Shown: one piece after another, positions 1 through 64,000 of the stretch
How the letters are laid out: each line of letters begins with the position of its first letter
How positions within the stretch are numbered: the stretch's first letter is position 1
Assembly (NCBI GenBank): GCA_028713325.1
Contig: JAQTON010000001.1
Location: forward strand, 447,454-511,453
Reading direction: 5' to 3'
From: Candidatus Altimarinota bacterium
GTDB lineage: Bacteria; Patescibacteriota; Gracilibacteria; BD1-5; UBA2023
DNA: 64,000 nt
Notes under the pieces: generated by a model
Told to the model about the DNA's origin: nothing
The model's database searches: none
What the model saw: only the letters and a program-made list of their open reading frames with translations
Position numbers and translations under genes: made by a program

Positions 1-741
1 GGAATCGACAATATTTTCCCACACCATGAGAATGAAATCGCCCAAAGCGAGGCATATAGCGGGAAGAAATTCGCCCGGTACTGGATGCACGCGGGACACC
101 TACTCGTGGACAACAAGAAGATGGCGAAATCCGCCGGCAATTTCTATACGCTTGCGGATATCGTCGCAAAAGTTCCGAGCGAGAAACCGGAGATGGTATA
201 CCGAGGATTCCGTCTTATGAATCTCCAAACGCGTTATCGAGAGAATTTCAATTTTACCTTTGATCGTCTTACCGTGGCTATTCAAACGGTCAAGAGTTTT
301 GACGAAGTCGTAAAACGTCTCAAACACTATAACGCACCTTCTCGGAAAATATTTCGAGATTTTCGGGAGATGATGCAACAGTACATTCAGGCATATATCG
401 AGTGTCTTGAGGATGATATAGGAACTCCCGAGGCTCTCGCCATCGTTTTTGATTGCTTTGGATTCATTAACAGTGGAATCGATAGCAATGCTTTTTCTCA
501 GGAAGAAAAAAACGCTATAATAGATATTCTTCACTCTTTTGATGCAGTGCTTGGACTTTTTGATTTTTCCCTTCTGGAATCCACGGAAATTCCCGAGGAA
601 ATAGAGCTCCTGCTTATGAAACGAAATGAGGCGAAGGCACAAAAAAACTATCCGCTTGCGGATAGTTTGAGAGATCAGATAGGGGAGAACGGGTATAAAA
701 TTGTGGATGATAAGGGGGGGAGTCATGTAGAGAAACTTTAA
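1..741 (+). CDS. cysS: Cysteinyl-tRNA synthetase, C-terminal part (5' truncated by window)
   Basis: Charges tRNA-Cys with cysteine in the cytoplasm. The visible 246 residues begin inside the class I catalytic domain: HHENEIAQSE, then FARYWMH, then HLLVDNKKMAKSAGNFYTL. KMAKS is the KMSKS ATP-binding signature with Ala for the first Ser. The helical DALR-type anticodon-binding region follows, ending with the usual RDxxxADxxR-like stretch (NYPLADSLRDQI). The start lies before the window; the full enzyme is normally about 460-480 residues. No in-frame TGA occurs here. The TAA stop overlaps the stop of the convergent LemA-like gene by four bases. Confidence 0.95.
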   Translation, partial: GIDNIFPHHENEIAQSEAYSGKKFARYWMHAGHLLVDNKKMAKSAGNFYTLADIVAKVPSEKPEMVYRGFRLMNLQTRYRENFNFTFDRLTVAIQTVKSFDEVVKRLKHYNAPSRKIFRDFREMMQQYIQAYIECLEDDIGTPEALAIVFDCFGFINSGIDSNAFSQEEKNAIIDILHSFDAVLGLFDFSLLESTEIPEEIELLLMKRNEAKAQKNYPLADSLRDQIGENGYKIVDDKGGSHVEKL

Positions 742-1253
742 GAACTCGTTTTCATGCGTTTCTTGAAAGGAAAGAGAAGGCCTACGAGAGTGAGGTCTTT
801 TTTTCGTAAAAGCCCATTGTACCGCTCTATATCGCTATTGAGAAAAAGGAGTTCTTTCGAGATGGTATTTTCGTAGAAGATAATGAAATCGCGTATATAG
901 AGAAAATTCCCATTTTTATGAAGGTCCCGTATATGTGCAGAAACTTTCATGAGAAAGAGAAATTCTCGATGGATGCGACTGTTGTTCTCCAATATATCAT
1001 AAATACTTCAAATATTGGAAATGATAGCTATCTTATGGAGATGAATGATTTCCAAGAATATATCTTTGTAAACGGTGTTTTTGGACATTATCTCTATAAA
1101 AGCAGGAATCTTGTCTATCTTTTCTTTATAGAGAGCAATAATCTTTTGTTCACGTCTCTGTATGGCTTTCTTGAGAAAAATGGCTTGAAAAAAGAACACA
1201 ACGAAAGTTATGAATATAAGGCCTATAAAAATAAAAAAAACAAGCAGATACAT
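738..1253 (-). CDS. LemA-like membrane protein
   Basis: Predicted 171-residue protein with one N-terminal transmembrane helix (about residues 3-26) followed by an all-helical domain. The order IDKIPAFIE, a middle helix, then IERYNGLLRKK follows the LemA pattern (DLIPNLVE ... YN), so the family call rests on motif order rather than strong identity. One in-frame TGA at 1008-1010, read as Gly, joins two apparent fragments. LemA proteins are membrane-anchored with the bulk outside or in the envelope; their role is unclear. Convergent with cysS. Medium certainty. Confidence 0.6.
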
Positions 1254-1272
1254 ATAAGTAAAAGGAAAGTAG

Positions 1273-1297
1273 GTATACTCCTAATTCAGGAGTATAC
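1273..1297. other. Short perfect stem-loop, possible operator
   Basis: A 9-bp perfect stem (GTATACTCC / GGAGTATAC) with a 7-base loop lies 20 bases upstream of the LemA-like start and about 110 bases upstream of the sugar-transferase start. No T-run follows on either strand, so it is unlikely to be an intrinsic terminator; an operator between divergent genes is more likely. Confidence 0.35.
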
Positions 1298-1408
1298 GGA
1301 AAAAGAAAGATTTTGGAAATTTTTTTATCTAATCCCTATGAGATTTTTTTTCTTTTTTAGATATTTTACATATACTCTTGTGCATATATACATTGAACAC
1401 CCATTTTT

Positions 1409-2830
1409 ATGAAACGGCATGAACTTTTTTTCTGAATGATTAAAGTACCAATCGAGGGGCTCATTGTCTTTATGTCGTTCTTTCTGGCTCGTGATATTCG
1501 CCGAATCACGGATCTTATTCCCGACGTTCACCTTCCGATTCAGACAATCGATACGCAAAACCTCCTCGGTTTTGCTCTCGTGGGATCCCTCGTGTATATT
1601 ATCCTTTCGACCTTTTCCGGTCTCTATAGGATGCGAATGTATCAATCGTGCATTCAGGAGTTTCAAAACATCTTGTTCGTATCGCTCTATTGGTTTTTTA
1701 TCTACATTGCTATTCTCTATCTGTCCCTTGGTTTTATCTACACGGAACAGATTCCGCGTCTCATCGTGCTATTCTCGGTTATAATTGCCACTTTTTTGGT
1801 TATATTAGAACGTGGTATTCTCGGGAAAATTGAAACGGTACTCATGCAAAAATGAATACTCGAAAAAACCAAGATTCTCCTGCTTCTTCGAACAAAGGAT
1901 GAAGATATCATCGAAATTATACAAGAATCTCCTATGTACGAGCTTTTTTGATATGCACACAAAGAGAATATTCCCCTCATGAACATCCCCTATGTTTGAT
2001 GAATAAAACAGGTGATATCGGTTATTCAGTCGCATACTCTCGATGAAATTCTTGTGGTGCAAAGTGATTTTACCTTGGAAGAAATTCAGGAGATATTTGA
2101 ATATGCTCGAATTTATGGAGTGCGATATCGATATGTCGCGAATTCTTTTGAAACCACGAAGATCAATACGGAGATTTCCTTTCTTGGGAAAGTTCCGGTT
2201 ATCGAGATAAAAAATATAGGACTTACCCCCTGGTGACGGATTTGGAAAAGAACATTCGATATTATCTTCTCCTTTCTTTCGCTTATCATACTGTCTCCGG
2301 TTTTTCTCTTAGTATCCATTCTTATCTATTCACAAGATAGACATAATCCATTTTATAAGAGTCAAAGAGTAGGGAAAAACGGTGAACTATTTGATATGTA
2401 CAAGTTTCGCTCCATGATTATGGACGCTGAAAAAGAGAAACGAAAACTTCTCGCCAAAAACGAACGAAAGGACGGCCCGCTCTTTAAGATAGAGAATGAT
2501 CCGAGAGTTACGGCACTCGGAAAATGGATACGAAAATTTGATATCGATGAACTTCCCCAACTGTATAACGTACTTATCGGAAACATGAGTTTGATAGGAC
2601 CGCGACCACACCTGAAGGATGAAGTAAAACTCTATAAAGAATATCAAAAACGAGTGCTCACTCTCAAGCCAGGTATTACCGGAATGGGACAGACGCACGG
2701 ACGGCACGAAAATACCTTTGATGACGAAGTAAGGCTTGATACTTTTTACATAGAAAACTGGAATCTCCTTCTCGATATGAAAATTCTTTTCAAGACCGTC
2801 GGTGTCGTGCTTGCGAGAAAGGGAAGATAG
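1409..2830 (+). CDS. Polyprenyl-phosphate sugar-1-phosphate transferase (WbaP/ExoY type)
   Basis: Initiates surface polysaccharide synthesis by moving a sugar-1-phosphate onto undecaprenyl phosphate at the inner membrane face. The 473-residue protein has about four N-terminal transmembrane segments, a soluble CoA-binding-like middle region, a further TM helix after RIWKRTFD (about residue 280) and a C-terminal bacterial sugar transferase domain with MYKFRSM..DAE, DELPQ, NVLIGNMSLIGPRP. ATG 1409 is preferred to the internal ATG 1436 because it adds MKRHELFFG in the same frame and sits closer to the intergenic region. Several in-frame TGAs (first at 1433) encode Gly. The substrate sugar cannot be told from sequence. 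Confidence 0.92.
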
Positions 2831-2863
2831 TATCTTTAAAATTATTTAGTAATGTATTAATTT

Positions 2864-3052
2864 ATGGGAGCTTGAGATTATACCCCATCCGCATCCGGTC
2901 GGGCAAAGTCTATAACGAAGGCGCAATTACGTAAGATGCAGGAGGATTATGCTCGTGCGGAAGAAATTGCGAAAGAAGCACTGGAGCAGGAAAAAAAGGA
3001 AAAAGAAAGAGCAAGCCGTGAGATGAACGACTTGCTCGGAGATGTGTTTTAA
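2864..3052 (+). CDS. Small charged coiled-coil protein
   Basis: Predicted 62-residue protein beginning MGAGDYTPSASGRAKS and continuing as a highly charged helix rich in Glu, Lys and Ala (about residues 18-60), likely a coiled coil. One TGA as Gly in codon 4 hides it from standard-code gene finders. It follows the sugar transferase by 33 bases in the same direction. No family recognised. Confidence 0.6.
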
Positions 3053-3078
3053 AATCAAAATAACTTAAATCTTCGCAT

Positions 3079-6000
3079 CTATTTTACCGCTAGGTTTACA
3101 ATCGCTCCGCGAATCTTCGCATCGAAGAGTCCGTTGGGATTATCGATACCGAGAATTTCTTTCGAGAATTGCATGAGGAAAGTCTTGGTCGACGTTCCGA
3201 AATATCCGGTCGGATTCAGAGTTCCGAAGTATCCGTAGGATTTAAGAATGGTCTGAAGATTACGAATATCCTGACTGGTTTCTCCAAATTTGAGATCGCG
3301 GGAGAAGGTATAGATTTCTCCAATCTTTTGTGTACCAGGAAGGAGGTACGATTGTCGTTTTTGTTCGAGGGTTTGATCGAGAGTCGGTTCGGACGGAGGA
3401 GTGATTTTCTTTGCATATGTCGTGGTGAATACCTTGATTGCTTTCAATGCTCGGTCTTTTGAGAGAAGATTTTTTCCATAGTCCCGATATATCATGAGAT
3501 GGAGTATGAAATCATCATAAGCTTGCACGGACGTTTCATATTCGCTTCGTGAGATGGTTTCGCTCGAGAGAAGGGTATCAAACTTCGCAAGAACCTTGTT
3601 CTCAAGAATACTCAATGGTTTTACAAGAAGTGGATTTTTCGTTCGGTAGACGGTGATATTCTTTTCGGGAAGATACGCACGAACTACGTATCTGTCAAGG
3701 AAATTTTTTGCAAAAGCAACACCGGACAGAACAATACCGACACTCAAGCGTCCTTCGTTTTTCACCGTGTCGGACTTATTGCCGGAAACCGCATCTTGCA
3801 CTCGTAAAAAGAGGAGTGCATAGGCATTGATAATACGATTGTATTCACCATAGACACTTTTATCTACCGAGAGAAAATAGGAATCATCCGTGATAGCAAG
3901 TTTGTCTCCGTAGGCATTGATAAGTTTCACGATGGCACTATGAGTGATGCGTCAGAGCAGGTATTTTCTGGCTTCATCGAGAGCGGAGAAGTATCTCGTA
4001 TCCATCGTTCCGGAAGAAAGCTCCGAAAGAGAAGAGGATACTATTGGAATCCAAGATGCTGTTGGTATGGCGGTGGTTGTACTGGTAGTTCCGGTACTCA
4101 CAAGAGTGACGGAAGTGATGGTAGGTGCACTGCATTTGTTATCGTAGAGATTTCCAGAGAGGTCTCCAGTCGGACAGTTATCGGCCGATATGCTTCATCA
4201 ACCTCATCCTCCGCCGCCACCACCCGATGGGATGGCGATACAGGAAGATCCGCTCGGAGTATATCCAGAAGAACAACTCGGAGTATTGGTCGTTTCTGAT
4301 CCGAATGATGTCGTCGTTCCGAGGGAACAAGCAAACACTTGGGTATATGTAATGGTTCCCTGTGAAATCGCAATCGGTGCCGTGGTGACAGCAGTAGTCG
4401 TTGCGTTATTGAAACCTGAAATGGCATAGGTATGAGTATTGATTGTTTGAGTCGAAGCACTGCAATTATTCGCGATACACGCTCCGCCGACTTTTGCATA
4501 ACCGGCGTTACAAGTGAAGGAACAGGAAGGATAGGTTCCAGAAACAACTCCATTTGTTACAGCGGTACAGGTAGGAATCGGATTTGTTACGATAATGGTG
4601 GAATTAATCGCCGTATTACCAACATATTCTATTTTGAGAGTATTGGCACCCGATATGAGTCCCGTGAACGTGTGGGACCAGTGATTTGAGACACAGTTTA
4701 CAACGACATTATTTCCTCCGTTCACCCAAGTGGCGAGAGATGTTCCGAGTACCGCCCCGGTTGACGAGATGTAATTACAGGTACCGTTCAACATGATCGA
4801 GGTTGCATCGGTGTAGATCGAAGAATTGGCATCGAAATTCGCATAACTGAGAAGATTATCGTAAACAATGGTATCGGAATAAACGGGACTTATATTTCCG
4901 GCAAAGTCTCGAAACTTCGCATACACGGTTTTTGTTCCCGTTCCCGTCGTGAGACTCCAATTATATTTGCTCGTTGCAGAGAGCTCCCAGAGAGCCCCGG
5001 AAAATGCGGAATCGTTCGAAATCATCATATCGGCAACTCCGACATTGTCTGACGCCAAGAACTGGAGTTGGACGCTCGGATTGTTGGACGCGAGATTTCC
5101 CGCATTGATAAGGATACCCGTACTTGATCCGATCGGTGCACCGATCGGTGCCGTTATGTCAGTAACGGTGAGCGTAAGAAATGTTTGGGAGAGAGTATTG
5201 CTATTCGACGACCAATCAGTGGCACCGGTCGTCGACGAGAGTGTATAAGTTCCGGCCGAGAACGAAGCGGACGGAGTAAATGTGAGCTTGTCGAGCAGGG
5301 CGTTGAAAGTATAGGTTCCAGCGACGGGAGTTGTTCCGAGCTTTAATGAAAAAGCACTTGCGGAAGCAGGAGTCATCTTTTCGGAAAATTCTATATCGAA
5401 AGCTCCGGTTCCGATAGAGATGGATTGTCCTACTCCAAGAGTCTGGAGATTAACCTCATTGATTTTCACTATCTGCGGTTTTGCTCCATCTTCCTCATTG
5501 ATACTCGGAACGGAGAGATTGAGTCCATCGAATATTCCACCAATCTGGGGGAGGTATCCCGTATTCCATGTACTATCGGTAAAATTCAAGAGCCAGCTCG
5601 CTCCGCTTGCGGTAGTACCAGAGCGAGTCACTCCGCCGATTGTTATCCCGGAAAGGGTATTCACATCAACTCCGCCGGTTGTAAAAGAGAGGAGGTAGGC
5701 GTCGATGAAACCATTTCCGTTCACATCTTCGGTAAGAGCTTTAGCAACGGTGTTGCTTGCAGTTATACCAACCACTACGCTTCTGAGAGAATTCCAAGTT
5801 GTCCCGTTTTTTTGGAGGAGAGAGATTGTTTGGTTCGCAGCGACGGCGGAAGAGATTATCCGATAGGTAAATTCTGTTTTCGCGAGACATCCCGCCGATC
5901 CATTGAATGAAAAATGATAATTGCTATTGCTCGCGTTCAAAAGAGAAAAATTCGCACAGGCATTAAGAGTGGTATTGTATGACTGATATACGAAACCTGC

Positions 6001-6231
6001 GGGCAAATTAAGCGAGTATTCCTCTGCTCCGCCACCGGACACTTCCACAAATTGAAAAGTGATATCCGTATTATTTCTGCTCACGTTTGTAAGGGTAGTT
6101 GCATAGGTATCGTCCCCGGCAGTGGCGATTTTAGCATTGAAATCCACCGGATTTATTGCAAAAGCCGTCGGAATGAAACTCGCAATAATCGAGGAAATAA
6201 GGAAGGAACAGAGGATTTTCTTTGCGTACAT
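3079..6231 (-). CDS. Giant secreted surface protein with C-terminal PG-binding-like domain
   Basis: A 1050-residue protein. An N-terminal signal peptide (MYAKKILCSFLISSIIASFIPTA) is followed by several beta-rich Ig-like or bacterial adhesin-like segments (ITGGVDVNTLSG, SVQLQFLASDNVGVADM), a Cys-containing region and a Gly-rich linker of about eight glycines at residue 670-680. A helical region then precedes a C-terminal peptidoglycan-binding-type module (LKFGETSQDIRNLQTILKSYGYF..GYFG). TGA codons at 4204-4206 and several sites down to 3945 must be read through, joining what look like separate secreted and PG-binding proteins. Likely a cell-wall-attached adhesin or surface layer component. First of a long minus-strand block of surface proteins. 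Confidence 0.8.
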
Positions 6232-6237
6232 AGTTTT

Positions 6238-7236
6238 TTAATTAGTGATAGTGAATTTCATATTTTTAATCTCATAAATAGTGGCGGTATCCATGATGTT
6301 GAAGTAGTATTCTCCCGCGGGAAGTCCTTTTGGGATTTTCACTCCGGCAACCTGTTTGTTTATGATGTTGAATTCCGCATTTTTGAGAATGAGGTTATTA
6401 CTGAGTTGAATAGACATGATTTTGTCGAAACCATTCCCCTGGATAACAACGAATCTATCCTCGTTATTCCGAATGACGTTCGGAGTGATATTGGCTATAT
6501 TGATGGCGGAGTTGGAATATTCAAAGGAGAGACGATGCTCCGAGGTAAGAATTTTGCCATTTTTGAGGGTAAAAAATATGAAGTATTCACCGTTATTAAA
6601 AGTGTCTCGATCTATCTGAACGAAGAGCGCTCCGCTCGAATAAATCGGTCGAATACGCTTTTCTCAGATATTCACAAACTCGACGCTGTCAAGGTTCTCT
6701 CCGCGGAAGGTGACGAGGTTATTGATATTGGAGTTATATCTGGTTATATCTATGGTTATATCGATTGGTTCGATTTGGGGAACTTGTACCGGTTCCTCTT
6801 CCTCTTCTTTCACCTCCTCTTCCATAGTGGTAATTTCCGGCTGTACAACCGCATCATCGGTGCTGGTGTTTTTCGCTTTTCCGGTAATTTTCAGAAGAGA
6901 GGAGTCTTTGATATGGATATTTGCGAGATCTTTTTCCTGTACTTCCCTGTCGTTTATTTCTATTCGTTCGATGTCGAGAAAGTTTTTCAGAGAGAAGATA
7001 TCGACCCCGATATTTCTCGGCGAGTCTCAGGAAAATATCCAAGTATATTCGACAGTATCCCCCTTTTTATAGGGGACGTTCGTGCGAAAATCCGTCTGCC
7101 AACTGAGGTTTCGCATAAAAAATCTCGTATCAAAACGGGAACCAAAATCAAAATCGCGAACCTTATAAAAGAAGAGAAAAAGCCCTCAAAGTAGGAGAAC
7201 GAGAACAAGAAGAGCGATTCGATAGCGTTTGTTCAT
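6238..7236 (-). CDS. Membrane-anchored surface protein with IPT/TIG-like repeats
   Basis: Predicted 332 residues. A single N-terminal signal-anchor (RYRIALLVLVLLLGGLFLFFY) is followed by an extracytoplasmic region, an acidic-Pro linker (EEEVKEEEEEPVQVPQIEPI, about residues 138-157) and beta-rich repeats resembling IPT/TIG domains (ITPNVIRNNEDRFVVIQGNGF). In-frame TGAs as Gly near the start (codon 17) and at three other sites. It lies 6 bases upstream of the giant surface protein on the same strand, suggesting one transcript and a joint role at the cell surface. Function otherwise unknown. Confidence 0.75.
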
Positions 7237-7274
7237 AAACTTTAGTAACTTGAATTACACGATCTTATATATGT

Positions 7275-7369
7275 AATTTCAGAATATATTTTTCGAACGC
7301 GACGAGGACTGTTTGAATCATAACCCAAGAGACGAGTTCCGCGGGAAGCGAGAAATATATTCTGAAATT
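7275..7369. repeat. 17-bp perfect inverted repeat with 61-base loop
   Basis: The arms 7275-7291 (AATTTCAGAATATATTT) and 7353-7369 are exact reverse complements. The element fills the gap between two minus-strand surface genes. The loop carries GACGAGG and GACGAGTTCCGCGGG. It could be a terminator or processing hairpin of the operon or a small mobile repeat. There is no T-run after either arm. Confidence 0.6.
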
Positions 7370-7383
7370 TAAAATCTCTCTTA

Positions 7384-7818
7384 TTAGTAGATATACAGGT
7401 GAATATCTTTATTTACCAGATTCGGGCCATCATTCAATGTAACTGTCACGGTGGTGAGATTTCCTGTCGGGATAGTCGCAGGGGAGAGATAAGTGAAATT
7501 TACATACGCTCCGCTTCCGGAGTCGTAATCGCTCAGGTTAACAGTTCCGCTTATGGGGTTTGCATATCCATTTACGGGAGTAATGGTATAATACACCGTA
7601 TCTTTCTCGTCGTCGCGAAAATAGAGGGTATAATTTTGGATTTTACTCGTACCAAGAAGTTTCGGATCGCTCGACGGAGTCAATGTGATGATAGTCGGTG
7701 AATGGTTCAGGGAGCCCACGACGGCACTTACCCCCACAGACCCGTTTGCAAATACGAAAAAGAGGGAGGAGACAATTCCCATAAAGATAACAAGAATGCT
7801 GGTGAAAAAAATTTTCAT
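7384..7818 (-). CDS. Small secreted beta-sandwich protein
   Basis: A 144-residue protein with a clear signal peptide (MKIFFTSILVIFMGIVSSLFFVFANG) and a single domain resembling cadherin/Ig-like tandem units: HSPTIITLTPSSDP, IQNYTLYFRDDEKDTVYYTI, ending VTVTLNDGPNLVNKD. The DxxxDTVxYTI and TLNDG strings are typical of such extracellular folds. No in-frame TGA. It sits between the IPT-like protein and the DUF916-like protein in the minus-strand surface block. Confidence 0.75.
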   Translation of the reverse strand: MKIFFTSILVIFMGIVSSLFFVFANGSVGVSAVVGSLNHSPTIITLTPSSDPKLLGTSKIQNYTLYFRDDEKDTVYYTITPVNGYANPISGTVNLSDYDSGSGAYVNFTYLSPATIPTGNLTTVTVTLNDGPNLVNKDIHLYIY

Positions 7819-7838
7819 AAGGGACGGTGAGGATGAAA

Positions 7839-9020
7839 TTATTTCTTTCTTTGGTTGTCTATGGCTTCCATAAGCTCATTTCTGAGCCGTTCTTTCGAAG
7901 CGGGAACGGCGATGAATACATAGTATCCGAGTGTCGATAGAAGTCCGAGGAGGATGATGATAACGAGATAGTTAATCCCCACATACTGTTCTTCATATTG
8001 TACGGTAATTTTTTTCGATTCACGAAATTCTTTCTTTTCCTTGTCTTTCCCTTCATAGGAAAGAGTGAGATTTGCGGAGATAACTTTATCTACGGTTCGC
8101 GTATGAATAGATTCCCAGAACTGAAGAAAGGCTCGTTTCTCCGCTGCTCTGTCGGCATAATAAGAAGTAAGATCTTTAAACTTTACGATTTTTGTTCCAT
8201 TCGGTTGGAGTTCCGGATATCCGAATCCTTCCCAAACGGATTCAAAACGACGTTCCGATTTCGGAAGGACATTCCCGAGTCCGTCGTTCACTGGGATATA
8301 GTCTACCATCTTCTCTCCTATGAAGGCTCCGGCAGGACTGGCGATTGCTTCTTTTCCAACATTTTTGAGAATATCTCCGTTTTCATCGATGAGCTCGATT
8401 CGTCCGGTCGGTTTGAGATGCGTATTTCCCTCGTTTTTGAATTTGGTTTCAAATAGTATAGGAAATGAATTAAAATCAGTAGCAGAAGTAAATATATTTT
8501 CAAGTTTTTTTCCAATCCGGAAACTCTCGAGACTTCCGGCAATTTGCATATCCCCGGGAACATTTATAAGGATGAGAACTCCGAGGCGTTGTATAACCGC
8601 CACCTGGACTCCGCTCGGTGCTCATGGGGAGAAAAATATGGCTCCGTAATGTCCTCCGGGCTCTCCTTTCGGAGGCACTTTTACCATAAAGCGTATCTCA
8701 CGAGTTTCCCCTTTTGCAAGGGTAATATTCGCATTTTCGATATTTATCCAACTGGAGAGACTGTATTCATCGGAAGTTTGATTTTGCGGTTTCACGAAAG
8801 TCGGAGTTCCCGTATCGTCTCCCGCGATGAAATCTTCCTTGGAAGTATAGAGAGTAATGGGAGTATCGGAATTATTCGTAACCTTTATGATTTCCGACTT
8901 TTCTTTTCCCGCTTCGATCGTGAGTTCGTGCTTGAGGGGAGAGATAGAAAGATTTGCGTGAGCAAAAGATATACTGCAAACAAAGAGTGCGAAAACGCTC
9001 AAAAATCGTGATGACTTCAT
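7839..9020 (-). CDS. DUF916-like secreted protein with C-terminal membrane anchor
   Basis: Predicted 393 residues: signal peptide (MKSSRFLSVFALFVCSISFAHA), then an N-terminal domain (LSISPLKHELTIEAGKEKSEIIKVTN...LSSWINIENANITLAKGETREIRFMVKVP...GGHYGAIFF) matching the DUF916 / WxL peptidoglycan-binding pattern, a second beta domain, and one TM helix near the C-terminus (VIIILLGLLSTLGYYVFI) with a short basic tail. TGA at 8622-8624 is a Gly and joins two halves. ATG 9020 is chosen over upstream starts because the signal peptide begins there. In Gram-positive bacteria such proteins attach surface complexes to the wall; a similar role is inferred. Confidence 0.8.
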
Positions 9021-9093
9021 AAGAAAAATAAATAAATGGAATAGATACAGGGAAATATAACGATTTTCGTGAGAAATACAAGAGAAAAACTCA

Positions 9094-9921
9094 CTACCAG
9101 TCTTTTTTCCCATCATTGGTTGGTAAAATATCCTGGAAGAATGAATCGGAACCGAAGAAATTACGTATCTGGTCCGAGAGACTTCCCGCTCCTTCTCACT
9201 TTTCCGGATTCAACAACTTTCCATTCTGTTTTTCGAATTGCTTGAGAGTTTCAAGGTATTTTTTTATTTCCTGTCGATCGATATCGGATAATTGTGAATT
9301 GATTCCATCTTTATCTTGTCATACTATTGGATTGTAAGATCATCCATTGGACCAATTCTGCTCAGACTGTGGTGGATTTTTATCGCTTCCGGATCATTCA
9401 TTGGCTTCTTTTTTCTCACTTCCGCTTCCCGCCAGAGATTCTTTTCATTGTTGTTTATTTTCGGTTTGCTCCTGTTTTTGAGTTGATCCGGAGCTATTTT
9501 TCCCATCTTCTTCTTTCTTTTTCTGATCTGATTCTTTTTGTTTTTGCTTCTCCTCCTCTTTCTGAAGTTGTTCTTTTACGAAAGCGAGATTTTCCTCCGT
9601 TTCTTTATCGGTACGAATCGAGAGTGATTTTGTATAACTGCCAATCGCTTCTTTCCAGAGTCGCGTCTTCTCCGTATCTTTTTCTCATTGCCCGAGTTTA
9701 TAGAGGGTATTTCCGAGATTGTAGAGAGTATCAGCTTCCAATAGAGTACTTCCAGTGTGATCTTTTAGGATATCTGTATACCGTTTTTTTGCATCGAGAA
9801 GATTGTCTTTCTGGTATGAAGTGTCGCCAAAAAAACCGGACAAAGAATCCCACACTATGGGGAAATTATAGATTCCGCCAAATGAAAGAAGAACGAGAAG
9901 AAATACTACAAGGCGTTTCAT
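9094..9921 (-). CDS. TPR protein of Bat-type operon
   Basis: A 275-residue protein: N-terminal signal-anchor (KRLVVFLLVLLSFGG), TPR units (LLEADTLYNLGNTLYKLG, WKEAIGSYTKSLSI), then a long low-complexity region rich in Lys, Glu, Gln, Ser and Gly with many TGA-encoded glycines, and a C-terminal conserved segment (SDIDRQEIKKYLETLKQFEKQNGKLL). The start overlaps the upstream VWA gene by 16 bases, a translationally coupled pair like BatB/BatC of aerotolerance operons. It probably acts as an envelope scaffold. Confidence 0.75.
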
Positions 9922-10916
9922 CGTTTGATAAAAGTAGAGGGAAGTAAAAGAAAAACAAGAAAAAAGAAAAAACTCGTCATAATAAATAGTTGTACGGTTG
10001 CATCACTGAAACTGTCTCTGGAGTTTAAGATTGTATGGCGTGAAATCGTACTGAATGATTTTCCTAAATCCTTTTCAAGGGAAGTCCCTTCGAGATAAGA
10101 TCACCCCCCTATCTCGGCAAGATTTTTGAGACTCTCTTTATTGCGTCCCGAAAGTACGATTTCCCCCTGAAATTTCTTGTAAACAACATCTCCGAGAGGA
10201 TCTCGTCCCACGGGAATGGGCGATGCCTTAGTTTTTCAGAGACCGACAGTTATCAAACGCGTGTTTTTATTTTGAAAAATATTTTTAATGGAACTGGCAT
10301 CGAGAGTATCTTCCCTATCTCCGCCATCGCTCAAAAGGACGATCATATGGGGAATGTTCTCTTTTGTCTCAAATCTCTCTGTAGCAAGCGAAAGTGCGTC
10401 ATGAAAATCGGTTCCGCCCTCGGAGATACTCTTGGAATCTATGCTGGCGAGAAAAGTGAGAAGAGAAGAATGTTCGGACGTGAGAGGAGATATAAGCCTC
10501 GATGTGCCCGCAAAAATCACGAGTCCGTACCGATTTTCGGGATGTGCAATGAGAGAATTCTCTATGATTGATTTTGCCTTGATGAGTCGGGAAATAGCGG
10601 AAGCATTTTCCGTAATGTCCTGCACATCCATGCTCGCTGAGACATCGAGGAGCCAGATACAATCGATCCCCTCAACCGGAGTGTTGGAGTTTCTCATCAG
10701 TCCCATCGGTTCGAGGAGAGCGATACCGAGGAGTAGAAGAGAGAGGACAAGGCTTGTGAGCCGAACAATAGCGAAATTTTTATTCGTGGTATAATTGGTG
10801 GCGTTTTCTCTGGTAAAGAGATATTTTTTGTACCGAAAAAAGACTATTCCTCAAGTTGTAATGAGGAAGAGAGATGCGAGGATTATATGGAGAAGACTAA
10901 AAGAGGAGAGATACAT
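9906..10916 (-). CDS. VWA-domain membrane protein (BatA/BatB-like)
   Basis: Predicted 336 residues with two N-terminal TM helices (residues about 3-25 and 50-70), a von Willebrand factor A domain with the MIDAS motif DVSAS (LLDVSASMDV), conserved Thr (GGTDFHDAL) and Asp (VLLSDGGDRED), and a C-terminal TM helix (FIMTSFFFFLVFLLLP). This TM-TM-VWA-TM plan is that of BatA/BatB. In-frame TGAs at several sites including 10236-10238. It overlaps the downstream TPR gene. The VWA domain should bind a divalent metal and a protein partner outside the membrane. Confidence 0.85.
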
Positions 10917-10988
10917 ACCATGGGTGCGATTGAATACTAGCTCCTGATATTGTATGGATTTTATGAGAGATGCAATATGAATTTATTT

Positions 10989-11642
10989 TTACTGGCACTT
11001 TGCACATAAACCGGGTGCAAGTTTTGTCCATAAAGCTGGACAAGAAGTTTGATCCGAATAAGCACTTAAGATACATGAACCACTGGATCCAATACCTCCA
11101 CCGCCGATTTTAATGCCACCCCCTATATTTCCATCACCAATAGCACCACCCCCTAAATCGAGTCGTTGTGAGGGGTTTACCGTTCCAATACCAACATTAC
11201 CTCCCTTGGCAAGTATGAGACGTCCTCCAGAGACACCAGATTCAGTAAATCAGAGATAACCAGCAGGCTGATTACCAGCCACATCAGCTACTTCGATTTG
11301 CCAACCACTCTGATTGGGAGTAAAAATATTTATTCTTCCACGATTCGTTCAATGAATGGAAATTCCAGTATCACCACCACTTATCTCTAAATTTGTGTTT
11401 GGATTTGTCGTTCCAATCCCTACATTTCCTCCCGAAAATGAAAGATTTGAGAGTCTCGTATTCAAATCCAGTACTCCGTCTATGATTCGATTCCAAGAAG
11501 TTGCGGTAAGCCCGGAACCACTCTCTACTTTATCCGCAATGGAAAGATTTCCGACAAGACCATATCCGACCGAAAGTACGATAAGAGTTCCAAAGAATAT
11601 CAGAGCGGAATAGATGGAATTCTTTACATTATGTATATTCAT
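10989..11642 (-). CDS. Fibre-like surface protein, paralog of 52514-53431
   Basis: A 217-residue protein. The N-terminal signal-anchor (ALIFFGTLIVLSVGYGLVG) is followed by SGSGLTATSWNRIIDGVLDLNTRL and the tail-fibre-type repeats NLSFSGGNVGIGTTNPNTNL and GGNVGIGTVNPSQRLDLGGG, then a Gly-rich stretch and a Cys-containing C-terminus (CILSAYSDQTSCPALWTKL...CAKCQ). Gly-rich GIGTxxP repeats are common in phage tail fibres and trimeric surface fibres. The N-terminal 80 residues closely match the 52514 gene while the C-termini differ, suggesting a shared anchor with variable tips. Confidence 0.75.
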
Positions 11643-11725
11643 AAAAGAAAAAGTAAAAAATTAAACTCTCATTAGTATGGCATTTCTTTATTTGTAAATC
11701 AAGTTTCATTTTTTAATCGCATCCA

Positions 11726-14035
11726 CTACTCACTCTTCGGTATCCCGTAGTAATTGAACAGGTATTTGGCAATCTTCGAGAATACCGCTGAGGAAGTGGT
11801 TTCAGAATACTGTGCACTCCGCGGTCGTTCGATTTTCACGATCATAACGAACTTCGGATTCGAAGCCGGAGCAAATCCTCCGTAGGAGGTGATGGTATGT
11901 CCCGCTTCTCCGACTTCGTATTTTCCTTTGGCGGCAATCTGAGACGTTCCCGTCTTCCCGGCGACATCGTACCCGTCCACTCAACCTTTCTTCGCGAACC
12001 CTATCTTGGCTCCTTCCGTGAGCATAGCGATAATCTTCTTGGAAGTATCCTCCTTAATAACACGACGAAGGGGTGTCGGTGCGTTTTTCACCACTGTTCC
12101 GTCGGCAAGAGTGAGACTATCGACTATATAGGGTTGCATATAGATTCACCCGTTCGCAAGGGCTGAATAGGCGGATGCCATCTGGAGAACAGTCGCGGTG
12201 ATACCCTGTCAGAACGCCATGGTAAAGAGTTTTACTCGGGCCCATTTCTCGTAGGGATCGATTTTTCCGAAGACCTCTCCATCCAGTGTGATATTGGTTT
12301 TCTGTCCGAAGCCAAAATCATTGATATACTTGAAAAAAAGAGATTTTCCTATTTTTTGCACGATATCGATCATACCGACGTTACAACTCCAATCAAGGGC
12401 GTGAGCATACGTATGCCGTCCGATACACTCATCGGAGACGTTTTTGATTTTGTACTGATCTATCTCCACATATCCTTTATCCGTATAGGTATCGGATGGT
12501 TTTATATCGCCCGTATCGATACCTATAGCCATAGTAACGGCTTTAAATACGGAACCCGGCTCATAGAGAGAGCTTATTGGATCGGCCTCGTATACTCCGG
12601 GACCGAACATATTTTTGTATTTGTATTTAGGGATAGCTCTGTTATCGATCTCTCATTCGGTTGCGGTTCGGAGCGATATTTTTTTCTTCCCAACCATTAT
12701 CGGAGCTCATTTTTCTGAATCTTCCACAAAGAGGGGTACGCCAAGGAGGTCAAAAGAAGGATTTGGATACTTGGAGTAACTTACTCGTTCCAGTTCATAG
12801 ACATCTCCGAAGTTATTCGGATCGAAATCCGGATAGCTTACCATGGAGATGATAGCTCCGGTTTTGGGATCCATGATAACCACCGAGCCCTTGTTGGCAC
12901 GAAATTCCTTGATTCCCTCCGAGAGGATTTTCGTCACTTCCTTCTGAACGTTTCTATCAATGGTAAGTTTGATGTCGGTTCCGTTTACCATCTTCCGTTC
13001 CCCGAGGTCAAACGACCCGATGGTACGTCCCGAGATGTCTTTTTTCGCAATGCGTGCCCCTTCCTTTCATTTGAGTTCTTCATTGAAATACCCTTCCACC
13101 CCGTATTTTCCCTCATTTTCATTGTCCACGAAACCGACAATCTGACCGCCCATATTTTTTTCCGGATAGAATCGGGTCGGGTTTGCTTCCAGGATGAAGA
13201 AATGGGAAATACTTTCCGTATCGAGCATGCGTCCTTGAGCGATATTCACCTTCTCGGCTTGTATCCGGGCATCGATCATATCGCGTGTGGAAAGACCCAT
13301 TTTTCGAAGGATTTTTACGTACCGTACCGTACGTTTGGAGAGCTTGAAGTCGAGTTCCTCTTTGGAAAGGGCAAGAAGATTCATAAGTTTCGCGACCATG
13401 GCATCTTTGTTGTTTACCATTGTCGGATCCACATAGAGACTGTTATTGATGATACCAAAAGAGCTTCCCGATCACTCCGTCAGGTATTTGAGGTCATTCG
13501 CCTCTTTTTCATTCAGACTTTCTTTTACTATGACGGAATCTATGAATTCTTTGGAGATTTTCCTGTGGATATCCTCGCGAATCTTATTTTTGACACTTTC
13601 ATCACTGGTGATGAACTCTTCATCTGGAATTTGCCTGAGATAATTGAAGAGATTTTCGGTACACCGATCATCCGATTTTTGAGAACAAACTTCCTCGAAT
13701 ACCACGTCTGTCAAGAAAGCTTCCAGCTTGTCTTTTGACCCCACTTCTTTCGGGTCTATGGCAAGATCCGAGAGGTCGGTACTGGTGGCAAATACTCCGG
13801 CGGGCTCGTTGTTGGAATATATCGTCCCGCGAGAAACCGGATTCTTCACCGTCATCATCTGTTGTTTATCCGCAAGTCCCTTGTAGTACGGATACTCCAG
13901 AACCGTGTATTTGAAGGCTATAGAGATGATAAGAAGAGCAAAAAGTGCAAATGCGACAAATACCACACGAACCCGTTCGATATTCGAGAGTCGTGCGATA
14001 ACAACATTGAGGAAGTGATTGATTTTTTTCTGCAT
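11726..14035 (-). CDS. ftsI: Division-type penicillin-binding protein (FtsI/PBP2 class B)
   Basis: A 769-residue transpeptidase that cross-links peptidoglycan, with one N-terminal TM helix (VVFVAFALFALLIISIAF), a class B dimerisation domain (SRGTIYSNN, GRMLDTESISHFF, EANPTRFYPEKNMGGQIVGFV) and a transpeptidase domain with SxxK (EPGSVFKAV), SxN (SCNVGM) and KTG (VAGKTGTSQ). At least five in-frame TGAs (for example 13067, 12707 and 12209 regions) break it under the standard code. At 769 residues it is longer than the usual 580-700, mostly by an insertion in the N-terminal half. Downstream of the PriA-like gene, 40 bases apart. Confidence 0.93.
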
Positions 14036-14075
14036 TTTCTCAACGAATAATTGGATATAATATGAAAGATAATCC

Positions 14076-14963
14076 CTAATGTTTTATTCATCTATATACT
14101 CCCGTATGAAGCAGATACATGCTTTCAATGCTCGGAAGAGTGGAGAGAATAGTTATATTACAGTTGCTTTGAGGAGCCATTTTTCGGAGTATCTCCAGAT
14201 GTTTGTACGTGTGTCCGAATCGCATTGCCGATTTATGAAGCGAATCTTCTATATAGAGAATATTCTCATAGTGCGAAAGATTATAATAAAGAATCCGTCT
14301 GGTTCAAATGATTATATTTTTTTCTCCATTATATACGGAGCAAAAAGCCTTGTATTTTTTGGTTTCCGTCAATTTATCCGGTATAACAAGAGTCGTCTCT
14401 GAATCGAGGGGATACGTTCTCAGATAGGCCTCGATAGAAAAATCATCAGGAAATACAACGACGGTATTTCCTTTGATATGCTCTTGTATTGCTTGAAAAA
14501 ATGGAACATCACTCGTATGATGATAAAAACCGAGAATAGTGCTTGTATTTTTTCTCTTGCTGGAAATCTGTGGCAGAAGGGCGATGAAATCTTTTTTTTC
14601 CAGGTATCGCACGAGCGTTTTTGAAAGGAAAAGCGAGAGAATGTGGTGAGTATGGACGAAATAATAAGAGGAACTATCAAAAATTGATTGTATTTGATAG
14701 GGGGCAAGAAGGGGAATGCTCGTTACGATTCGTACTATGGATTTCGGGTTTTCCGGAATCTCCCGACTCTCCGTATTCGTTACGATCGCATAATCGATGG
14801 TATTCCGAAAAGGAACCTCCACGAGGCATCCAATTTGGATGCTTTTTGCAAGTTCGTCTCTGGCGAAATAGGTAAGTCCTATATTGTCTATAGATCCACC
14901 GAACGGTATGACTTCTATGAGCACTTTGGAATATTTAACAAAGGGGTATAATGTCAGAGACAT
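14076..14963 (-). CDS. Degenerate, half-length PriA-like protein
   Basis: Predicted 295 residues against about 700-800 for PriA. The N-terminus follows the PriA 3'-DNA-binding domain (ELAKSIQIGCLVEVPFRNTIDYAIV) and the SYYFVHTHHILSLFLSKTLVRYL region. Downstream order is kept (NIIIGTRRILYYNL for IVIGTRSALFxP; ITILSTLPSIESM for SATPSLES), but Walker A GVTGSGKT corresponds to GFYHHTSDV and DEEH corresponds to IEDSLH. The zinc and C-terminal helicase lobes are absent. It therefore cannot be a helicase by the known mechanism. It could be a structural DNA-binding remnant or a decaying gene, though it is uninterrupted in code 25. Alignment was done by eye. Confidence 0.65.
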
Positions 14964-15002
14964 AGTACGGAAAGTTCCAAAAAATACAAAACAAAGTTTT
15001 AA

Positions 15003-15035
15003 AAACCTCTCATGAATTATTTTTCAGAGAGGTTT
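15003..15035 (-). terminator. Intrinsic terminator
   Basis: Stem AAACCTCTC / GAGAGGTTT with a 15-base loop, followed by TT then AAAAC on the minus strand. It lies just after the stop of the small secreted protein at 15062 and upstream of the PriA-like gene. Confidence 0.65.
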
Positions 15036-15061
15036 ATATGCAGAAAGAAACCGGGCGTCAT

Positions 15062-15499
15062 TTAGTATACGCTATTTCTCAGAGATATTTTCAATCGGGC
15101 ATAGTCTCATTTGACGTCTTCCAGATAGTATCTCGCAGTTTCTTTGTACAGAGTTTTCCTTGTTTGTTCGTACTTTTTCTGGTAGAGAAAATACTGATTC
15201 ATCGTATATACGAAACTGTCGAGACTCGTTATAATGTCGTATCGACGATAGAGGGGGATAGTTCGATTATCAAACCGATTTAGTGCCTCATCTTTTATGC
15301 TTGAGATAAAATATACGGTATTATTATAACGCCTTGCTTCATTGCTATCTCTCAGACTTACCGCATTGAGCTCTATCTCTTGAAGCAGAGCGGTTTCCGG
15401 ATCGACTCCGACAATCTGCTCTTCGAAAAAATCCGCATAGGCGAAAGGTATGGAAAGGACAGTGGTGATGAGCAAGAGAAGCGAAAAAAAGTATTTCAT
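15062..15499 (-). CDS. Small secreted protein, unknown
   Basis: A 145-residue protein with a signal peptide (MKYFFSLLLLITTVLSIPFAYA) and a mature helical, Tyr- and Arg-rich domain (LLQEIELNAVSLRDSNEARRYNN, SFVYTMNQYFLYQKKYEQTRK). TGA at 15107-15109 is Gly and extends the ORF by 15 residues past the apparent stop. ATG 15499 is favoured over an upstream ATG because the signal peptide starts there. No family recognised. Confidence 0.65.
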
Positions 15500-15565
15500 A
15501 GAATGAAAAATAAGGAACGGGCTCTTCTTATAGTACGTAAAATATATAAAAGTCAAAAGAAAGTA

Positions 15566-15594
15566 TTTACAAATCTCTACATATAGTGTAGAAT
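15566..15594 (+). promoter_or_regulatory. Promoter with palindrome, response regulator gene
   Basis: TTTACA (15566-15571), 17-base spacer, TAGAAT (15589-15594). An inverted repeat CTACA-TATAG-TGTAG (15578-15592) overlaps the spacer and the -10 box, a good site for autoregulation by the downstream OmpR-type regulator. Confidence 0.7.
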
Positions 15595-15626
15595 ATGTTT
15601 CATATCATAAATTATCCCCATACACT

Positions 15627-16292
15627 ATGCACATATCCATCATCGACGACGAGAAAATTCTCGCAAATAAGATTCTCAAAAAAATACAAAACAGCGGTTA
15701 CGCCGTGAGTGCTTTCCATGGATATCAGGACTTTATGCGTCACGGGGACGCGAGTTCCGAGCTCTATATCATAGATATCTCGCTTTGAGACGGTACGGGT
15801 TTTGACATCATCCGTTGGCTTAGGAAAGATAAACATTCCCGCGTTCCGATTATTATCATATCAGGATATGGCGATAGTCAGAATATTATATACTGACTCG
15901 ATCTCGGTGCCGACGATTATCTTACGAAGCCATTTATCCCCGATGAACTTATCGCACGAATCAAGGCAATTCTCCGACGTCCTCGAGGACTCATGAATGA
16001 ACCGGTCGTACGGTACAAAAATATCACTTTCAACACCACTACGAAGGAAACGAAGGTCGGAAGTAAACCGGTATATCTTACGAAAAATGAAAGTCTCGTC
16101 GTTGAAACATTTCTCTCCAATCAAAAGAAGACAGTAACGCGGGAAAGACTCATATCGAATGTTTGGGGCGGACACCATCTTTCTGACGTTTCTGATAATA
16201 CCATCAACGTCACCCTCTCCAATATTCGCAAAAAACTCGCAGGAAATTTCATGCCGAAGACCGTATATAATCAAGGATATATTCTCGAATAA
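15627..16292 (+). CDS. OmpR/PhoB-family response regulator
   Basis: Predicted 221 residues. A receiver domain (IIDDE acidic pocket; phospho-acceptor Asp in YIIDISLGDGTGFD; KPF Lys in GLDLGADDYLTKPF) is followed by a winged-helix DNA-binding domain (TKNESLVVETFLSNQKKTVTRERL...VSDNTINVTLSNIRKKL). TGA 15786-15788 and another before LDLGADDY give Gly at positions where glycine is normal in the family. No kinase lies directly beside it; the nearest is the operon on the opposite strand at 17076. DNA targets unknown. Confidence 0.92.
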
Positions 16293-16310
16293 TGCCTTTT
16301 CGTTTTTCTT

Positions 16311-16350
16311 AAAAAGAGTATCCATTTGATTCAAATGGATACTCTTTTTT
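16311..16350. terminator. Bidirectional intrinsic terminator
   Basis: An 18-bp perfect stem (AAAAAGAGTATCCATTTG and its complement) with a 3-base loop lies between two convergent regulator genes. It has A/T tracts on both sides, so it can end both transcripts. The minus-strand regulator's stop codon lies inside it. Confidence 0.9.
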
Positions 16351-17053
16351 ACTTTTCTGAAAATACATAGCCTTCTCCGCGGATATTTTGGATCCATGTA
16401 TCAATCCCAAAAGGAAGAAGTGCTTGTTTGAGTCGGAGAATGTTTACCCGGAGATTTCGCTCTGTACTGAAACAGATATCTCACCATATTTTCTCGCAGA
16501 GAAAAGATTCTCGGAGAAGTTTTTCCGGATGAGAGAAAAAAAGAGAGAGGATATATTTATTGTTTTTCGTAAGAGGAATAATGGTTCCATTTATAAAAAA
16601 TTCATTTTTGTCGAGATCATACTTGAGATTTTTATAAGAATGAATGGTTCCGGATGACGGGATACTGGAAAGATAGTAGTTTTTGAACCAATTGAACACG
16701 CGAATCTCGAGCTCCAGAAGTCGAATCGGTTTAATGATATAATCACTTGCTCCGTACTCAAAAGCAAGCCGGAGTCGATCGATATCGCTGAATCCGCTTA
16801 TTACAACGATGGGGATATGTATCTGTTTCTCTCGAATGGCACGGATAATTTTGTATCCGCAAAGCTCCAAAGTATCTTCAGAAAGTTTGAGATCCACGAG
16901 AACCATATCATAGGATGCTATGATGGGGAGTTCCTCGAGAAATTCCAAAAACGAATGTCGGATTTTCACTCTGTTCACTATAATTTTGGCTTCAAATACC
17001 CGAGCTATCCTTTTTGCCAAAAAGACGTTGTCTTCGATGATGAGAATATTCAT
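16349..17053 (-). CDS. Response regulator of the 8-TM kinase operon
   Basis: Predicted 234 residues: receiver domain (NILIIEDN; phospho-Asp in DMVLVDLKLSED; KP in YGASDYIIKPIRL) and a C-terminal winged helix (IPLTKNNKYILSLFFSHPEKLLRES...CFSTERNLRVNILRLKQAL..IQNIRGEGYVF). TGA at 16481-16483 encodes Gly. It starts 22 bases after the histidine kinase stop, so the two form one transcript and very likely a cognate pair. Confidence 0.9.
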
Positions 17054-17075
17054 ATATTTGTATTTTTACGACCAA

Positions 17076-19181
17076 CTAATTTAGTGGAATCTTGATGCTA
17101 AATTTTGCCCCTCAAAGTTTCCCTCCGGTGCTTGCGACGATAGTTCCTTCATGCATATCGATAATCTTTTTGCAGAGATAGAGACCCATACCGAGACCGA
17201 GTAATTCCCCGCTTCCCGTAGTATACCGATCGAACAGACTTTCCACATTCATTCACTGAAACCCTCTCCCGTTGTCTTCGATGGTGACAGAAAGTACTCA
17301 TTTTTTCTTATAAGCCTCTATCACTATAACCGAATCTTTTTTATCGAGAAATTTGACGGCATTTTGCAGGAGATTCGTTATGACCTGTTGAAACTGTATC
17401 TTGTCAATCTTCACGAACCCCATATCCTCCTCGATCAGATTGATGAAACGCACCTGTTCATACATGCGGGAATATACTTCGTACTCTGTCTGAAGCAGTT
17501 GCGAAAGCTGTATCCGTTCCTTGAAAAGAGTCACTGAGCGAGTATCGAAATACTGAACAGAAAAAAGTTTCGTCGTAAGTTCGCCGGTTTTTATGAGCTC
17601 CTTGTTCAAGAGACAGAGCTCCTGTTTCAGTGTTTCTATCGGAAAAGACGGATCTTCCAAGTCATAGATGATACTGTCCGCTTGAAATATGGCGTTTGCA
17701 ATGGGTGCTTTTATTTCGTGCGATATAACACTGATGAATTCTTTTTGTCGATTCAGCAAGTCATTATATTCTATGGTTTTTTCATCTACCTTTTTATCCA
17801 GGTTTTCAGAGAAATCTCGAATTTCATTATACATATCGATGTACTTTAGCTGTCTTCCCACCGAAAAGGAAAGTCCTATGAGTGCATTAATCTCTTCGGT
17901 ATCATAAAAATCTCCAAAAGATTTCTGTCAGAGTATGATAACCCCATAGCAATTAGGGACTCCATTCCACATGCCGCTTATGGGAAGAGCGATGAACTGA
18001 TCTTTATTGAATTCTACACTCATCTTCTGCCGATTGAATTTTTTTCAATTCTCTTCGATAAATACCATATCGTTTATGAAAGCTCTTTCTTTTGGATAGG
18101 TATTGAAAAAGTTTTCGAGTTCCGAAGGGGTGTTGTCAAATTTACGGATTTCAAAGAGATTCGTTTTAAATATTTCCTTTACTCTTCGGGATAAGAATTG
18201 AGAGAGTTCATTCTCTCTCGTTATCCCGGACATATCTTCGCTGAGTGCATTTATCCTCACTTTCAGCTCTGCCGCCCTGGAAGTAACACTCAAAAATATT
18301 CGGGAGAAAAATCTCTCCAATATAAGAAATACCGCAATGGATACAAATACTTCGATAAATGAATAGACATCTTTATCCACCCAATATCAGAGAGAGAGTC
18401 CGGTTCATTGTCCAAAGATAAATCGAGCAATATTCAGCAGAAGTACGGTGAGTAAAAAAACTCAGCCATATATAATGATCTTTCCGATTCAAAATCCGAT
18501 TCATGAGAAGTAGTACCGCTTCGTTATATAGACAATGGAAGCGACAAATAGTGCAAATAGAATCGAAATTTCTTTTTCAAAAATCCATATGCCAAACATC
18601 GGCAAGATGAACTGCAGAAATATAAGAGTAAACATGAGCACCCCGACCGATATCGCAATCATCTTCAGTCTCACTTTATTGAGAGAGTTCTGTTCCCTGA
18701 TCCGTATCGTCGAGGCTATTATGAGCAGGGGAATGAATCCGAGAGTAAGTACGCTGTGCAGGAGAATGAACGGACCATATATTTCTCGAAAAGTATTCGC
18801 TCCCGCGTCAAATACGAGAGAATTTACTATTCATCCCGTGAATATATAAAATATCAACAATGCGGTAAAAATACAGAGAATAAAGAGAGAGCTCTTCCTT
18901 GCCGAGACACTGTTTCATTTATGAAAATTCCAGATATAGAGTATGAGACTGTATTCTCCTATTATCGAGAGGGCGAATGCAATTCGAGACAACAGGAGGA
19001 GGACATCCTCTCATAGGATGTTTGCAAAGAACAGATAATAAATAAGGAGCCATATCGATGCCGCTATGGTAAATAACAAGAAAAAAAATCCGGAAATATT
19101 TTTTTGTATACCAAAAATCCTTCATCACCCGATGATGGAAAGTATTGCCGATAATGAGTAGATAAATGCATATACAGCCAT
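17076..19181 (-). CDS. Histidine kinase with 7-8 N-terminal TM helices
   Basis: A 701-residue kinase. The N-terminal 270 residues contain about eight hydrophobic segments in the style of 7TM histidine-kinase sensors, followed by a GAF-like region, a linking coiled coil (DKKVDEKTIEYNDLLNRQKEF), a HisKA motif (VISHEIKAPIANAIF, phospho-His near residue 485) and an HATPase domain with NLLQNAVKF, EDNGRGF and GLGMGLYLCKKIID. At least ten in-frame TGAs, dense in the membrane part, encode Gly. ATG 19181 is the first start in frame. Input signal unknown. Confidence 0.9.
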
Positions 19182-19256
19182 GTCCGATTTTATTAGAGAC
19201 TAAAAAATATCTCATACATTGGCATGAGTATAATAATTTTTCAGGCAAAAGCCAGA

Positions 19257-20114
19257 TTATCGATTTTTTCTGTAGGCTCTGAGGAATTCCTTCACCCCCA
19301 TGGAGAAGTTTTCGCGAAAATCTTTTATGGGAGTTCCGTATACCACTATATCACTCTCATAACCCTTCCCGATATGCGTAATATGATTTCGGTACTCGTC
19401 TATATCGGCCATTCAGATGGGCCGGCACCCCATTGTTTTATGTATTCAGTAGATATTATTATTCCGATCGAGCTCGGTAATTCCGGGAGTTCCGAGATAC
19501 GAATCCGGAACGGTTTCAAAAAATACATTGAACATCTTGAAGATAGTAAAGAAATTTGCGTATTTTTCCAGGAGTCCCATAGAGGAAAAACTCATGAAGC
19601 TCCCGGTATGAGCTCATCTTCCCAGTATGTGATCGACACGATCGCACACAGATCGGAACCCGACGTTTGAATAATGATAAGCGAGCTCTTGATCGAAAAT
19701 AGTTTTCAGAGAATCCACGTATCCGTCCATATATCCGACGAGCTCTCCTATTTCATTCCGACAAACCACCAAAAACGAAACGCTCTCCTTCAGTCTTTTC
19801 CGTATTTTTTCGATATTATCCGGTCCATAGATGAATTCGGTATTTCCTCCGCAATCCGGACAGTATATGTTTGTTATATTTTCATCCATAATGATTTTTG
19901 CAACAGTATTGGAAAATTGCTCCTTCGGGAGATATCCGAAAACATCTTCTTTGGAGAGTATTTTTTCGCAAAGAGAACACCTGGATAGCTCTCCAAGTCA
20001 GGATTCCGAAGCCCACATATCCTGAGTCACGTTATTTATAGTAACGAGATCCCCGTGCGAAAGATATTTTGTATCCACTCTTTCCACAGAAAGATTACAT
20101 CTGTCCGTTCCCAT
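19257..20114 (-). CDS. Cys4 zinc-site protein with GNAT-like region
   Basis: Predicted 285 residues. Two CxxC pairs (C46/C49 and C85/C88) likely bind one zinc. Residues about 90-285 look like an N-acetyltransferase-type fold (SFLVVCRNEIGELVGYMDGYVDS...GITELDRNNNIYGIHKTMGCRP), though no signature is decisive. Several TGAs as Gly. First gene of the operon feeding the 8-TM kinase and its regulator, so it may act in the same signalling path. Not recognised beyond this. Confidence 0.55.
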
Positions 20115-20347
20115 AATAAAAGCTTTGTTAAAAAGTAAACATGGTTTTTTATACGCCGAGAGAGTTACATTTCTGTTACATTTTTCAGAAAAAAATCTTT
20201 TAAATTTTAATAAATTTTTAATGTTTGCTTGTATTATGTATGAGATCGTCCTTGCTGATTTCATGGATTCCCCCGGAGGATTCGACGAAGAGTTCATTAA
20301 GATTCGTAACAAAAATAAATTTATCTTTTATATAGGAGCTTGATACT

Positions 20348-20740
20348 ATGAAACAAGAAAACAAAAAATCAGTATTGGTAATACTCCTTGCTGACAGTAA
20401 AAAAATGCTCGAAGATATCTTGTCTTTCAGGATTCCTGGTTCGGAGAGATATGTTATCGAAGCCACATATTCAGGAAAAGATGCAATCAATATCATTCAG
20501 GCACATCCTCTCGATGTAATCCTCTTGGACGATGCGATTATCGAAACAGAGGGGGAACAAATTCTCTCAGAGATATTGAAATTCAAATCCTGCCCCGTCA
20601 TTCTTATGACCCCCTATACGTCCTCGAGTTTTATTCCTCGGTTTATGGAAATGGGCGGTTATGGATGCATCAAAAAAAATTTTGAAATCGATCGTATGCA
20701 CAATATGCTTGATCGGGCAACTTTAGAGGAGTCCCGTTAA
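20348..20740 (+). CDS. Single-domain response regulator (receiver only)
   Basis: Predicted 130 residues with no output domain. Receiver features: ILLADSKK at the acidic pocket (one acidic residue replaced), phospho-acceptor Asp in VILLDDAIIETEGEQ, Thr/Ser in VILMTPY and Lys in GCIKKNF. Such proteins relay phosphate or act by protein contact. It is divergent from the zinc-site/kinase operon, with 233 bases between. Within that gap two TTACATTT copies 12 bases apart (about 20165-20185) could be a shared operator. Confidence 0.8.
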   Translation: MKQENKKSVLVILLADSKKMLEDILSFRIPGSERYVIEATYSGKDAINIIQAHPLDVILLDDAIIETEGEQILSEILKFKSCPVILMTPYTSSSFIPRFMEMGGYGCIKKNFEIDRMHNMLDRATLEESR

Positions 20741-20783
20741 TCGTTTTATTATCCGACAAAATACCAATACACAGGAGACCAAT

Positions 20784-21350
20784 ATGCCTACGCCACCAAG
20801 GATTCATCTCGTACTCGCACAAAACGTCGCAGAAAAGCTTCCGTTTCAAAAACTCTGCATACGAGAAGATTGCCCGGATAAGGATGTAAAAGCATGTCCG
20901 CATTCGCTCGTCATCAATGGAAAACCCGTATGGAAATATGCCGATTTTTTCCGCATCTACCACTCCAGAAGACAGGGACTTCTCAATCCGTGGCTCTCCC
21001 GTGCTGTCATAGGCGATCAAAAAATGGGACTGCCCGAATATCTCATATTCTTTGCGGAAAAATGCGAGTTTCATAAAAACGCTTCCGCGTTTATGAAAAC
21101 TATTTGCTTTAATCCGGTGTATTCGTCTCATGTCGAAAACTCATGAATATCTCATTGGGATTCGACGTATTCAATAAACCCCCAATCACGAAAGTGACTG
21201 GGGGTTTGTCAAAATAGTGCCCAGAGAGAGTTTGATTTCTCTCATCTCAAACGTGCACAAAGCAAACAAAAACCCACATTTTCATGTGAGTTGTTTGTTT
21301 TCTTTGGTGCCCGGAGAGGGAATCGTCCCTTCGGGCCCTCTTTGTGATAA
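20784..21350 (+). CDS. Unknown protein; code-25 frame runs through a terminator-like hairpin
   Basis: The first 120 residues look coding: MPTPPRIHLVLAQNVAEKLPF, three cysteines in CIREDCPDKDVKAC, WKYADFFRIYHSRRQGLLNPWLSRAV. The frame reaches TGA at 21144; if that is Gly, as elsewhere, translation continues to TAA 21348 through a hairpin and a tRNA-Leu-like remnant. The last 68 residues are therefore doubtful, and the original 3' end may have been lost by a rearrangement next to tRNA-Leu. It follows the receiver gene by 43 bases. No family recognised. Confidence 0.5.
21176..21207 (+). terminator. Terminator-like hairpin
   Basis: AAACCCCCAATCAC / GTGACTGGGGGTTT with one mismatch and a GAAA tetraloop. 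The following sequence has no clear T-run (GTCAAAA), so termination strength is uncertain. It lies inside the code-25 extension of the gene at 20784. Confidence 0.5.
21209..21325. repeat. Two partial copies of the tRNA-Leu 3' end
   Basis: 21305-21325 is identical to 21477-21497, the 3' end of the intact tRNA-Leu. 21209-21228 is an 18/20 match to the stretch 21471-21490 that runs across the same tRNA end. These look like scars of integration or excision at the tRNA gene. Confidence 0.6.
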
Positions 21351-21476
21351 AAAGCCAAATCGTTGGCTTTTTCCCTGACTCATTCTTCGTCAGTATTACT
21401 ACAGTTTCGATTCCCTTTCGTACTTTTTCGTTAAAAAATATCCCCCGTTTTCATGAAGGATATGTTTTTATCAAAA

Positions 21477-21562
21477 TGGTGCCCGGAGAGGGAATCGAAC
21501 CCTCACGACATTGCTGCCAAGAGATTTTGAGTCTCTCGTGTCTACCATTTCACCATCCGGGC
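21477..21562 (-). tRNA. tRNA-Leu(CAA)
   Basis: On the minus strand: acceptor GCCCGGA, anticodon stem AGAGA / TCTCT with loop CTCAAAA (anticodon CAA, codon TTG), a long class II variable arm, T arm GGGTTCGATTCCC, and an encoded 3' CCA. The length of 86 bases and the long variable arm fit tRNA-Leu. Confidence 0.93.
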
Positions 21563-21624
21563 GGGATAGTGGTGGTATCGTATGGAAAATGAGGGAAAAG
21601 TCAAAAAAAATGAAAAAGGTACCT

Positions 21625-22482
21625 TTATTTCTCTCCTCGCACTTTCCCTCCGAGCAACATCCACACATCCTTTTTCAACACACTCATATCTCCCGTCGTT
21701 GCCTCTATCTTGAGCGTCATCGTGTATCCTTTTTCTGTGAGACCGTCTATGCTCGATGTTATCACCATATCCTCCCCTCCGAGTTTCTTGACCTCTTTTT
21801 CGGTGGTTTCGAGAATCTTCTGGAGTTTTTTTGCATCATGAACCGGAATCTCGCAGGTGAAATCCGCCCGTTTCATAGGTGCCATACTCAGATTCTCCAC
21901 CGTTTCGGAGACGATGAGTTTATTCGGCATGAAAATCACCGTTCCTTTGCGGTCGACGAGACGAGTATAGGAGAGGGATATCTCCTCGACCGTTCCCTCG
22001 AAGGTTTTTACCTTAATGGTATCTCCGATTTTAAAATTCTTGCTGAATATGAGCGAAAGGCTTCCGAAGAGGTTGGAGATGAATTCCTTACTCGCGAGTG
22101 CGAAGAGTACTCCTCCGATCCCCGCCCCGGTTATGAGTGCTCCGAGATTGACCCCGATAGCTCCAAGTATGAAGAATACCGCCATTATCCAGACCGCGAT
22201 GGATATGGCCCAATGAATGAGTGGAAATACTTTTTTTGCAAGGGTATTCGATCGGATGACCGAAGCAAAACTCCTTGTGAGAATCAGATTCAGGGAAATG
22301 CTCGCCACATACGCTGTCACGAGTATCGAAAGAACGGAAAGGATTTTCTGAACCAGAGGCATATATCAAACGATATAATCTCTATAGATGGCACTGTTCG
22401 TGAAAAAAGGGAGGAGAGAAGCGGTGTAGATACTTCCGATTATCACGAGAAACAGGATTCCAATTATTATTTTTGTACGCAT
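21625..22482 (-). CDS. MscS-family mechanosensitive channel
   Basis: A 285-residue membrane protein: N-terminal TM helices (residues about 4-25, 50-75 and 85-105), a pore-lining helix rich in Gly/Ala (GALITGAGIGGVLFALASKEFISNLFGSLSLI) and the beta domain (FKIGDTIKVKTFEGTVEEISLSYTRLVDRKGTVIFMPNK) typical of MscS. It protects against hypo-osmotic shock by opening under membrane tension. TGA at 22363-22365 is Gly; ATG 22482 adds the first TM helix that a standard-code start would miss. Confidence 0.92.
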
Positions 22483-22666
22483 ACTATGAATATATTATGA
22501 ATAGATAATGTAGAGAATTTATGGAAAAATAATTTTCAGAACATTGTTTATTTTTCGGAGAAAATACGATGATTTCCCGTCTCATTTTCGTGAAAAATGA
22601 CTTTTTTGCAACTCGGATTTGATTTTTTGAAAATTTATATATACTCTCTCTGCTTTTAGAGTTTTC

Positions 22667-22743
22667 GGGTTGGTAGCTCAGTTGGTTAGAGCAGGGCCCT
22701 CTTAAGGCCAAGGTCGAGGGTCCGAGTCCCTCCCAGCCCACCA
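22667..22743 (+). tRNA. tRNA-Lys(CTT)
   Basis: Acceptor GGGTTGG / CCAGCCC, D arm GCTC...GAGC, anticodon loop CTCTTAA (anticodon CTT, codon AAG), T arm GAGGG TCCGAGT CCCTC, A73 and an encoded CCA. The T loop starts TC rather than the usual TT, and the first anticodon-stem pair is G-A. The 3' end forms the left edge of the accessory region. Confidence 0.9.
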
Positions 22744-22758
22744 TGTTAAATTTGTAAA
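22738..22758 (+). repeat. Left att-like direct repeat at tRNA-Lys 3' end
   Basis: 21 bases beginning in the tRNA CCA end (CCACCATGTTAAATTTGTAA plus A). Matches 29042-29062 at 20 of 21 positions. Such repeats arise when elements insert at tRNA 3' ends. Confidence 0.65.
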
Positions 22759-22761
22759 CGT

Positions 22762-22808
22762 AAAAATCCCTTTGTTGAGCTAAGAATTGCGACAGGGGAT
22801 TTTTTTTA
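22762..22808 (+). terminator. Terminator after tRNA-Lys
   Basis: AAAAATCCC pairs with GGGATTTTT, supported by TGT/ACA inside, followed by a T-run. It should end the tRNA-Lys transcript and insulate module 1. Confidence 0.75.
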
Positions 22809-22810
22809 AT

Positions 22811-22832
22811 GTGCTGTATTATCAAATTTTTT
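22811..22832 (+). repeat. Module 1 left inverted-repeat arm
   Basis: 22 bases ending in the core ATCAAATTTTTT; exact reverse complement of 29017-29038. It lies upstream of the operon promoter. Confidence 0.85.
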
Positions 22833-22865
22833 ATGAGCAAACATTTTTATTAAATGAGATAAAAA

Positions 22866-22893
22866 TTGATTTTTAGCTACTATCTGGTATAGT
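22866..22893 (+). promoter_or_regulatory. Promoter of module 1 operon
   Basis: TTGATT (22866-22871), 16-base spacer, TATAGT (22888-22893), about 80 bases before the first start codon. No other good promoter is seen until the right-end minigene, so six genes are likely co-transcribed. Confidence 0.6.
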
Positions 22894-22975
22894 AACTCTG
22901 TTTTTCTTTGTTTTTTCAGTTTTTTTCTTTGGAAGAAATGTATAAATATCGAGCCTATTTTTTTAAATACTTAGC

Positions 22976-24106
22976 ATGCCATATAAATCTCTAGAAAACT
23001 GAAAAATTCAGTACATTTGAAACAATATTAATAAGCCAAAAATTATTAATTACAAAGAGGTAGATCTTAATCTACTTCAAAATAGAGTTGATCGAATCAG
23101 AACCGAAGAAACATTTTTTCATATTGCAAATATTGATAATGCAATTTTCGATGCAGCTATCAATTATTTTAGGTCATTCGATGCACGATGGACAAACCTT
23201 CCATTAACTACACTAATGATTTCTTCTCCTGGGGAAGTATATGCTGGTCAAAAACTTAATTACACGACCGATACACTTCCAATGGAAATTCCAGACTGGT
23301 TTTGAAGCGGAAAAAGAATTTTCTTATCAGAGAGTTCTCAATTTTATTTAGAGCTCCAATTACTTATTCCTAAGCTAAGCCAGGTATATAGTATATATAA
23401 TAGCTTTCGAAAAGAGCAAGCTGATGCAACCCATCTCTCAGAATTTCAGCATATTGAGTATGAAGGAAAAGTTGATGCAGAAGAGTGTATCTGAGTATTT
23501 ACTGGGCTTTTCGATGCTATCGTTAAACATGTTTTTACTAATAATGAATCGGATATTCGATATTTTCTTTCTGAAACTCAGTTTGAAGAAAAAAAGAGAA
23601 TTGCACTGCAGAAACCGATACGTATTTCATTTTTTGATGCACTCTCGAAGCTTTACGAAGTAACTTGAGATGAGAAATATAAAGAATTCAGTCTAAAAAA
23701 CTTTGGAACTTGGGAGGAAGTAAGGCTAACAGAAATGCTCTGAGGAAACGTTATTGTAGAGGAATTTCCAATGCTTCAGATCCCATTTTATCATGCTATT
23801 GCAGAAAAAGAGGTCGCTGGAGTTCCAGTCGCAAAAAATGCAGATTTCATCCTCTATGGATATAGGGAAACTATCTGAAGTGGTGAGCGAATAAAAAACA
23901 AGGATGTGCTTCTCAAGAAAGCGGAAATTTTTAATCTTCCAGAAAACGACTATCTTCCATATCTTCAATCTCGGAATTACTCAGACTATACTACAACAAG
24001 TGGTTTTGGACTTGGATGGCAGAGGCTCGTTCAATGGCTCACTGATCAGCCATATATCTATGAAGCAACAGTATTTCCAAGAACGCATATAATTCCTAAT
24101 CCGTAA
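22976..24106 (+). CDS. AsnRS/AspRS-like class II catalytic core without anticodon domain
   Basis: A 376-residue protein matching the catalytic core of asparaginyl/aspartyl-tRNA synthetases: RIFLSESSQFYLELQ (cf. YLxxSxQLYxE), motif 2 FRKEQADATHLSEFQHIEYE, GSGERIKN, and motif 3 GFGLGWQRLVQWLT. There is no N-terminal OB anticodon-binding domain, so it is unlikely to be a normal synthetase. Known stand-alone relatives include asparagine synthetases of the AsnRS-related type; here it could amidate Asp, adenylate a peptide or amino acid, or protect against an inhibitor of the real enzyme. Seven TGA glycines by my count. First gene of the module 1 operon; the next start is 3 bases after its stop. 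Confidence 0.8.
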
Positions 24107-24109
24107 AAT

Positions 24110-24463
24110 ATGGCTCAAGGTACACATATTATCGCTGATTGTTATGAATGTAATTTTTCAGAGATCCAAAGATTAAAAATGGATGGAACAAAGAAATATA
24201 TTTCGGAAATAATTAAAAATCATGAGCTTACCGAACTCTGAGCTTATTATCATTCTTTTTGAGAAGATGCCTTTACTGGTGTTGTTGCACTCGCGGAATC
24301 ACATATATCCATTCATACATGGCCAGAACTTCAATTTGTTACCCTTGATATCTACGTATGTAATGTTTCGAAAAATAATAAAGAGTCTGCTTTTATGATT
24401 TTCGAGAAATTTAAAGAGTTAGTACAGTCGAAAGATATAAAAACCCAAATTATTGAACGCTAA
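24110..24463 (+). CDS. speD: S-adenosylmethionine decarboxylase proenzyme
   Basis: 117 residues, the short bacterial/archaeal (SpeH-type) form. It carries the self-cleavage motif ESHISIHTWPE: cleavage between E63 and S64 gives the pyruvoyl group, H69 supports processing and C84 (YVCNV) is the catalytic acid. The product, decarboxylated SAM, is an aminopropyl donor. No aminopropyltransferase of spermidine-synthase type is recognisable in the window, so polyamine synthesis is not the only option; aminopropyl decoration of a small molecule is possible. Three TGAs as Gly. Confidence 0.93.
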
Positions 24464-24486
24464 TTTAATATTAAATTATTTTCTAT

Positions 24487-25317
24487 ATGTCATCTATAAC
24501 AAATATTACGGAAGAATCATTAAGAAGTATGTCTTATGTTGACTTTATGGCACATATCAATGAAACCAATCGGTGTCCTGGTGGTAAAGATTCTGTGAGA
24601 CAACTTATGCAAAATACCTTTCTTAATTCGGAATCAAAAGTATTGGATGTTGGGTGTAATACTTGATATGTGAGTTTTGAGATAGGAAGGACAATTAAAT
24701 GTGATGTTACAGGACTAGATATCAATGAAAATATGGTCGCGCAATCAAAAAATAATAATACCGATCCTATTGCTTCTAAGTATGTGGATTTTGTCGTCTG
24801 AGATGGTCAAAGTTTGCCATTTCCAGATAATTCCTTTGATCTCGTTACAAGCTGAGGATCTACTATATTTATTCCTAATTTACAGAAATGACTCACGGAA
24901 TACAAGAGGGTATGTAAGGATTGGGGCTTCATTGGAGATATTAACTTTTTTTATGGAAAAGAAGTTCCAACCAAAACTATAGCAAAAATAAATGAACTCC
25001 TCGGAATCGATATTCAGCCATGGAACATTGATTTCTTTCTTAATCTTTATGAATCTGTTGGGCTTGAGAAATATCATATTTATACTGGAGAGACACATAA
25101 ACCAACGAAAGAGGAGTTAAAAATGTACTGCAAAGAAATGATCCAGAACTCTCAATATGGGGAACTTTCTCGCGAATTACAAGATGCTGCTTTTGATAAA
25201 TTTTATGAGTATATGGAATTGTTTTACGAAAACAATAGGTATCTTTCCTATGGGGTATTTATTTACAGAAAACGTCCAGAAGAATACAAGGAACAAATAT
25301 CTTTATTTTGATATTAA
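24487..25317 (+). CDS. Class I SAM-dependent methyltransferase (type 11-like)
   Basis: A 276-residue protein with motif I VLDVGCNTGYVSFEIG, the acidic motif II residue in VTGLDINENM, motif III VVGDGQSLPFPDNSFDLVTSGGS, and a C-terminal helical extension of about 110 residues that may cover the substrate. TGA codes Gly inside motif I and at several other sites. The substrate is unknown; because speD is next to it, transfer of an aminopropyl rather than a methyl group is conceivable, but nothing in the motifs proves it. Confidence 0.85.
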
Positions 25318-25324
25318 AATATCT

Positions 25325-25906
25325 ATGAAAATATATCTTTTTGATGTTGATTGAGTCCTTGTGTGTTCAGATGTATTTACTGTTTGAATTCAAGAGAAAT
25401 TTTGAATTCAGAAATCATTTCTTGATAATTTTTTTAAGACAGCTTTCTCTGATTGTCTTATCGGAAAGAAGGATCTTAAAAAGGTAATTTTTTCTTATAT
25501 AGAATGAAGCGAATGGAATTATTGAGTTGAAGAACTAATTAATTTCTGGTTTTCTTATGAAAATAAGCCTAATTTGAAGCTATTAAATATAATTCAGGAT
25601 ATCCGATCAAGAGGAAATATCTGTTGCATTCTTACAAATCAAGAAAAATATCGATCAGAATATATAAAAAAGACTATGTGATTTGAGAAATTATTTGATA
25701 AGATATATACCTCCTGTGAGATTGGTCACAAGAAACCTGAAAATGATTTTTTTAAAAATATTTATGAAGATATAATAAAGACCTTTTGATTCATAGAAAA
25801 AAAAGAAATCATATTTTATGATGATGATATTAAAAATATAGAATCTGGAAATAATTTTTGATTAACAAGTTTTTTATATTCAAATTTATTATCAATAAAA
25901 TCATAA
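25325..25906 (+). CDS. HAD-superfamily hydrolase
   Basis: 193 residues. HAD motif I FDVDGVLV (catalytic D7 and D9, the Gly from TGA), motif II ILTN, motif III Lys in GHKKPEND and motif IV IFYDDD. The cap lies between motifs I and II, as in phosphatases of the beta-phosphoglucomutase-like class. It probably removes a phosphate from a pathway intermediate. Seven or more TGA glycines. Separated from its neighbours by 7 and 3 bases. Confidence 0.88.
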
Positions 25907-25909
25907 CTT

Positions 25910-27868
25910 ATGAATAATATTTCAGATCTAATTCTCTTAGAGGATAAAAGTATAGAATTTCATAAGGAATGAATAAAAGATGACAAACAAGATGTGGAAA
26001 TTACATGATTACAAACTTGTACTGATATTTCTAAAGTTTTGGGAAAACCATTAGTTTCACATGATATATTTCTTTTGGAGAAAAAGGAACGTAAACATGT
26101 TATTTCAATTCTAAGAGAAGTTTACTGAATTGATTTTATAGATCATATAGAACCAGTACCTTTTTCGGTTTCTTTGACATCTAAAAAATGCATTCTAGTG
26201 GATTTGGAAGGGAAAAGATATTTCCTTAAGGATAAGCCAGTTTATTCTCATTCCAACAAGGAAATAAGTGCCTATGTTCAACAAACATTAGCACAGAGTA
26301 TTGATTCTATTCCGGGGATTATTCCAAGGATAGATGGTGCTTTATTTACGGAATATAAGGATAGTTTTATGTTTCTTACTCCATTTATTGAATGAAATAT
26401 TTATGATGGGGATATTGAAAAGTCTATCCAGTCAGCAAAAACCCTTGCTCAAATACATGGAGTTTCTGATAATATGGAACTTTTTTTATCTACAAATAAT
26501 CACTTTAGTTGGCAAGATACCATTACGTTTTTCCTTGAATTACTCAGGGAACAAGTGGGAATTTGTGATGATTTTCAGAAATTAGAAGAAAAAATATTAG
26601 AACTTCTGGAATTGTACATGCCCAATAATAATACATCGGGTACTACATGATATTTACATCGTGATTATGCCCCGTTCAATCTTGTTTTCTGACAAAATCA
26701 TGAGGTTCTCGCGGTAAATGATTTTGATAATTCAACCTATTGATTTTTAGTCACCGATCTGGCTGAACTTATAGTGACACACTGTATTATTAATTATATT
26801 GGTCCTTCCTCTTCATTTCGTGCGATTGAGCCAGAATATTTTGATATCACAAGGGCTGAGAAGATTATCCAAACATACATTGAGCACTATCCTCAAAATA
26901 AAGATTTAATAAATAGTTTGCCACAACATATCATTATGGTATTGCTGGAAATTCTTTGTGTTGGTCTATTGCGATGAGATTTTGATATTAGATCCATTCT
27001 TTGACCACTTGGTAAACTTCCTTATGTAATCAGCTCTTCTATGAAAAATTCTTTTCCTCATTCCAGTAAATTATCTTGTTTTAATGAAACGTTTGACGAA
27101 TTTTCTCAAAAATGGACGAGTACCTTGCAAGAATGCCTCCCAGCACATTCTGTAGCTATAGATAAATTCATCTCTGATAATAATCAGTGATTGTATCATT
27201 CATTTCAAGTGCTTTCTAAGGCTCATAAACTTGCATCTAAAATAGAAAATACAGGGATAACAATTGATTTTGAGATATTGGAATTACTCGCAGTTTTTCA
27301 TGATATAGGAAAGTTTTTTCAAGAGCTTCATTCTCTAGAAAATCTATCTATTGCAGAGTCGGTTTTTAATCAGTATGCCTCCGGAAAGTTGATTATATCA
27401 ACGACTACCAAGATTGTACTTGATGGTATTCGTGGATCAGATTTTTATAATAAAAGATTAGATCCCTCTTGAAATTTTCCCAGTACAATAGAGTGAGATA
27501 TTATACGTGCAGCTGATAAGATGCAAGATAATTTGACACAGAAGGTTGATAGGTATTGGTATGAGTACGGGGTGCCACGTGGAGCTACCTTTTATGATAA
27601 AGAAATAACACTGTCTGATCGTGAGAAATTTTCTTTTGACAACTTTTCTTGAGATCAACTTAATGTCATCCTCTCTATAATTGGATTGCGTGATCAGGAC
27701 TTTTCTCATCCTGTTCTCCAGAGTGAATACATAGCATGGAGTACTCCTATGAAAAATGAAGCAATTAAAAGGATAGTGGAGCTTGCGAAAGAGCTTTGAT
27801 ATAATCAAACTGATGTACATGATATTCAATGAATTATTGAGTGGTATCGAAGAACTTTTAATTGTTAA
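25910..27868 (+). CDS. APH-type phosphotransferase fused to HD phosphohydrolase
   Basis: A 652-residue bifunctional protein. The N-terminal half is an aminoglycoside/choline-kinase-like domain: nucleotide-binding region around KKCILVDLEGKRYFLKD, catalytic loop LHRDYAPFNLVF near residue 250 (HxD...N) and metal-binding VNDFDNS. The C-terminal half is an HD domain: H in GLYHSFQVL, HD in VFHDIGKFF near residue 464, and D in IIRAADKMQD. Kinase and phosphatase-like activities in one chain suggest a switchable phosphate modification, for example of a self-toxic product. The frame is continuous only with TGA as Gly; I see no frameshift. Fourth enzyme in the operon. Confidence 0.82.
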
Positions 27869-27879
27869 CTTTCCATACT

Positions 27880-28905
27880 ATGTGTATAGATTATGGTAAT
27901 AATACTACGGACCAATTCACAACACTCTGAATCATATCGCCATCTTTCTGACCGGGTGAGTATTTTCCATTGCGAATAAAAAGAGCAGTCCAAAATGCTT
28001 TGGAGTCCGGATTTAAAGTAAAATTTGCAAAATATGCCATGAATAGTGATGATTATATTTCAGATACACCAGAAAATCGAGCTAAGGATTTAATGGAGAT
28101 GTTTCAAGATTCGGAAGTAGACATTGTAATGAGTATGATCGGGGGAAATCATTCAAATCAAATCTTGAAATATATCGATTGGGAGGTTATTAAGAGAAAT
28201 CCTAAACCATTTGTTGGATTCTCGGATATTTCTGTACTTCATTTTGCTTTATATACACAGACAAAAAACCCTATATACTATGGTCCAGCATTTATAACAC
28301 AATTTTGAGAATATCCAGAACCACTCAAATATACAATTGACTCATTTAAGTCTGTTATCTTAAATAAAGAATGAGAAATTCACATCTCTCCATCATCCGA
28401 ATGGATGGAGGAATTTCTTGATTGGTGAAATGAATCCAATATTTTGCGACCAAAAAAATTAATAAAAAATCTTGGATGGAAATGGTTAAAAAAAGGAAGA
28501 ACAGAAGGAAAGATTCTATGATGATGTGTTCCTAGTATTAATCATTGTATCGGGACAAAATATTGGCCCGATGTAAGTGAAAAAGTATTTTTTATTGATA
28601 TACCAGAATGACACGGAGAATTTGTTTGACTTAGTATCGAAGATTTAGATAGTTACTTGGCAGATATTGATAATATTGGAGTTTTTGCTTCCATTAAAGG
28701 TCTTATTATCTGAAGACCATATGCCTATTCTACCGAAGACAAAAAGAAACTAGAAGAATTAATTTTGTATTACACTCGGTCACAAGATTATCCAATTCTT
28801 TTAGATTTCGACATAGGACATACTGATCCTATAGCGACAATTAAATTATGAAGTACCTGTATTTTGGATTCAACGAAAGATTTTGTGACTTTAATAAATA
28901 CATAA
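27880..28905 (+). CDS. Peptidase S66, MccF/LD-carboxypeptidase type
   Basis: A 341-residue serine peptidase. Nucleophile S92 in the elbow MIGGNHSNQIL, oxyanion and substrate region FVGFSDISVLHFAL and YYGPAFITQFGEYPE, and catalytic H314 in DIGHTDPIATI. S66 includes LD-carboxypeptidases of peptidoglycan recycling and MccF, which inactivates microcin C by cutting the peptide-nucleotide bond. The FGE string and the context of an operon with SAM-derived chemistry lean to MccF, but LdcA is not excluded. No signal peptide, so cytoplasmic. Last gene of the operon. Confidence 0.88.
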
Positions 28906-28926
28906 CGCAGGTAAATTAAAAGTATA

Positions 28927-28956
28927 TTTACAAATTCAATATTCCGAATATATTAT
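28927..28956 (+). promoter_or_regulatory. Promoter of right-end minigene A
   Basis: TTTACA (28927-28932), 16-base spacer, TATATT (28949-28954). The 13 bases TTTACAAATTCAA and the following leader CCACACAACATTACTTCAT are repeated at the right end of module 2, so the block is conserved while the flanking genes differ. Confidence 0.7.
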
Positions 28957-28990
28957 ATCCACACAACATTACTTCATTATTTTTCAGTCC

Positions 28991-29053
28991 GTGAAATCAC
29001 TCGTTTCTAAGGCCTCAAAAAATTTGATAATACAGCACTATCCACCATTTTAA
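28991..29053 (+). CDS. Minigene A, 20-residue peptide
   Basis: GTG start; peptide MKSLVSKASKNLIIQHYPPF. It aligns without gaps with minigene B (32965): shared residues at 1, 7, 10-13 (KNLI) and 18-19 (PP). It lies 37 bases after the predicted -10 and ends before a terminator. The right inverted-repeat arm of module 1 codes for its KNLIIQH part. It could be a precursor peptide, a toxin or a leader; function unknown. Too short for normal gene calling. Confidence 0.5.
   Translation: MKSLVSKASKNLIIQHYPPF
29017..29038 (+). repeat. Module 1 right inverted-repeat arm
   Basis: Exact 22-base reverse complement of 22811-22832, embedded in minigene A. Confidence 0.85.
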
Positions 29054-29062
29054 ATTTGTAAA
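29042..29062 (+). repeat. Right att-like direct repeat
   Basis: CCACCATTTTAAATTTGTAA plus A, one mismatch to 22738-22758. It overlaps the end of minigene A (the PPF codons and stop). Confidence 0.65.
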
Positions 29063-29076
29063 GAGTTTCTTAAAGC

Positions 29077-29122
29077 AAAATCCTTCTGTTGAGCCATAAA
29101 ATGGTAATGGAGGGATTTTTTA
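29077..29122 (+). terminator. Terminator of minigene A
   Basis: AAAATCC / GGATTTT outer stem with an inner CCAT / ATGG stem, followed by a T-run. It contains the loop string TGTTGAGC also found in the tRNA-Lys terminator at 22762-22808. Confidence 0.7.
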
Positions 29123-29129
29123 TATGTAT

Positions 29130-29150
29130 CTCAATCAAATTTTTTGCAGA
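29130..29150 (+). repeat. Module 2 left inverted-repeat arm
   Basis: 21 bases, CTCAATCAAATTTTTTGCAG plus A; exact reverse complement of 32986-33006. It shares ATCAAATTTTTT with the module 1 arms and stands at the same position, just after a terminator. Confidence 0.85.
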
Positions 29151-29250
29151 CTTCAACTTTCTATAAAACCAAAAGAAAACTTCAATTTATTTCATAAAGA
29201 TTTATTTTTCTATATAATCCTCATTATTATATCTTTAACCATTACTATTC

Positions 29251-29718
29251 ATGGAAGATTGAAAATATTTTATCACTACGAAAGTTCGGGGAGTTATTAT
29301 AAATGACGGGAAGATATTTCTCTGCAAAGCAATATCGAGAAATGGACGGTGAGGATTTTATTGTCTCCCTGGAGGTACACTTGAACGGGGTGAATCCCGT
29401 AAAGAATGTATGAGACGAGAGATTATCGAGGAACTCGGAGTAGAGCCTGTGATCGGGAATCTTATTTATACACAAGAATTCGTTCGATCTGAAGAATTTA
29501 TTCAGTCTAATGGTACAACGACTTTTGATTTCTGGTATGAGATTAAAAACAGTGAAGACTTTCTGAATATAGATATCTCAAAATGTTCCCATGGATTCGA
29601 ACATGACCATGTTGGATTTTATGATAAAAATTCCACACTTGATGGAGTAGTAAAGCCTGATCATATATGGACTCTTCTACAAGAGTGGAATGAAACCAAA
29701 GGAAAGTTTATACAATAA
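29251..29718 (+). CDS. Nudix hydrolase
   Basis: 155 residues with a complete Nudix box, GGTLERGESRKECMRREIIEELG (residues about 44-66, G-x5-E-x7-REIIEELG), which binds divalent metal and cleaves nucleoside-diphosphate-X bonds. ATG 29251 gives MEDGKYFITTKVRGVI, a typical first Nudix strand; TGA glycines in codon 4 and before the box hide this start from standard-code calls. First gene of module 2. A role in hydrolysing or activating a nucleotide-like compound fits but is not shown. Confidence 0.85.
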
Positions 29719-29733
29719 AACTATTATCATATT

Positions 29734-30708
29734 ATGTCCCCAATAATCCAAGTTTCTCATCTCTCTAAAACTTTTCGTATCGAAGTGAAAAAACCGGGAT
29801 TTAAAAATCGCCTTCGTTCGCTCTTTTATCCAAAGTATACCGAATACGAAGCGGTTAAGGATATCACCTTCTCGGTCGAACGCGGAGAAAAGATAGCTTT
29901 TCTTGGACCAAATGGAGCTGGAAAATCCACGACCATCAAGATGCTCGTCGGGATACTTACTCCGACCTCCGGAGATATATCAGTTGTTGGATTGAATCCC
30001 ACGAAAGATCGCAAGAAGCTTGTGTACAAGATCGGGGCAGTTTTCGGGCAAGTTTCCCGACTCTGGTACCATCTCTCATCTCTGGATACATTCAAACTTT
30101 TTGGGAAAATGTATGGAATCCCTAACAGTGAACTTCGCAAGAAACTTGATTATCTCATGAGTGAGTTCGAGATCGAGGACTTCGTCCGAAATCCTGTCCG
30201 CAAACTCTCACTCGGTCAGCGTATGCGATCGGAAGTTGTCGCAAGTTTGATTCATTCCCCGGAGATTATCTTCCTCGATGAACCGACTATCGGACTCGAT
30301 ATGATTGCAAAGCAGAAACTCCGAGAGGTTATCAATAAGGTGAATGAAACCGAAGAGACAACGATATTCCTTACCTCTCACGATATCGGCGATATCGAAC
30401 ATATCTGCGATCGAGTCGTTATCATTAATCATGGACGAATCGTCTATGACGGAGATATCCGCAAGCTTCGCTCCGACCATATCAAAACCAAGATTATCCG
30501 CGTCCGATTCGAGGACGATGCGACAAGATTTGAGCCACTCTCGTTTATGATTATCAAGAAGCAAGACTCTGACGGAATTGAACTTGAGATCCCCAATACC
30601 CGCGAGAATCTTGCTGCCACCTTCGAACTCCTGAATACCCAGTATAAAGTCGAGGACATCAGTGTCGAGGATCCAGATTTGGAAGAGATTATCAGGACGT
30701 TTTATTAA
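29734..30708 (+). CDS. ABC-2 exporter ATPase
   Basis: 324-residue ATPase: Walker A GPNGAGKSTT, Q-loop VFGQ, signature LSLGQRMR, Walker B IIFLDEPTIGLD, H-loop TSHD, and a C-terminal extension of about 90 residues. The N-terminal insertion (KKPGFKNRLRSLFYPKYTEYEAVKDI) and the LGQRMR signature are typical of the family paired with two ABC-2 permeases of the COG4587/COG3694 type, as in the two genes downstream. No in-frame TGA. It powers export of an unknown substrate. Confidence 0.92.
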   Translation: MSPIIQVSHLSKTFRIEVKKPGFKNRLRSLFYPKYTEYEAVKDITFSVERGEKIAFLGPNGAGKSTTIKMLVGILTPTSGDISVVGLNPTKDRKKLVYKIGAVFGQVSRLWYHLSSLDTFKLFGKMYGIPNSELRKKLDYLMSEFEIEDFVRNPVRKLSLGQRMRSEVVASLIHSPEIIFLDEPTIGLDMIAKQKLREVINKVNETEETTIFLTSHDIGDIEHICDRVVIINHGRIVYDGDIRKLRSDHIKTKIIRVRFEDDATRFEPLSFMIIKKQDSDGIELEIPNTRENLAATFELLNTQYKVEDISVEDPDLEEIIRTFY

Positions 30709-30747
30709 AAGAGTAAAAAGAAAAGTATATTTTTCATCAAAAAAATT

Positions 30748-31266
30748 ATGCGCATCTATATAGTTGGTCCTGGATGATCCGGAAAATCTACACTCGCTCA
30801 GAAGCTTAGTTCTCACTATCAGATACCCGTTATACACCTCGATGAACTTCAGTGGAAAGATGGATGGTTAGAAAATGAAGATTATTGCACTCGTCAAGCT
30901 GAGGTAGTGAGGATGAATGATTGGATTATAGAAGGTAGTAGTGTGTCGATACTCAAGATTATGAAGGAACGTGTAGACAGGGTAGTGATACTGAATTTTT
31001 CTCCTCTTGGTAATATAACTCGTATACTGCAAAGGTTTATTAAACAAATATTCTTTGGGGAGAAACGGATCGGTTGGTCGGCAAAAGACATGAACGGACT
31101 TCGTTTGGAGTTTCTCGTCAATACTATGAGATGGCGAACGCGCCAGCTTCCAAGGATACGAACGAATATAGAATATCTCGCTCTGGATGATCGGGTACTG
31201 GAGTTCAACAAATCCCCAAAAAAAGTCTTTGAAATGGTGTGCAGAGAAATTGATAATCATCACTAA
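30748..31266 (+). CDS. P-loop kinase, adenylate-kinase-like (FlaR/topology-modulation type)
   Basis: 172 residues. Walker A GPGGSGKSTLA with the second G-G supplied by TGA 30775-30777, then IPVIHLDELQWKDGW and MNDWIIEGSS, the usual layout of small predicted kinases annotated as topology modulation or shikimate/adenylate-kinase-like proteins. The substrate is unknown. It is inserted between the exporter ATPase and its permeases, with 39 and 8 bases of spacing, so it is likely co-transcribed with them. Confidence 0.82.
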
Positions 31267-31274
31267 TTCTTACT

Positions 31275-32066
31275 ATGCAAAAATACCTTTCCATCTTCGC
31301 TATCGCTTACAAGAATCATCATGTCTATCTTGCAAATATTCTTGGTATGAATATGATTTTTGTTCTCCGAGTTCTGGTGATTATTACCCTTTATAGGGCA
31401 GTTTTTGAGCTCTCTGGAGGAAGTGGAAGTATCGGTGGATATTCGATCGAGCAACTCTCCTGGGCACTCATCGTAACTCAGGTACTCGTAACCTCGAAAC
31501 CAAAAACAACCTCAGAGATTTCTATGGAGATTAAAACAGGAAAAATAGTTACCTATTTCCTGAATCCTATTTCCTATATCTGGTTTAAATTTTTTGAAGG
31601 ATTTTCCCAGTTTCTCGGAAATATCATCCCTGGACTCATTATTGGTTTTATTATCGGAGTATTAACCCTCGGTGTGCCGCATACATCCATAGCTGGTGTA
31701 TTTGGAAGTCTTGTATTGATACTTTGAGGAATGCTCGTGAGCTTCTTTGGATACATGGTTGTCGGACTTTGTGCATTTTTCATGGAAGATATCGAAGTGC
31801 TTCGCTGGATTTATTCGAAGTTTGATATGATTTTCGGAGGAAATATCCTCCCAATTCCATTTCTTCCACCGCTTCTCCAGACTTTTGCATTCTTTTCGCC
31901 GTTTGCAGCCGCTGGTTATACTGCCGGTCTCGTGTTTGTTGGATTTGATGCACAGAAGTTCTCTATGTTTCTATTGATTCAGATAGTATGGATTGTTATT
32001 TATATTCTCGTCTGTCTCTGGTTGTATGAATTTGCAAGGAGGCGATTAGTGGTGAATGGAGGATAG
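31275..32066 (+). CDS. ABC-2 permease subunit 1
   Basis: 263 residues with six predicted TM helices and no signal peptide, of the ABC-2 type found as first permease after COG4586-type ATPases. In-frame TGA at 31725-31727 (LVLILGGMLVSF) is Gly and splits the gene under the standard code. It should form a heterodimeric channel with the 32102 product. Confidence 0.88.
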
Positions 32067-32101
32067 GATAAAAATGATCTTAAAAAAATAAATTTCTTTC
32101 T

Positions 32102-32887
32102 ATGAAAACCATTAAAATTCTCCTTTCTTTCTATAAATACAATCTCCTTTCCGCGATGGAGTACCGTATGAGTTTTCTCATGCTTACAGTATTCATGATG
32201 ATTAATAACACCTTCTTTTTTGCTATTTGGTACTTCCTCTTTCAGAAGTTTCCCATTATTCGCGGGGTCACTTTTGAACAGTTTATCCCTCTTCTTTCCG
32301 TGTTCGTCCTCATATTCGCATTTATGCATATATTTCTCAATGGATATAGTAAGATATCGACACTTATAAGCGAAGGACAACTCGATGGACATCTTCTCCT
32401 TCCGGGGAATCTTCTTTTCCGCATCCTTGCGAGTTCTCTTGAGACCTCGGCAATAGGAGACTTTATATATGCCTTTATTATTCTTTTGCTCGTACCAGAT
32501 GTCACATTCTTTTTTATCGTAAAACTCGTACTTTTTGCGATTATTGGAACTTTCACATTCGCGGGTTTCATGATCATAATCCATTCCTTGTCATTTCATA
32601 TCGGAAATATCGGAGAATTTTCTCGAGCTACTTTTGAAGGAGTTCTTGGGCCTTCGCATTATCCGCCACAGATTTTCGAAGGAACTTTTCTTAAATTCCT
32701 TTTTATGACTATCCTTCCTGTTTATTTCGTTGGATTTCTCCCATATGAACTTCTTCTTCATTTTAGCTGGATAGGATTTCTTGTACTTATAACTGCCAGT
32801 ACTGGATTCTTCTCGCTTGGTGTATTTACTTTCTATCATGGACTTAAGAAGTATGAGAGTGGAAATATAATGGGGATGAACGGGTAA
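32102..32887 (+). CDS. ABC-2 permease subunit 2
   Basis: 261 residues, six TM helices, ABC-2 type. SFHIGNIGEFSRATFEGVLGPSHYPPQIFEG and PVYFVGFLPYELL match the conserved middle and end of the second permease of this exporter class. No in-frame TGA. It is the last enzyme-sized gene of module 2; the conserved promoter block follows 14 bases after its stop. Confidence 0.88.
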   Translation: MKTIKILLSFYKYNLLSAMEYRMSFLMLTVFMMINNTFFFAIWYFLFQKFPIIRGVTFEQFIPLLSVFVLIFAFMHIFLNGYSKISTLISEGQLDGHLLLPGNLLFRILASSLETSAIGDFIYAFIILLLVPDVTFFFIVKLVLFAIIGTFTFAGFMIIIHSLSFHIGNIGEFSRATFEGVLGPSHYPPQIFEGTFLKFLFMTILPVYFVGFLPYELLLHFSWIGFLVLITASTGFFSLGVFTFYHGLKKYESGNIMGMNG

Positions 32888-32901
32888 GAAATGAGTTAAA
32901 G

Positions 32902-32929
32902 TTTACAAATTCAACTTTCTCTATATACT
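32902..32929 (+). promoter_or_regulatory. Promoter of right-end minigene B
   Basis: TTTACA (32902-32907), 16-base spacer, TATACT (32924-32929). The leader CCACACAACATTACTTCAT is identical to that of minigene A. Confidence 0.7.
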
Positions 32930-32964
32930 CATCCACACAACATTACTTCATAATTTTTCTGACT

Positions 32965-33045
32965 ATGGAAACGATAATTCTAAAATCTGCAAAAAATTTG
33001 ATTGAGAATGGTAATCCACCAAAGAAAATCAAAAAGACTCCGTAA
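32965..33045 (+). CDS. Minigene B, 26-residue peptide
   Basis: ATG start; METIILKSAKNLIENGNPP followed by KKIKKTP. Homologous to minigene A by position, promoter, leader and in-frame residues (K7, KNLI 10-13, PP 18-19) and longer by a basic tail. It ends inside the terminator stem. It carries the right arm of module 2's inverted repeat. Function unknown; basic amphipathic character would suit a small toxin, leader or modified peptide. Confidence 0.5.
   Translation: METIILKSAKNLIENGNPPKKIKKTP
32986..33006 (+). repeat. Module 2 right inverted-repeat arm
   Basis: Exact 21-base reverse complement of 29130-29150, embedded in minigene B. Confidence 0.85.
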
Positions 33046-33062
33046 AATGGAGTCTTTTGTTT
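33032..33062 (+). terminator. Terminator of minigene B
   Basis: AAAAGACTCC / GGAGTCTTTT, 7-base loop, followed by GTTTT. It marks the right end of module 2. Confidence 0.85.
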
Positions 33063-33151
33063 TATGTGCAGATCTTTGGATGGATTCGGAGAATATTTTT
33101 CTCGGTTTATTTATATTACTACTGCGATGGTACTTTACTATTTTCTGAACA

Positions 33152-33382
33152 ATGCAAACAAACAATAGGGATGACGACATACTTCACGGAGTGAGTCTGT
33201 CCATGATTTTGGATTTTCTTATCGAAGAATACGGTTTTGAGGAACTGAGTATCCTTATCAGGATTAATTGTTTTAAAAGTCACCCGAGCAAGGAATCGAG
33301 TTTAAAATTCCTGAGGAAAACGGAATGGGCTCGTCTTCAGGTTCAGTGACTCTACGTGAGAACCGTGTTGGAGAAGAAATAA
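33152..33382 (+). CDS. VF530-family (DUF2132) small protein
   Basis: 76 residues: [40 protein letters not shown] and [20 protein letters not shown] match the VF530/DUF2132 consensus (DPLHGvtLe.Il..Lv..yGWeeLg..I.INCFk..[17 protein letters not shown].kVE.lY). TGA 33347-33349 is the Gly before LYV. The family has a DNA-binding-like fold; its role is not known to me. It stands alone with its own terminator downstream. Confidence 0.9.
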
Positions 33383-33399
33383 CAACTACAAACCATTGT

Positions 33400-33431
33400 A
33401 TAAAAATCCGTATTTTCATACGGATTTTTAT
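33400..33431 (+). terminator. Intrinsic terminator
   Basis: Perfect 14-bp stem ATAAAAATCCGTAT / ATACGGATTTTTAT with a TTTC loop, 17 bases after the VF530-like stop. Confidence 0.9.
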
Positions 33432-33468
33432 GTAGAACCTCCGATCGATGATGATTTCAAAAATAGAG

Positions 33469-33497
33469 TTGACTTTTTCTAAAAATACGCATATTAA
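33469..33497 (+). promoter_or_regulatory. Promoter of large repeat protein gene
   Basis: TTGACT (33469-33474), 17-base spacer, TATTAA (33492-33497), 36 bases before the ATG. Confidence 0.65.
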
Positions 33498-33532
33498 TAA
33501 AGTATATGTACCCATTATCATAATCCGTTTCT

Positions 33533-36388
33533 ATGAAAAATTCCACTCCTCTTCCTATCGCCAGTCCTTCGTCCCTGGAGCGTATCAGTATGCTCATAGA
33601 ACGCGACCGTTCCATTGCCAGAAAACTCGAAAACACCAGTGCTCGAAATCAAAAAGAAACGATTAAAAAAATAAGCGAACTTCTCAATCATGATCGAAAA
33701 GAAGTGATTGAGGGCGTGTGTTTTCATTATGCGGGAAAGGGAAAAACGGAGATGGTTATTGCTTATGCCGAGATGTATATGAGCGAGCGTGATATTTATG
33801 CCAATAATCTTGCGAATATTTTCCAAGAAATTATGAATACTGCCTATCAAACGATTAAAACGGAGGATTTTGAAGCAAAAAAAATGCCACAAGGACTTGA
33901 GAAACTTATGAAAAAAGCGGATTCTCTTCGAGAAAAAGATCCGGAAGGCGTTATTGCTCTTATACAGGGGCGTGTTTCTCAGCTTTTTAAAGGAGATTAC
34001 GAAGGGGCCATAGAACAATATGGAAAATCTTATCTGCAAGAACACCCCGCGGTATACAATCCTCTCGGAAAAGCACTCGCTGGCATCGGACTCATCGAGG
34101 ACTCTCTCACAGTACAACGGGAAGGATGGGAAAAATATAAGGATCTTGCCTGTCTGGAGGATTGTGTGAGACTTTCTTTTCATCTCGGGAACAGCGAGAC
34201 AGCCGTTCGATATTATCAGATACTCAAGGAACAGAAGTCTGATGCTCCCCATATTATCAGTCTTTCTTCGGAAATCAATTTCTCATACCAGCTTGAGCTT
34301 ATAAAGGATTATTTTCGAGGAGTTCATTTTCAGGAATTTCCGAATGTTTTGGACAAAACATGTCAGGAGTCTATCGTCCTCCGAACGAGATGACGTATCG
34401 AAGAGATCGACGGAGAAAAAGTTGCTCTGCAAAAACTTATAAAGGAAAAGGGGAATGACAAGAATGTTTCGGCGGAAGAATATGCTTTTTATGAGGAAAC
34501 TCTCTATTATACATCTTTGGAACTCCTTGATCTCCTTCATTTTTGAACGATCGGACTTCTCGATGATGCGATGACCGAACTCTATATGCAAAATATTTTG
34601 CACCTTCTTGATTCGGGCGACAGCGGACGTGAGTTCCTGATTGGGCACATAGAATATACGAGACCCTACGCAGCTCTTTGGACGGAGGAACAAGTCCCGA
34701 ACGGAACTCCCATTTCTTCATCAAAAACCTCGGGAAAAAGAAAAACTCTTGAGAGCGATTTCGATGCAACCGATGAACTTACGAGGATTTTCGATATGAT
34801 CCTTGCTCATAGTTTCACCCACAATGACGAAGATATTATGGAATGGTATGAGCAATCTACAAAAAAGACCATCCTCAGCGAGTTTGAGATGGAAGAGTGT
34901 GAAGCGGATATCACGGCGATGAAATCGGAAATTTTAATCCAACGGAGAAAATTTGAGAGCATGCCCGACAATCTCAGAACTTGGTACGAAACACTCCAAG
35001 GAAAGATCGATCAAGAGGAAGGAATGTTTTTTCGAAAAAAACTCCAGTGTTCTCATCGTTCCGATGCGGGAGCATTGATAACCTTCACAAGCACGGATAT
35101 CATACTCTTTGCCATCGTGGACGGATTTTTAAGTAGTGTGGAAAAAGAAACGATTTTCGGAGAATATATAGAAAAACTCACTCTGTTCGACATCTCCCAT
35201 GAAGAAGGACTCAATCTCTGTAATCTTTGTTTCCATTTCGGATACCCGGAATTCGCCTTCGATCTGCTTTGCAGGGATATTGTCGATTGGTATTCTTCGG
35301 AAACCATTTTCCTTGCACTCCGTCTCATTTACGCTCTCTCCTGAGGAGATGTCGAAGTTGCAGAGAGGCTTGCCAACGATTTGGAAAAAACGATTTTTGC
35401 CCAGAATTGAAGATTCAAAAGTTTTGAAGCATTCATAGAATCTCATGTTGGCACCTCTTCGGAAAATACCGCAACTATTCACGAAATCGCCGGACTCAGT
35501 CTGTATCTTTACGGAGACAAAGAAGAATACGTCAATCATTTGCTCATCGCTCACACGAAGGGGAGCGAAACGGCTCTTAGATATCTTTCCCAGATATATT
35601 CGTTTGAAAACGAGGACGAAAAAGCCTACGAAACCCTTTCCATAGTTTATACGCACAATAACCCGAAGATGCTTTTCGAAACGGGACGAATAGTCGAGCT
35701 TGCCATCGCGACAGAGCGGAGAAGGGAAGCGAAGGAAGCTCTCTCTGTTATGGAACGAAACGGAATCGAAGGGATTTCGGCACTCCGGTTTTACTACCTT
35801 ACAACTGGTACTCGCGAAGAGAAACTCGAAGCGATTCGTCTCCTCGGGGTCTATGATCAGGAAACTCTTGAATGAGTACATGAAGCTTCTCTGGAATCGG
35901 CGTTCAACCGGATGAATGTTTTTATGAAAATGAAAGAAGTCCCTAGCTATATTCTTCTTGCCTGCCGGAGAAGCGACGCACTGTTTCCTGTAAAAAATCT
36001 GGGAAAAGCCATAAAATATTGGAAAGATATCCAGGAAAGCGTTCAGGAAAAACAATTCTCGTTTCTCTGGGGACATTTGGAGCCGTTTACGAAAAATGAA
36101 AATCTCATACATATGGTTCGCGAAGATACGGAAGAAGCCGAAGTACCGCTTTCGTACATAGAAATCGGACTCACTACGCAGGCATTGTTTTTTCGAAGTC
36201 GATTTGTGGCGGATAAGGATTTTGCCATTCTCGGAGATATGATTTCCCGAACTATCGGCATGCTTTCCGGATATGAAGATATCGCCGATTCTTGGTACGA
36301 AGAAACGCGGAGACATGCGACTGTCGACCAAGCATTCGATCTCGGATACGATCTCGGGAAATTCTGAAAAAAACCGACCCTCCATTAG
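33533..36388 (+). CDS. Large TPR-like helical repeat protein
   Basis: A 951-residue soluble, acidic, almost all-helical protein with TPR-like units (GDYEGAIEQYGKSYLQEHPAVYNPLGKALAGIG, GNSETAVRYYQILKE, GSETALRYLSQIYSFENEDEKAYETL). No signal peptide or TM segment is seen. Five TGA glycines (34391, 35341, 35407, 35873 and 36365 regions) divide it into fragments under the standard code, including one seven codons before the real TAG. No catalytic motif is recognised. Probably a scaffold specific to this lineage. Confidence 0.75.
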
Positions 36389-36538
36389 ATTTTATAAAAA
36401 TCATATCGTATGTGGGTGCAGAATACGAAGTGTTTATATGGATTTTTGAGATTTACCAAGGATCTTTGGAGTATTTTTTGCAAAAATAGGTTTTTTCTGA
36501 TAGTATGAAGGAAAGATTAATTTATAATCGTTCTTTGT

Positions 36539-37141
36539 ATGGGAGAAATAAGCATAAAAAATACATTATCGGTGTCGGATACGCATACGAAAATATCTTG
36601 CGAGAAAACCGAGAAAAACCCTCCGTTTGTTTGTGTTGATGCGAATGGAAAAGAAACTTTTGAAGATTGGGACAAGCCGCAAAAAAACATTTCGGAAAAC
36701 TTCAAAATATCTAAAACCGAGAAAGGAAAATACAGGGTGATGTATGACGGAGTCGAACTCCCCTTTGCCGTTGCAACGGAAAAAAATGCCGACAACATGG
36801 TAATTATGACCCGGCAGGCATTGGTTCAATATACATCCTGTATGGATCAAAGACTGTTATTGTCCGATATAGAAAAGAAATTTGTTGATTGTAAATTTTC
36901 TGCAAAGGCAAGTGTTTTCTCCGATATGGATATCTCCATCAAAAACTCCATCTTATCGAAAACGGTTTTCATAAAAGAAGATCAATTTCGAAAAGCTTTG
37001 GAGCGAATACTTAAAAAGAGAGGAAACGAGGTTACTTTATGAATCAAAACGGAAGAGGAGCTTTATTATTTCTGAGATGAATTTGTCCGATTTATAAATA
37101 CCATAACGGAAAAAATGAATCTTCCGTTTGAGAAGAAATAA
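36539..37141 (+). CDS. Hypothetical cytoplasmic protein
   Basis: Predicted 200 residues, Lys-rich, with a beta-type N-terminal part (YRVMYDGVELPFAVATEKNADNMVIM) and a helical C-terminus (DQFRKALERILKKRGNEVTL). TGA at 37040-37042 is Gly and adds 33 residues. It follows the large repeat protein in the same direction after 150 bases and ends at a good terminator. No family recognised. Confidence 0.65.
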
Positions 37142-37167
37142 ATCATCCACCGTCTAAAAATCACTCT

Positions 37168-37200
37168 AAGCAAGCTGTTAATCCAATGGCTTGCTTTTTC
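37168..37200 (+). terminator. Intrinsic terminator
   Basis: AAGCAAGC / GCTTGCTT stem followed by TTTTCTTTTTC, 26 bases after the stop of the gene at 36539. Confidence 0.75.
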
Positions 37201-37313
37201 TTTTTCTTCGTAAAAAATCAAACACTAACTTGCTTTTCCTCTGTTTTTTCATATTATCTTTCCTCCTCGATATCGTTGTATATGAGGTATATACTTATTA
37301 TCTTCCATTAAAC

Positions 37314-39284
37314 ATGAAAAAGCAGAAAAAACAACAAATCGATCTTCTGAAAACTTTGAAAAAATTGGAAAATGCAGATAAAAAAAGTTCAAAAAATCCA
37401 AAAAACATAAAGAGAACCAATCCTTTCATCGTTCTTTTTATCATCGCCATTCTCCTATCTGGGATATATACATTTCTTGCTTCCCCGACGAAAGAAGTGA
37501 TAAATACCGATGTCGGACTCAATGATATTCAGGCACAGTATGCATCCTGAGTATATTCTGAATTGATAGTACAGGGAAACTCTCTTCTTGCGAAAAAGAA
37601 AGAACAGAAAACGGAAACGGGGTTTAATAACAAACTCGTAACGATAACCCAAATCGACAAAATCATCCTTCCGCCCTATGACGGAATCACCGATCTCGGA
37701 TTCAACGATCAAAAAAATCCGACCAAAGTATCGGTAAAGGACGAATATTGGGGAAAACTTCTCGCGGATGCTCTTCCGAGTATCATCGGGACGATCATCT
37801 TTGTCGTGCTCCTTGTATTTCTCTTCAGTCGTATGTCCGGAGGAACGAACGGACCGATGGCTTTCATCAAGTCTCGAGCCCGCATGTACGACCCGGAAAA
37901 AGACGAGAAAGTAACATTTAAAGATGTTGCGGGAGCGGAAGAAGAAAAAGAGGATCTGGAGGAAGTAGTGGATTTTCTTAAAAACCCGAAAAAATACAAA
38001 GACCTCGGTGCGAAGATTCCTCGTGGAATCCTCATGGTCGGACCTCCGGGAACCGGTAAAACCCTTCTGGCCCGAGCGGTCGCGGGAGAATCCAATGTTC
38101 CGTTTTTCTCTATCTCCGGTTCGGAGTTCGTAGAGATGTTCGTCGGAGTCGGAGCGGCTCGTGTTCGCGACCTTTTCAAGGAAGCAAAAGAACATGCCCC
38201 CTCCATCATATTCATAGATGAAGTGGATGCCATCGGGAAGAAACGTTCTCCCGGAATCGGAGGGGGGCACGATGAGCGAGAACAAACTCTCAATCAGATT
38301 CTCACCGAAATGGACGGTTTCGATAATGAAACCAATGTCATCATCCTTGCAGCAACCAATCGTGCCGACGTTCTCGATAAGGCACTCTTGCGTCCGGGAC
38401 GATTCGATCGAAAAGTAACGATTCGCCTCCCTCATATGGAAGATAGACTCAAGATATTTGAAGTGCATGCGAAAAACAAACCTCTTGGAAAAGATGTCGA
38501 TCTCCGAAAAATTGCTTCCGCAACCGTCGGGTTTTCCGGAGCGGATATCGGAAATCTTCTCAATGAGGCAGCGATTCTGGCAGGAAGGGAAAATGTTAAA
38601 TTCATCACGCATGCGATTCTCCAAAAAGCTTTTGAAAAGATTGCCATCGGAGCTACCAAGAAATCACATGTATTGACCGAACGGGAACGAGAGACAACTG
38701 CCTATCACGAAGTGGGGCACGCGATTGTCGGGAAAATGCTTCCGAATACCGATCCGGTATATAAAATCTCCATGATTCCACGAGGAGCAACGGGCGGAGT
38801 GACCTGGTTCCTTCCGGAAAAAGATACGACCTATGTGAGCAAAGCGAAGTTTCTCGATCAGATTGCCATGGGATACGGCGGACGAGTATCCGAAGAAATA
38901 TTTTTTGGAAAAGAATTCATCACTACCGGTGCTTCTTCCGATATAGAAAACGCTACCGAGATCGCACGATCGATGGTGATGAAGTATGGATTTGACGAAG
39001 AACTCGGACCGGAGAACTTCGCCTCCGCTTCTCTTGAAGGAAACCATCTCGGTGCCGAAGGGGGAGGGAAAATATTCTCGGAAAAAACACAAGAGAAGAT
39101 AGACGAAAAAGTCCGCGATATTTTGAAAAAAGGATATGAGCGGGCAAAAGCTATCATTCTCGCAAACAAAGCTCTCCATGAGAAAATAACTCAACGTCTT
39201 CTGGAAGTGGAAGAACTCACACAAGATGAATTCGATGCATTTTTTGAGGGTATGGAAGGAGTTCCGGTAAAAACTATCGGATAG
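37314..39284 (+). CDS. ftsH: ATP-dependent zinc metalloprotease FtsH
   Basis: 656-residue membrane AAA+ protease: two TM helices (about residues 43-60 and 155-175) flanking a periplasmic region, Walker A GPPGTGKT (near 243), Walker [11 protein letters not shown], second region of homology [20 protein letters not shown], and zinc site HEVGHAIVG (near 465). It degrades membrane and unstable cytoplasmic proteins. One TGA, at 37548-37550 before the second TM helix, encodes Gly and truncates the N-terminus under the standard code. ATG 37314 is the first in-frame ATG. Confidence 0.97.
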
Positions 39285-39292
39285 TCATATAC

Positions 39293-39328
39293 AATAATCC
39301 CCGCGAGAATTCTCGCGGGGATTATTTT
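39293..39328. terminator. Ter hairpin between convergent genes
   Basis: Perfect palindromic stem AATAATCCCCGCGAGAA / TTCTCGCGGGGATTATT with flanking T/A tracts. It serves ftsH and the convergent gene at 39332. Confidence 0.9.
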
Positions 39329-39331
39329 CTA

Positions 39332-40291
39332 TTATTTGAAACAGCGGACGGGGAGCATATATATTTTGCTGGTACTTCTGATCGGCTCAATCTTATTATT
39401 TTCGACAGTTACATAGTAACCGTATTCGGAAAGAGAAGATGAAGACCAACAGTATCCTTTCGTACCTTGTTCTTTATAAGAACTATTCGATCCGTACTGA
39501 TATCCCGAGAGTTTCATCCCGAGAGTTTCGCGAACGGAGGCATCATTCTGTGGCACCTCATTGAAAGTGATGTCGGAATTGATGGAGCGGATAATTGTCT
39601 CCCAATCCTCATTTGAAGGAACGCACTTTCCCGCTTTTTCGGTTTCGCGAATCATCGCATTGTACGAAAAATACTGTTCTCCTATAAATTCGCCTTCAAG
39701 AGGTTCTGTTATATCCCCTTGAGGATTAATCTTGATGCGTACCCCACTCGATAGCATTACTTCTCTCCATCCCGTCGAATCGATACGAAAATTCTCACTT
39801 TCAATGTCTTCCTTGGTGGCTTCTCGAATTTCCCCAAGAGAAGTTGAATGTCTTTGAATCAATCCCTCCGCTTTTACTCCTTCTTGATCGATGAGGTTTC
39901 GAATCGATTCGACATTTATCGGAATGCCGAGAGTCAAGATTGATGAAGATACCGAACGAATAATACTCTCCACAAGATTGACGTCTTGCAGTTTTTCCAA
40001 TATATTTTCAGCACTTTTTTTCTCTAAAATTCTTTTAGGGGAATCGGTGCAGATTTTTCAAAATTCGTCGGGAGTGATTGCTTCTATTCCGGCAGATTTC
40101 AAGAGAATGTTTCATTCCTCATACATAAAATCTCGAATCGATCTATGGAGCTCTTCATCCCGAGGGATACCAAGAGCTCCGATCGCTATCGATACGCAAC
40201 GGATAGTATTCTCCACACGGGAGATATTCGCCAAACTCTGACGAATATTTTCGATATCTTCCGAAGTCGGATTTTCTTTGGTTGCGTTCAT
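39332..40291 (-). CDS. Protein with C-terminal FISUMP-like domain
   Basis: Predicted 319 residues. The first 200 residues are helical with repeated segments (IRNLIDQEGV, IRDFMYEEG) and no signal peptide. The last 110 residues resemble the Fibrobacter succinogenes major paralogous domain: YFSYNAMIRETEKAGKCVPSNEDWETI, LGMKLSGYQYGSNSSYKEQGTKGYCWSSSSLSEYGYYVTV, ending SKIYMLPVRCFK. TGA glycines at about 40061 and 40095; ATG 40291 is chosen because the frame stays open to it. The domain is usually extracellular, so the missing signal peptide is odd. Confidence 0.7.
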
Positions 40292-40462
40292 GATAAAGTG
40301 AAAAATTACGATTAACGCAATGTTTTTACTTTATTTTTTTATTTTGTCAATTTTTTTATGAGAAATTCCACCATCAGAGAAAATTTTAAAAAAATAGAAA
40401 AACCTATTTTCCCGTAGTGCTCTCACAATAAGGCTATGGCAAAAATATTCACATAAATTCTT

Positions 40463-40512
40463 TTGACAATATGTAGTATATGAATATAGTGATTAATCAC
40501 TATATCTAGTGA
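40463..40512 (+). promoter_or_regulatory. nrdA promoter with palindromic operators
   Basis: TTGACA (40463-40468), 16-base spacer, TATAGT (40485-40490). A perfect 22-bp palindrome (40484-40505, centre GATTAATC) covers the -10 and start site, and an overlapping near-palindrome TCACTATATCTAGTGA (40497-40512) resembles the NrdR box (ACACWATATAWWGTGT type). Repression by NrdR is likely. The transcript would have a leader of about 95 bases. Confidence 0.7.
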
Positions 40513-40592
40513 TAACACAAAAGTACGCCCGGATGATGATAAAATATCTCCCTGCAAAACCTCACACACTATCCTTTCATATTTATCTTACT

Positions 40593-43208
40593 ATGACCCT
40601 TGTACAGATTCGTCGCCGTGACGGAGAGCTTATTGATTTTGACAGAATTCGCATAGAAAAAGCGATTGAACTCGCCGCAATTGACGCGGGAGAATCAGAC
40701 CGTTCTTTTGTTCCTGTTTTGACTGATTTTGTCGTGAAAGATTTACAACATGTATTTGGAGAGGTTTTCGTGAATCGAGTTCCGGGTGTGGAGGATATTC
40801 AAGATATCGTGGAACAGAATCTGATGAAGTTTCATAAGTACGAAGTCGCGAAACAATACATCATCTATCGTGCAAAGCATACGGAGGAACGAACCGAGAA
40901 AAAAGAGGAACTTATCAAACAATTTGAGGAAAACGCGATGAAAGTGACAAAATCTGACGGTTCCAAGGCATTTTTCGATGTCGATAAAATTCAAGCGGTT
41001 TTCGATCGTGCCGCCAAAGGTCATGAAAATACGTGTACATTCGATGTTCTTATGGAAGCGTTCAAGAAAAACCTCGTCGAAGATATCAAGACTTCCGATA
41101 TCAATAAACTCCTGACCAAAACCTGCGTCGATCTCATCTCTGTGGAGAATATCGCATGGGAGCAGGTGGCGGCACAGATTTTTCTCGGAAATGTCTACAA
41201 ACAAGCCATCAAAAATCGAAAGATGAAACTCGGAGATATATATACACCTGCATCCTATAAAGCACTCTTCGATGAATACATCGAAAAAGGTCTCTATTAC
41301 AAAGACTTTTATACCTACTACAGCGAAGCGGATATCCTCGAGGCAGGAAAACATTTGAATAAAAAAACCGATGAATCCTATGGATATACAACGGTTCTCT
41401 CACTCAACAAACGATACCTCTGCAATCCGAACAAGGTCGTAAAAGAGCTCCCACAGGAGATGTATATGTCCGTGGCACTTTTCTTGGCGATTCCCGAACC
41501 GGCAGAAACTCGTCTCGCATTCGCACTCAAAGCGTACGAGATGTGTTCAACTCAGAAGATTTCCCTTCCAACTCCGACTCTCATCAATGCCCGTACGAAC
41601 TACAACCAACTCTCGAGTTGTTTCAAAATCAATATCGACGATGATCTCCGTGGAATCTATCACAGTATCGAGAATATGGCTCAGATTTCCAAGTACGGCG
41701 GGGGAATCGGAGTCTATCTCGGAAATATCCGTTCCCGAGGCGGAATGATTCGCGGAATCGAAGGGGTTTCCGGCGGAGTCAATCCTTGGATCAAAGTCAT
41801 CAATGATACCGCCATTGCGGTAAATCAGCTCGGAGCACGACTTGGATCCATCTCCGTGACGCTTGATGTATGGCACCGGGATATCTACGATTTTCTCGAT
41901 CTCCAGACTGAAACCGGAGATATCCGATCGAAGGCATTTGACGTATTTCCCGCCATTTCCGTTCCGGATATCTTTATGCGACGCGTGAAAGAGGACGGAG
42001 AATGGACTCTCTTCGATCCGAATGAAGTGGAACGGATGACTGGAAAGAGACTTCAGGATACCTACAGTACTGAATTTGAAGCACTCTATATCGCACTCGA
42101 AGCGGACAGTCGACTCAAACTCAAACATACCATCAAAGCCAAGGATCTTTTCAAGAAGTTCCTCAAAACGACCGTAGAAACGGGGATGCCCTATGTATTC
42201 TACCGAGACACGGTCAACCGCCTCAATCCGAACAAGCACGCCGGAATGGTATACTCCACCCAACTTTGTACCGAAATCTGTCAGAACACTTCTCCGACCA
42301 AGTTCGTCGAAGAGACGATCGAAGGCGGAAAAATCATCCTCCGATACGAGCCGGGGGATCTCGTGGTCTGCAATCTCGCTTCCATCAATGTCGCAAAGGT
42401 ATTCGATCAGAAAACGATGGCGGAAACATTCCCCGTGGTGATGCGAATACTCGACAATGTCATCACGCTTAACTATTATCCCATCAAAGAAGCGGAACAT
42501 ACCGCGATGAAATACCGATCCGTCGGACTCGGGTACTTGGGACTCGCCGAATATCTCGCCACCCACGGAATGGCGTACGATTCTCCGGAAGCCAGAGCTC
42601 ATGTGGACGATCTCTTCGAGCAGTACGCCTATTATACGTACGAGGCTTCCGTCGGACTCGCAAAAGAACGCGGAACGTACGGAGTCTACCGTGGTTCCGA
42701 ATATGACAAGGGAATTCTCCTCGGTCACGATAAAGAATGGTTCGTTCGCGAGAAAAAGCTCTGACAGAAGTGGGCAGAGCTCTTCGACGCCATGGCAGAG
42801 CACGGAGTCCGATTCGCCTACCATACGGCCCCGGCACCGAACACTTCCACCGCCGGTATCGTCGGAACGACTGCAGCCCTTCTTCCTATCTACAAGAAGT
42901 ACTTCGTCGAGACCAATCTCTCCGCACCGACCGTTCGCGTAGCTCCCAAGCTCGCTCCCGAGAACTTCTGGCTCTACAAAGAATATATTAATATGGACAT
43001 GAACGATATTATCGATATGATGTCCGTGATCTACCCATGGGTGGACCAGTCGATCAGCTTCGAGTGGATGATAGATCCCGCCAAGGTTTCTCCCGCCGAA
43101 CTTTACGGATACTACATGAAGTCCTGGGAACAGGGAATCAAGACCGTGTACTATGTACGAAGCTTGAGTGGAGAAGTGGGAGAGGCTTGTGTGAGTTGTA
43201 GCGGGTAA
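40593..43208 (+). CDS. nrdA: Class I ribonucleotide reductase alpha subunit
   Basis: 871 residues; reduces ribonucleotides to deoxyribonucleotides with NrdB. N-terminal ATP-cone (VQIRRRDGELIDFDRIRIEKAI), active-site region NYNQLSSCFKIN, YSTQLCTEICQNTSP, NTSTAGIVGTTAALLPIYKKYF, and the C-terminal redox pair CVSC followed by SG. One TGA (42762-42764, KKLGQKW). ATG 40593 starts exactly at the ATP-cone and is preferred to the upstream in-frame ATG 40509. nrdB is 3.4 kb downstream, separated by the brnTA patch and three other genes. Confidence 0.97.
43182..43208 (+). repeat. Direct repeat, nrdA 3' end (left copy)
   Basis: The last nine codons of nrdA (EACVSCSG plus stop). A 23/26 match lies at 43891-43916, on the other side of brnTA. 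Confidence 0.75.
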
Positions 43209-43218
43209 AAAATAAAAC

Positions 43219-43261
43219 TTGAAAATTATAAAATACATATATAATACATACTAAGTACATA
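43219..43261 (+). promoter_or_regulatory. brnTA promoter/operator
   Basis: TTGAAA (43219-43224), 15-base spacer, TATAAT (43240-43245). TACATA occurs at 43234, 43245 and 43256, exactly 11 bases apart, covering the -10 region up to 3 bases before the ATG. Such helical phasing suits cooperative binding by the ribbon-helix-helix antitoxin. Confidence 0.7.
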
Positions 43262-43264
43262 CTT

Positions 43265-43531
43265 ATGGAATATCTATTCTGATCTGAGAAAAATGAACAA
43301 CTAAAGAATGAGCGTGGTTTTTCTTTTGAGGATATTATCGTTGCTTTACAACAAGATGGATTGATTCACAGTGAAAAACATCCGAATGCATGAAAATATG
43401 AAAATCAACATGTACTTTATGTAAAAATGACTGATTGAATATATGTCGTTCCCTGTATTCTCTGAGAGGATGAGATATTTCTTAAAACCGCCTTCAGGAG
43501 TCGCGTAGCGACCAAAAAGTTTAATTCCTAA
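43265..43531 (+). CDS. brnT: BrnT-family toxin
   Basis: 88 residues with the BrnT/DUF4258-type pattern: KNEQLKNERGFSFEDIIVAL, HPNAGKYENQHVLYVKM, GIYVVPCIL, EIFLKTAFRSRVATKKF. The family has a RelE-like fold and cuts RNA. Four TGAs as Gly in 88 codons make it invisible to standard-code calling. It precedes the antitoxin by 11 bases, the usual brnT-brnA order. Confidence 0.88.
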
Positions 43532-43542
43532 TATTTTCTACT

Positions 43543-43869
43543 ATGATACAGACAAAAGACATAAAAATCCTCAAAGAGGATTATCTTACTGATGAAGAGC
43601 TTGCCTGAGAGGATAAGGAGACGAGAGATTTTATCAAGATGTCTGAACGGGGGGAGTTGGTTCCGAATACAGATCCAGAATTTCGGAATATGCTTATTGA
43701 AACAGCACACAATACTCCAATCTCTCGCAAATCTATCACTCTAAAACTTCGTACTCCAACGTACAATCGACTTCGTACTATAGCAGCAAAAGAAGGAGTC
43801 CCTTATCAGACGCTTATGAATAGCGTTTTGATGAAGTATACAGAGGGAAGATTGGTGGAGAAAAAGTAA
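43543..43869 (+). CDS. brnA: BrnA-family antitoxin
   Basis: 108 residues: an acidic toxin-binding N-terminus (TDEELAGEDKETRDFIKM) and a C-terminal ribbon-helix-helix region (RKSITLKLRTPTYNRLRTIAAKEGVPYQTLMNSVLMKYTEG). One TGA. It should bind BrnT and repress the operon through the TACATA repeats. Confidence 0.88.
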
Positions 43870-43890
43870 ATCTCTTTTGTGAAACGGGGG

Positions 43891-43917
43891 GAGGCTTGTA
43901 TGAGTTGTAGTGAGTAG
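43891..43917 (+). repeat. Direct repeat, second copy of the nrdA 3' end
   Basis: GAGGCTTGTATGAGTTGTAG and onward reads EACMSCSE plus TAG, the same tail as NrdA with its CxxC pair and its own stop. It bounds the brnTA cassette on the right. Confidence 0.75.
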
Positions 43918-43939
43918 TTCTTTATTATTAATAAAAAAT

Positions 43940-44761
43940 ATGTCATTTTTTCCAAAAGAATTTTTGAATAGTGTTGTTTCTATATCTCAACAAATAAAAA
44001 CGTTGGATCAGGAATGAACTGAAAAACTAATTTATAATATAATTGGTACAGGTTTTTTATTTTGAAAGGTACAATCGGATTGAAAATATAGTGTGTATCT
44101 TGTTACTAATAAACATGTAGTCAAAAATCAGACTTGAGAGTTATATGTGTCTATAAGAAAAAAGGATGGCACTTTTCAAAAAATCAAATTATTGACATCT
44201 GAAAATTGAAAATCATTATTCTTTTATCATAGTAAAGATGCTATTGATATAGCCGTTACTCGTTTCACAAACATATGATTCATTCAAGAAGAACAAATTT
44301 ATTTTTTTCAATCTGATAAAAATACTTATAGCAAGTCATTATTAATAAGTAATAATATAGGTGAATGAGACGGTGTATTCGTTTTTTGATATCCAGCAAG
44401 CTTAACCTGAAATTCTGAATTCCCGGTTGTTCGTCAAGGTATAATTGCTCAAATAAAACCATACTATGAGAATAGTAAAACGGATTATATTATAGATGCT
44501 TTTACATTTCCATGAAATAGCGGTTGACCGATTTTTATAAAACCAGAGATTTATTCAGTATGAAAAACTTCTATTAATAATGAATCTCGATTAATAGGGA
44601 TATTAAAGTCATACATACCATATCGTGAAAGTTTACAGAGTACACAAACATGAAATATATTAAGTATTCATGAAACAAATTCATGATTAACTTTAGTTGA
44701 AGGAGTAGATTCGATAATAGAAACAATAGAACAATGTGAACTTATTAATCCATTAATATAA
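43940..44761 (+). CDS. Trypsin-like serine protease
   Basis: 273 residues with an intact triad: H59 in VTNKHVV, D103 in DIAVT, and S194 in FPGNSGGPIF. IIGTGFLFG at the start and GYPASLTG before the Ser follow the HtrA/trypsin-like fold. No signal peptide or PDZ domain, so a cytoplasmic protease like those in some defence or stress systems. About 14 TGA glycines, two of them inside GNSGGP; no standard-code ORF of useful length exists here. It follows brnTA, 24 bases after the second nrdA-end repeat. Confidence 0.88.
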
Positions 44762-44782
44762 GATCTCTCTCTTTACTTTCTT

Positions 44783-44842
44783 ATGTCACACCCACCGAAA
44801 ATCATTGCGAAAAAATCACAGGAACTTATTGAAACGAAGTAA
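44783..44842 (+). CDS. Possible 19-residue minigene
   Basis: MSHPPKIIAKKSQELIETK, stop TAA. The stretch IIAKKSQELIE resembles IILKSAKNLIE of minigene B, and it also contains PP, but there is no copy of the promoter block. It may be chance. Confidence 0.2.
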   Translation: MSHPPKIIAKKSQELIETK

Positions 44843-44873
44843 AATTATTTTTGTATCCTCATCATAACAATGC

Positions 44874-46034
44874 ATGTCCCATCCATTTTTTAAATTCCTT
44901 TTTCTTCTCTTCCTTATGACTCCTGTATTTAATCTCTCTGCACAAACCAGCTCTTCTCTCTCGGTAGATTTGGACTCGGCACTCAGTAAAAAAACAGATA
45001 TCGTTCAGAAAGAGGCGTTTATAAAACTCGTCTCCGTAAGAGTTCAGACAAAGGTCGATGCACTCTTGAAACGGGGGAAAATTTCGGAGAAATTAACTCA
45101 GTTTACGGATATTCTCAATAATATAAGTATGCCCTTTTCTCTCCCGAGAGAAGCGGATATAACATCTCTGGATACAGATATTCGGGCGGGGAGAATCACT
45201 CTTCAGGCTCGTGCCAATGGTCCAACCCCTGTTTTTTACACTGGAAGCCTCCATGATATATTTGGGGGATCGACCGGGACGGGACTCCTTCTCGATGAAT
45301 ATAACCAGATTGATCCACTCGAGACAATTGCTCTTTCAGGGACGACATTTCAGATCGTAGGAATGAGTCTCGACCATGGAAATGTCATATATCAGGTGAC
45401 GATTCCCGATTATCCGTACGGGTCGGAAAAAGGGTACTTTATTGATGCTCGTTTCGTGGATATTGTTTGGTCGCCCCTCGCGACTCTTGCCCTCCGAGAA
45501 AAGCACTTGCCAGCCAAAGAAACTATTCTCGCAAACCTCCGTAATTCTCTTGGTCTCCCTTATATCTGGGGTGGAAACGTACCGACGGGAGTTCCGAAAC
45601 TTCTGGAGTACTACGCTCCAAAATGACTCGTGTCAGAGGAATTACGTGCGAAGTGGACATTTCGTTGAGTGGATTGTTCCGGACTTCTCTATGCGGCAAC
45701 CGAAGGATCTACACCTCGAAATACCTCAACTCTTGTGACTTCTGGAACTGGGATCGACATAGCAGGGAAGACGAGCGCGGAGATTGTCCTAATGCTTCAA
45801 CCCCTCGATGTCATCGCGTGGAAGGGACATATGATGATCGTTCTCAATAAGGATGAGGTTATCCAGAGTAGAGCCGACTATGGAACAGAAACTTCTGGAT
45901 TTCAGAATGGAGTGAAAATCAGCTCACTCAAAGAAGCACTCGATGAACTTCTCGTTTCACGCCTTCCTCTCAATTCTATAGACGATATGGTTCCGGAGGG
46001 GAAAAAGAAATTCGTCATCCGTCGATGGTATTAG
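44874..46034 (+). CDS. Secreted NlpC/P60 cell-wall hydrolase
   Basis: 386 residues: signal peptide (FLFLLFLMTPVFNLSAQ), an SH3-like middle part, and a C-terminal NlpC/P60 domain with LGLPYIWGGN, catalytic Cys in WTFRGVDCSGLLY, and His in VIAWKGHMMIVL. The family cleaves D-gamma-glutamyl-diaminopimelate bonds in peptidoglycan stems. TGAs at about 45624 and 45666 give Gly, the second directly before VDCSG, so a standard-code call loses the active site. Confidence 0.9.
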
Positions 46035-46063
46035 TATTTATTTATCTTAGTTCCTCTCTTTTT

Positions 46064-46588
46064 ATGAACATTCTTCCGGCTCAGATAAACGAATTTAAGA
46101 TATCCGCAACACTCATTCCCAATCAGCAAATCATAGAACTCCTTCGTCTTTCGTTCCTCCATTTCTATCCGGAAGACGAGAAAAATTCTTCCAAATATGA
46201 CTCGAGTATCAGTACTGTTTTCTCGGAATCATTCGCGAATGCCGTCGATGTCTTTTCCCGAGATTTAAAAAATACGGGAGAGCAGGACTGTATTCTCATA
46301 GATGTTTTCTGAAATATCCGTTCGGATTTTCTCGATATGGTTATACGATGGATAAATCCTCCAAAAACACAGAGAAATGAATTTCAGAATGAACTTCGTT
46401 CTTGTCTTCAGGAACAACTTTCAGAAGGGTTTATTCTTATGAAAAACACGAAAATACATAGGGAGAAACGACAGACGGTTCTCTCTCTGATAGAAATCAC
46501 TCCGAAAACGGAGGAAGAAAAGCCCGGAGATACTATCCATACGATAGGGGTGATGACTTCAGAAGCAATGAAGTGAATACTCACATAA
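46064..46588 (+). CDS. Hypothetical protein between NlpC/P60 and NrdB
   Basis: 174 residues, acidic, mixed alpha/beta: IIELLRLSFLHFYPEDEK, EQDCILIDVFGNIRSDFLDMVIRWI, QTVLSLIEITPKTEEEKPG. TGAs at about 46312 and 46574 encode Gly. ATG 46064 is chosen over an upstream start that would overlap the NlpC/P60 gene. The LIEI/VMT strings are reminiscent of small regulatory folds but no family is recognised. Confidence 0.6.
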
Positions 46589-46610
46589 TTTTATAAAAAA
46601 ACTCTTTTCT

Positions 46611-47666
46611 ATGACACAATGGGATATGCATGCCATGCACCAAAATCTCCTCTTCAATCCACAAGGGAAAGATGAAGTGGAAATCCGAACGATTATCAAA
46701 GGCTCGACGACAGGGCTTTTCAACCTGAATGCCGTCAAATACCCGTGGGCGAAATCGCTCTATCAAGTGATGATAGGGAATTTCTGGGTTCCGGAAAAAA
46801 TCTCGGGATTGAAGGACGATGCCCGGATGTTTCATAGTGATTTGACCGCCGAAGAACAACGGGCATACAAGGGAATTCTCTCTTTTCTCATATTTCTCGA
46901 TTCTATTCAGACCGTCAATCTTCCGCATTTTTCGGATTTTATCACCTCTCCGGAAGTGAATTTGATTCTCTCGATTCAGACTTTTCAAGAGGCAATCCAT
47001 TCTCAGTCGTATGCGACTATTCTCGAATCGGTCGTAGACAGCCACGAACGGGATGAAATCTATTATTTTTGGCGATCCGATAAGATACTGCTTGAACGAA
47101 ACAAATATATCGGTCAAATATATCAGGGTTTCATCGACCAGCCATCAGACGAAAATTTCTTTCGCGGAATCGTCGCAAATTTCCTTCTTGAATCGATCTA
47201 TTTTTACAATGGGTTTGCCTTCTTTGATACGCTCGTGGATCATATGAAGATGCCCGCAACGGGACGAATGATCGCCTATATTCGCCGAGACGAACTCACT
47301 CATATCACGATATTTGCCAATATTATTAAGGAGATTAAACGGGAATTTCCGGAAATCTACAACGAAAAAGTGATTCTCGACATGATGGAGATAGCAGTGA
47401 AACAGGAGATCGAGTGGAGTACCCATATCCTCGGGAATCGAATCCCGGGAATCAACGGACAGACAACCGCCGAATACACGAAATGGCTTGCAGACCAGCG
47501 ACTCGGTATGCTCGGGATCGCTCCGCTCTACAAGGAAGTTATCACCAATCCCTACAAACACCTCGAACGCCTTCAAGATCCGAACTCTGATAAGAGCAAT
47601 TTTTTTGAATCCACCGTCGTAAATTATACCCAATCCACGAGTATGAACGGAAGTTGGGAATTTTAG
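46611..47666 (+). CDS. nrdB: Class I ribonucleotide reductase beta subunit
   Basis: 351 residues of the diiron ferritin-like fold that supplies the radical to NrdA. Metal ligands lie in LDSIQ, FQEAIHSQSY (Glu and His; the Tyr seven residues after the Glu matches the radical Tyr122 of E. coli), LLESIYF and RRDELTH. It ends with the flexible tail TQSTSMNGSWEF, which docks to NrdA. No TGA codon. The retained Tyr supports a class Ia-type cofactor. Confidence 0.95.
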   Translation: MTQWDMHAMHQNLLFNPQGKDEVEIRTIIKGSTTGLFNLNAVKYPWAKSLYQVMIGNFWVPEKISGLKDDARMFHSDLTAEEQRAYKGILSFLIFLDSIQTVNLPHFSDFITSPEVNLILSIQTFQEAIHSQSYATILESVVDSHERDEIYYFWRSDKILLERNKYIGQIYQGFIDQPSDENFFRGIVANFLLESIYFYNGFAFFDTLVDHMKMPATGRMIAYIRRDELTHITIFANIIKEIKREFPEIYNEKVILDMMEIAVKQEIEWSTHILGNRIPGINGQTTAEYTKWLADQRLGMLGIAPLYKEVITNPYKHLERLQDPNSDKSNFFESTVVNYTQSTSMNGSWEF

Positions 47667-47725
47667 TTGACAAAATAGGGAATTTTAGTACAAAGTGAAG
47701 GTCTATAATTCTTATAAAAATAGTT

Positions 47726-48214
47726 ATGTCTTCAAAAACACCACTCTTCATCCTTATCGCCGCTATGGCGGACAATCGGGTTATCGGCAACAAGGGACAG
47801 CTTCCGTGGCATCTTCCTGAGGATCTCCAGAACTTCAAGCGTCTGACTACCGGAGGAACTATTGTTATGGGACGAAAAACTTTTGAGTCCATCGGGCGAC
47901 CGCTTCCAAATAGGCGAAATATCGTGCTCTCTTCGCAAGGAATTGAAAAAGAGGGGATAGAGATATTCCGTTCCATAGATGCAATGATTCAAATTCTTCA
48001 AAAAGAATGAATAGACAAGGTATTTATAATAGGTGGACAGAAAATATACGAGGAATTCCTGAACGTACAGGTCGTTGATGAAGTATGGCTGAGTAAAGTA
48101 CCGGGTCATTATGAGGGGGATACTTTTCTGATAGAATTTGAAAAAGACTTCGAGCAACAGGAAACGGAGCAATTCGAAACTTTTCAATTTTTACGATATA
48201 CAAAAAAGTTTTAG
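47726..48214 (+). CDS. folA: Dihydrofolate reductase
   Basis: 162 residues: [31 protein letters not shown] (NADPH loop and the WHLPED active-site region with catalytic Asp/Glu), [17 protein letters not shown] and [13 protein letters not shown]. It reduces dihydrofolate to tetrahydrofolate for thymidylate and one-carbon metabolism. TGA at about 48008 is Gly. It lies 59 bases after nrdB, so DNA-precursor genes cluster. Confidence 0.95.
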
Positions 48215-48287
48215 AGTACCGAAACTTGCACTCTCTCCCAAAAAACATATACTCACTTCAAATGATATCCGACATCCATTGCCATTT

Positions 48288-48968
48288 ATGAACTATTTTG
48301 ATCAAGTTTTTTTTGGAAAATATCTTCGAGAGGGGGAAGATCTTGTTTTCGTGTGTCATAGGCATCCGCTTCTCATAATAGATCGTATCATCGTTACGCT
48401 CTTTGTGGGACTCGCCCTTCCGACATTTTTTTATTACAATGATTCTTTTTCTCTTCAAACTCTTGTTCCTTTCCTGTATTTTGAAACCTATGCGGTTATT
48501 CTCTACCTCTTCCTTGTATACAAGATATTTGACTGGTATAACGATGTATGGCTCATAACCGATCTCTGAGTGATTGATATCGATTGGGATATATTCGCAC
48601 GACATGTCATTTATATCGATTACCATGATATAAAGGGTTCTGAGATTCAGACTCATTCTTTCTGGGATTCTTTCTTTCATAAAGGTGATGTTATCCTCTA
48701 TACTGCCGGAGACGGAGAAGATTTCGTTCTTGAGTGAGCAGAAAACCCTCATGATATTTCCGATCATATTGAGGAAGTTATACAGGAGATAGCCGAAAAG
48801 AAAGAATACGAAGACAAAGCACCGATGGAGCTCCTCCTTCATACTCTCACAGAAGTGGTGCGTGATCATCTCGAGGGAAATACTCGCCAGAACCCCGGAA
48901 AAGAATTGGAAGAAGAGGAGGAATTGGAACGAGTTCTTACAAAAAAAGGGACTATAGACCTCCGATAA
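48288..48968 (+). CDS. Membrane protein with bacterial PH-like domain
   Basis: 226 residues: two TM helices (about residues 30-47 and 60-80), the bPH pattern WYNDVWLITDLGVIDIDWDIFARHVIYIDYHDIKGSEIQ, and an acidic C-terminal helix. Two TGAs as Gly (after ITDL and VLE). ATG 48288 is chosen at MNYFDQVF since the frame upstream overlaps folA. Related YdbS-like proteins are membrane-associated with unknown role. Confidence 0.7.
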
Positions 48969-48987
48969 ATTTTTTTGTAAAAAACTT

Positions 48988-49016
48988 TTGGCGTTTCCAT
49001 TTATTTTGCATATAAT
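48988..49016 (+). promoter_or_regulatory. Promoter of HPF-like gene
   Basis: TTGGCG (48988-48993), 17-base spacer, TATAAT (49011-49016). The short 5' leader contains a hairpin TTGCAG / CTGCAA (49023-49039). Confidence 0.6.
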
Positions 49017-49066
49017 AACTTCTTGCAGTTCATCTGCAATGGAAATATCTTTTAACCCTTAGTTCT

Positions 49067-49369
49067 ATGAAACTCGAAAAAAAAATACAGCTTAAGAATC
49101 TCGAACATGACAGAAAAGTAGTGGAGCGTCTCGTAGAGGAAAACCTTTCCGGTAAACTCGACAAATACCTCAAGAAACTTGACGGAGAGGATGTTGAAGG
49201 AGAGATATCTTTCGTTCTCGAAGAGAATAAAATCGGTCGTTTCAACGGAACTCTCAATGTTTCTATCGATGGGAAAACATTTCATTATGAACGAGAAGAT
49301 TTCAAAAAACTCGACGATCTCATTAATCACCTTTTTGATCACCTCAAAGAAGATTTGAGTAATAAATAA
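49067..49369 (+). CDS. Ribosome hibernation factor-like protein (short HPF/RaiA)
   Basis: 100 residues: VVERLVEENLSGKLDKYLKKL, then strands EGEISFVLEENKIGRFNGTLNVSIDGKTFHYERED and a final helix FKKLDDLINHLFDHLKEDL. This beta-alpha-beta-beta-beta-alpha order and the VSIDGKTFHYERED strand fit the short HPF family that silences ribosomes at rest, though identity is low. No TGA. Own promoter and terminator. Confidence 0.7.
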   Translation: MKLEKKIQLKNLEHDRKVVERLVEENLSGKLDKYLKKLDGEDVEGEISFVLEENKIGRFNGTLNVSIDGKTFHYEREDFKKLDDLINHLFDHLKEDLSNK

Positions 49370-49390
49370 TTCACGAAAAAAGTACGCATT

Positions 49391-49425
49391 CGTCATTCCG
49401 AAACAAGTTCAGAATGACGTTTTTT
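49391..49425 (+). terminator. Intrinsic terminator
   Basis: CGTCATTC / GAATGACG stem followed by six Ts. The stem is of the widespread CGTCATTCCGA palindrome type, as in the fold-back repeat at 55797. Confidence 0.85.
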
Positions 49426-49447
49426 AAAAATTACAACATCATTTTCC

Positions 49448-50632
49448 ATGACTATATTTTTCGGTATCATTCTCGCACTTCTTATATTCTCCGTTATCGT
49501 ATTCTTTCACGAGCTCGGGCACTTCGGTATGGCAAAGAGGTTCGGTGTCAAAGTGGATGAATTTGGAATCGGCATTCCTCCTCGTGCGAAGCAAGTATGG
49601 AAAGATAAAAGCGGGACTATTTATACCTTCAACTGGTTGCCTATCGGAGGGTTCGTAAAGATGAAAGGAGAAGAAATGAACGAAACGGGAGCACATGACA
49701 AGGATTCTCTCGCAAGCAAGAATTTCTGGCAACAATCAACGGTAATACTCGCGGGAGTTATTATGAATTTCTTTTTTGCCTTTGTGATTTTTTCCACTCT
49801 TTTCATGGTCGGAGTCGAACCGCTCGGAATCAATACGAAATTTCAGACTCAGACCGAAACAAAACTCATCCCTTCTTTTGATGAGGCAGTTCGCATCGGA
49901 CTCGTAAAAACCGATGGAATTATCCTCTCTCCGCTTACCGGAAGTATCGCAGAAAAATCGGGAATTTTGGATGGAGATATCCTTCTCTCCATCGATGGAA
50001 AAAACATTCAGAGTCCCGAAAACATGATTACGAAGGTGAAAGAATCGACAATCGCCATGAATTTCGTCGTACGATGAAGTGGGGGAGTGCGAACCCTTTC
50101 AGTGACCCCCGAGGACGGGAAAGTGGGAAGTTACGTGGGATACAATGTCACTGAAATCCGTAAGGACTTTCGGTATAGATACGGTTTTTTCGAATCCATA
50201 CAAGAAGGGGGAATCGAAACCTATAAACAGTCAGCGATGACCCTCGAACTTCTCGGAAGTCTTGTGAAGAGAATTATTACTCCTCGAGTTCCTACGGAGC
50301 GAACCGAAGCGGTACAGAGTCTCGGTGGACCGATTGCCATCGGAAACCTCTTCGTGAACCTCCTCGATGCGAAAGTGGCATCTTCCGTGATTCTTCTTAT
50401 TGCGGCTCTCATAAGCATCAATCTCGGAGTCTTCAACCTTCTCCCGTTTCCCGCTCTCGATGGCGGACGATTCGTATTTCTCATCATTCATCGAGTCGTT
50501 GGTATTTTTTCCAAGAAAAAAGCACTTCAAGGAAAGATCGAAAGTTCTATCCATATCGCTGGCTTCTCGCTCCTGATACTTCTGAGTATATTTGTTGCCT
50601 ATCAGGATATAGTGAAAATTATACTTAAATAA
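49448..50632 (+). CDS. rseP: Site-2 protease, RseP/M50 family
   Basis: 394-residue intramembrane zinc protease: HELGH in TM1 (VIVFFHELGHFGMAK), a PDZ domain (GSIAEKSGILDGDILLSIDGKNI), and the second metal motif LLPFPALDGGRF near the C-terminus. It cleaves membrane-bound substrates such as anti-sigma factors or leftover signal peptides. TGA at about 50075 (VVRGSGGVRTL) is Gly. Same direction as hpf. Confidence 0.93.
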
Positions 50633-50664
50633 ACTGATTCTTTTATATTTTTAATACATTTCAT

Positions 50665-50853
50665 ATGTTTTCTGGTAATAATCAAAATAGAGCACCCCTT
50701 CCCGAATCTACAGTAATTCAAATAAAATGTTTCCATAATGAACGAATCGAGTGTCCACATACTTTCAATAGAGAAAAATGAGAATGTTTGGTAACAAATT
50801 GTATACTGAGAAGTGCAGAAAATGTTATTGGAATTCTTTGAAAAAGATTCTAA
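50665..50853 (+). CDS. Small Cys-containing protein
   Basis: 62 residues, MFSGNNQNRAPLPESTVIQI with cysteines in IKCFHNERIECPHTF and GECLVTNCIL, plus two histidines, which could form a small zinc site. Two TGAs as Gly. It lies between rseP and tgt. No family recognised. Confidence 0.5.
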
Positions 50854-50874
50854 TTCTCTTATTTGAATTTCTTT

Positions 50875-50901
50875 TTTACAATCAGTCTTTTTCTATATAA
50901 T
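50875..50901 (+). promoter_or_regulatory. Promoter of tgt
   Basis: TTTACA (50875-50880), 15-base spacer, TATAAT (50896-50901), 36 bases before the ATG. Spacer is short. Confidence 0.5.
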
Positions 50902-50925
50902 ACGGTTCTTTAAAAGTTATCCTAA

Positions 50926-52122
<1,197 letters not shown>

Positions 52123-52139
52123 TGGGTAAGTTTTATCTC

Positions 52140-52175
52140 AAAAAAGCGGTTATCCACAGGATATTCGCTTTTTTG
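52140..52175 (+). terminator. Terminator of tgt
   Basis: AAAAAAGCG / CGCTTTTTT with an inner ATCC / GGAT stem, 17 bases after the tgt stop. Confidence 0.8.
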
Positions 52176-52279
52176 TTGCATTTTTAAAAGAAAACTGTAC
52201 TATTCCTGTGCCAAATTATTGTTTTAGTTTATTTTTGCTATTTTTTTAATTAAAAAATCAAATAAGAAATGGGAAGATT

Positions 52280-52430
52280 GGAGTAATTATCCTTTCTATC
52301 GTTTCTTGTTTGATTTATCAGCAAAAACCCTAGAACAATAGTTTGGCGACTAACGGATAATTACTCCATTTTTGTTGCCAAAAACATCAAAATACGGACG
52401 ATTATCTGAATGATGGTCGTTTTTTTTTAT
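52280..52430 (+). ncRNA. Candidate structured RNA ending in a terminator
   Basis: In the 390-base gap between tgt and the fibre gene, GGAGTAATTATCC (52280-52292) pairs exactly with 52355-52367. After 30 bases a second hairpin (ACGATTATC / GATGGTCGT, 52398-52420) is followed by nine Ts. Upstream AT-rich DNA has no clear promoter. It could be a leader or a small RNA. Confidence 0.4.
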
Positions 52431-52513
52431 TATTTTTCAAAACGAAACTTGAAATCCAAAAAAAAAAACGATAATGGCTTTAGTTTTGTTTCTATTTTCT
52501 CATCTTTCTCTTT

Positions 52514-53431
52514 ATGAAATCTCTTTCTTTCTGGAAGAAATCAGTGTATTCTGGGTTGGTATTTTTTGGTACGGTTGTAGTACTTACTGTAGGATATGCG
52601 GTATGGAATAGTCCGTATGTTATGAGTACTGTGGGTTCTGGAAGTGGATTGACAGCTAATGGATGGAATGCTCTGGTAAATAACATTGATGACCTGAATA
52701 GTAGATTATCGAATCTTTCTTTCTCTGGAGGGAATGTAGGGGTTGGGACGACGAGTCCAGGGACAAGGTTAGATACTCATATTCAAACAACACAAAATAT
52801 AGCTGGAACTGTTGCAAATTCATATCCGATTGCTTCATTTTTAAATGAATCGAGTGCTTCTTCTGGGATACGAGGTCTTGAAATAGGAGCCCCTACAAGC
52901 GGGATTGTATCACCTGTCTATTTAAAAATTAGTGGTACAAGTAGTCGATTTTCTCTATTAAATCAGAGTAATGTGGAGAATTTGACAGTATTAGATAATG
53001 GTAATGTAGGAATTGGAAATCCAAATCCTGGTGCAAAATTGGATGTAGTGGGTGAATTAAGAGTTAATGGGGCTGTTTATAAAACACAGAACTTAGTACT
53101 TCCCGCAAATACAACAAAAACTCTAAAAGTTGATATTGCAGGAAGTTATGGTTTTTATGAAATAAAAGTCGCTGGATATGTTTCTAGTGGTGGAGGAAGT
53201 TGTTTAATTGCATGGACGGATGGTGGTCATGGTGGTGGAACAATTTACCATCAACTTCAGGAAACAGCAAGAATTACTCAAGGAAATCCTGTGCTTGGTG
53301 CCATTACAAAGACTCCATCAGGAGGATCTATTTCTCTTCAGAATACGAGTATCACCACGCCTTTAGTCTTACTTATTACTGTCATTTCAAATAATTCTTT
53401 AGGAGAAACATCTTTTGCAGTACTTGAGTAA
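52514..53431 (+). CDS. Fibre-like surface protein, paralog of 10989-11642
   Basis: 305 residues. Signal-anchor (YSGLVFFGTVVVLTVGYAVW), then SGSGLTANGWNALVNNIDDLNSRL, NLSFSGGNVGVGTTSPGTRL and a second GNVGIGNPNPGAKLDVVGELRVNGAVY repeat, then a C-terminal beta domain (KTLKVDIAGSYGFYEIKVAGYVSSGGG). This is the trimeric-fibre style of phage tails and surface appendages. No TGA codon; Gly uses GGA/GGT. Shares the anchor and first repeat with the other copy 41 kb away. Confidence 0.75.
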   Translation: MKSLSFWKKSVYSGLVFFGTVVVLTVGYAVWNSPYVMSTVGSGSGLTANGWNALVNNIDDLNSRLSNLSFSGGNVGVGTTSPGTRLDTHIQTTQNIAGTVANSYPIASFLNESSASSGIRGLEIGAPTSGIVSPVYLKISGTSSRFSLLNQSNVENLTVLDNGNVGIGNPNPGAKLDVVGELRVNGAVYKTQNLVLPANTTKTLKVDIAGSYGFYEIKVAGYVSSGGGSCLIAWTDGGHGGGTIYHQLQETARITQGNPVLGAITKTPSGGSISLQNTSITTPLVLLITVISNNSLGETSFAVLE

Positions 53432-53468
53432 AAAATTCAGATGAGATATATATATAAATAATTAAAAT

Positions 53469-54014
53469 CTATCTCAAAAACTCTACTTTCACCTCATTTC
53501 TCAGGTAATAGAACACCATTCCGAAAATCGCTCCGGAGAGGTGTCCGACGAGACTGATATTCCCGGAAAAACCTATCACGATATTGATGAGGAGGAACAC
53601 TCCGGCGGATCGGTACTCTGGATTATTCCGAGACCTGAGTTCGAGAAATATATAGGCAAGTATCGCCATAGCGAAACCGCTTATTCCGATGGTATTTCCA
53701 CGGGCGAAAAATAGGAGAGAGACTCCGACAAAGACCGTATTGAGGAGGAAAAAGAGTATAAATTTACTCCGTCCGAGAAGATTCTCCACCTGGTTCCCGA
53801 AAAGATAGAGGAAAAAACTATTGAAAAAAAGATGAAGAATTCCTCCATGGAGGAATTGATAGAGGAAAAATTGGACGCTCATCTCGATAAAAAAGCCCTG
53901 TGCAAGAAAGAATGTATTCATTCCATATGCGAGAATACTGTTCATAAAAAAAGATATTCCCGTAAAGAAAAAGGAAAGAAATATGAGAATACTTGAGAAA
54001 CTTTTTGTTGACAT
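53469..54014 (-). CDS. Rhomboid-family intramembrane protease
   Basis: 181 residues with six TM helices. HGGILHLFFNSFFLYLFG is the rhomboid HxxxxHxxxN-type helix, the nucleophile Ser lies in TIGISGFAMAIL (GxSG) and the catalytic His in VGHLSGAIFGMVF. ATG 54014 is used; the track-style upstream start would overlap the divergent small-RNA promoter. It cuts membrane proteins within the bilayer; substrates unknown. Confidence 0.88.
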   Translation of the reverse strand: MSTKSFSSILIFLSFFFTGISFFMNSILAYGMNTFFLAQGFFIEMSVQFFLYQFLHGGILHLFFNSFFLYLFGNQVENLLGRSKFILFFLLNTVFVGVSLLFFARGNTIGISGFAMAILAYIFLELRSRNNPEYRSAGVFLLINIVIGFSGNISLVGHLSGAIFGMVFYYLRNEVKVEFLR

Positions 54015-54035
54015 AGCGATTTTTTTAGATATATT
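54008..54035 (+). promoter_or_regulatory. Consensus promoter of small RNA
   Basis: TTGACA (54008-54013), 16-base spacer, TATATT (54030-54035). The direction is plus, opposite to both flanking coding genes. Confidence 0.8.
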
Positions 54036-54040
54036 GTTCT

Positions 54041-54143
54041 CGTGTAAAGGAACACGTTTCACTTCCATCTTTCGTTCTTCTCCTCCCTTGGGGTGAGAGA
54101 TGGAAGTTTTGCCCGGTTAGAGCTCTGCTCGCCGGGTTTTTTT
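54041..54143 (+). ncRNA. Orphan small RNA, about 100 nt, three hairpins
   Basis: Directly after a consensus promoter come hairpin 1 (CGTGT / ACACG, 54041-54056), hairpin 2 (ACTTCCATCT / AGATGGAAGT, 54061-54107, with an inner CCC/GGG stem) and hairpin 3 (CCCGG / CCGGG, 54112-54136) ending in seven Ts. No plus-strand gene follows, since lgt lies on the minus strand, so it is not a leader. No SRP, 6S or tmRNA hallmark is recognised. Likely a constitutive structured RNA. Confidence 0.65.
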
Positions 54144-54147
54144 GTGA

Positions 54148-54918
54148 TTATTTTTGATATAAATGAACATCTCTCTCGTGGGAAGCTTTGAAATAAAAAT
54201 AGAGAGCAGTTCCAATAAATATCATCGGAATCGAGAGAATCTGTCCCATGGTGAGCCCGAAAGCGAGATATCCGAGTCCCACGTCGGGAGTCCGAACGAA
54301 CTCGATACAGAAACGAAATATACCGTACCAGATAAGGAAACTGCTGGCGATCTTTCCCGAGAATATGTTTTTTTGTCTTAGTAAAAAAAGGATTCCGAAG
54401 AGTACGACACCTTCCAATGTCGCTTCGAGAAGGGGAGAAGGGAAGTAGGAGACTCCGTTTTTCTCGACTGCAAAAGGTCCGATATAGTTTGCAAATCCGA
54501 GAAGCTCTCCGTTGAGATAGTTCCCGATTCGTCCGAGTCCGAGTCCGATGGGGAGAATACTCGTCACGCTATCCGCGATAATCAGGAAGGATTTCCGGTG
54601 CATCCGAGCGAAGAAAATCATTGCAAGAATCACTCCTATCACTCCGCCGTGAAAACTCATGCCTCCTTGCCAAGTATAGAGTATCTCTACAAAATGAGCG
54701 AGATAGTAGGGAAGATTATAAAACAATACGTACCCGATCCGTCCTCCGAGAAGGACTCCGAGAAATACATACAACATGAGAGAATCAAGTTCTGATTCAG
54801 AAAGGATTTTCCGTCTCTTTAGGAGATAGTATCCGACGATAAACCCCAGAGCATACATAAGCCCATACCAGCTCGGTGCTATGTGGATTCCGAAGAGAGT
54901 GATGGAGAAGATGGACAT
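54148..54918 (-). CDS. lgt: Prolipoprotein diacylglyceryl transferase
   Basis: 256 residues, seven TM helices. Signature region GLGLGRIGNYLNGELLG (the Lgt GRxGNFxNxE motif), WYGLMYALGF near the start, GGRIGYVLFYNLPYY and GGMSFHGGVIG. It adds diacylglycerol to the lipobox Cys of lipoproteins at the outer face of the membrane. No TGA codon. With lspA nearby it gives a lipoprotein pathway. Confidence 0.96.
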   Translation of the reverse strand: MSIFSITLFGIHIAPSWYGLMYALGFIVGYYLLKRRKILSESELDSLMLYVFLGVLLGGRIGYVLFYNLPYYLAHFVEILYTWQGGMSFHGGVIGVILAMIFFARMHRKSFLIIADSVTSILPIGLGLGRIGNYLNGELLGFANYIGPFAVEKNGVSYFPSPLLEATLEGVVLFGILFLLRQKNIFSGKIASSFLIWYGIFRFCIEFVRTPDVGLGYLAFGLTMGQILSIPMIFIGTALYFYFKASHERDVHLYQK

Positions 54919-55214
54919 GAAAAAATTAGTAAATCTCAGTAGTATCTTCTTTTGTTGCTCTTGTTCTTGGTAAATCGTTTCACAATTTACTTTCTATATT
55001 CAAATTTCTCTCTATATATTTTAATCGATTTTCTATATTTTTACTGTTTGTATATGAGACAATGGTTACATAAAATAATCAAATGCACAGCATTATGACG
55101 ATTCAAATTATCCATATTTTATTTTGTTTATCTATAAAAAAAGTATTAAGAACCTCTCATAGATTTTTACTGAACATATTTTGATAGTTAAAATTTAATA
55201 AGAGATACTAGATT
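54919..55214. other. AT-rich gap without recognised gene
   Basis: 296 bases between lgt and the AMMECR1 gene. Only a 27-codon ORF (55054-55137, starting MRQWLHKIIKC) and no convincing promoter or terminator are seen. Confidence 0.4.
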
Positions 55215-55763
55215 TTACTTCCCCATCTCTGAAAATACCGTTGATTCTATCCCATAGAGCACCGTATCTTCCGGTTTCAAATCACTTGGGTTCACTCCCG
55301 CCTTCTTGCAGACAATCTGAAAATACTCATCAGGGCTTGATGCGACATTGGTGATGTTTGGAAGGAGGACTCCGAGAGTATTTTTGGTCTGAGAAAGGAG
55401 TATGAGCCCTTCTCTCTTCGTATCGAGTTCATTGATATTTGAGAGGATTCGACGTCCCTCTGGTCGAATCATATCGACACGGATTTGCACATTTGAGAGC
55501 TCATCAGGATTCTTCACTGCTTCCGCGAAACGAGGATCCCGGAGACAAAAGAGGGTATTCTCGATAAGCTCAAAAAGGGTATTCGGTTTCTTCAAGTGTA
55601 TTCGCCCGCTCGAAGCGATAACACTTCCATTCTTATAGAGCGTCACAAACATGAGATTCTTGCTTGTTTCATGTTCGGTTCACGAAAGCCCGAGTTCTTC
55701 AATGGTGAGAATCTTTTTTTCCTTGAGGTAGGTCTCGAGAATGCGTCGTGCGATTTTGTGCAT
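55215..55763 (-). CDS. AMMECR1-domain protein
   Basis: 182 residues: FVTLYKNGSVIASSGRIH (cf. AMMECR1 FVTL.k.g.LRGCIG), a middle RFAEAVKNPDELSNVQIRVDMI and C-terminal SSPDEYFQIVCKKAG. The usual RGCIG is SSGRI here. ATG 55763 adds MHKIARRILETYLKEKKILTI; TGA at 55680 is Gly. The domain's activity is not well defined. Confidence 0.8.
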
Positions 55764-55796
55764 AAGATTAGCGGTTAGTAGTTAGTAACTTTAGCT

Positions 55797-55959
55797 TGTC
55801 ATTCCGACCGTAGTGGAGGAATCCCTTTTAATTATCGCATTGACTCGGAAATTATAAAAATTACTTATTTATAAAGAAAAATAGATTAATGGAATTTTGC
55901 TCCATATAACTTGACTTAAAGGGATCCCTCGATTTCATTTCACTTCACTCGGGATGACA
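55797..55959. repeat. Fold-back (REP-like) element
   Basis: Left end TGTCATTCCGACCGTAGTGG...AATCCCTTT and right end TTAAAGGGATCCC...CACTCGGGATGACA are imperfect inverted copies around an 85-base AT-rich centre. The ends belong to the GTCATTCCGA...GGAATCCC type of dispersed palindromes; a related stem is in the terminator at 49391. Confidence 0.65.
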
Positions 55960-55978
55960 TTGTGCTTTACTCGTAATT

Positions 55979-56842
55979 TTACTCAAACGTACTCAGTTCT
56001 TTTTCTGCCCTTATCACCGCTTCCTTCTCTTCATTCTCTATCTGAGCGAAGATATCTCCGAGGTGATCGGTTCCGGTGGTGATGTAGATTTTATAGTAGA
56101 TGAATTCGAACAAGAGTCGGAAGAGCGTGATGACGAAGTTTACGACGATTATCACTCCTATGAGGGAATACAGAGCACTTCTCGATGGAGAGAAGTTCAT
56201 AAAAAACACGACCGAGAGGATGGAAGCAATGAAAAATCAGAGGAAACTTCCGTATATGGAGAGAAGAGCGTATCGATAGCTCGAGAGGATTTCCGAGAGC
56301 AGGGAAGTGGCGAGGATATTTATGAGGATATGGAAGAGAAATGCAAATATGAGAAAATCCGGTTTCACGAAATTGATGTAGATATAGAGCGGGGTCACAA
56401 GGACGAAGAAAAATATCGAGAGAATCGCCATCTGTCCGAGAACCACCGATCACTGCTTATATTTTTCCGAGAAGAGGAGACGATTGAGCACGAAAGTCAC
56501 CGAGACAGTGATAAGAACCGCAAAAAATCCCACAAGCGAAAGAATATAAGGGAAGATAACGGAAGCCTGCAAGGATCCGAGAAAAACATAGGTGAAAAGG
56601 AGGGTGAACAGTCCTCACAAAAACGCCGCTGCGATGCTTCCGAGACAGGAGAGCCCGACGGAGATGACATCTATTTTTGTAGGTCCGAGTATATCTTCAT
56701 TGGAGACATCTGAAAAACTTGCACTTTGAACTCATCGTTCCGTTCCTTGTTCTCCGTACTGACTACGTACGGTTCACTCGGATACTCTCGTTTCGTCCAA
56801 ATTACTTTGTTTTTGAGAAGTCTCAGTTTTGCTTTCGCTCAT
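55979..56842 (-). CDS. Polytopic membrane protein, unknown
   Basis: 287 residues: a polar N-terminal 55 residues, then about seven TM helices (ISVGLSCLGSIAAAFLGGLF, YILSLVGFFAVLITVSVTFVL, ILSIFFFVLVTPLYIYINF and others) and a short acidic C-terminal tail (AQIENEEKEAVIRAEKEL). Six or more TGA glycines. It overlaps the end of lspA by 41 bases, implying coupled translation. It resembles vitamin-transporter-like VUT/QueT-type polytopic proteins (TGTDHLGDIF-like end), but this is weak. Confidence 0.65.
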
Positions 56843-57263
56843 GTTTGAAATAGATGAGAAATAATAAAAACGTACCAACAGAGATAAATATATCAGCAAA
56901 ATTGAAAATTGCAAAGTATTTTACTCCGATGAAGTCGGTAACCGACCCGACAAACACTCTTTCGAGCCCGTTTGAAATTGCTCCAGAGAAAATAAATACA
57001 TACGCCCACTTTGTAATCGGAAGATTTTTATATTGTTCATAACGAAAATAATACACACTGATTCCTATTATCAGAGCGATGGTCAAAACTTTCAAAATGA
57101 TTCCTTCAATGGGAAATGAAAAAGCTATCCCAGTATTTCTCACGAATGAGAGTATGAGAAAATCTCCGATGATATGGATTTTAGAACTCATGAGAAAATG
57201 CTCGAAAAAGTATTTCGATGTTTGATCGAGGAGGATGAGGAGAGTGAAAATGAAGGGGAACAT
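56802..57263 (-). CDS. lspA: Lipoprotein signal peptidase
   Basis: 153 residues, four TM helices. DQTSKYFFEH (start of family block), VRNTGIAFSF (NxGxAF), and the two catalytic Asp motifs SNGLERVFVGSVTDFI and FNFADIFI. It removes signal peptides from lipoproteins modified by Lgt. TGA at 56823-56825 is Gly, so the true end is TAA 56802 inside the next gene. Confidence 0.96.
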
Positions 57264-57286
57264 AGTGAAAGAATTTTAAATCTAAA

Positions 57287-58228
57287 TTAATCCACCTTAA
57301 TCTCATTCTTCTCCAACACTACCGCGATATCTTTTTTGAGCGGTGCAACGAAATCATAATCCACTCAAAAAAGATTCAGGATAAGTCTCCTCGCGTGAAG
57401 CCACTGTCGTTCGAGTCCGTATTTGACGGCGATTTCTTTATTGGCTTTCTCGTTTCCATAGACCTTGTCTCCAACAATCGGGTACCCGATGGCGGACATA
57501 TGGACGCGAATCTGGTGCGTGCGTCCCGTGAAAAGCTCGATTTCGAGAAGCGAGTACTTGTTGTCGATATGATTGAGGAGGGTGAATTTTGTTCGGGCAA
57601 GTTTGGGATTGACCGGATTTTCGGTGGTCATCCGCTTTCGGTCATGGGAATCTCGTCCGATGAATGACTCGATCATCCCTTCTTGGTCCTTCACGAGTCC
57701 AAGAACGACCGCGTAATAGAACTTCCGTATCTTCCTGTCTGCCATCTTCTTCTGGAGTTCCCGCATAGAACGGTCGTTCTTTGCGACGAGGATGAGTCCG
57801 CTCGTATCCTTGTCGAGCCTATGGACGATTCCCGGGCGTTCCACTCCGTTGATAACCGAGAGATTCCCAAAGTGGTGAAGGAGTGCGTTCACGAGAGTTC
57901 CCGTATTTCCAAATTCTCCGGGAACGGTGTGGGTATTCACCCGAGGTTCTTTGCTGATGACCGCGAAGTCGGGGTTGTCGAAGATAATCTCCAGATTCAT
58001 ATCTTCCGCCACAAGAGATGATTTCTCGGTTTCGAATTCCAGTTCGAGAACATCTCGAGCTCTGACTCTCTTATTGCTGTCCAATATCTTTCCATTCACC
58101 GTGAGATATCCCTTTTCTATAAGCTTTTGCATGTAGGATCGCGAATGCTCAGGAAAAAGGGCCGATAGATACATATCGACCCTTCGGATTTCCTGTTTGG
58201 GTATAAATATAGAGAATTGGGTTTTCAT
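57287..58228 (-). CDS. RluD-family rRNA pseudouridine synthase
   Basis: 313 residues: N-terminal S4 RNA-binding domain (RRVDMYLSALFPEHSRSYMQKLIEKGYLTVNGK) and catalytic domain with RPGIVHRLDKDTSGLILVAK (catalytic Asp), GRTHQIRVHMSAIGYPIVGDKVYG and WLHARRL. It converts uridines in 23S rRNA to pseudouridine. TGA at 57365-57367 is Gly. ATG 58228 is chosen at the family's usual start. Downstream of a small gene by 7 bases. Confidence 0.93.
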
Positions 58229-58235
58229 AGAAATA

Positions 58236-58670
58236 TTAAGCAGCTTTTTGTTCATCGGGAAGAATATCCCATGCACCTTTCGTTCAATCCATAGGTTCTC
58301 AGAGAACGAGAATAGAAAAAACATCCGAATCGTATCCGAGAAAATCAAATTTTCTTACCCATTCCGGATCTCTTCTCATTTCCGTTTCGAGTTTAACGTA
58401 ATCGATATCTCCGTTGTTTCTTTTTGAAAATCATTCTTTATATTCTCTTATTTCAGAATAGATAATCTGTTCTGTTTTCAGATATTCTTTGAAAAAAATA
58501 TCTTCCTCAAGACTTGAATTCATCAAAGCATCGATAATTTGTGAAGATATTTGAGAAGTATTCTCAATAGTCGCAGAAACGGCATCTGTTCATTTAATAC
58601 CATTATTCGTTCCTTTTTCTTCGTCACAGATAATGTTTATAACTTCCACTAGTGTAAGTGATTCTGGCAT
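58236..58670 (-). CDS. Hypothetical acidic protein upstream of rluD
   Basis: 144 residues, helical and acidic: MPESLTLVEVINIICDEEK, EYLKTEQIIYSEIREYKE, MRRDPEWVRKFDFLGYDSDVFSILVL, ending WDILPDEQKAA. Four TGAs as Gly, so there is no long standard-code ORF. It is 7 bases from the RluD-type gene and 23 from ndk, in one operon. No family recognised. Confidence 0.65.
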
Positions 58671-58693
58671 AGTATTTTTTGTTAAAAATAAAA

Positions 58694-59134
58694 TTATGCA
58701 GCAAGCTCTCGTCCGTACGTGAAGAGTTCATTTTCCTTGAAAAATCGTGCTATTTCGACAGTACCGGCTTCTTCACTATCGGAAGAATGGATGATATTGT
58801 TGTCGATATTCTTCGCGAAATCTCCACGAATCGTTCCGGGAAGTGCATCGGCGGGATTGGTTGCTCCACACATGGTTCGAACTACTTTGATGGCATCATG
58901 TCCTTCGATGGCAATAGCAACGATGGGGCCCGACATCATGAATCCAGCCAAGAATTTATAAAATCCTTTTGATACGTGATCGGAATAATGGGAATCACAA
59001 AGTGATTGATCCATCTGAAGCATCTTAAGTCCAATAACTTTAAGACCCTTTTGTTCGAAACGAGCAAGAATAGTGCCGATAAGTGATTTCTGAATGGTAT
59101 CCGGTTTCAAAAGTACCAATGTTTTTTGAGACAT
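58694..59134 (-). CDS. ndk: Nucleoside-diphosphate kinase
   Basis: 146 residues: KTLVLLKPDTIQKSLIGTILARFEQKG, GTIRGDFA and NIIHSSDSEEAGTVEIARFF, whose His is phosphorylated in the reaction. It balances NTP and dNTP pools and complements NrdAB. ATG 59134 is the standard family start. No TGA. Confidence 0.97.
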   Translation of the reverse strand: MSQKTLVLLKPDTIQKSLIGTILARFEQKGLKVIGLKMLQMDQSLCDSHYSDHVSKGFYKFLAGFMMSGPIVAIAIEGHDAIKVVRTMCGATNPADALPGTIRGDFAKNIDNNIIHSSDSEEAGTVEIARFFKENELFTYGRELAA

Positions 59135-59212
59135 AAAAATAAGTGAAAAATAATAAAGTATGCGCATTATATAAAAACCGATAGGAAAGGCAAGTTTTAA
59201 ACCGAAAAAACT

Positions 59213-59240
59213 TTGACTTTCCGAGCTTTTTTCATAGAAT
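59213..59240 (+). promoter_or_regulatory. Promoter of tRNA-Gly(UCA)
   Basis: TTGACT (59213-59218), 16-base spacer, TAGAAT (59235-59240), 43 bases before the tRNA. tRNA-Arg follows on the same strand 48 bases later and may share it. Confidence 0.75.
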
Positions 59241-59282
59241 ACCGGTCGCTCAAGTCGATGATAGTATCGATTTACCACTTTT

Positions 59283-59361
59283 GCGGGGGTAACATAACTG
59301 AGTGAGTGTACTAAGGCTTCAACCCTTGGGTGTGTCGGTTCGAACCCGATTCCCCGCTCCA
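59283..59361 (+). tRNA. tRNA-Gly(UCA), decoder of UGA as glycine
   Basis: Acceptor GCGGGGG / TCCCCGC with U73 and encoded CCA, as in bacterial tRNA-Gly (G1-C72, C2-G71, U73 identity). D arm ACAT / GTGT, anticodon stem TAAGG / CCTTG and loop CTTCAAC, giving T33 and anticodon TCA, which pairs with UGA. T arm GTCGG TTCGAAC CCGAT. The D loop lacks the usual GG pair and there is an extra base before the anticodon stem. This tRNA explains the in-frame TGA codons at conserved Gly positions. Confidence 0.88.
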
Positions 59362-59409
59362 TAATTTTAGGAAACATCAGAAGAATATTTTCTCATTCAT
59401 ATTTTTTAC

Positions 59410-59487
59410 GCAGCCGTAGTTCAGTTGGATTAGAATGCCTCCCTGCGAAGGAGGAGGTCACTGGTTCGAGCCCAGTCGGTTGCACCA
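59410..59487 (+). tRNA. tRNA-Arg(GCG)
   Basis: Acceptor GCAGCCG / CGGTTGC, anticodon stem CCTCC / GGAGG with loop CTGCGAA (anticodon GCG, codons CGC/CGT), T arm ACTGG TTCGAGC CCAGT, A73 and encoded CCA. D loop has A20. Most bacteria read these codons with an ACG anticodon, so GCG is less common. Confidence 0.88.
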
Positions 59488-59520
59488 TATAAAGTCATTA
59501 AAATATTTTTCGCCCATCTT

Positions 59521-59853
59521 ATGGCAAATTCACACGGACTCACACCAAGGCTTGTCAAAAAACAAGCAGCCGCACGCAAGCTTTCCAAAGGAAAAAAGAA
59601 GGCACTTCTTGCGTACACGGGGAATGAGAGCAAAGAAACCCGATATAATCTCAGTTATAAAAAACGGACGCACTATTTTCAGAACAAACAAGCCTTTCCT
59701 CCGAAAAAACTTCCGAGTAAGAATGTCGATACGCTTATAGAAATGGGAATTATTGATGATCGTGGATTTTTCCGGAAAGGAAAGAAAAAGAACTACATCA
59801 CCAAACGAATGACTGATCAAAAGGGGATGGATTTCTATGGATTACCCAGATAA
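59521..59853 (+). CDS. Small very basic protein
   Basis: 110 residues, strongly basic: MANSHGLTPRLVKKQAAARKL, KGKKKALLAYTGNESKETRYNLSYKKR, FFRKGKKKNYITKRM. The composition suits an RNA-binding or ribosome-associated protein, but no ribosomal protein family is recognised. No TGA. Directly downstream of the two tRNAs. Confidence 0.6.
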   Translation: MANSHGLTPRLVKKQAAARKLSKGKKKALLAYTGNESKETRYNLSYKKRTHYFQNKQAFPPKKLPSKNVDTLIEMGIIDDRGFFRKGKKKNYITKRMTDQKGMDFYGLPR

Positions 59854-59882
59854 ATATGTCTTAGTATTAATCCCAAAACTCT

Positions 59883-60104
59883 ATGTTATGAGAAATCACT
59901 CCAACTACCGATGCTAGCCTTACGCCAGAAGATGAATTATTTATCCTTGTAAACGGACATCCTCAGTATTCTGCGGCGTGGGCAAAAAATTGCCCGACAG
60001 AAGCAGAGAACCTCATAAATGAGATACGGGCTGCTCATAATTTACGATGAGTTGCTTATCAGCTTGTATCTACTCGGGAAAAAATTCTTCATTCGTTAGG
60101 TTAA
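59883..60104 (+). CDS. Small hypothetical protein
   Basis: 73 residues, MLGEITPTTDASLTPEDELFILVNGHPQYSAAWAKNCPTEAENLIN... with a helical C-terminus. TGA as Gly in codon 3 and before VAYQL. Follows the basic protein after 29 bases. No family recognised. Confidence 0.55.
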
Positions 60105-60221
60105 ATAAAGAACGGAGATTCCCAGCTTTTCAAAGAAGGGATAAGAATGCTTCGTTCATAAAAAAATACGCGATAATTTCGAAAAACCAAAAAATCTCTA
60201 TTATTTTCTTTCTATAACACC

Positions 60222-60728
60222 ATGTCTCAACTCGATGCACCGAAAGCAGGCGATACTATCGCTAATATAGAAACAACCCTCGGAACCATTAAAGTAAAAC
60301 TTTTTGTACAGGAAACACCGAAAACGTGTGCCAACTTTATCGCTCTCGCAAACAAAGGCTATTACGACGGAATTATCTTCCATCGTGTAATCCGTGAATT
60401 TATGATCCAAGGTGGTGACCCGACCGGTACCGGAATGGGCGGAGAAAGTATTTATGGACAAGAGTTCGAGGATGAATTCGCACCGGGACTCACACATGTA
60501 AAATGAGCACTTTCCATGGCGAATGCCGGACCAAACACAAACGGAAGTCAGTTTTTTATCGTTCATGCAAAGTCGACTCCTCATCTGAATCGTCACCACT
60601 CGGTTTTCGGACAAACGTACGAAGGAATGGATATCGTAGATGTCATAGCGAATGTAAAAGCCGATCGAAGTGATAAACCTTTGACCGATGTAGTGATCCT
60701 CTCTCTGACGATAAAAGAGCTCCAATAA
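60222..60728 (+). CDS. Cyclophilin-type peptidyl-prolyl isomerase
   Basis: 168 residues: [35 protein letters not shown], then [22 protein letters not shown] and [21 protein letters not shown]. It speeds proline cis-trans isomerisation in folding. TGA at 60504-60506 is the invariant Gly of [18 protein letters not shown], one of the clearest marks of the recoding. No signal peptide, so cytoplasmic. Confidence 0.96.
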
Positions 60729-60736
60729 TTCTCATA

Positions 60737-60779
60737 AAAAATAATCCCATCCGATTGAAAGAGATGGGATTATTTTTTA
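60737..60779. terminator. Bidirectional terminator
   Basis: AAATAATCCCATC / GATGGGATTATTT with T/A tracts on both sides, between the cyclophilin gene and convergent uvrC. Confidence 0.85.
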
Positions 60780-60787
60780 TTTGTAAA

Positions 60788-62647
60788 TTACACCAATCCG
60801 TGTTCTTTCAATGTCTCCATCTGTCTTTTTGTCAAAACTTTCTCGATATCCTCTCGTGGAATGTTCTGAAGATTGTCGATACTTCCAGCGAGTTTCAGTA
60901 TATTCTTTCGTGCAACCGGACCGAATCCGGGAAGTTCCTCGAGGATATTTTTCTTCATCGCTTTGCTTCGAGCACTTCTATTGAATCCTATCGCGAATCT
61001 ATGAGACTCATCCCGTATCTTTTGGAGAAGCATGAGTTCCATAGAACCTTTTTCAAAAAGGATGGGGTCTTTTTGAAAGGGCACGAATATCTCCTCTTCG
61101 CGTTTCGCGATTGAGCACAAATAAGGGAGAACTACCGGATTTTTTCATTCGCAGGCTCAATACATAGCCTCGAGAGCAGAAGAAAGTTGCCCCTTCCCAC
61201 CATCGATAATAATCATATCGGGAAAGTTATTCTGCTCGATACCTTCCAGGATACGTCTGTAAAGAACTTCTCGAATGGATGCAAAATCATCGATCATTCC
61301 CGGTTGAAGCGTCTTGATTTTATATTTTCGATACCGGGAAGTTTCGCTTTTCCCGTTCACGATAACCGATCGTGAAGCGACAGTGAATTGACCATGAGTA
61401 TGAGAGATATCATAGCATTCAAATACCATTTCTCATTTCTTCTTCGCTCCATATCCCAACCGCTCCAGTATATGAACCTGCGTCATTCTCGTCGGAGTTT
61501 TAATCGCAAGCGAGTGCATTTTTTCACGTTCGGCAAACGAGAGAAGATTATATTCGGTAAAACGGAGGATGTCTATTTTCGGACCTATTTTCGGACATTC
61601 GATTTCTCGCTTTTTTTCCATGAGTGCTTGAAATAGGACGATATCCTCCAGTTCTTTTTTGAGAAGGATTTTCACGCTTACGGGAATATCTTCTGTCAAA
61701 TAGCGTTTTGCGAGAAAAACCCTGAGTACTTCTTCCGGGGTTTCTTCGAGATTATTTTCCACTTCCATCTGGGATACTCCCACTATGTGTCATGACCTGA
61801 TTTCCGTGAATCCTAAAAAGTTTTTGCCATACTTTTCTACGGAGACTATCGCGTCATAGTCCCCGGGAATGCTATCTCTGGCTATTTGTTTCGTTCCGAG
61901 TTTTTCAATCTGTTCGATTTGAAGTTTCAATTTTTGGGCTTCTTCAAATTCCAGTTTTTTGGCTTTTTCCTGCATCTTTTTTCGGAGCTCTTCAATGACC
62001 GCAATGCTTTTTCCCGAAAGAAATTGCTTCAGAGAAGCAATGTTATCTCCGTATATTTTTATCTTTTCCTCCTCAAGCAGGCATGGTGCCGGACAAAGCC
62101 CGATGGAGTAATCCAGACATGGAATGCTTTTCCCTGCCTTATTTCCAATATATATTTTCCCGTCTCGTTCCATGAATTCCACATGACAGCTCCGAATTCC
62201 AAAAGTGCGTCTCAGGATCTTAAGAATCTCCGTCACATTCGCCCCGGCAGTATAGGGACCAAAATATATTCAAGAGTCCTTTTTATTGCGGGTTTTTATG
62301 ACTTCCGGAACCATACCGGAAGTGATGTGAATATAGGCGAGATTCTTCCCGTCCTTCATGAGGATATTGTATTTCGGTTGTTTTTCTTTAATCAGATTTG
62401 TCTCCAGTACGAGTGCCTCGAGATCATTTCTGGTCTCAATAATCTCGATATCCAGCACCTGCTTTATCAGAGATTGTTTTGCAAAATTCAATCTTTTTTC
62501 ATCACTCCAGTAAGAACTCACTCTGGAGTGAAGATTCACCGATTTTCCCACGTAAATAATCGTTCACTCTTTATTTTTCATGCAATACACCCCCGGAGAA
62601 AAGGGGAGAGTAGCGATGATTTCCAGTATATGAACAGGGGTTTTCAT
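60788..62647 (-). CDS. uvrC: Excinuclease ABC subunit C
   Basis: 619 residues. GIY-YIG nuclease at the N-terminus (SPGVYCMKNKEGTIIYVGKSVNLHSRV), a UvrB-binding UVR motif (IEELRKKMQEKAKKLEFEEAQKLKLQIEQIEKL), the RNase H-like C-terminal nuclease (ECYDISHTHG, FPDMIIIDGGKGQLSSAL) and helix-hairpin-helix units (ELPGFGPVARKNILKL). It makes both cuts in nucleotide excision repair. Five or more TGA glycines, including one in the GIY-YIG domain, shatter the gene under the standard code. Confidence 0.95.
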
Positions 62648-62720
62648 TGGGAAATATATTTGCAAAATAGAAGTTTTTTCTTATATTCATTCTTCATTCT
62701 TAATTTTTAGTTATCTATTT

Positions 62721-63170
62721 ATGGGTATTTTCAGTTTTTTCTCCGATTCAAAATCTGAGAATAATAAAAGCCATCTCAAGAACCTCATATCTGTTGCCAT
62801 GTCTGACGGAAGTATGGATACAAATGAAGCAAAGGCTCTTCTTTCCGTTGCAACGAGACTTGGCATCACTGAGATAGATGTACGCCAGATGGTTACAGAT
62901 TATCGTGACATCAAGTTTATCCTTCCAAAGGATCGAAAGGATCGTATTCAACAGTTCTGGGATCTCATTATGATTATCCTTGCGGACGGAAAAATCGAAG
63001 AACACGAGATGAAGATTTTCGAAAACTTTGCCGCAAAACTTGGTATCCGAAAAGCTATTACATCAGGCCTTGTTCGTAAGTTTGCGGAATGGACTACCAA
63101 AAAGGAACCGCTCGGTGCATTCAAGTGAGAATTCATAGAACTTCTTACCGACACTCATTCATGGGAATAA
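62721..63170 (+). CDS. TerB-like protein
   Basis: 149 residues: two similar helical halves, LKNLISVAMSDGSMDTNEAKALLSVATRLGI and IMIILADGKIEEHEMKIFENFAAKLGI, each with the TerB-type acidic DG...E pattern that may bind metal. TGA at 63126-63128 is Gly, extending the protein 14 residues to overlap the convergent pth end by 26 bases. Function unknown. Confidence 0.75.
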
Positions 63171-63699
63171 GATTTCCTGTCCATTTTTCTACACTCTCGC
63201 AAGCCTCCTCGAAAACCGCTTCTTGGAGGTTTTTCTTCTCCTCGCTCGAAAATTTCGAGAGTACCCAATCCGCGACATCGTAGCGGTCGTCTCGTCCTAT
63301 TCCTATTTTGAGCCGAGCGAATTCCTCGGTTCCGAGAAGTGCGGCAATGGATTTGAGCCCATTCTGTCCGCCGGAACTCCCTTTTTCCCGAAGTCGAATC
63401 TTCCCGAAATCCATGTCGATATCATCGGAGAGTACGAGAATATTTTCCCGTGGAATCTTATAAAAATTCACGAGAGAAATAACGGATTCTCCCGAGAGAT
63501 TCATATAAGTCATTGGTTTCAAGAGGATGACTTTCTCTCCTTTTATGGCTCCTTCTGAGATAATCCCCTTGAATTTCGAGTCCTTCCAGTCCTCGAATCC
63601 CCACTTATCACGAAGATACTCGACGAAAAGAAACCCGACATTGTGTCGGGTGTTTGCATATTCTTTTCCGGGATTACCGAGTCAAACGATGAGTTTCAT
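63145..63699 (-). CDS. pth: Peptidyl-tRNA hydrolase
   Basis: 184 residues: [21 protein letters not shown] (Asn and catalytic His), LLKPMTYMNLSGESV, LSDDIDMDFGKIRLREKGSSGGQNGLKSI and RLKIGIGRDDRYDVADWVLSKF. It frees tRNA from stalled peptides. The first Gly of the invariant GLGNPG is TGA, so the start at ATG 63699 is only found with code 25. Confidence 0.96.
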
Positions 63700-63740
63700 T
63701 TTTTATGAGATGTTAGAATTTGTCTATTCGCTGTAAACCA

Positions 63741-64000
63741 TTACTTATTACAGACAAAACTTTTTATCAAATCTTCATACTTCGTCGTCGTACCCGTCGT
63801 AAGTCCGAGTCCGAAAGTTATGAGATATACCGTATCTCCGCAAACTTTTGCTGTCTGAATAAACTTCTGTTTTGGAGTATTCGTATTGTATTTTGCTTCG
63901 AAAACATAGAGGTTCGATTCATCATTGTCTCCGAAAGTTATCACTTTTTCTTCCAATTTTATGAACTCCCGATATGCACTCGTTGTGAGGGCATAATTTA
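63741..64000 (-). CDS. C-terminal part of unknown protein (5' end beyond window)
   Basis: The visible 85 residues are NYALTTSAYREFIKLEEKVI, then NLYVFEAKYNTNTPKQKFIQTAKVCGDTVYLITFGLGLTTGTTTKYEDLIKSF and a final VCNK. Two cysteines (VCGDTV, VCNK) could form a disulfide, so a secreted or lipoprotein domain is possible. The frame continues off the right edge. No family recognised. Confidence 0.6.
   Translation of the reverse strand, partial: NYALTTSAYREFIKLEEKVITFGDNDESNLYVFEAKYNTNTPKQKFIQTAKVCGDTVYLITFGLGLTTGTTTKYEDLIKSFVCNK

Follow-up and report, generated by a model that had tools for sequence, protein, structure and literature searches.

A tRNA-Gly(UCA) gene with a conserved atypical D loop in a Gracilibacterium that reads UGA as glycine

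In Mycoplasma (code 4), a tRNA-Trp with a UCA anticodon captured UGA after loss of release factor 2 (RF2), and UGA and UGG have one meaning. A stop codon is also decoded by tRNA-Pyl, which has a six-pair anticodon stem and a D loop without the GG pair. A split of the UGR codons between two amino acids, glycine and tryptophan, should be hard to maintain under the wobble rules. The tRNA-Gly(UCA) of code 25 is reportedly known from SR1/Absconditabacteria and BD1-5/Gracilibacteria through the work of Campbell et al. 2013, Rinke et al. 2013 and Hanke et al. 2014. The ambiguity between UGA and UGG that accompanies the UGA to glycine change is noted in the Codetta paper (PMC8629427). Proteomics of a BD1-5 population yielded 97 UGA-Gly vs 3 UGA-Trp peptides (PMC4032931), and prfB was undetected in every available BD1-5 genome (PMC6851277). 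Here a UCA tRNA gene was analyzed in a stretch of 64,000 nucleotides (the window) from a genome of 1.05 Mb in 5 contigs that is 94.9% complete (G000). Very probably the gene encodes the functional tRNA-Gly(UCA) of a code-25 Gracilibacterium of the BD1-5 group and is the only UGA decoder of that genome.

ARAGORN detected a tRNA of 79 nt with a tca anticodon, which it labeled SeC solely owing to that anticodon (Table 1). Its score with the Rfam tRNA model is 43 bits (E 8.6e-6), above the gathering score of 29. Divided into structural elements the sequence reads GCGGGGG TA ACAT AACTGAGTGA GTGT A C TAAGG CTTCAAC CCTTG G GTGT GTCGG TTCGAAC CCGAT TCCCCGC TCCA. The acceptor is of the glycine type, with G1-C72, C2-G71, G3-C70 and U73, all of them invariant across the UCA tRNA loci of relatives. 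In the D loop A14, A15, G18 and A21 occupy the expected places, G19 is replaced by A, and the G19-C56 pair cannot form normally. The original prediction, made from the sequence alone, had described a cloverleaf with G1-C72, C2-G71 and U73, the UCA anticodon and a D loop lacking GG, all of which are present. A selenocysteine tRNA, inserting Sec at UGA in special sites, would share the anticodon. However, such tRNAs have a long acceptor/T stack, a 6-bp D stem and a long variable arm, whereas the window tRNA has a 7-bp acceptor, a 4-bp D stem and a variable region of 4-5 nt, and about 200 UGA codons in the window are ordinary glycine codons. A selenocysteine identity is hardly credible.

Table 1. 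Positions of the tRNA locus, its neighbors and recoded genes in the window
Feature	Position	Strand	Basis
Promoter: -35 TTGACT (59213-59218), 16-nt spacer, -10 TAGAAT (59235-59240)	59213..59240	+	Conserved upstream of orthologues
tRNA-Gly(UCA) gene, CCA encoded	59283..59361	+	ARAGORN, Rfam tRNA 43 bits, covarying cloverleaf
D loop AACTGAGTGA; G18 = 59300, A19 = 59301 (replacing the usual G19)	59296..59305	+	G18-A19-G20 invariant in 63/63 order loci
Anticodon arm, extra sixth pair C26a (59311)-G44 (59329)	59311..59329	+	CG in 21/22, UA in 1/22 full-length variants
Anticodon UCA	59319..59321	+	ARAGORN; invariant in relatives, though the search pattern required UCA
tRNA-Arg(GCG), 48 nt downstream of UCA tRNA	59410..59487	+	ARAGORN
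Nucleoside diphosphate kinase, divergent upstream neighbor	58694..59134	-	Pfam NDK 171 bits
Penicillin-binding protein 2 (PBP2), recoded, 7 in-frame UGA	11726..14035	-	Three UGA align with conserved Gly
AsnRS-like protein, recoded, 7 UGA	22976..24106	+	One UGA at invariant Gly
SAM methyltransferase, recoded	24487..25317	+	UGA at last Gly of motif I (LDVGCNT-UGA)
UvrC, recoded, 6 in-frame UGA	60788..62665	-	Reading through UGA gives a known protein

Relatives were collected by scanning a single genome of each species for a pattern; the scan returned 62 contigs with titles mostly of Gracilibacteria and a few of 'uncultured bacterium' or 'Patescibacteria group bacterium'. With the window these make 63 distinct loci from three families, comprising 22 full-length variants plus a single truncated copy. 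The pattern fixed the anticodon loop and part of the T arm, which are uninformative, and left the acceptor and D arm free. In the cloverleaf alignment 99.4% of cells are paired and eight pairs changed on both sides, a result equaled by 0/500 shuffles. Compensatory changes occur in the order loci at pairs 4-69, 10-25, 12-23, 28-42, 50-64, 51-63 and 52-62. The minimum free energy fold was no better than those of shuffled sequences (z -0.61) and also gives a six-pair anticodon stem. The structure was judged real because of conservation and covariation, the thermodynamic fold being uninformative. A suppressor or decayed tRNA was rejected, since the order loci show purifying selection and covariation. 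The ARAGORN call, the Rfam score and the eight doubly covarying pairs bear out a fold of tRNA quality, and the gene is a real, functional tRNA of a known kind, the code-25 tRNA-Gly(UCA).

The tRNA gene starts 42 nt behind the sequence that was originally proposed as its promoter. Taken alone, TTGACT-16-TAGAAT is not above chance, as 4 promoter-like sites were found vs 4.0 expected in shuffles. The arrangement TTGAC(A/T)-15..19-TANNNT is present upstream of 51/61 orthologous tRNA genes vs 0.6 expected, with a maximum of 3 in 200 mononucleotide shuffles. This conservation supports the proposal and indicates that the UCA tRNA gene has its own transcription start. In relatives the UCA gene is sometimes followed by tRNA-Arg(GCG) or tRNA-Gly(GCC), the former within 160 nt in 5/61 orthologous loci. 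The tRNA-Arg(GCG) of the window is possibly co-transcribed with the UCA tRNA.

Codon exchange was assessed with genes from the window together with those from about 60 contigs of Gracilibacteria, and UGA was seen to trade places with GGN codons. Where relatives have a clear consensus, 601/650 UGA columns are glycine, and UGA accounts for just 9/2241 of the aligned partners of UGG. CGA aligns with arginine in the code comparison; the CGA/CGG-to-Trp change described for Absconditabacteria was not seen here for CGA. As had been pointed out, decoder and recoded genes lie together in the window, with about 200 in-frame UGA vs 1097 GGN codons, or ~15% of the glycine codons, and genes read through UGA yield known proteins. 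UGA was read as X in alignments of PBP2, the methyltransferase and the AsnRS-like protein to solved structures. Beyond the glycine matches listed in Table 1 the UGA columns are variable, the closest to a contrary case being one Asp/Asp/Asn column in the divergent AsnRS-like protein. In rpoB of recoded genomes UGA falls nearly always at glycine columns with few exceptions (51/53 in order-mate G034) and never at the three invariant tryptophan columns. UGA is glycine in this genome.

These counts also bear on a decoder of the tRNA-Trp(UCA) type, which would read UGA as tryptophan as in Mycoplasma and would represent the other known bacterial UGA reassignment (PMC8629427). Against it stand the glycine columns, the absence of UGA from the rpoB tryptophan columns, and a glycine-type acceptor with U73 where the tRNA-Trp(CCA) of the genome has A1 and G73. 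A tryptophan decoder has next to nothing to recommend it over tRNA-Gly(UCA). The number of UGA codons in rpoB (loci L283-L293) ranges from 0 in the window genome to 75 in G034, so that within one order UGA use differs strongly between families.

UCA is the anticodon of 1/36 tRNAs in the genome, and this tRNA has the lowest score of all. No second UCA tRNA was found among the 36 in the 94.9% complete assembly, in agreement with a sole UCA decoder. The single release factor of the RF-1 family has the RF1-type PxT motif 'PET' (VHRVQRIPETE). When 192 genomes of the class were searched, RF2 was above the cut-off in none of the listed genomes of the window's order or of family f13, and most genomes of other families reached it. 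At this completeness an assembly gap might in principle conceal a second UCA tRNA or an RF2, although on RF2 the genomes of the order agree. The genome encodes a dimeric GlyRS. The GlyRS gene (L079, G000:C3) has two in-frame UGA, so the expected charging enzyme needs the UGA decoder for its own synthesis. Just one GGN-reading tRNA-Gly (UCC) was found in G000; tRNA-Gly(GCC), which adjoins the UCA gene in four relatives, is lost or lies in a gap. In the tRNA-Trp(CCA) of G000 (L031:158-232) the anticodon stem has the usual five pairs, which fits an argument made in PMC13092985 for a tRNA-Trp that has to leave UGA unread. The D stem of this tRNA contains U11-A24. The Hirsh mutation in E. coli tRNA-Trp creates this pair and confers UGA reading. 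By analogy U11-A24 could permit some tryptophan at UGA in G000.

The original prediction was that the odd D loop may point to an origin that is recent or under relaxed selection. That interpretation is not upheld. G18-A19-G20 is invariant in 63/63 loci of the order, the D loop of the UCA tRNA is the only one without GG among the 36 of the genome, and in the 93 tRNAs of the 62 relatives' loci GG is absent from UCA tRNAs only. The tRNA-Gly(UCA) of G042, a member of the sister lineage f13, has a normal GG D loop. Because of this invariance, the GG of the other tRNAs and the G042 copy, the change is considered specific to the order and constrained. Decay under relaxed or recent selection would fit the low covariance-model score and the loss of the near-universal G19. 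It would not be expected to leave the loop unchanged through three families in which other positions show compensatory changes and every other tRNA of those loci keeps GG. Neither relatives with G18G19 nor scattered D-loop variants were seen in the order loci. Decay is very unlikely, and the missing G19 is a fixed, order-wide feature that reflects constraint and not relaxation.

A second peculiarity is C26a, an inserted base that pairs with G44 and extends the anticodon stem to six pairs; one variant has U-A instead. This pair and the G19-to-A change are probably old, selected features of the order. Watson-Crick 26:44 pairs also occur in 4/36 tRNAs of G000 and in 9/38 of G042. The idea that UGA decoders have a six-pair stem in common was considered and is weakened, since 26:44 pairs are common in G042 and absent from the UCA tRNAs of G011 and a phage-like contig (see below). 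What sets the order apart is solely the insertion C26a and the base that covaries with it. The tRNA pattern of the order had no match in IMG/VR. The fixed D-loop/hinge signature is new here, as is the correction of the 'recent' reading.

In the proposed mechanism tRNA-Gly(UCA) would be transcribed from its own sigma-70-type promoter and charged by the dimeric GlyRS, predicted to recognize the acceptor (G1-C72, C2-G71, G3-C70, U73) and C35. Campbell et al. 2013 are said to have reported in vitro charging of the SR1 tRNA. With RF2 lost and RF1 restricted to UAA and UAG, no release factor would act at UGA, and the UCA tRNA would put glycine there. The original prediction that the recoding is enabled by this one gene stands as far as the UCA tRNA is the UGA decoder, but 'single gene' is overstated, since the recoding also involves the loss of RF2 and requires that GlyRS tolerate A36 and that UGG stay tryptophan. 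A19 and the 26a-44 pair may tune the hinge between D arm and anticodon arm such that a U34 tRNA reads UGA and not UGG.

Wobble modification may also contribute. MnmG is needed for cmnm5U34. A search of ten class genomes (G000 and nine others), coded and recoded, found it in none of them, and the control of this search was positive in 12/14 reference genomes. Each of the split NNR boxes (Leu, Gln, Lys, Glu, Arg) has both UNN and CNN tRNAs in the window genome, in G042 and in the standard-code genome G103. This tRNA set suggests that the U34 tRNAs of these genomes are used chiefly for NNA codons and that an added UCA tRNA could take UGA without UGG. Loss of MnmEG wobble modification together with separate C34 tRNAs for NNG would help to keep UGG as tryptophan, and may be what lets UGA and UGG be split. 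Among the literature searched there was no paper on MnmE loss in Patescibacteria. The order-wide D-loop change, the hinge pair and the missing MnmG are testable candidates for what keeps UGG from being read as glycine.

Other lineages of the class were also inspected. G011 (family f14; loci L215:4485-4561, L245, L246 and L225-L264) has RF1 and an RF2 with the SPF motif, both intact, and a UCA tRNA (L215:4485-4561) with a glycine acceptor and a normal D loop. In-frame UGA occurs at glycine-like places (SPNG-UGA-ETF, CDDGN..UGA-DGCS repeats, a GG-UGA-GG run and a PilB-like CNNTGYK-UGA-RLG) and is concentrated in surface, secreted and pilus genes. Of its ORFs of >=200 codons, 279/344 are free of inner UGA and 32 contain at least four. 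Where UGA interrupts an ORF, the frame stays open for a median of 226 codons vs 13 in the standard-code control G103, indicating that UGA is seldom a stop in G011 despite RF2. G011 is a MAG in which RF2, the UCA tRNA and the UGA-rich genes are on different contigs; UGA-free and UGA-rich ORFs are mixed on its contigs, which speaks against simple contamination. G011 is an apparent intermediate of UGA to glycine reassignment. If confirmed, it would show a codon reassignment under way in a genome that retains RF2.

G012 (family f15; L292) has 77 UGA in a partial rpoB, and 52/58 consensus columns are glycine. Neither a UCA tRNA, among 26 tRNAs found, nor a release factor match was detected in its fragmented assembly. 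A quick rpoB tree, unrooted and limited by composition bias, places both G011 and G012 apart from the order and from f13, and the change in G012 apparently arose independently. Contig 33 of G177 (L216:19921-19994) carries a tRNA cluster with a different UCA tRNA that has a glycine acceptor, many UGA-containing ORFs and one HNH-like gene with UGA at a CxxC-Gly. This UCA tRNA was rejected as the own tRNA of an SR1-like host, the contig being phage-like and the f13 genome G042 carrying a different UCA tRNA.

These lineages can be joined in one account, which we hold as tentative and rather less probable than its negation. The class would be pre-adapted, because without MnmEG and with a C34 tRNA for each split-box NNG a U34 tRNA can own its NNA codon, and UGA to glycine would so have arisen more than once, in the order with f13, in G012 and in G011. 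G011 would be a living intermediate of codon capture, and A19 and the six-pair stem a later refinement of UGA/UGG discrimination. The wobble-modification precondition and the RF2-retaining intermediate are additional pointers from this analysis.

Compared with known systems, the window tRNA is most like the code-25 tRNA-Gly(UCA), with which it shares UCA, G1-C72/C2-G71/G3-C70, U73, UGA as glycine and the loss of RF2. It is also of the kind described by the Codetta study's rule for code-25 tRNAs (PMC8629427). Family f13, which lacks RF2 and which we infer to be SR1-like, is represented by the complete genome G042, whose copy differs in its canonical GG D loop and the absence of the 26a insertion, and is only 60% identical. 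The tRNA-Gly(UCC) of the same genome shares the glycine acceptor elements and U73, whereas it has C36, a canonical GG D loop and no extra pair. At 62% identity it is the closest tRNA jointly with tRNA-Asn, and origin from a given isoacceptor was not accepted on identity because of this tie. Mycoplasma tRNA-Trp(UCA) likewise combines a UCA tRNA with RF2 loss, but the amino acid differs, and UGA and UGG are split here and shared there. tRNA-Pyl has in common the decoding of a stop codon, the six-pair anticodon stem and the D loop without GG; the window tRNA differs in its normal T loop and variable region, its ordinary amino acid and its ordinary GlyRS, and the likeness is resemblance only.
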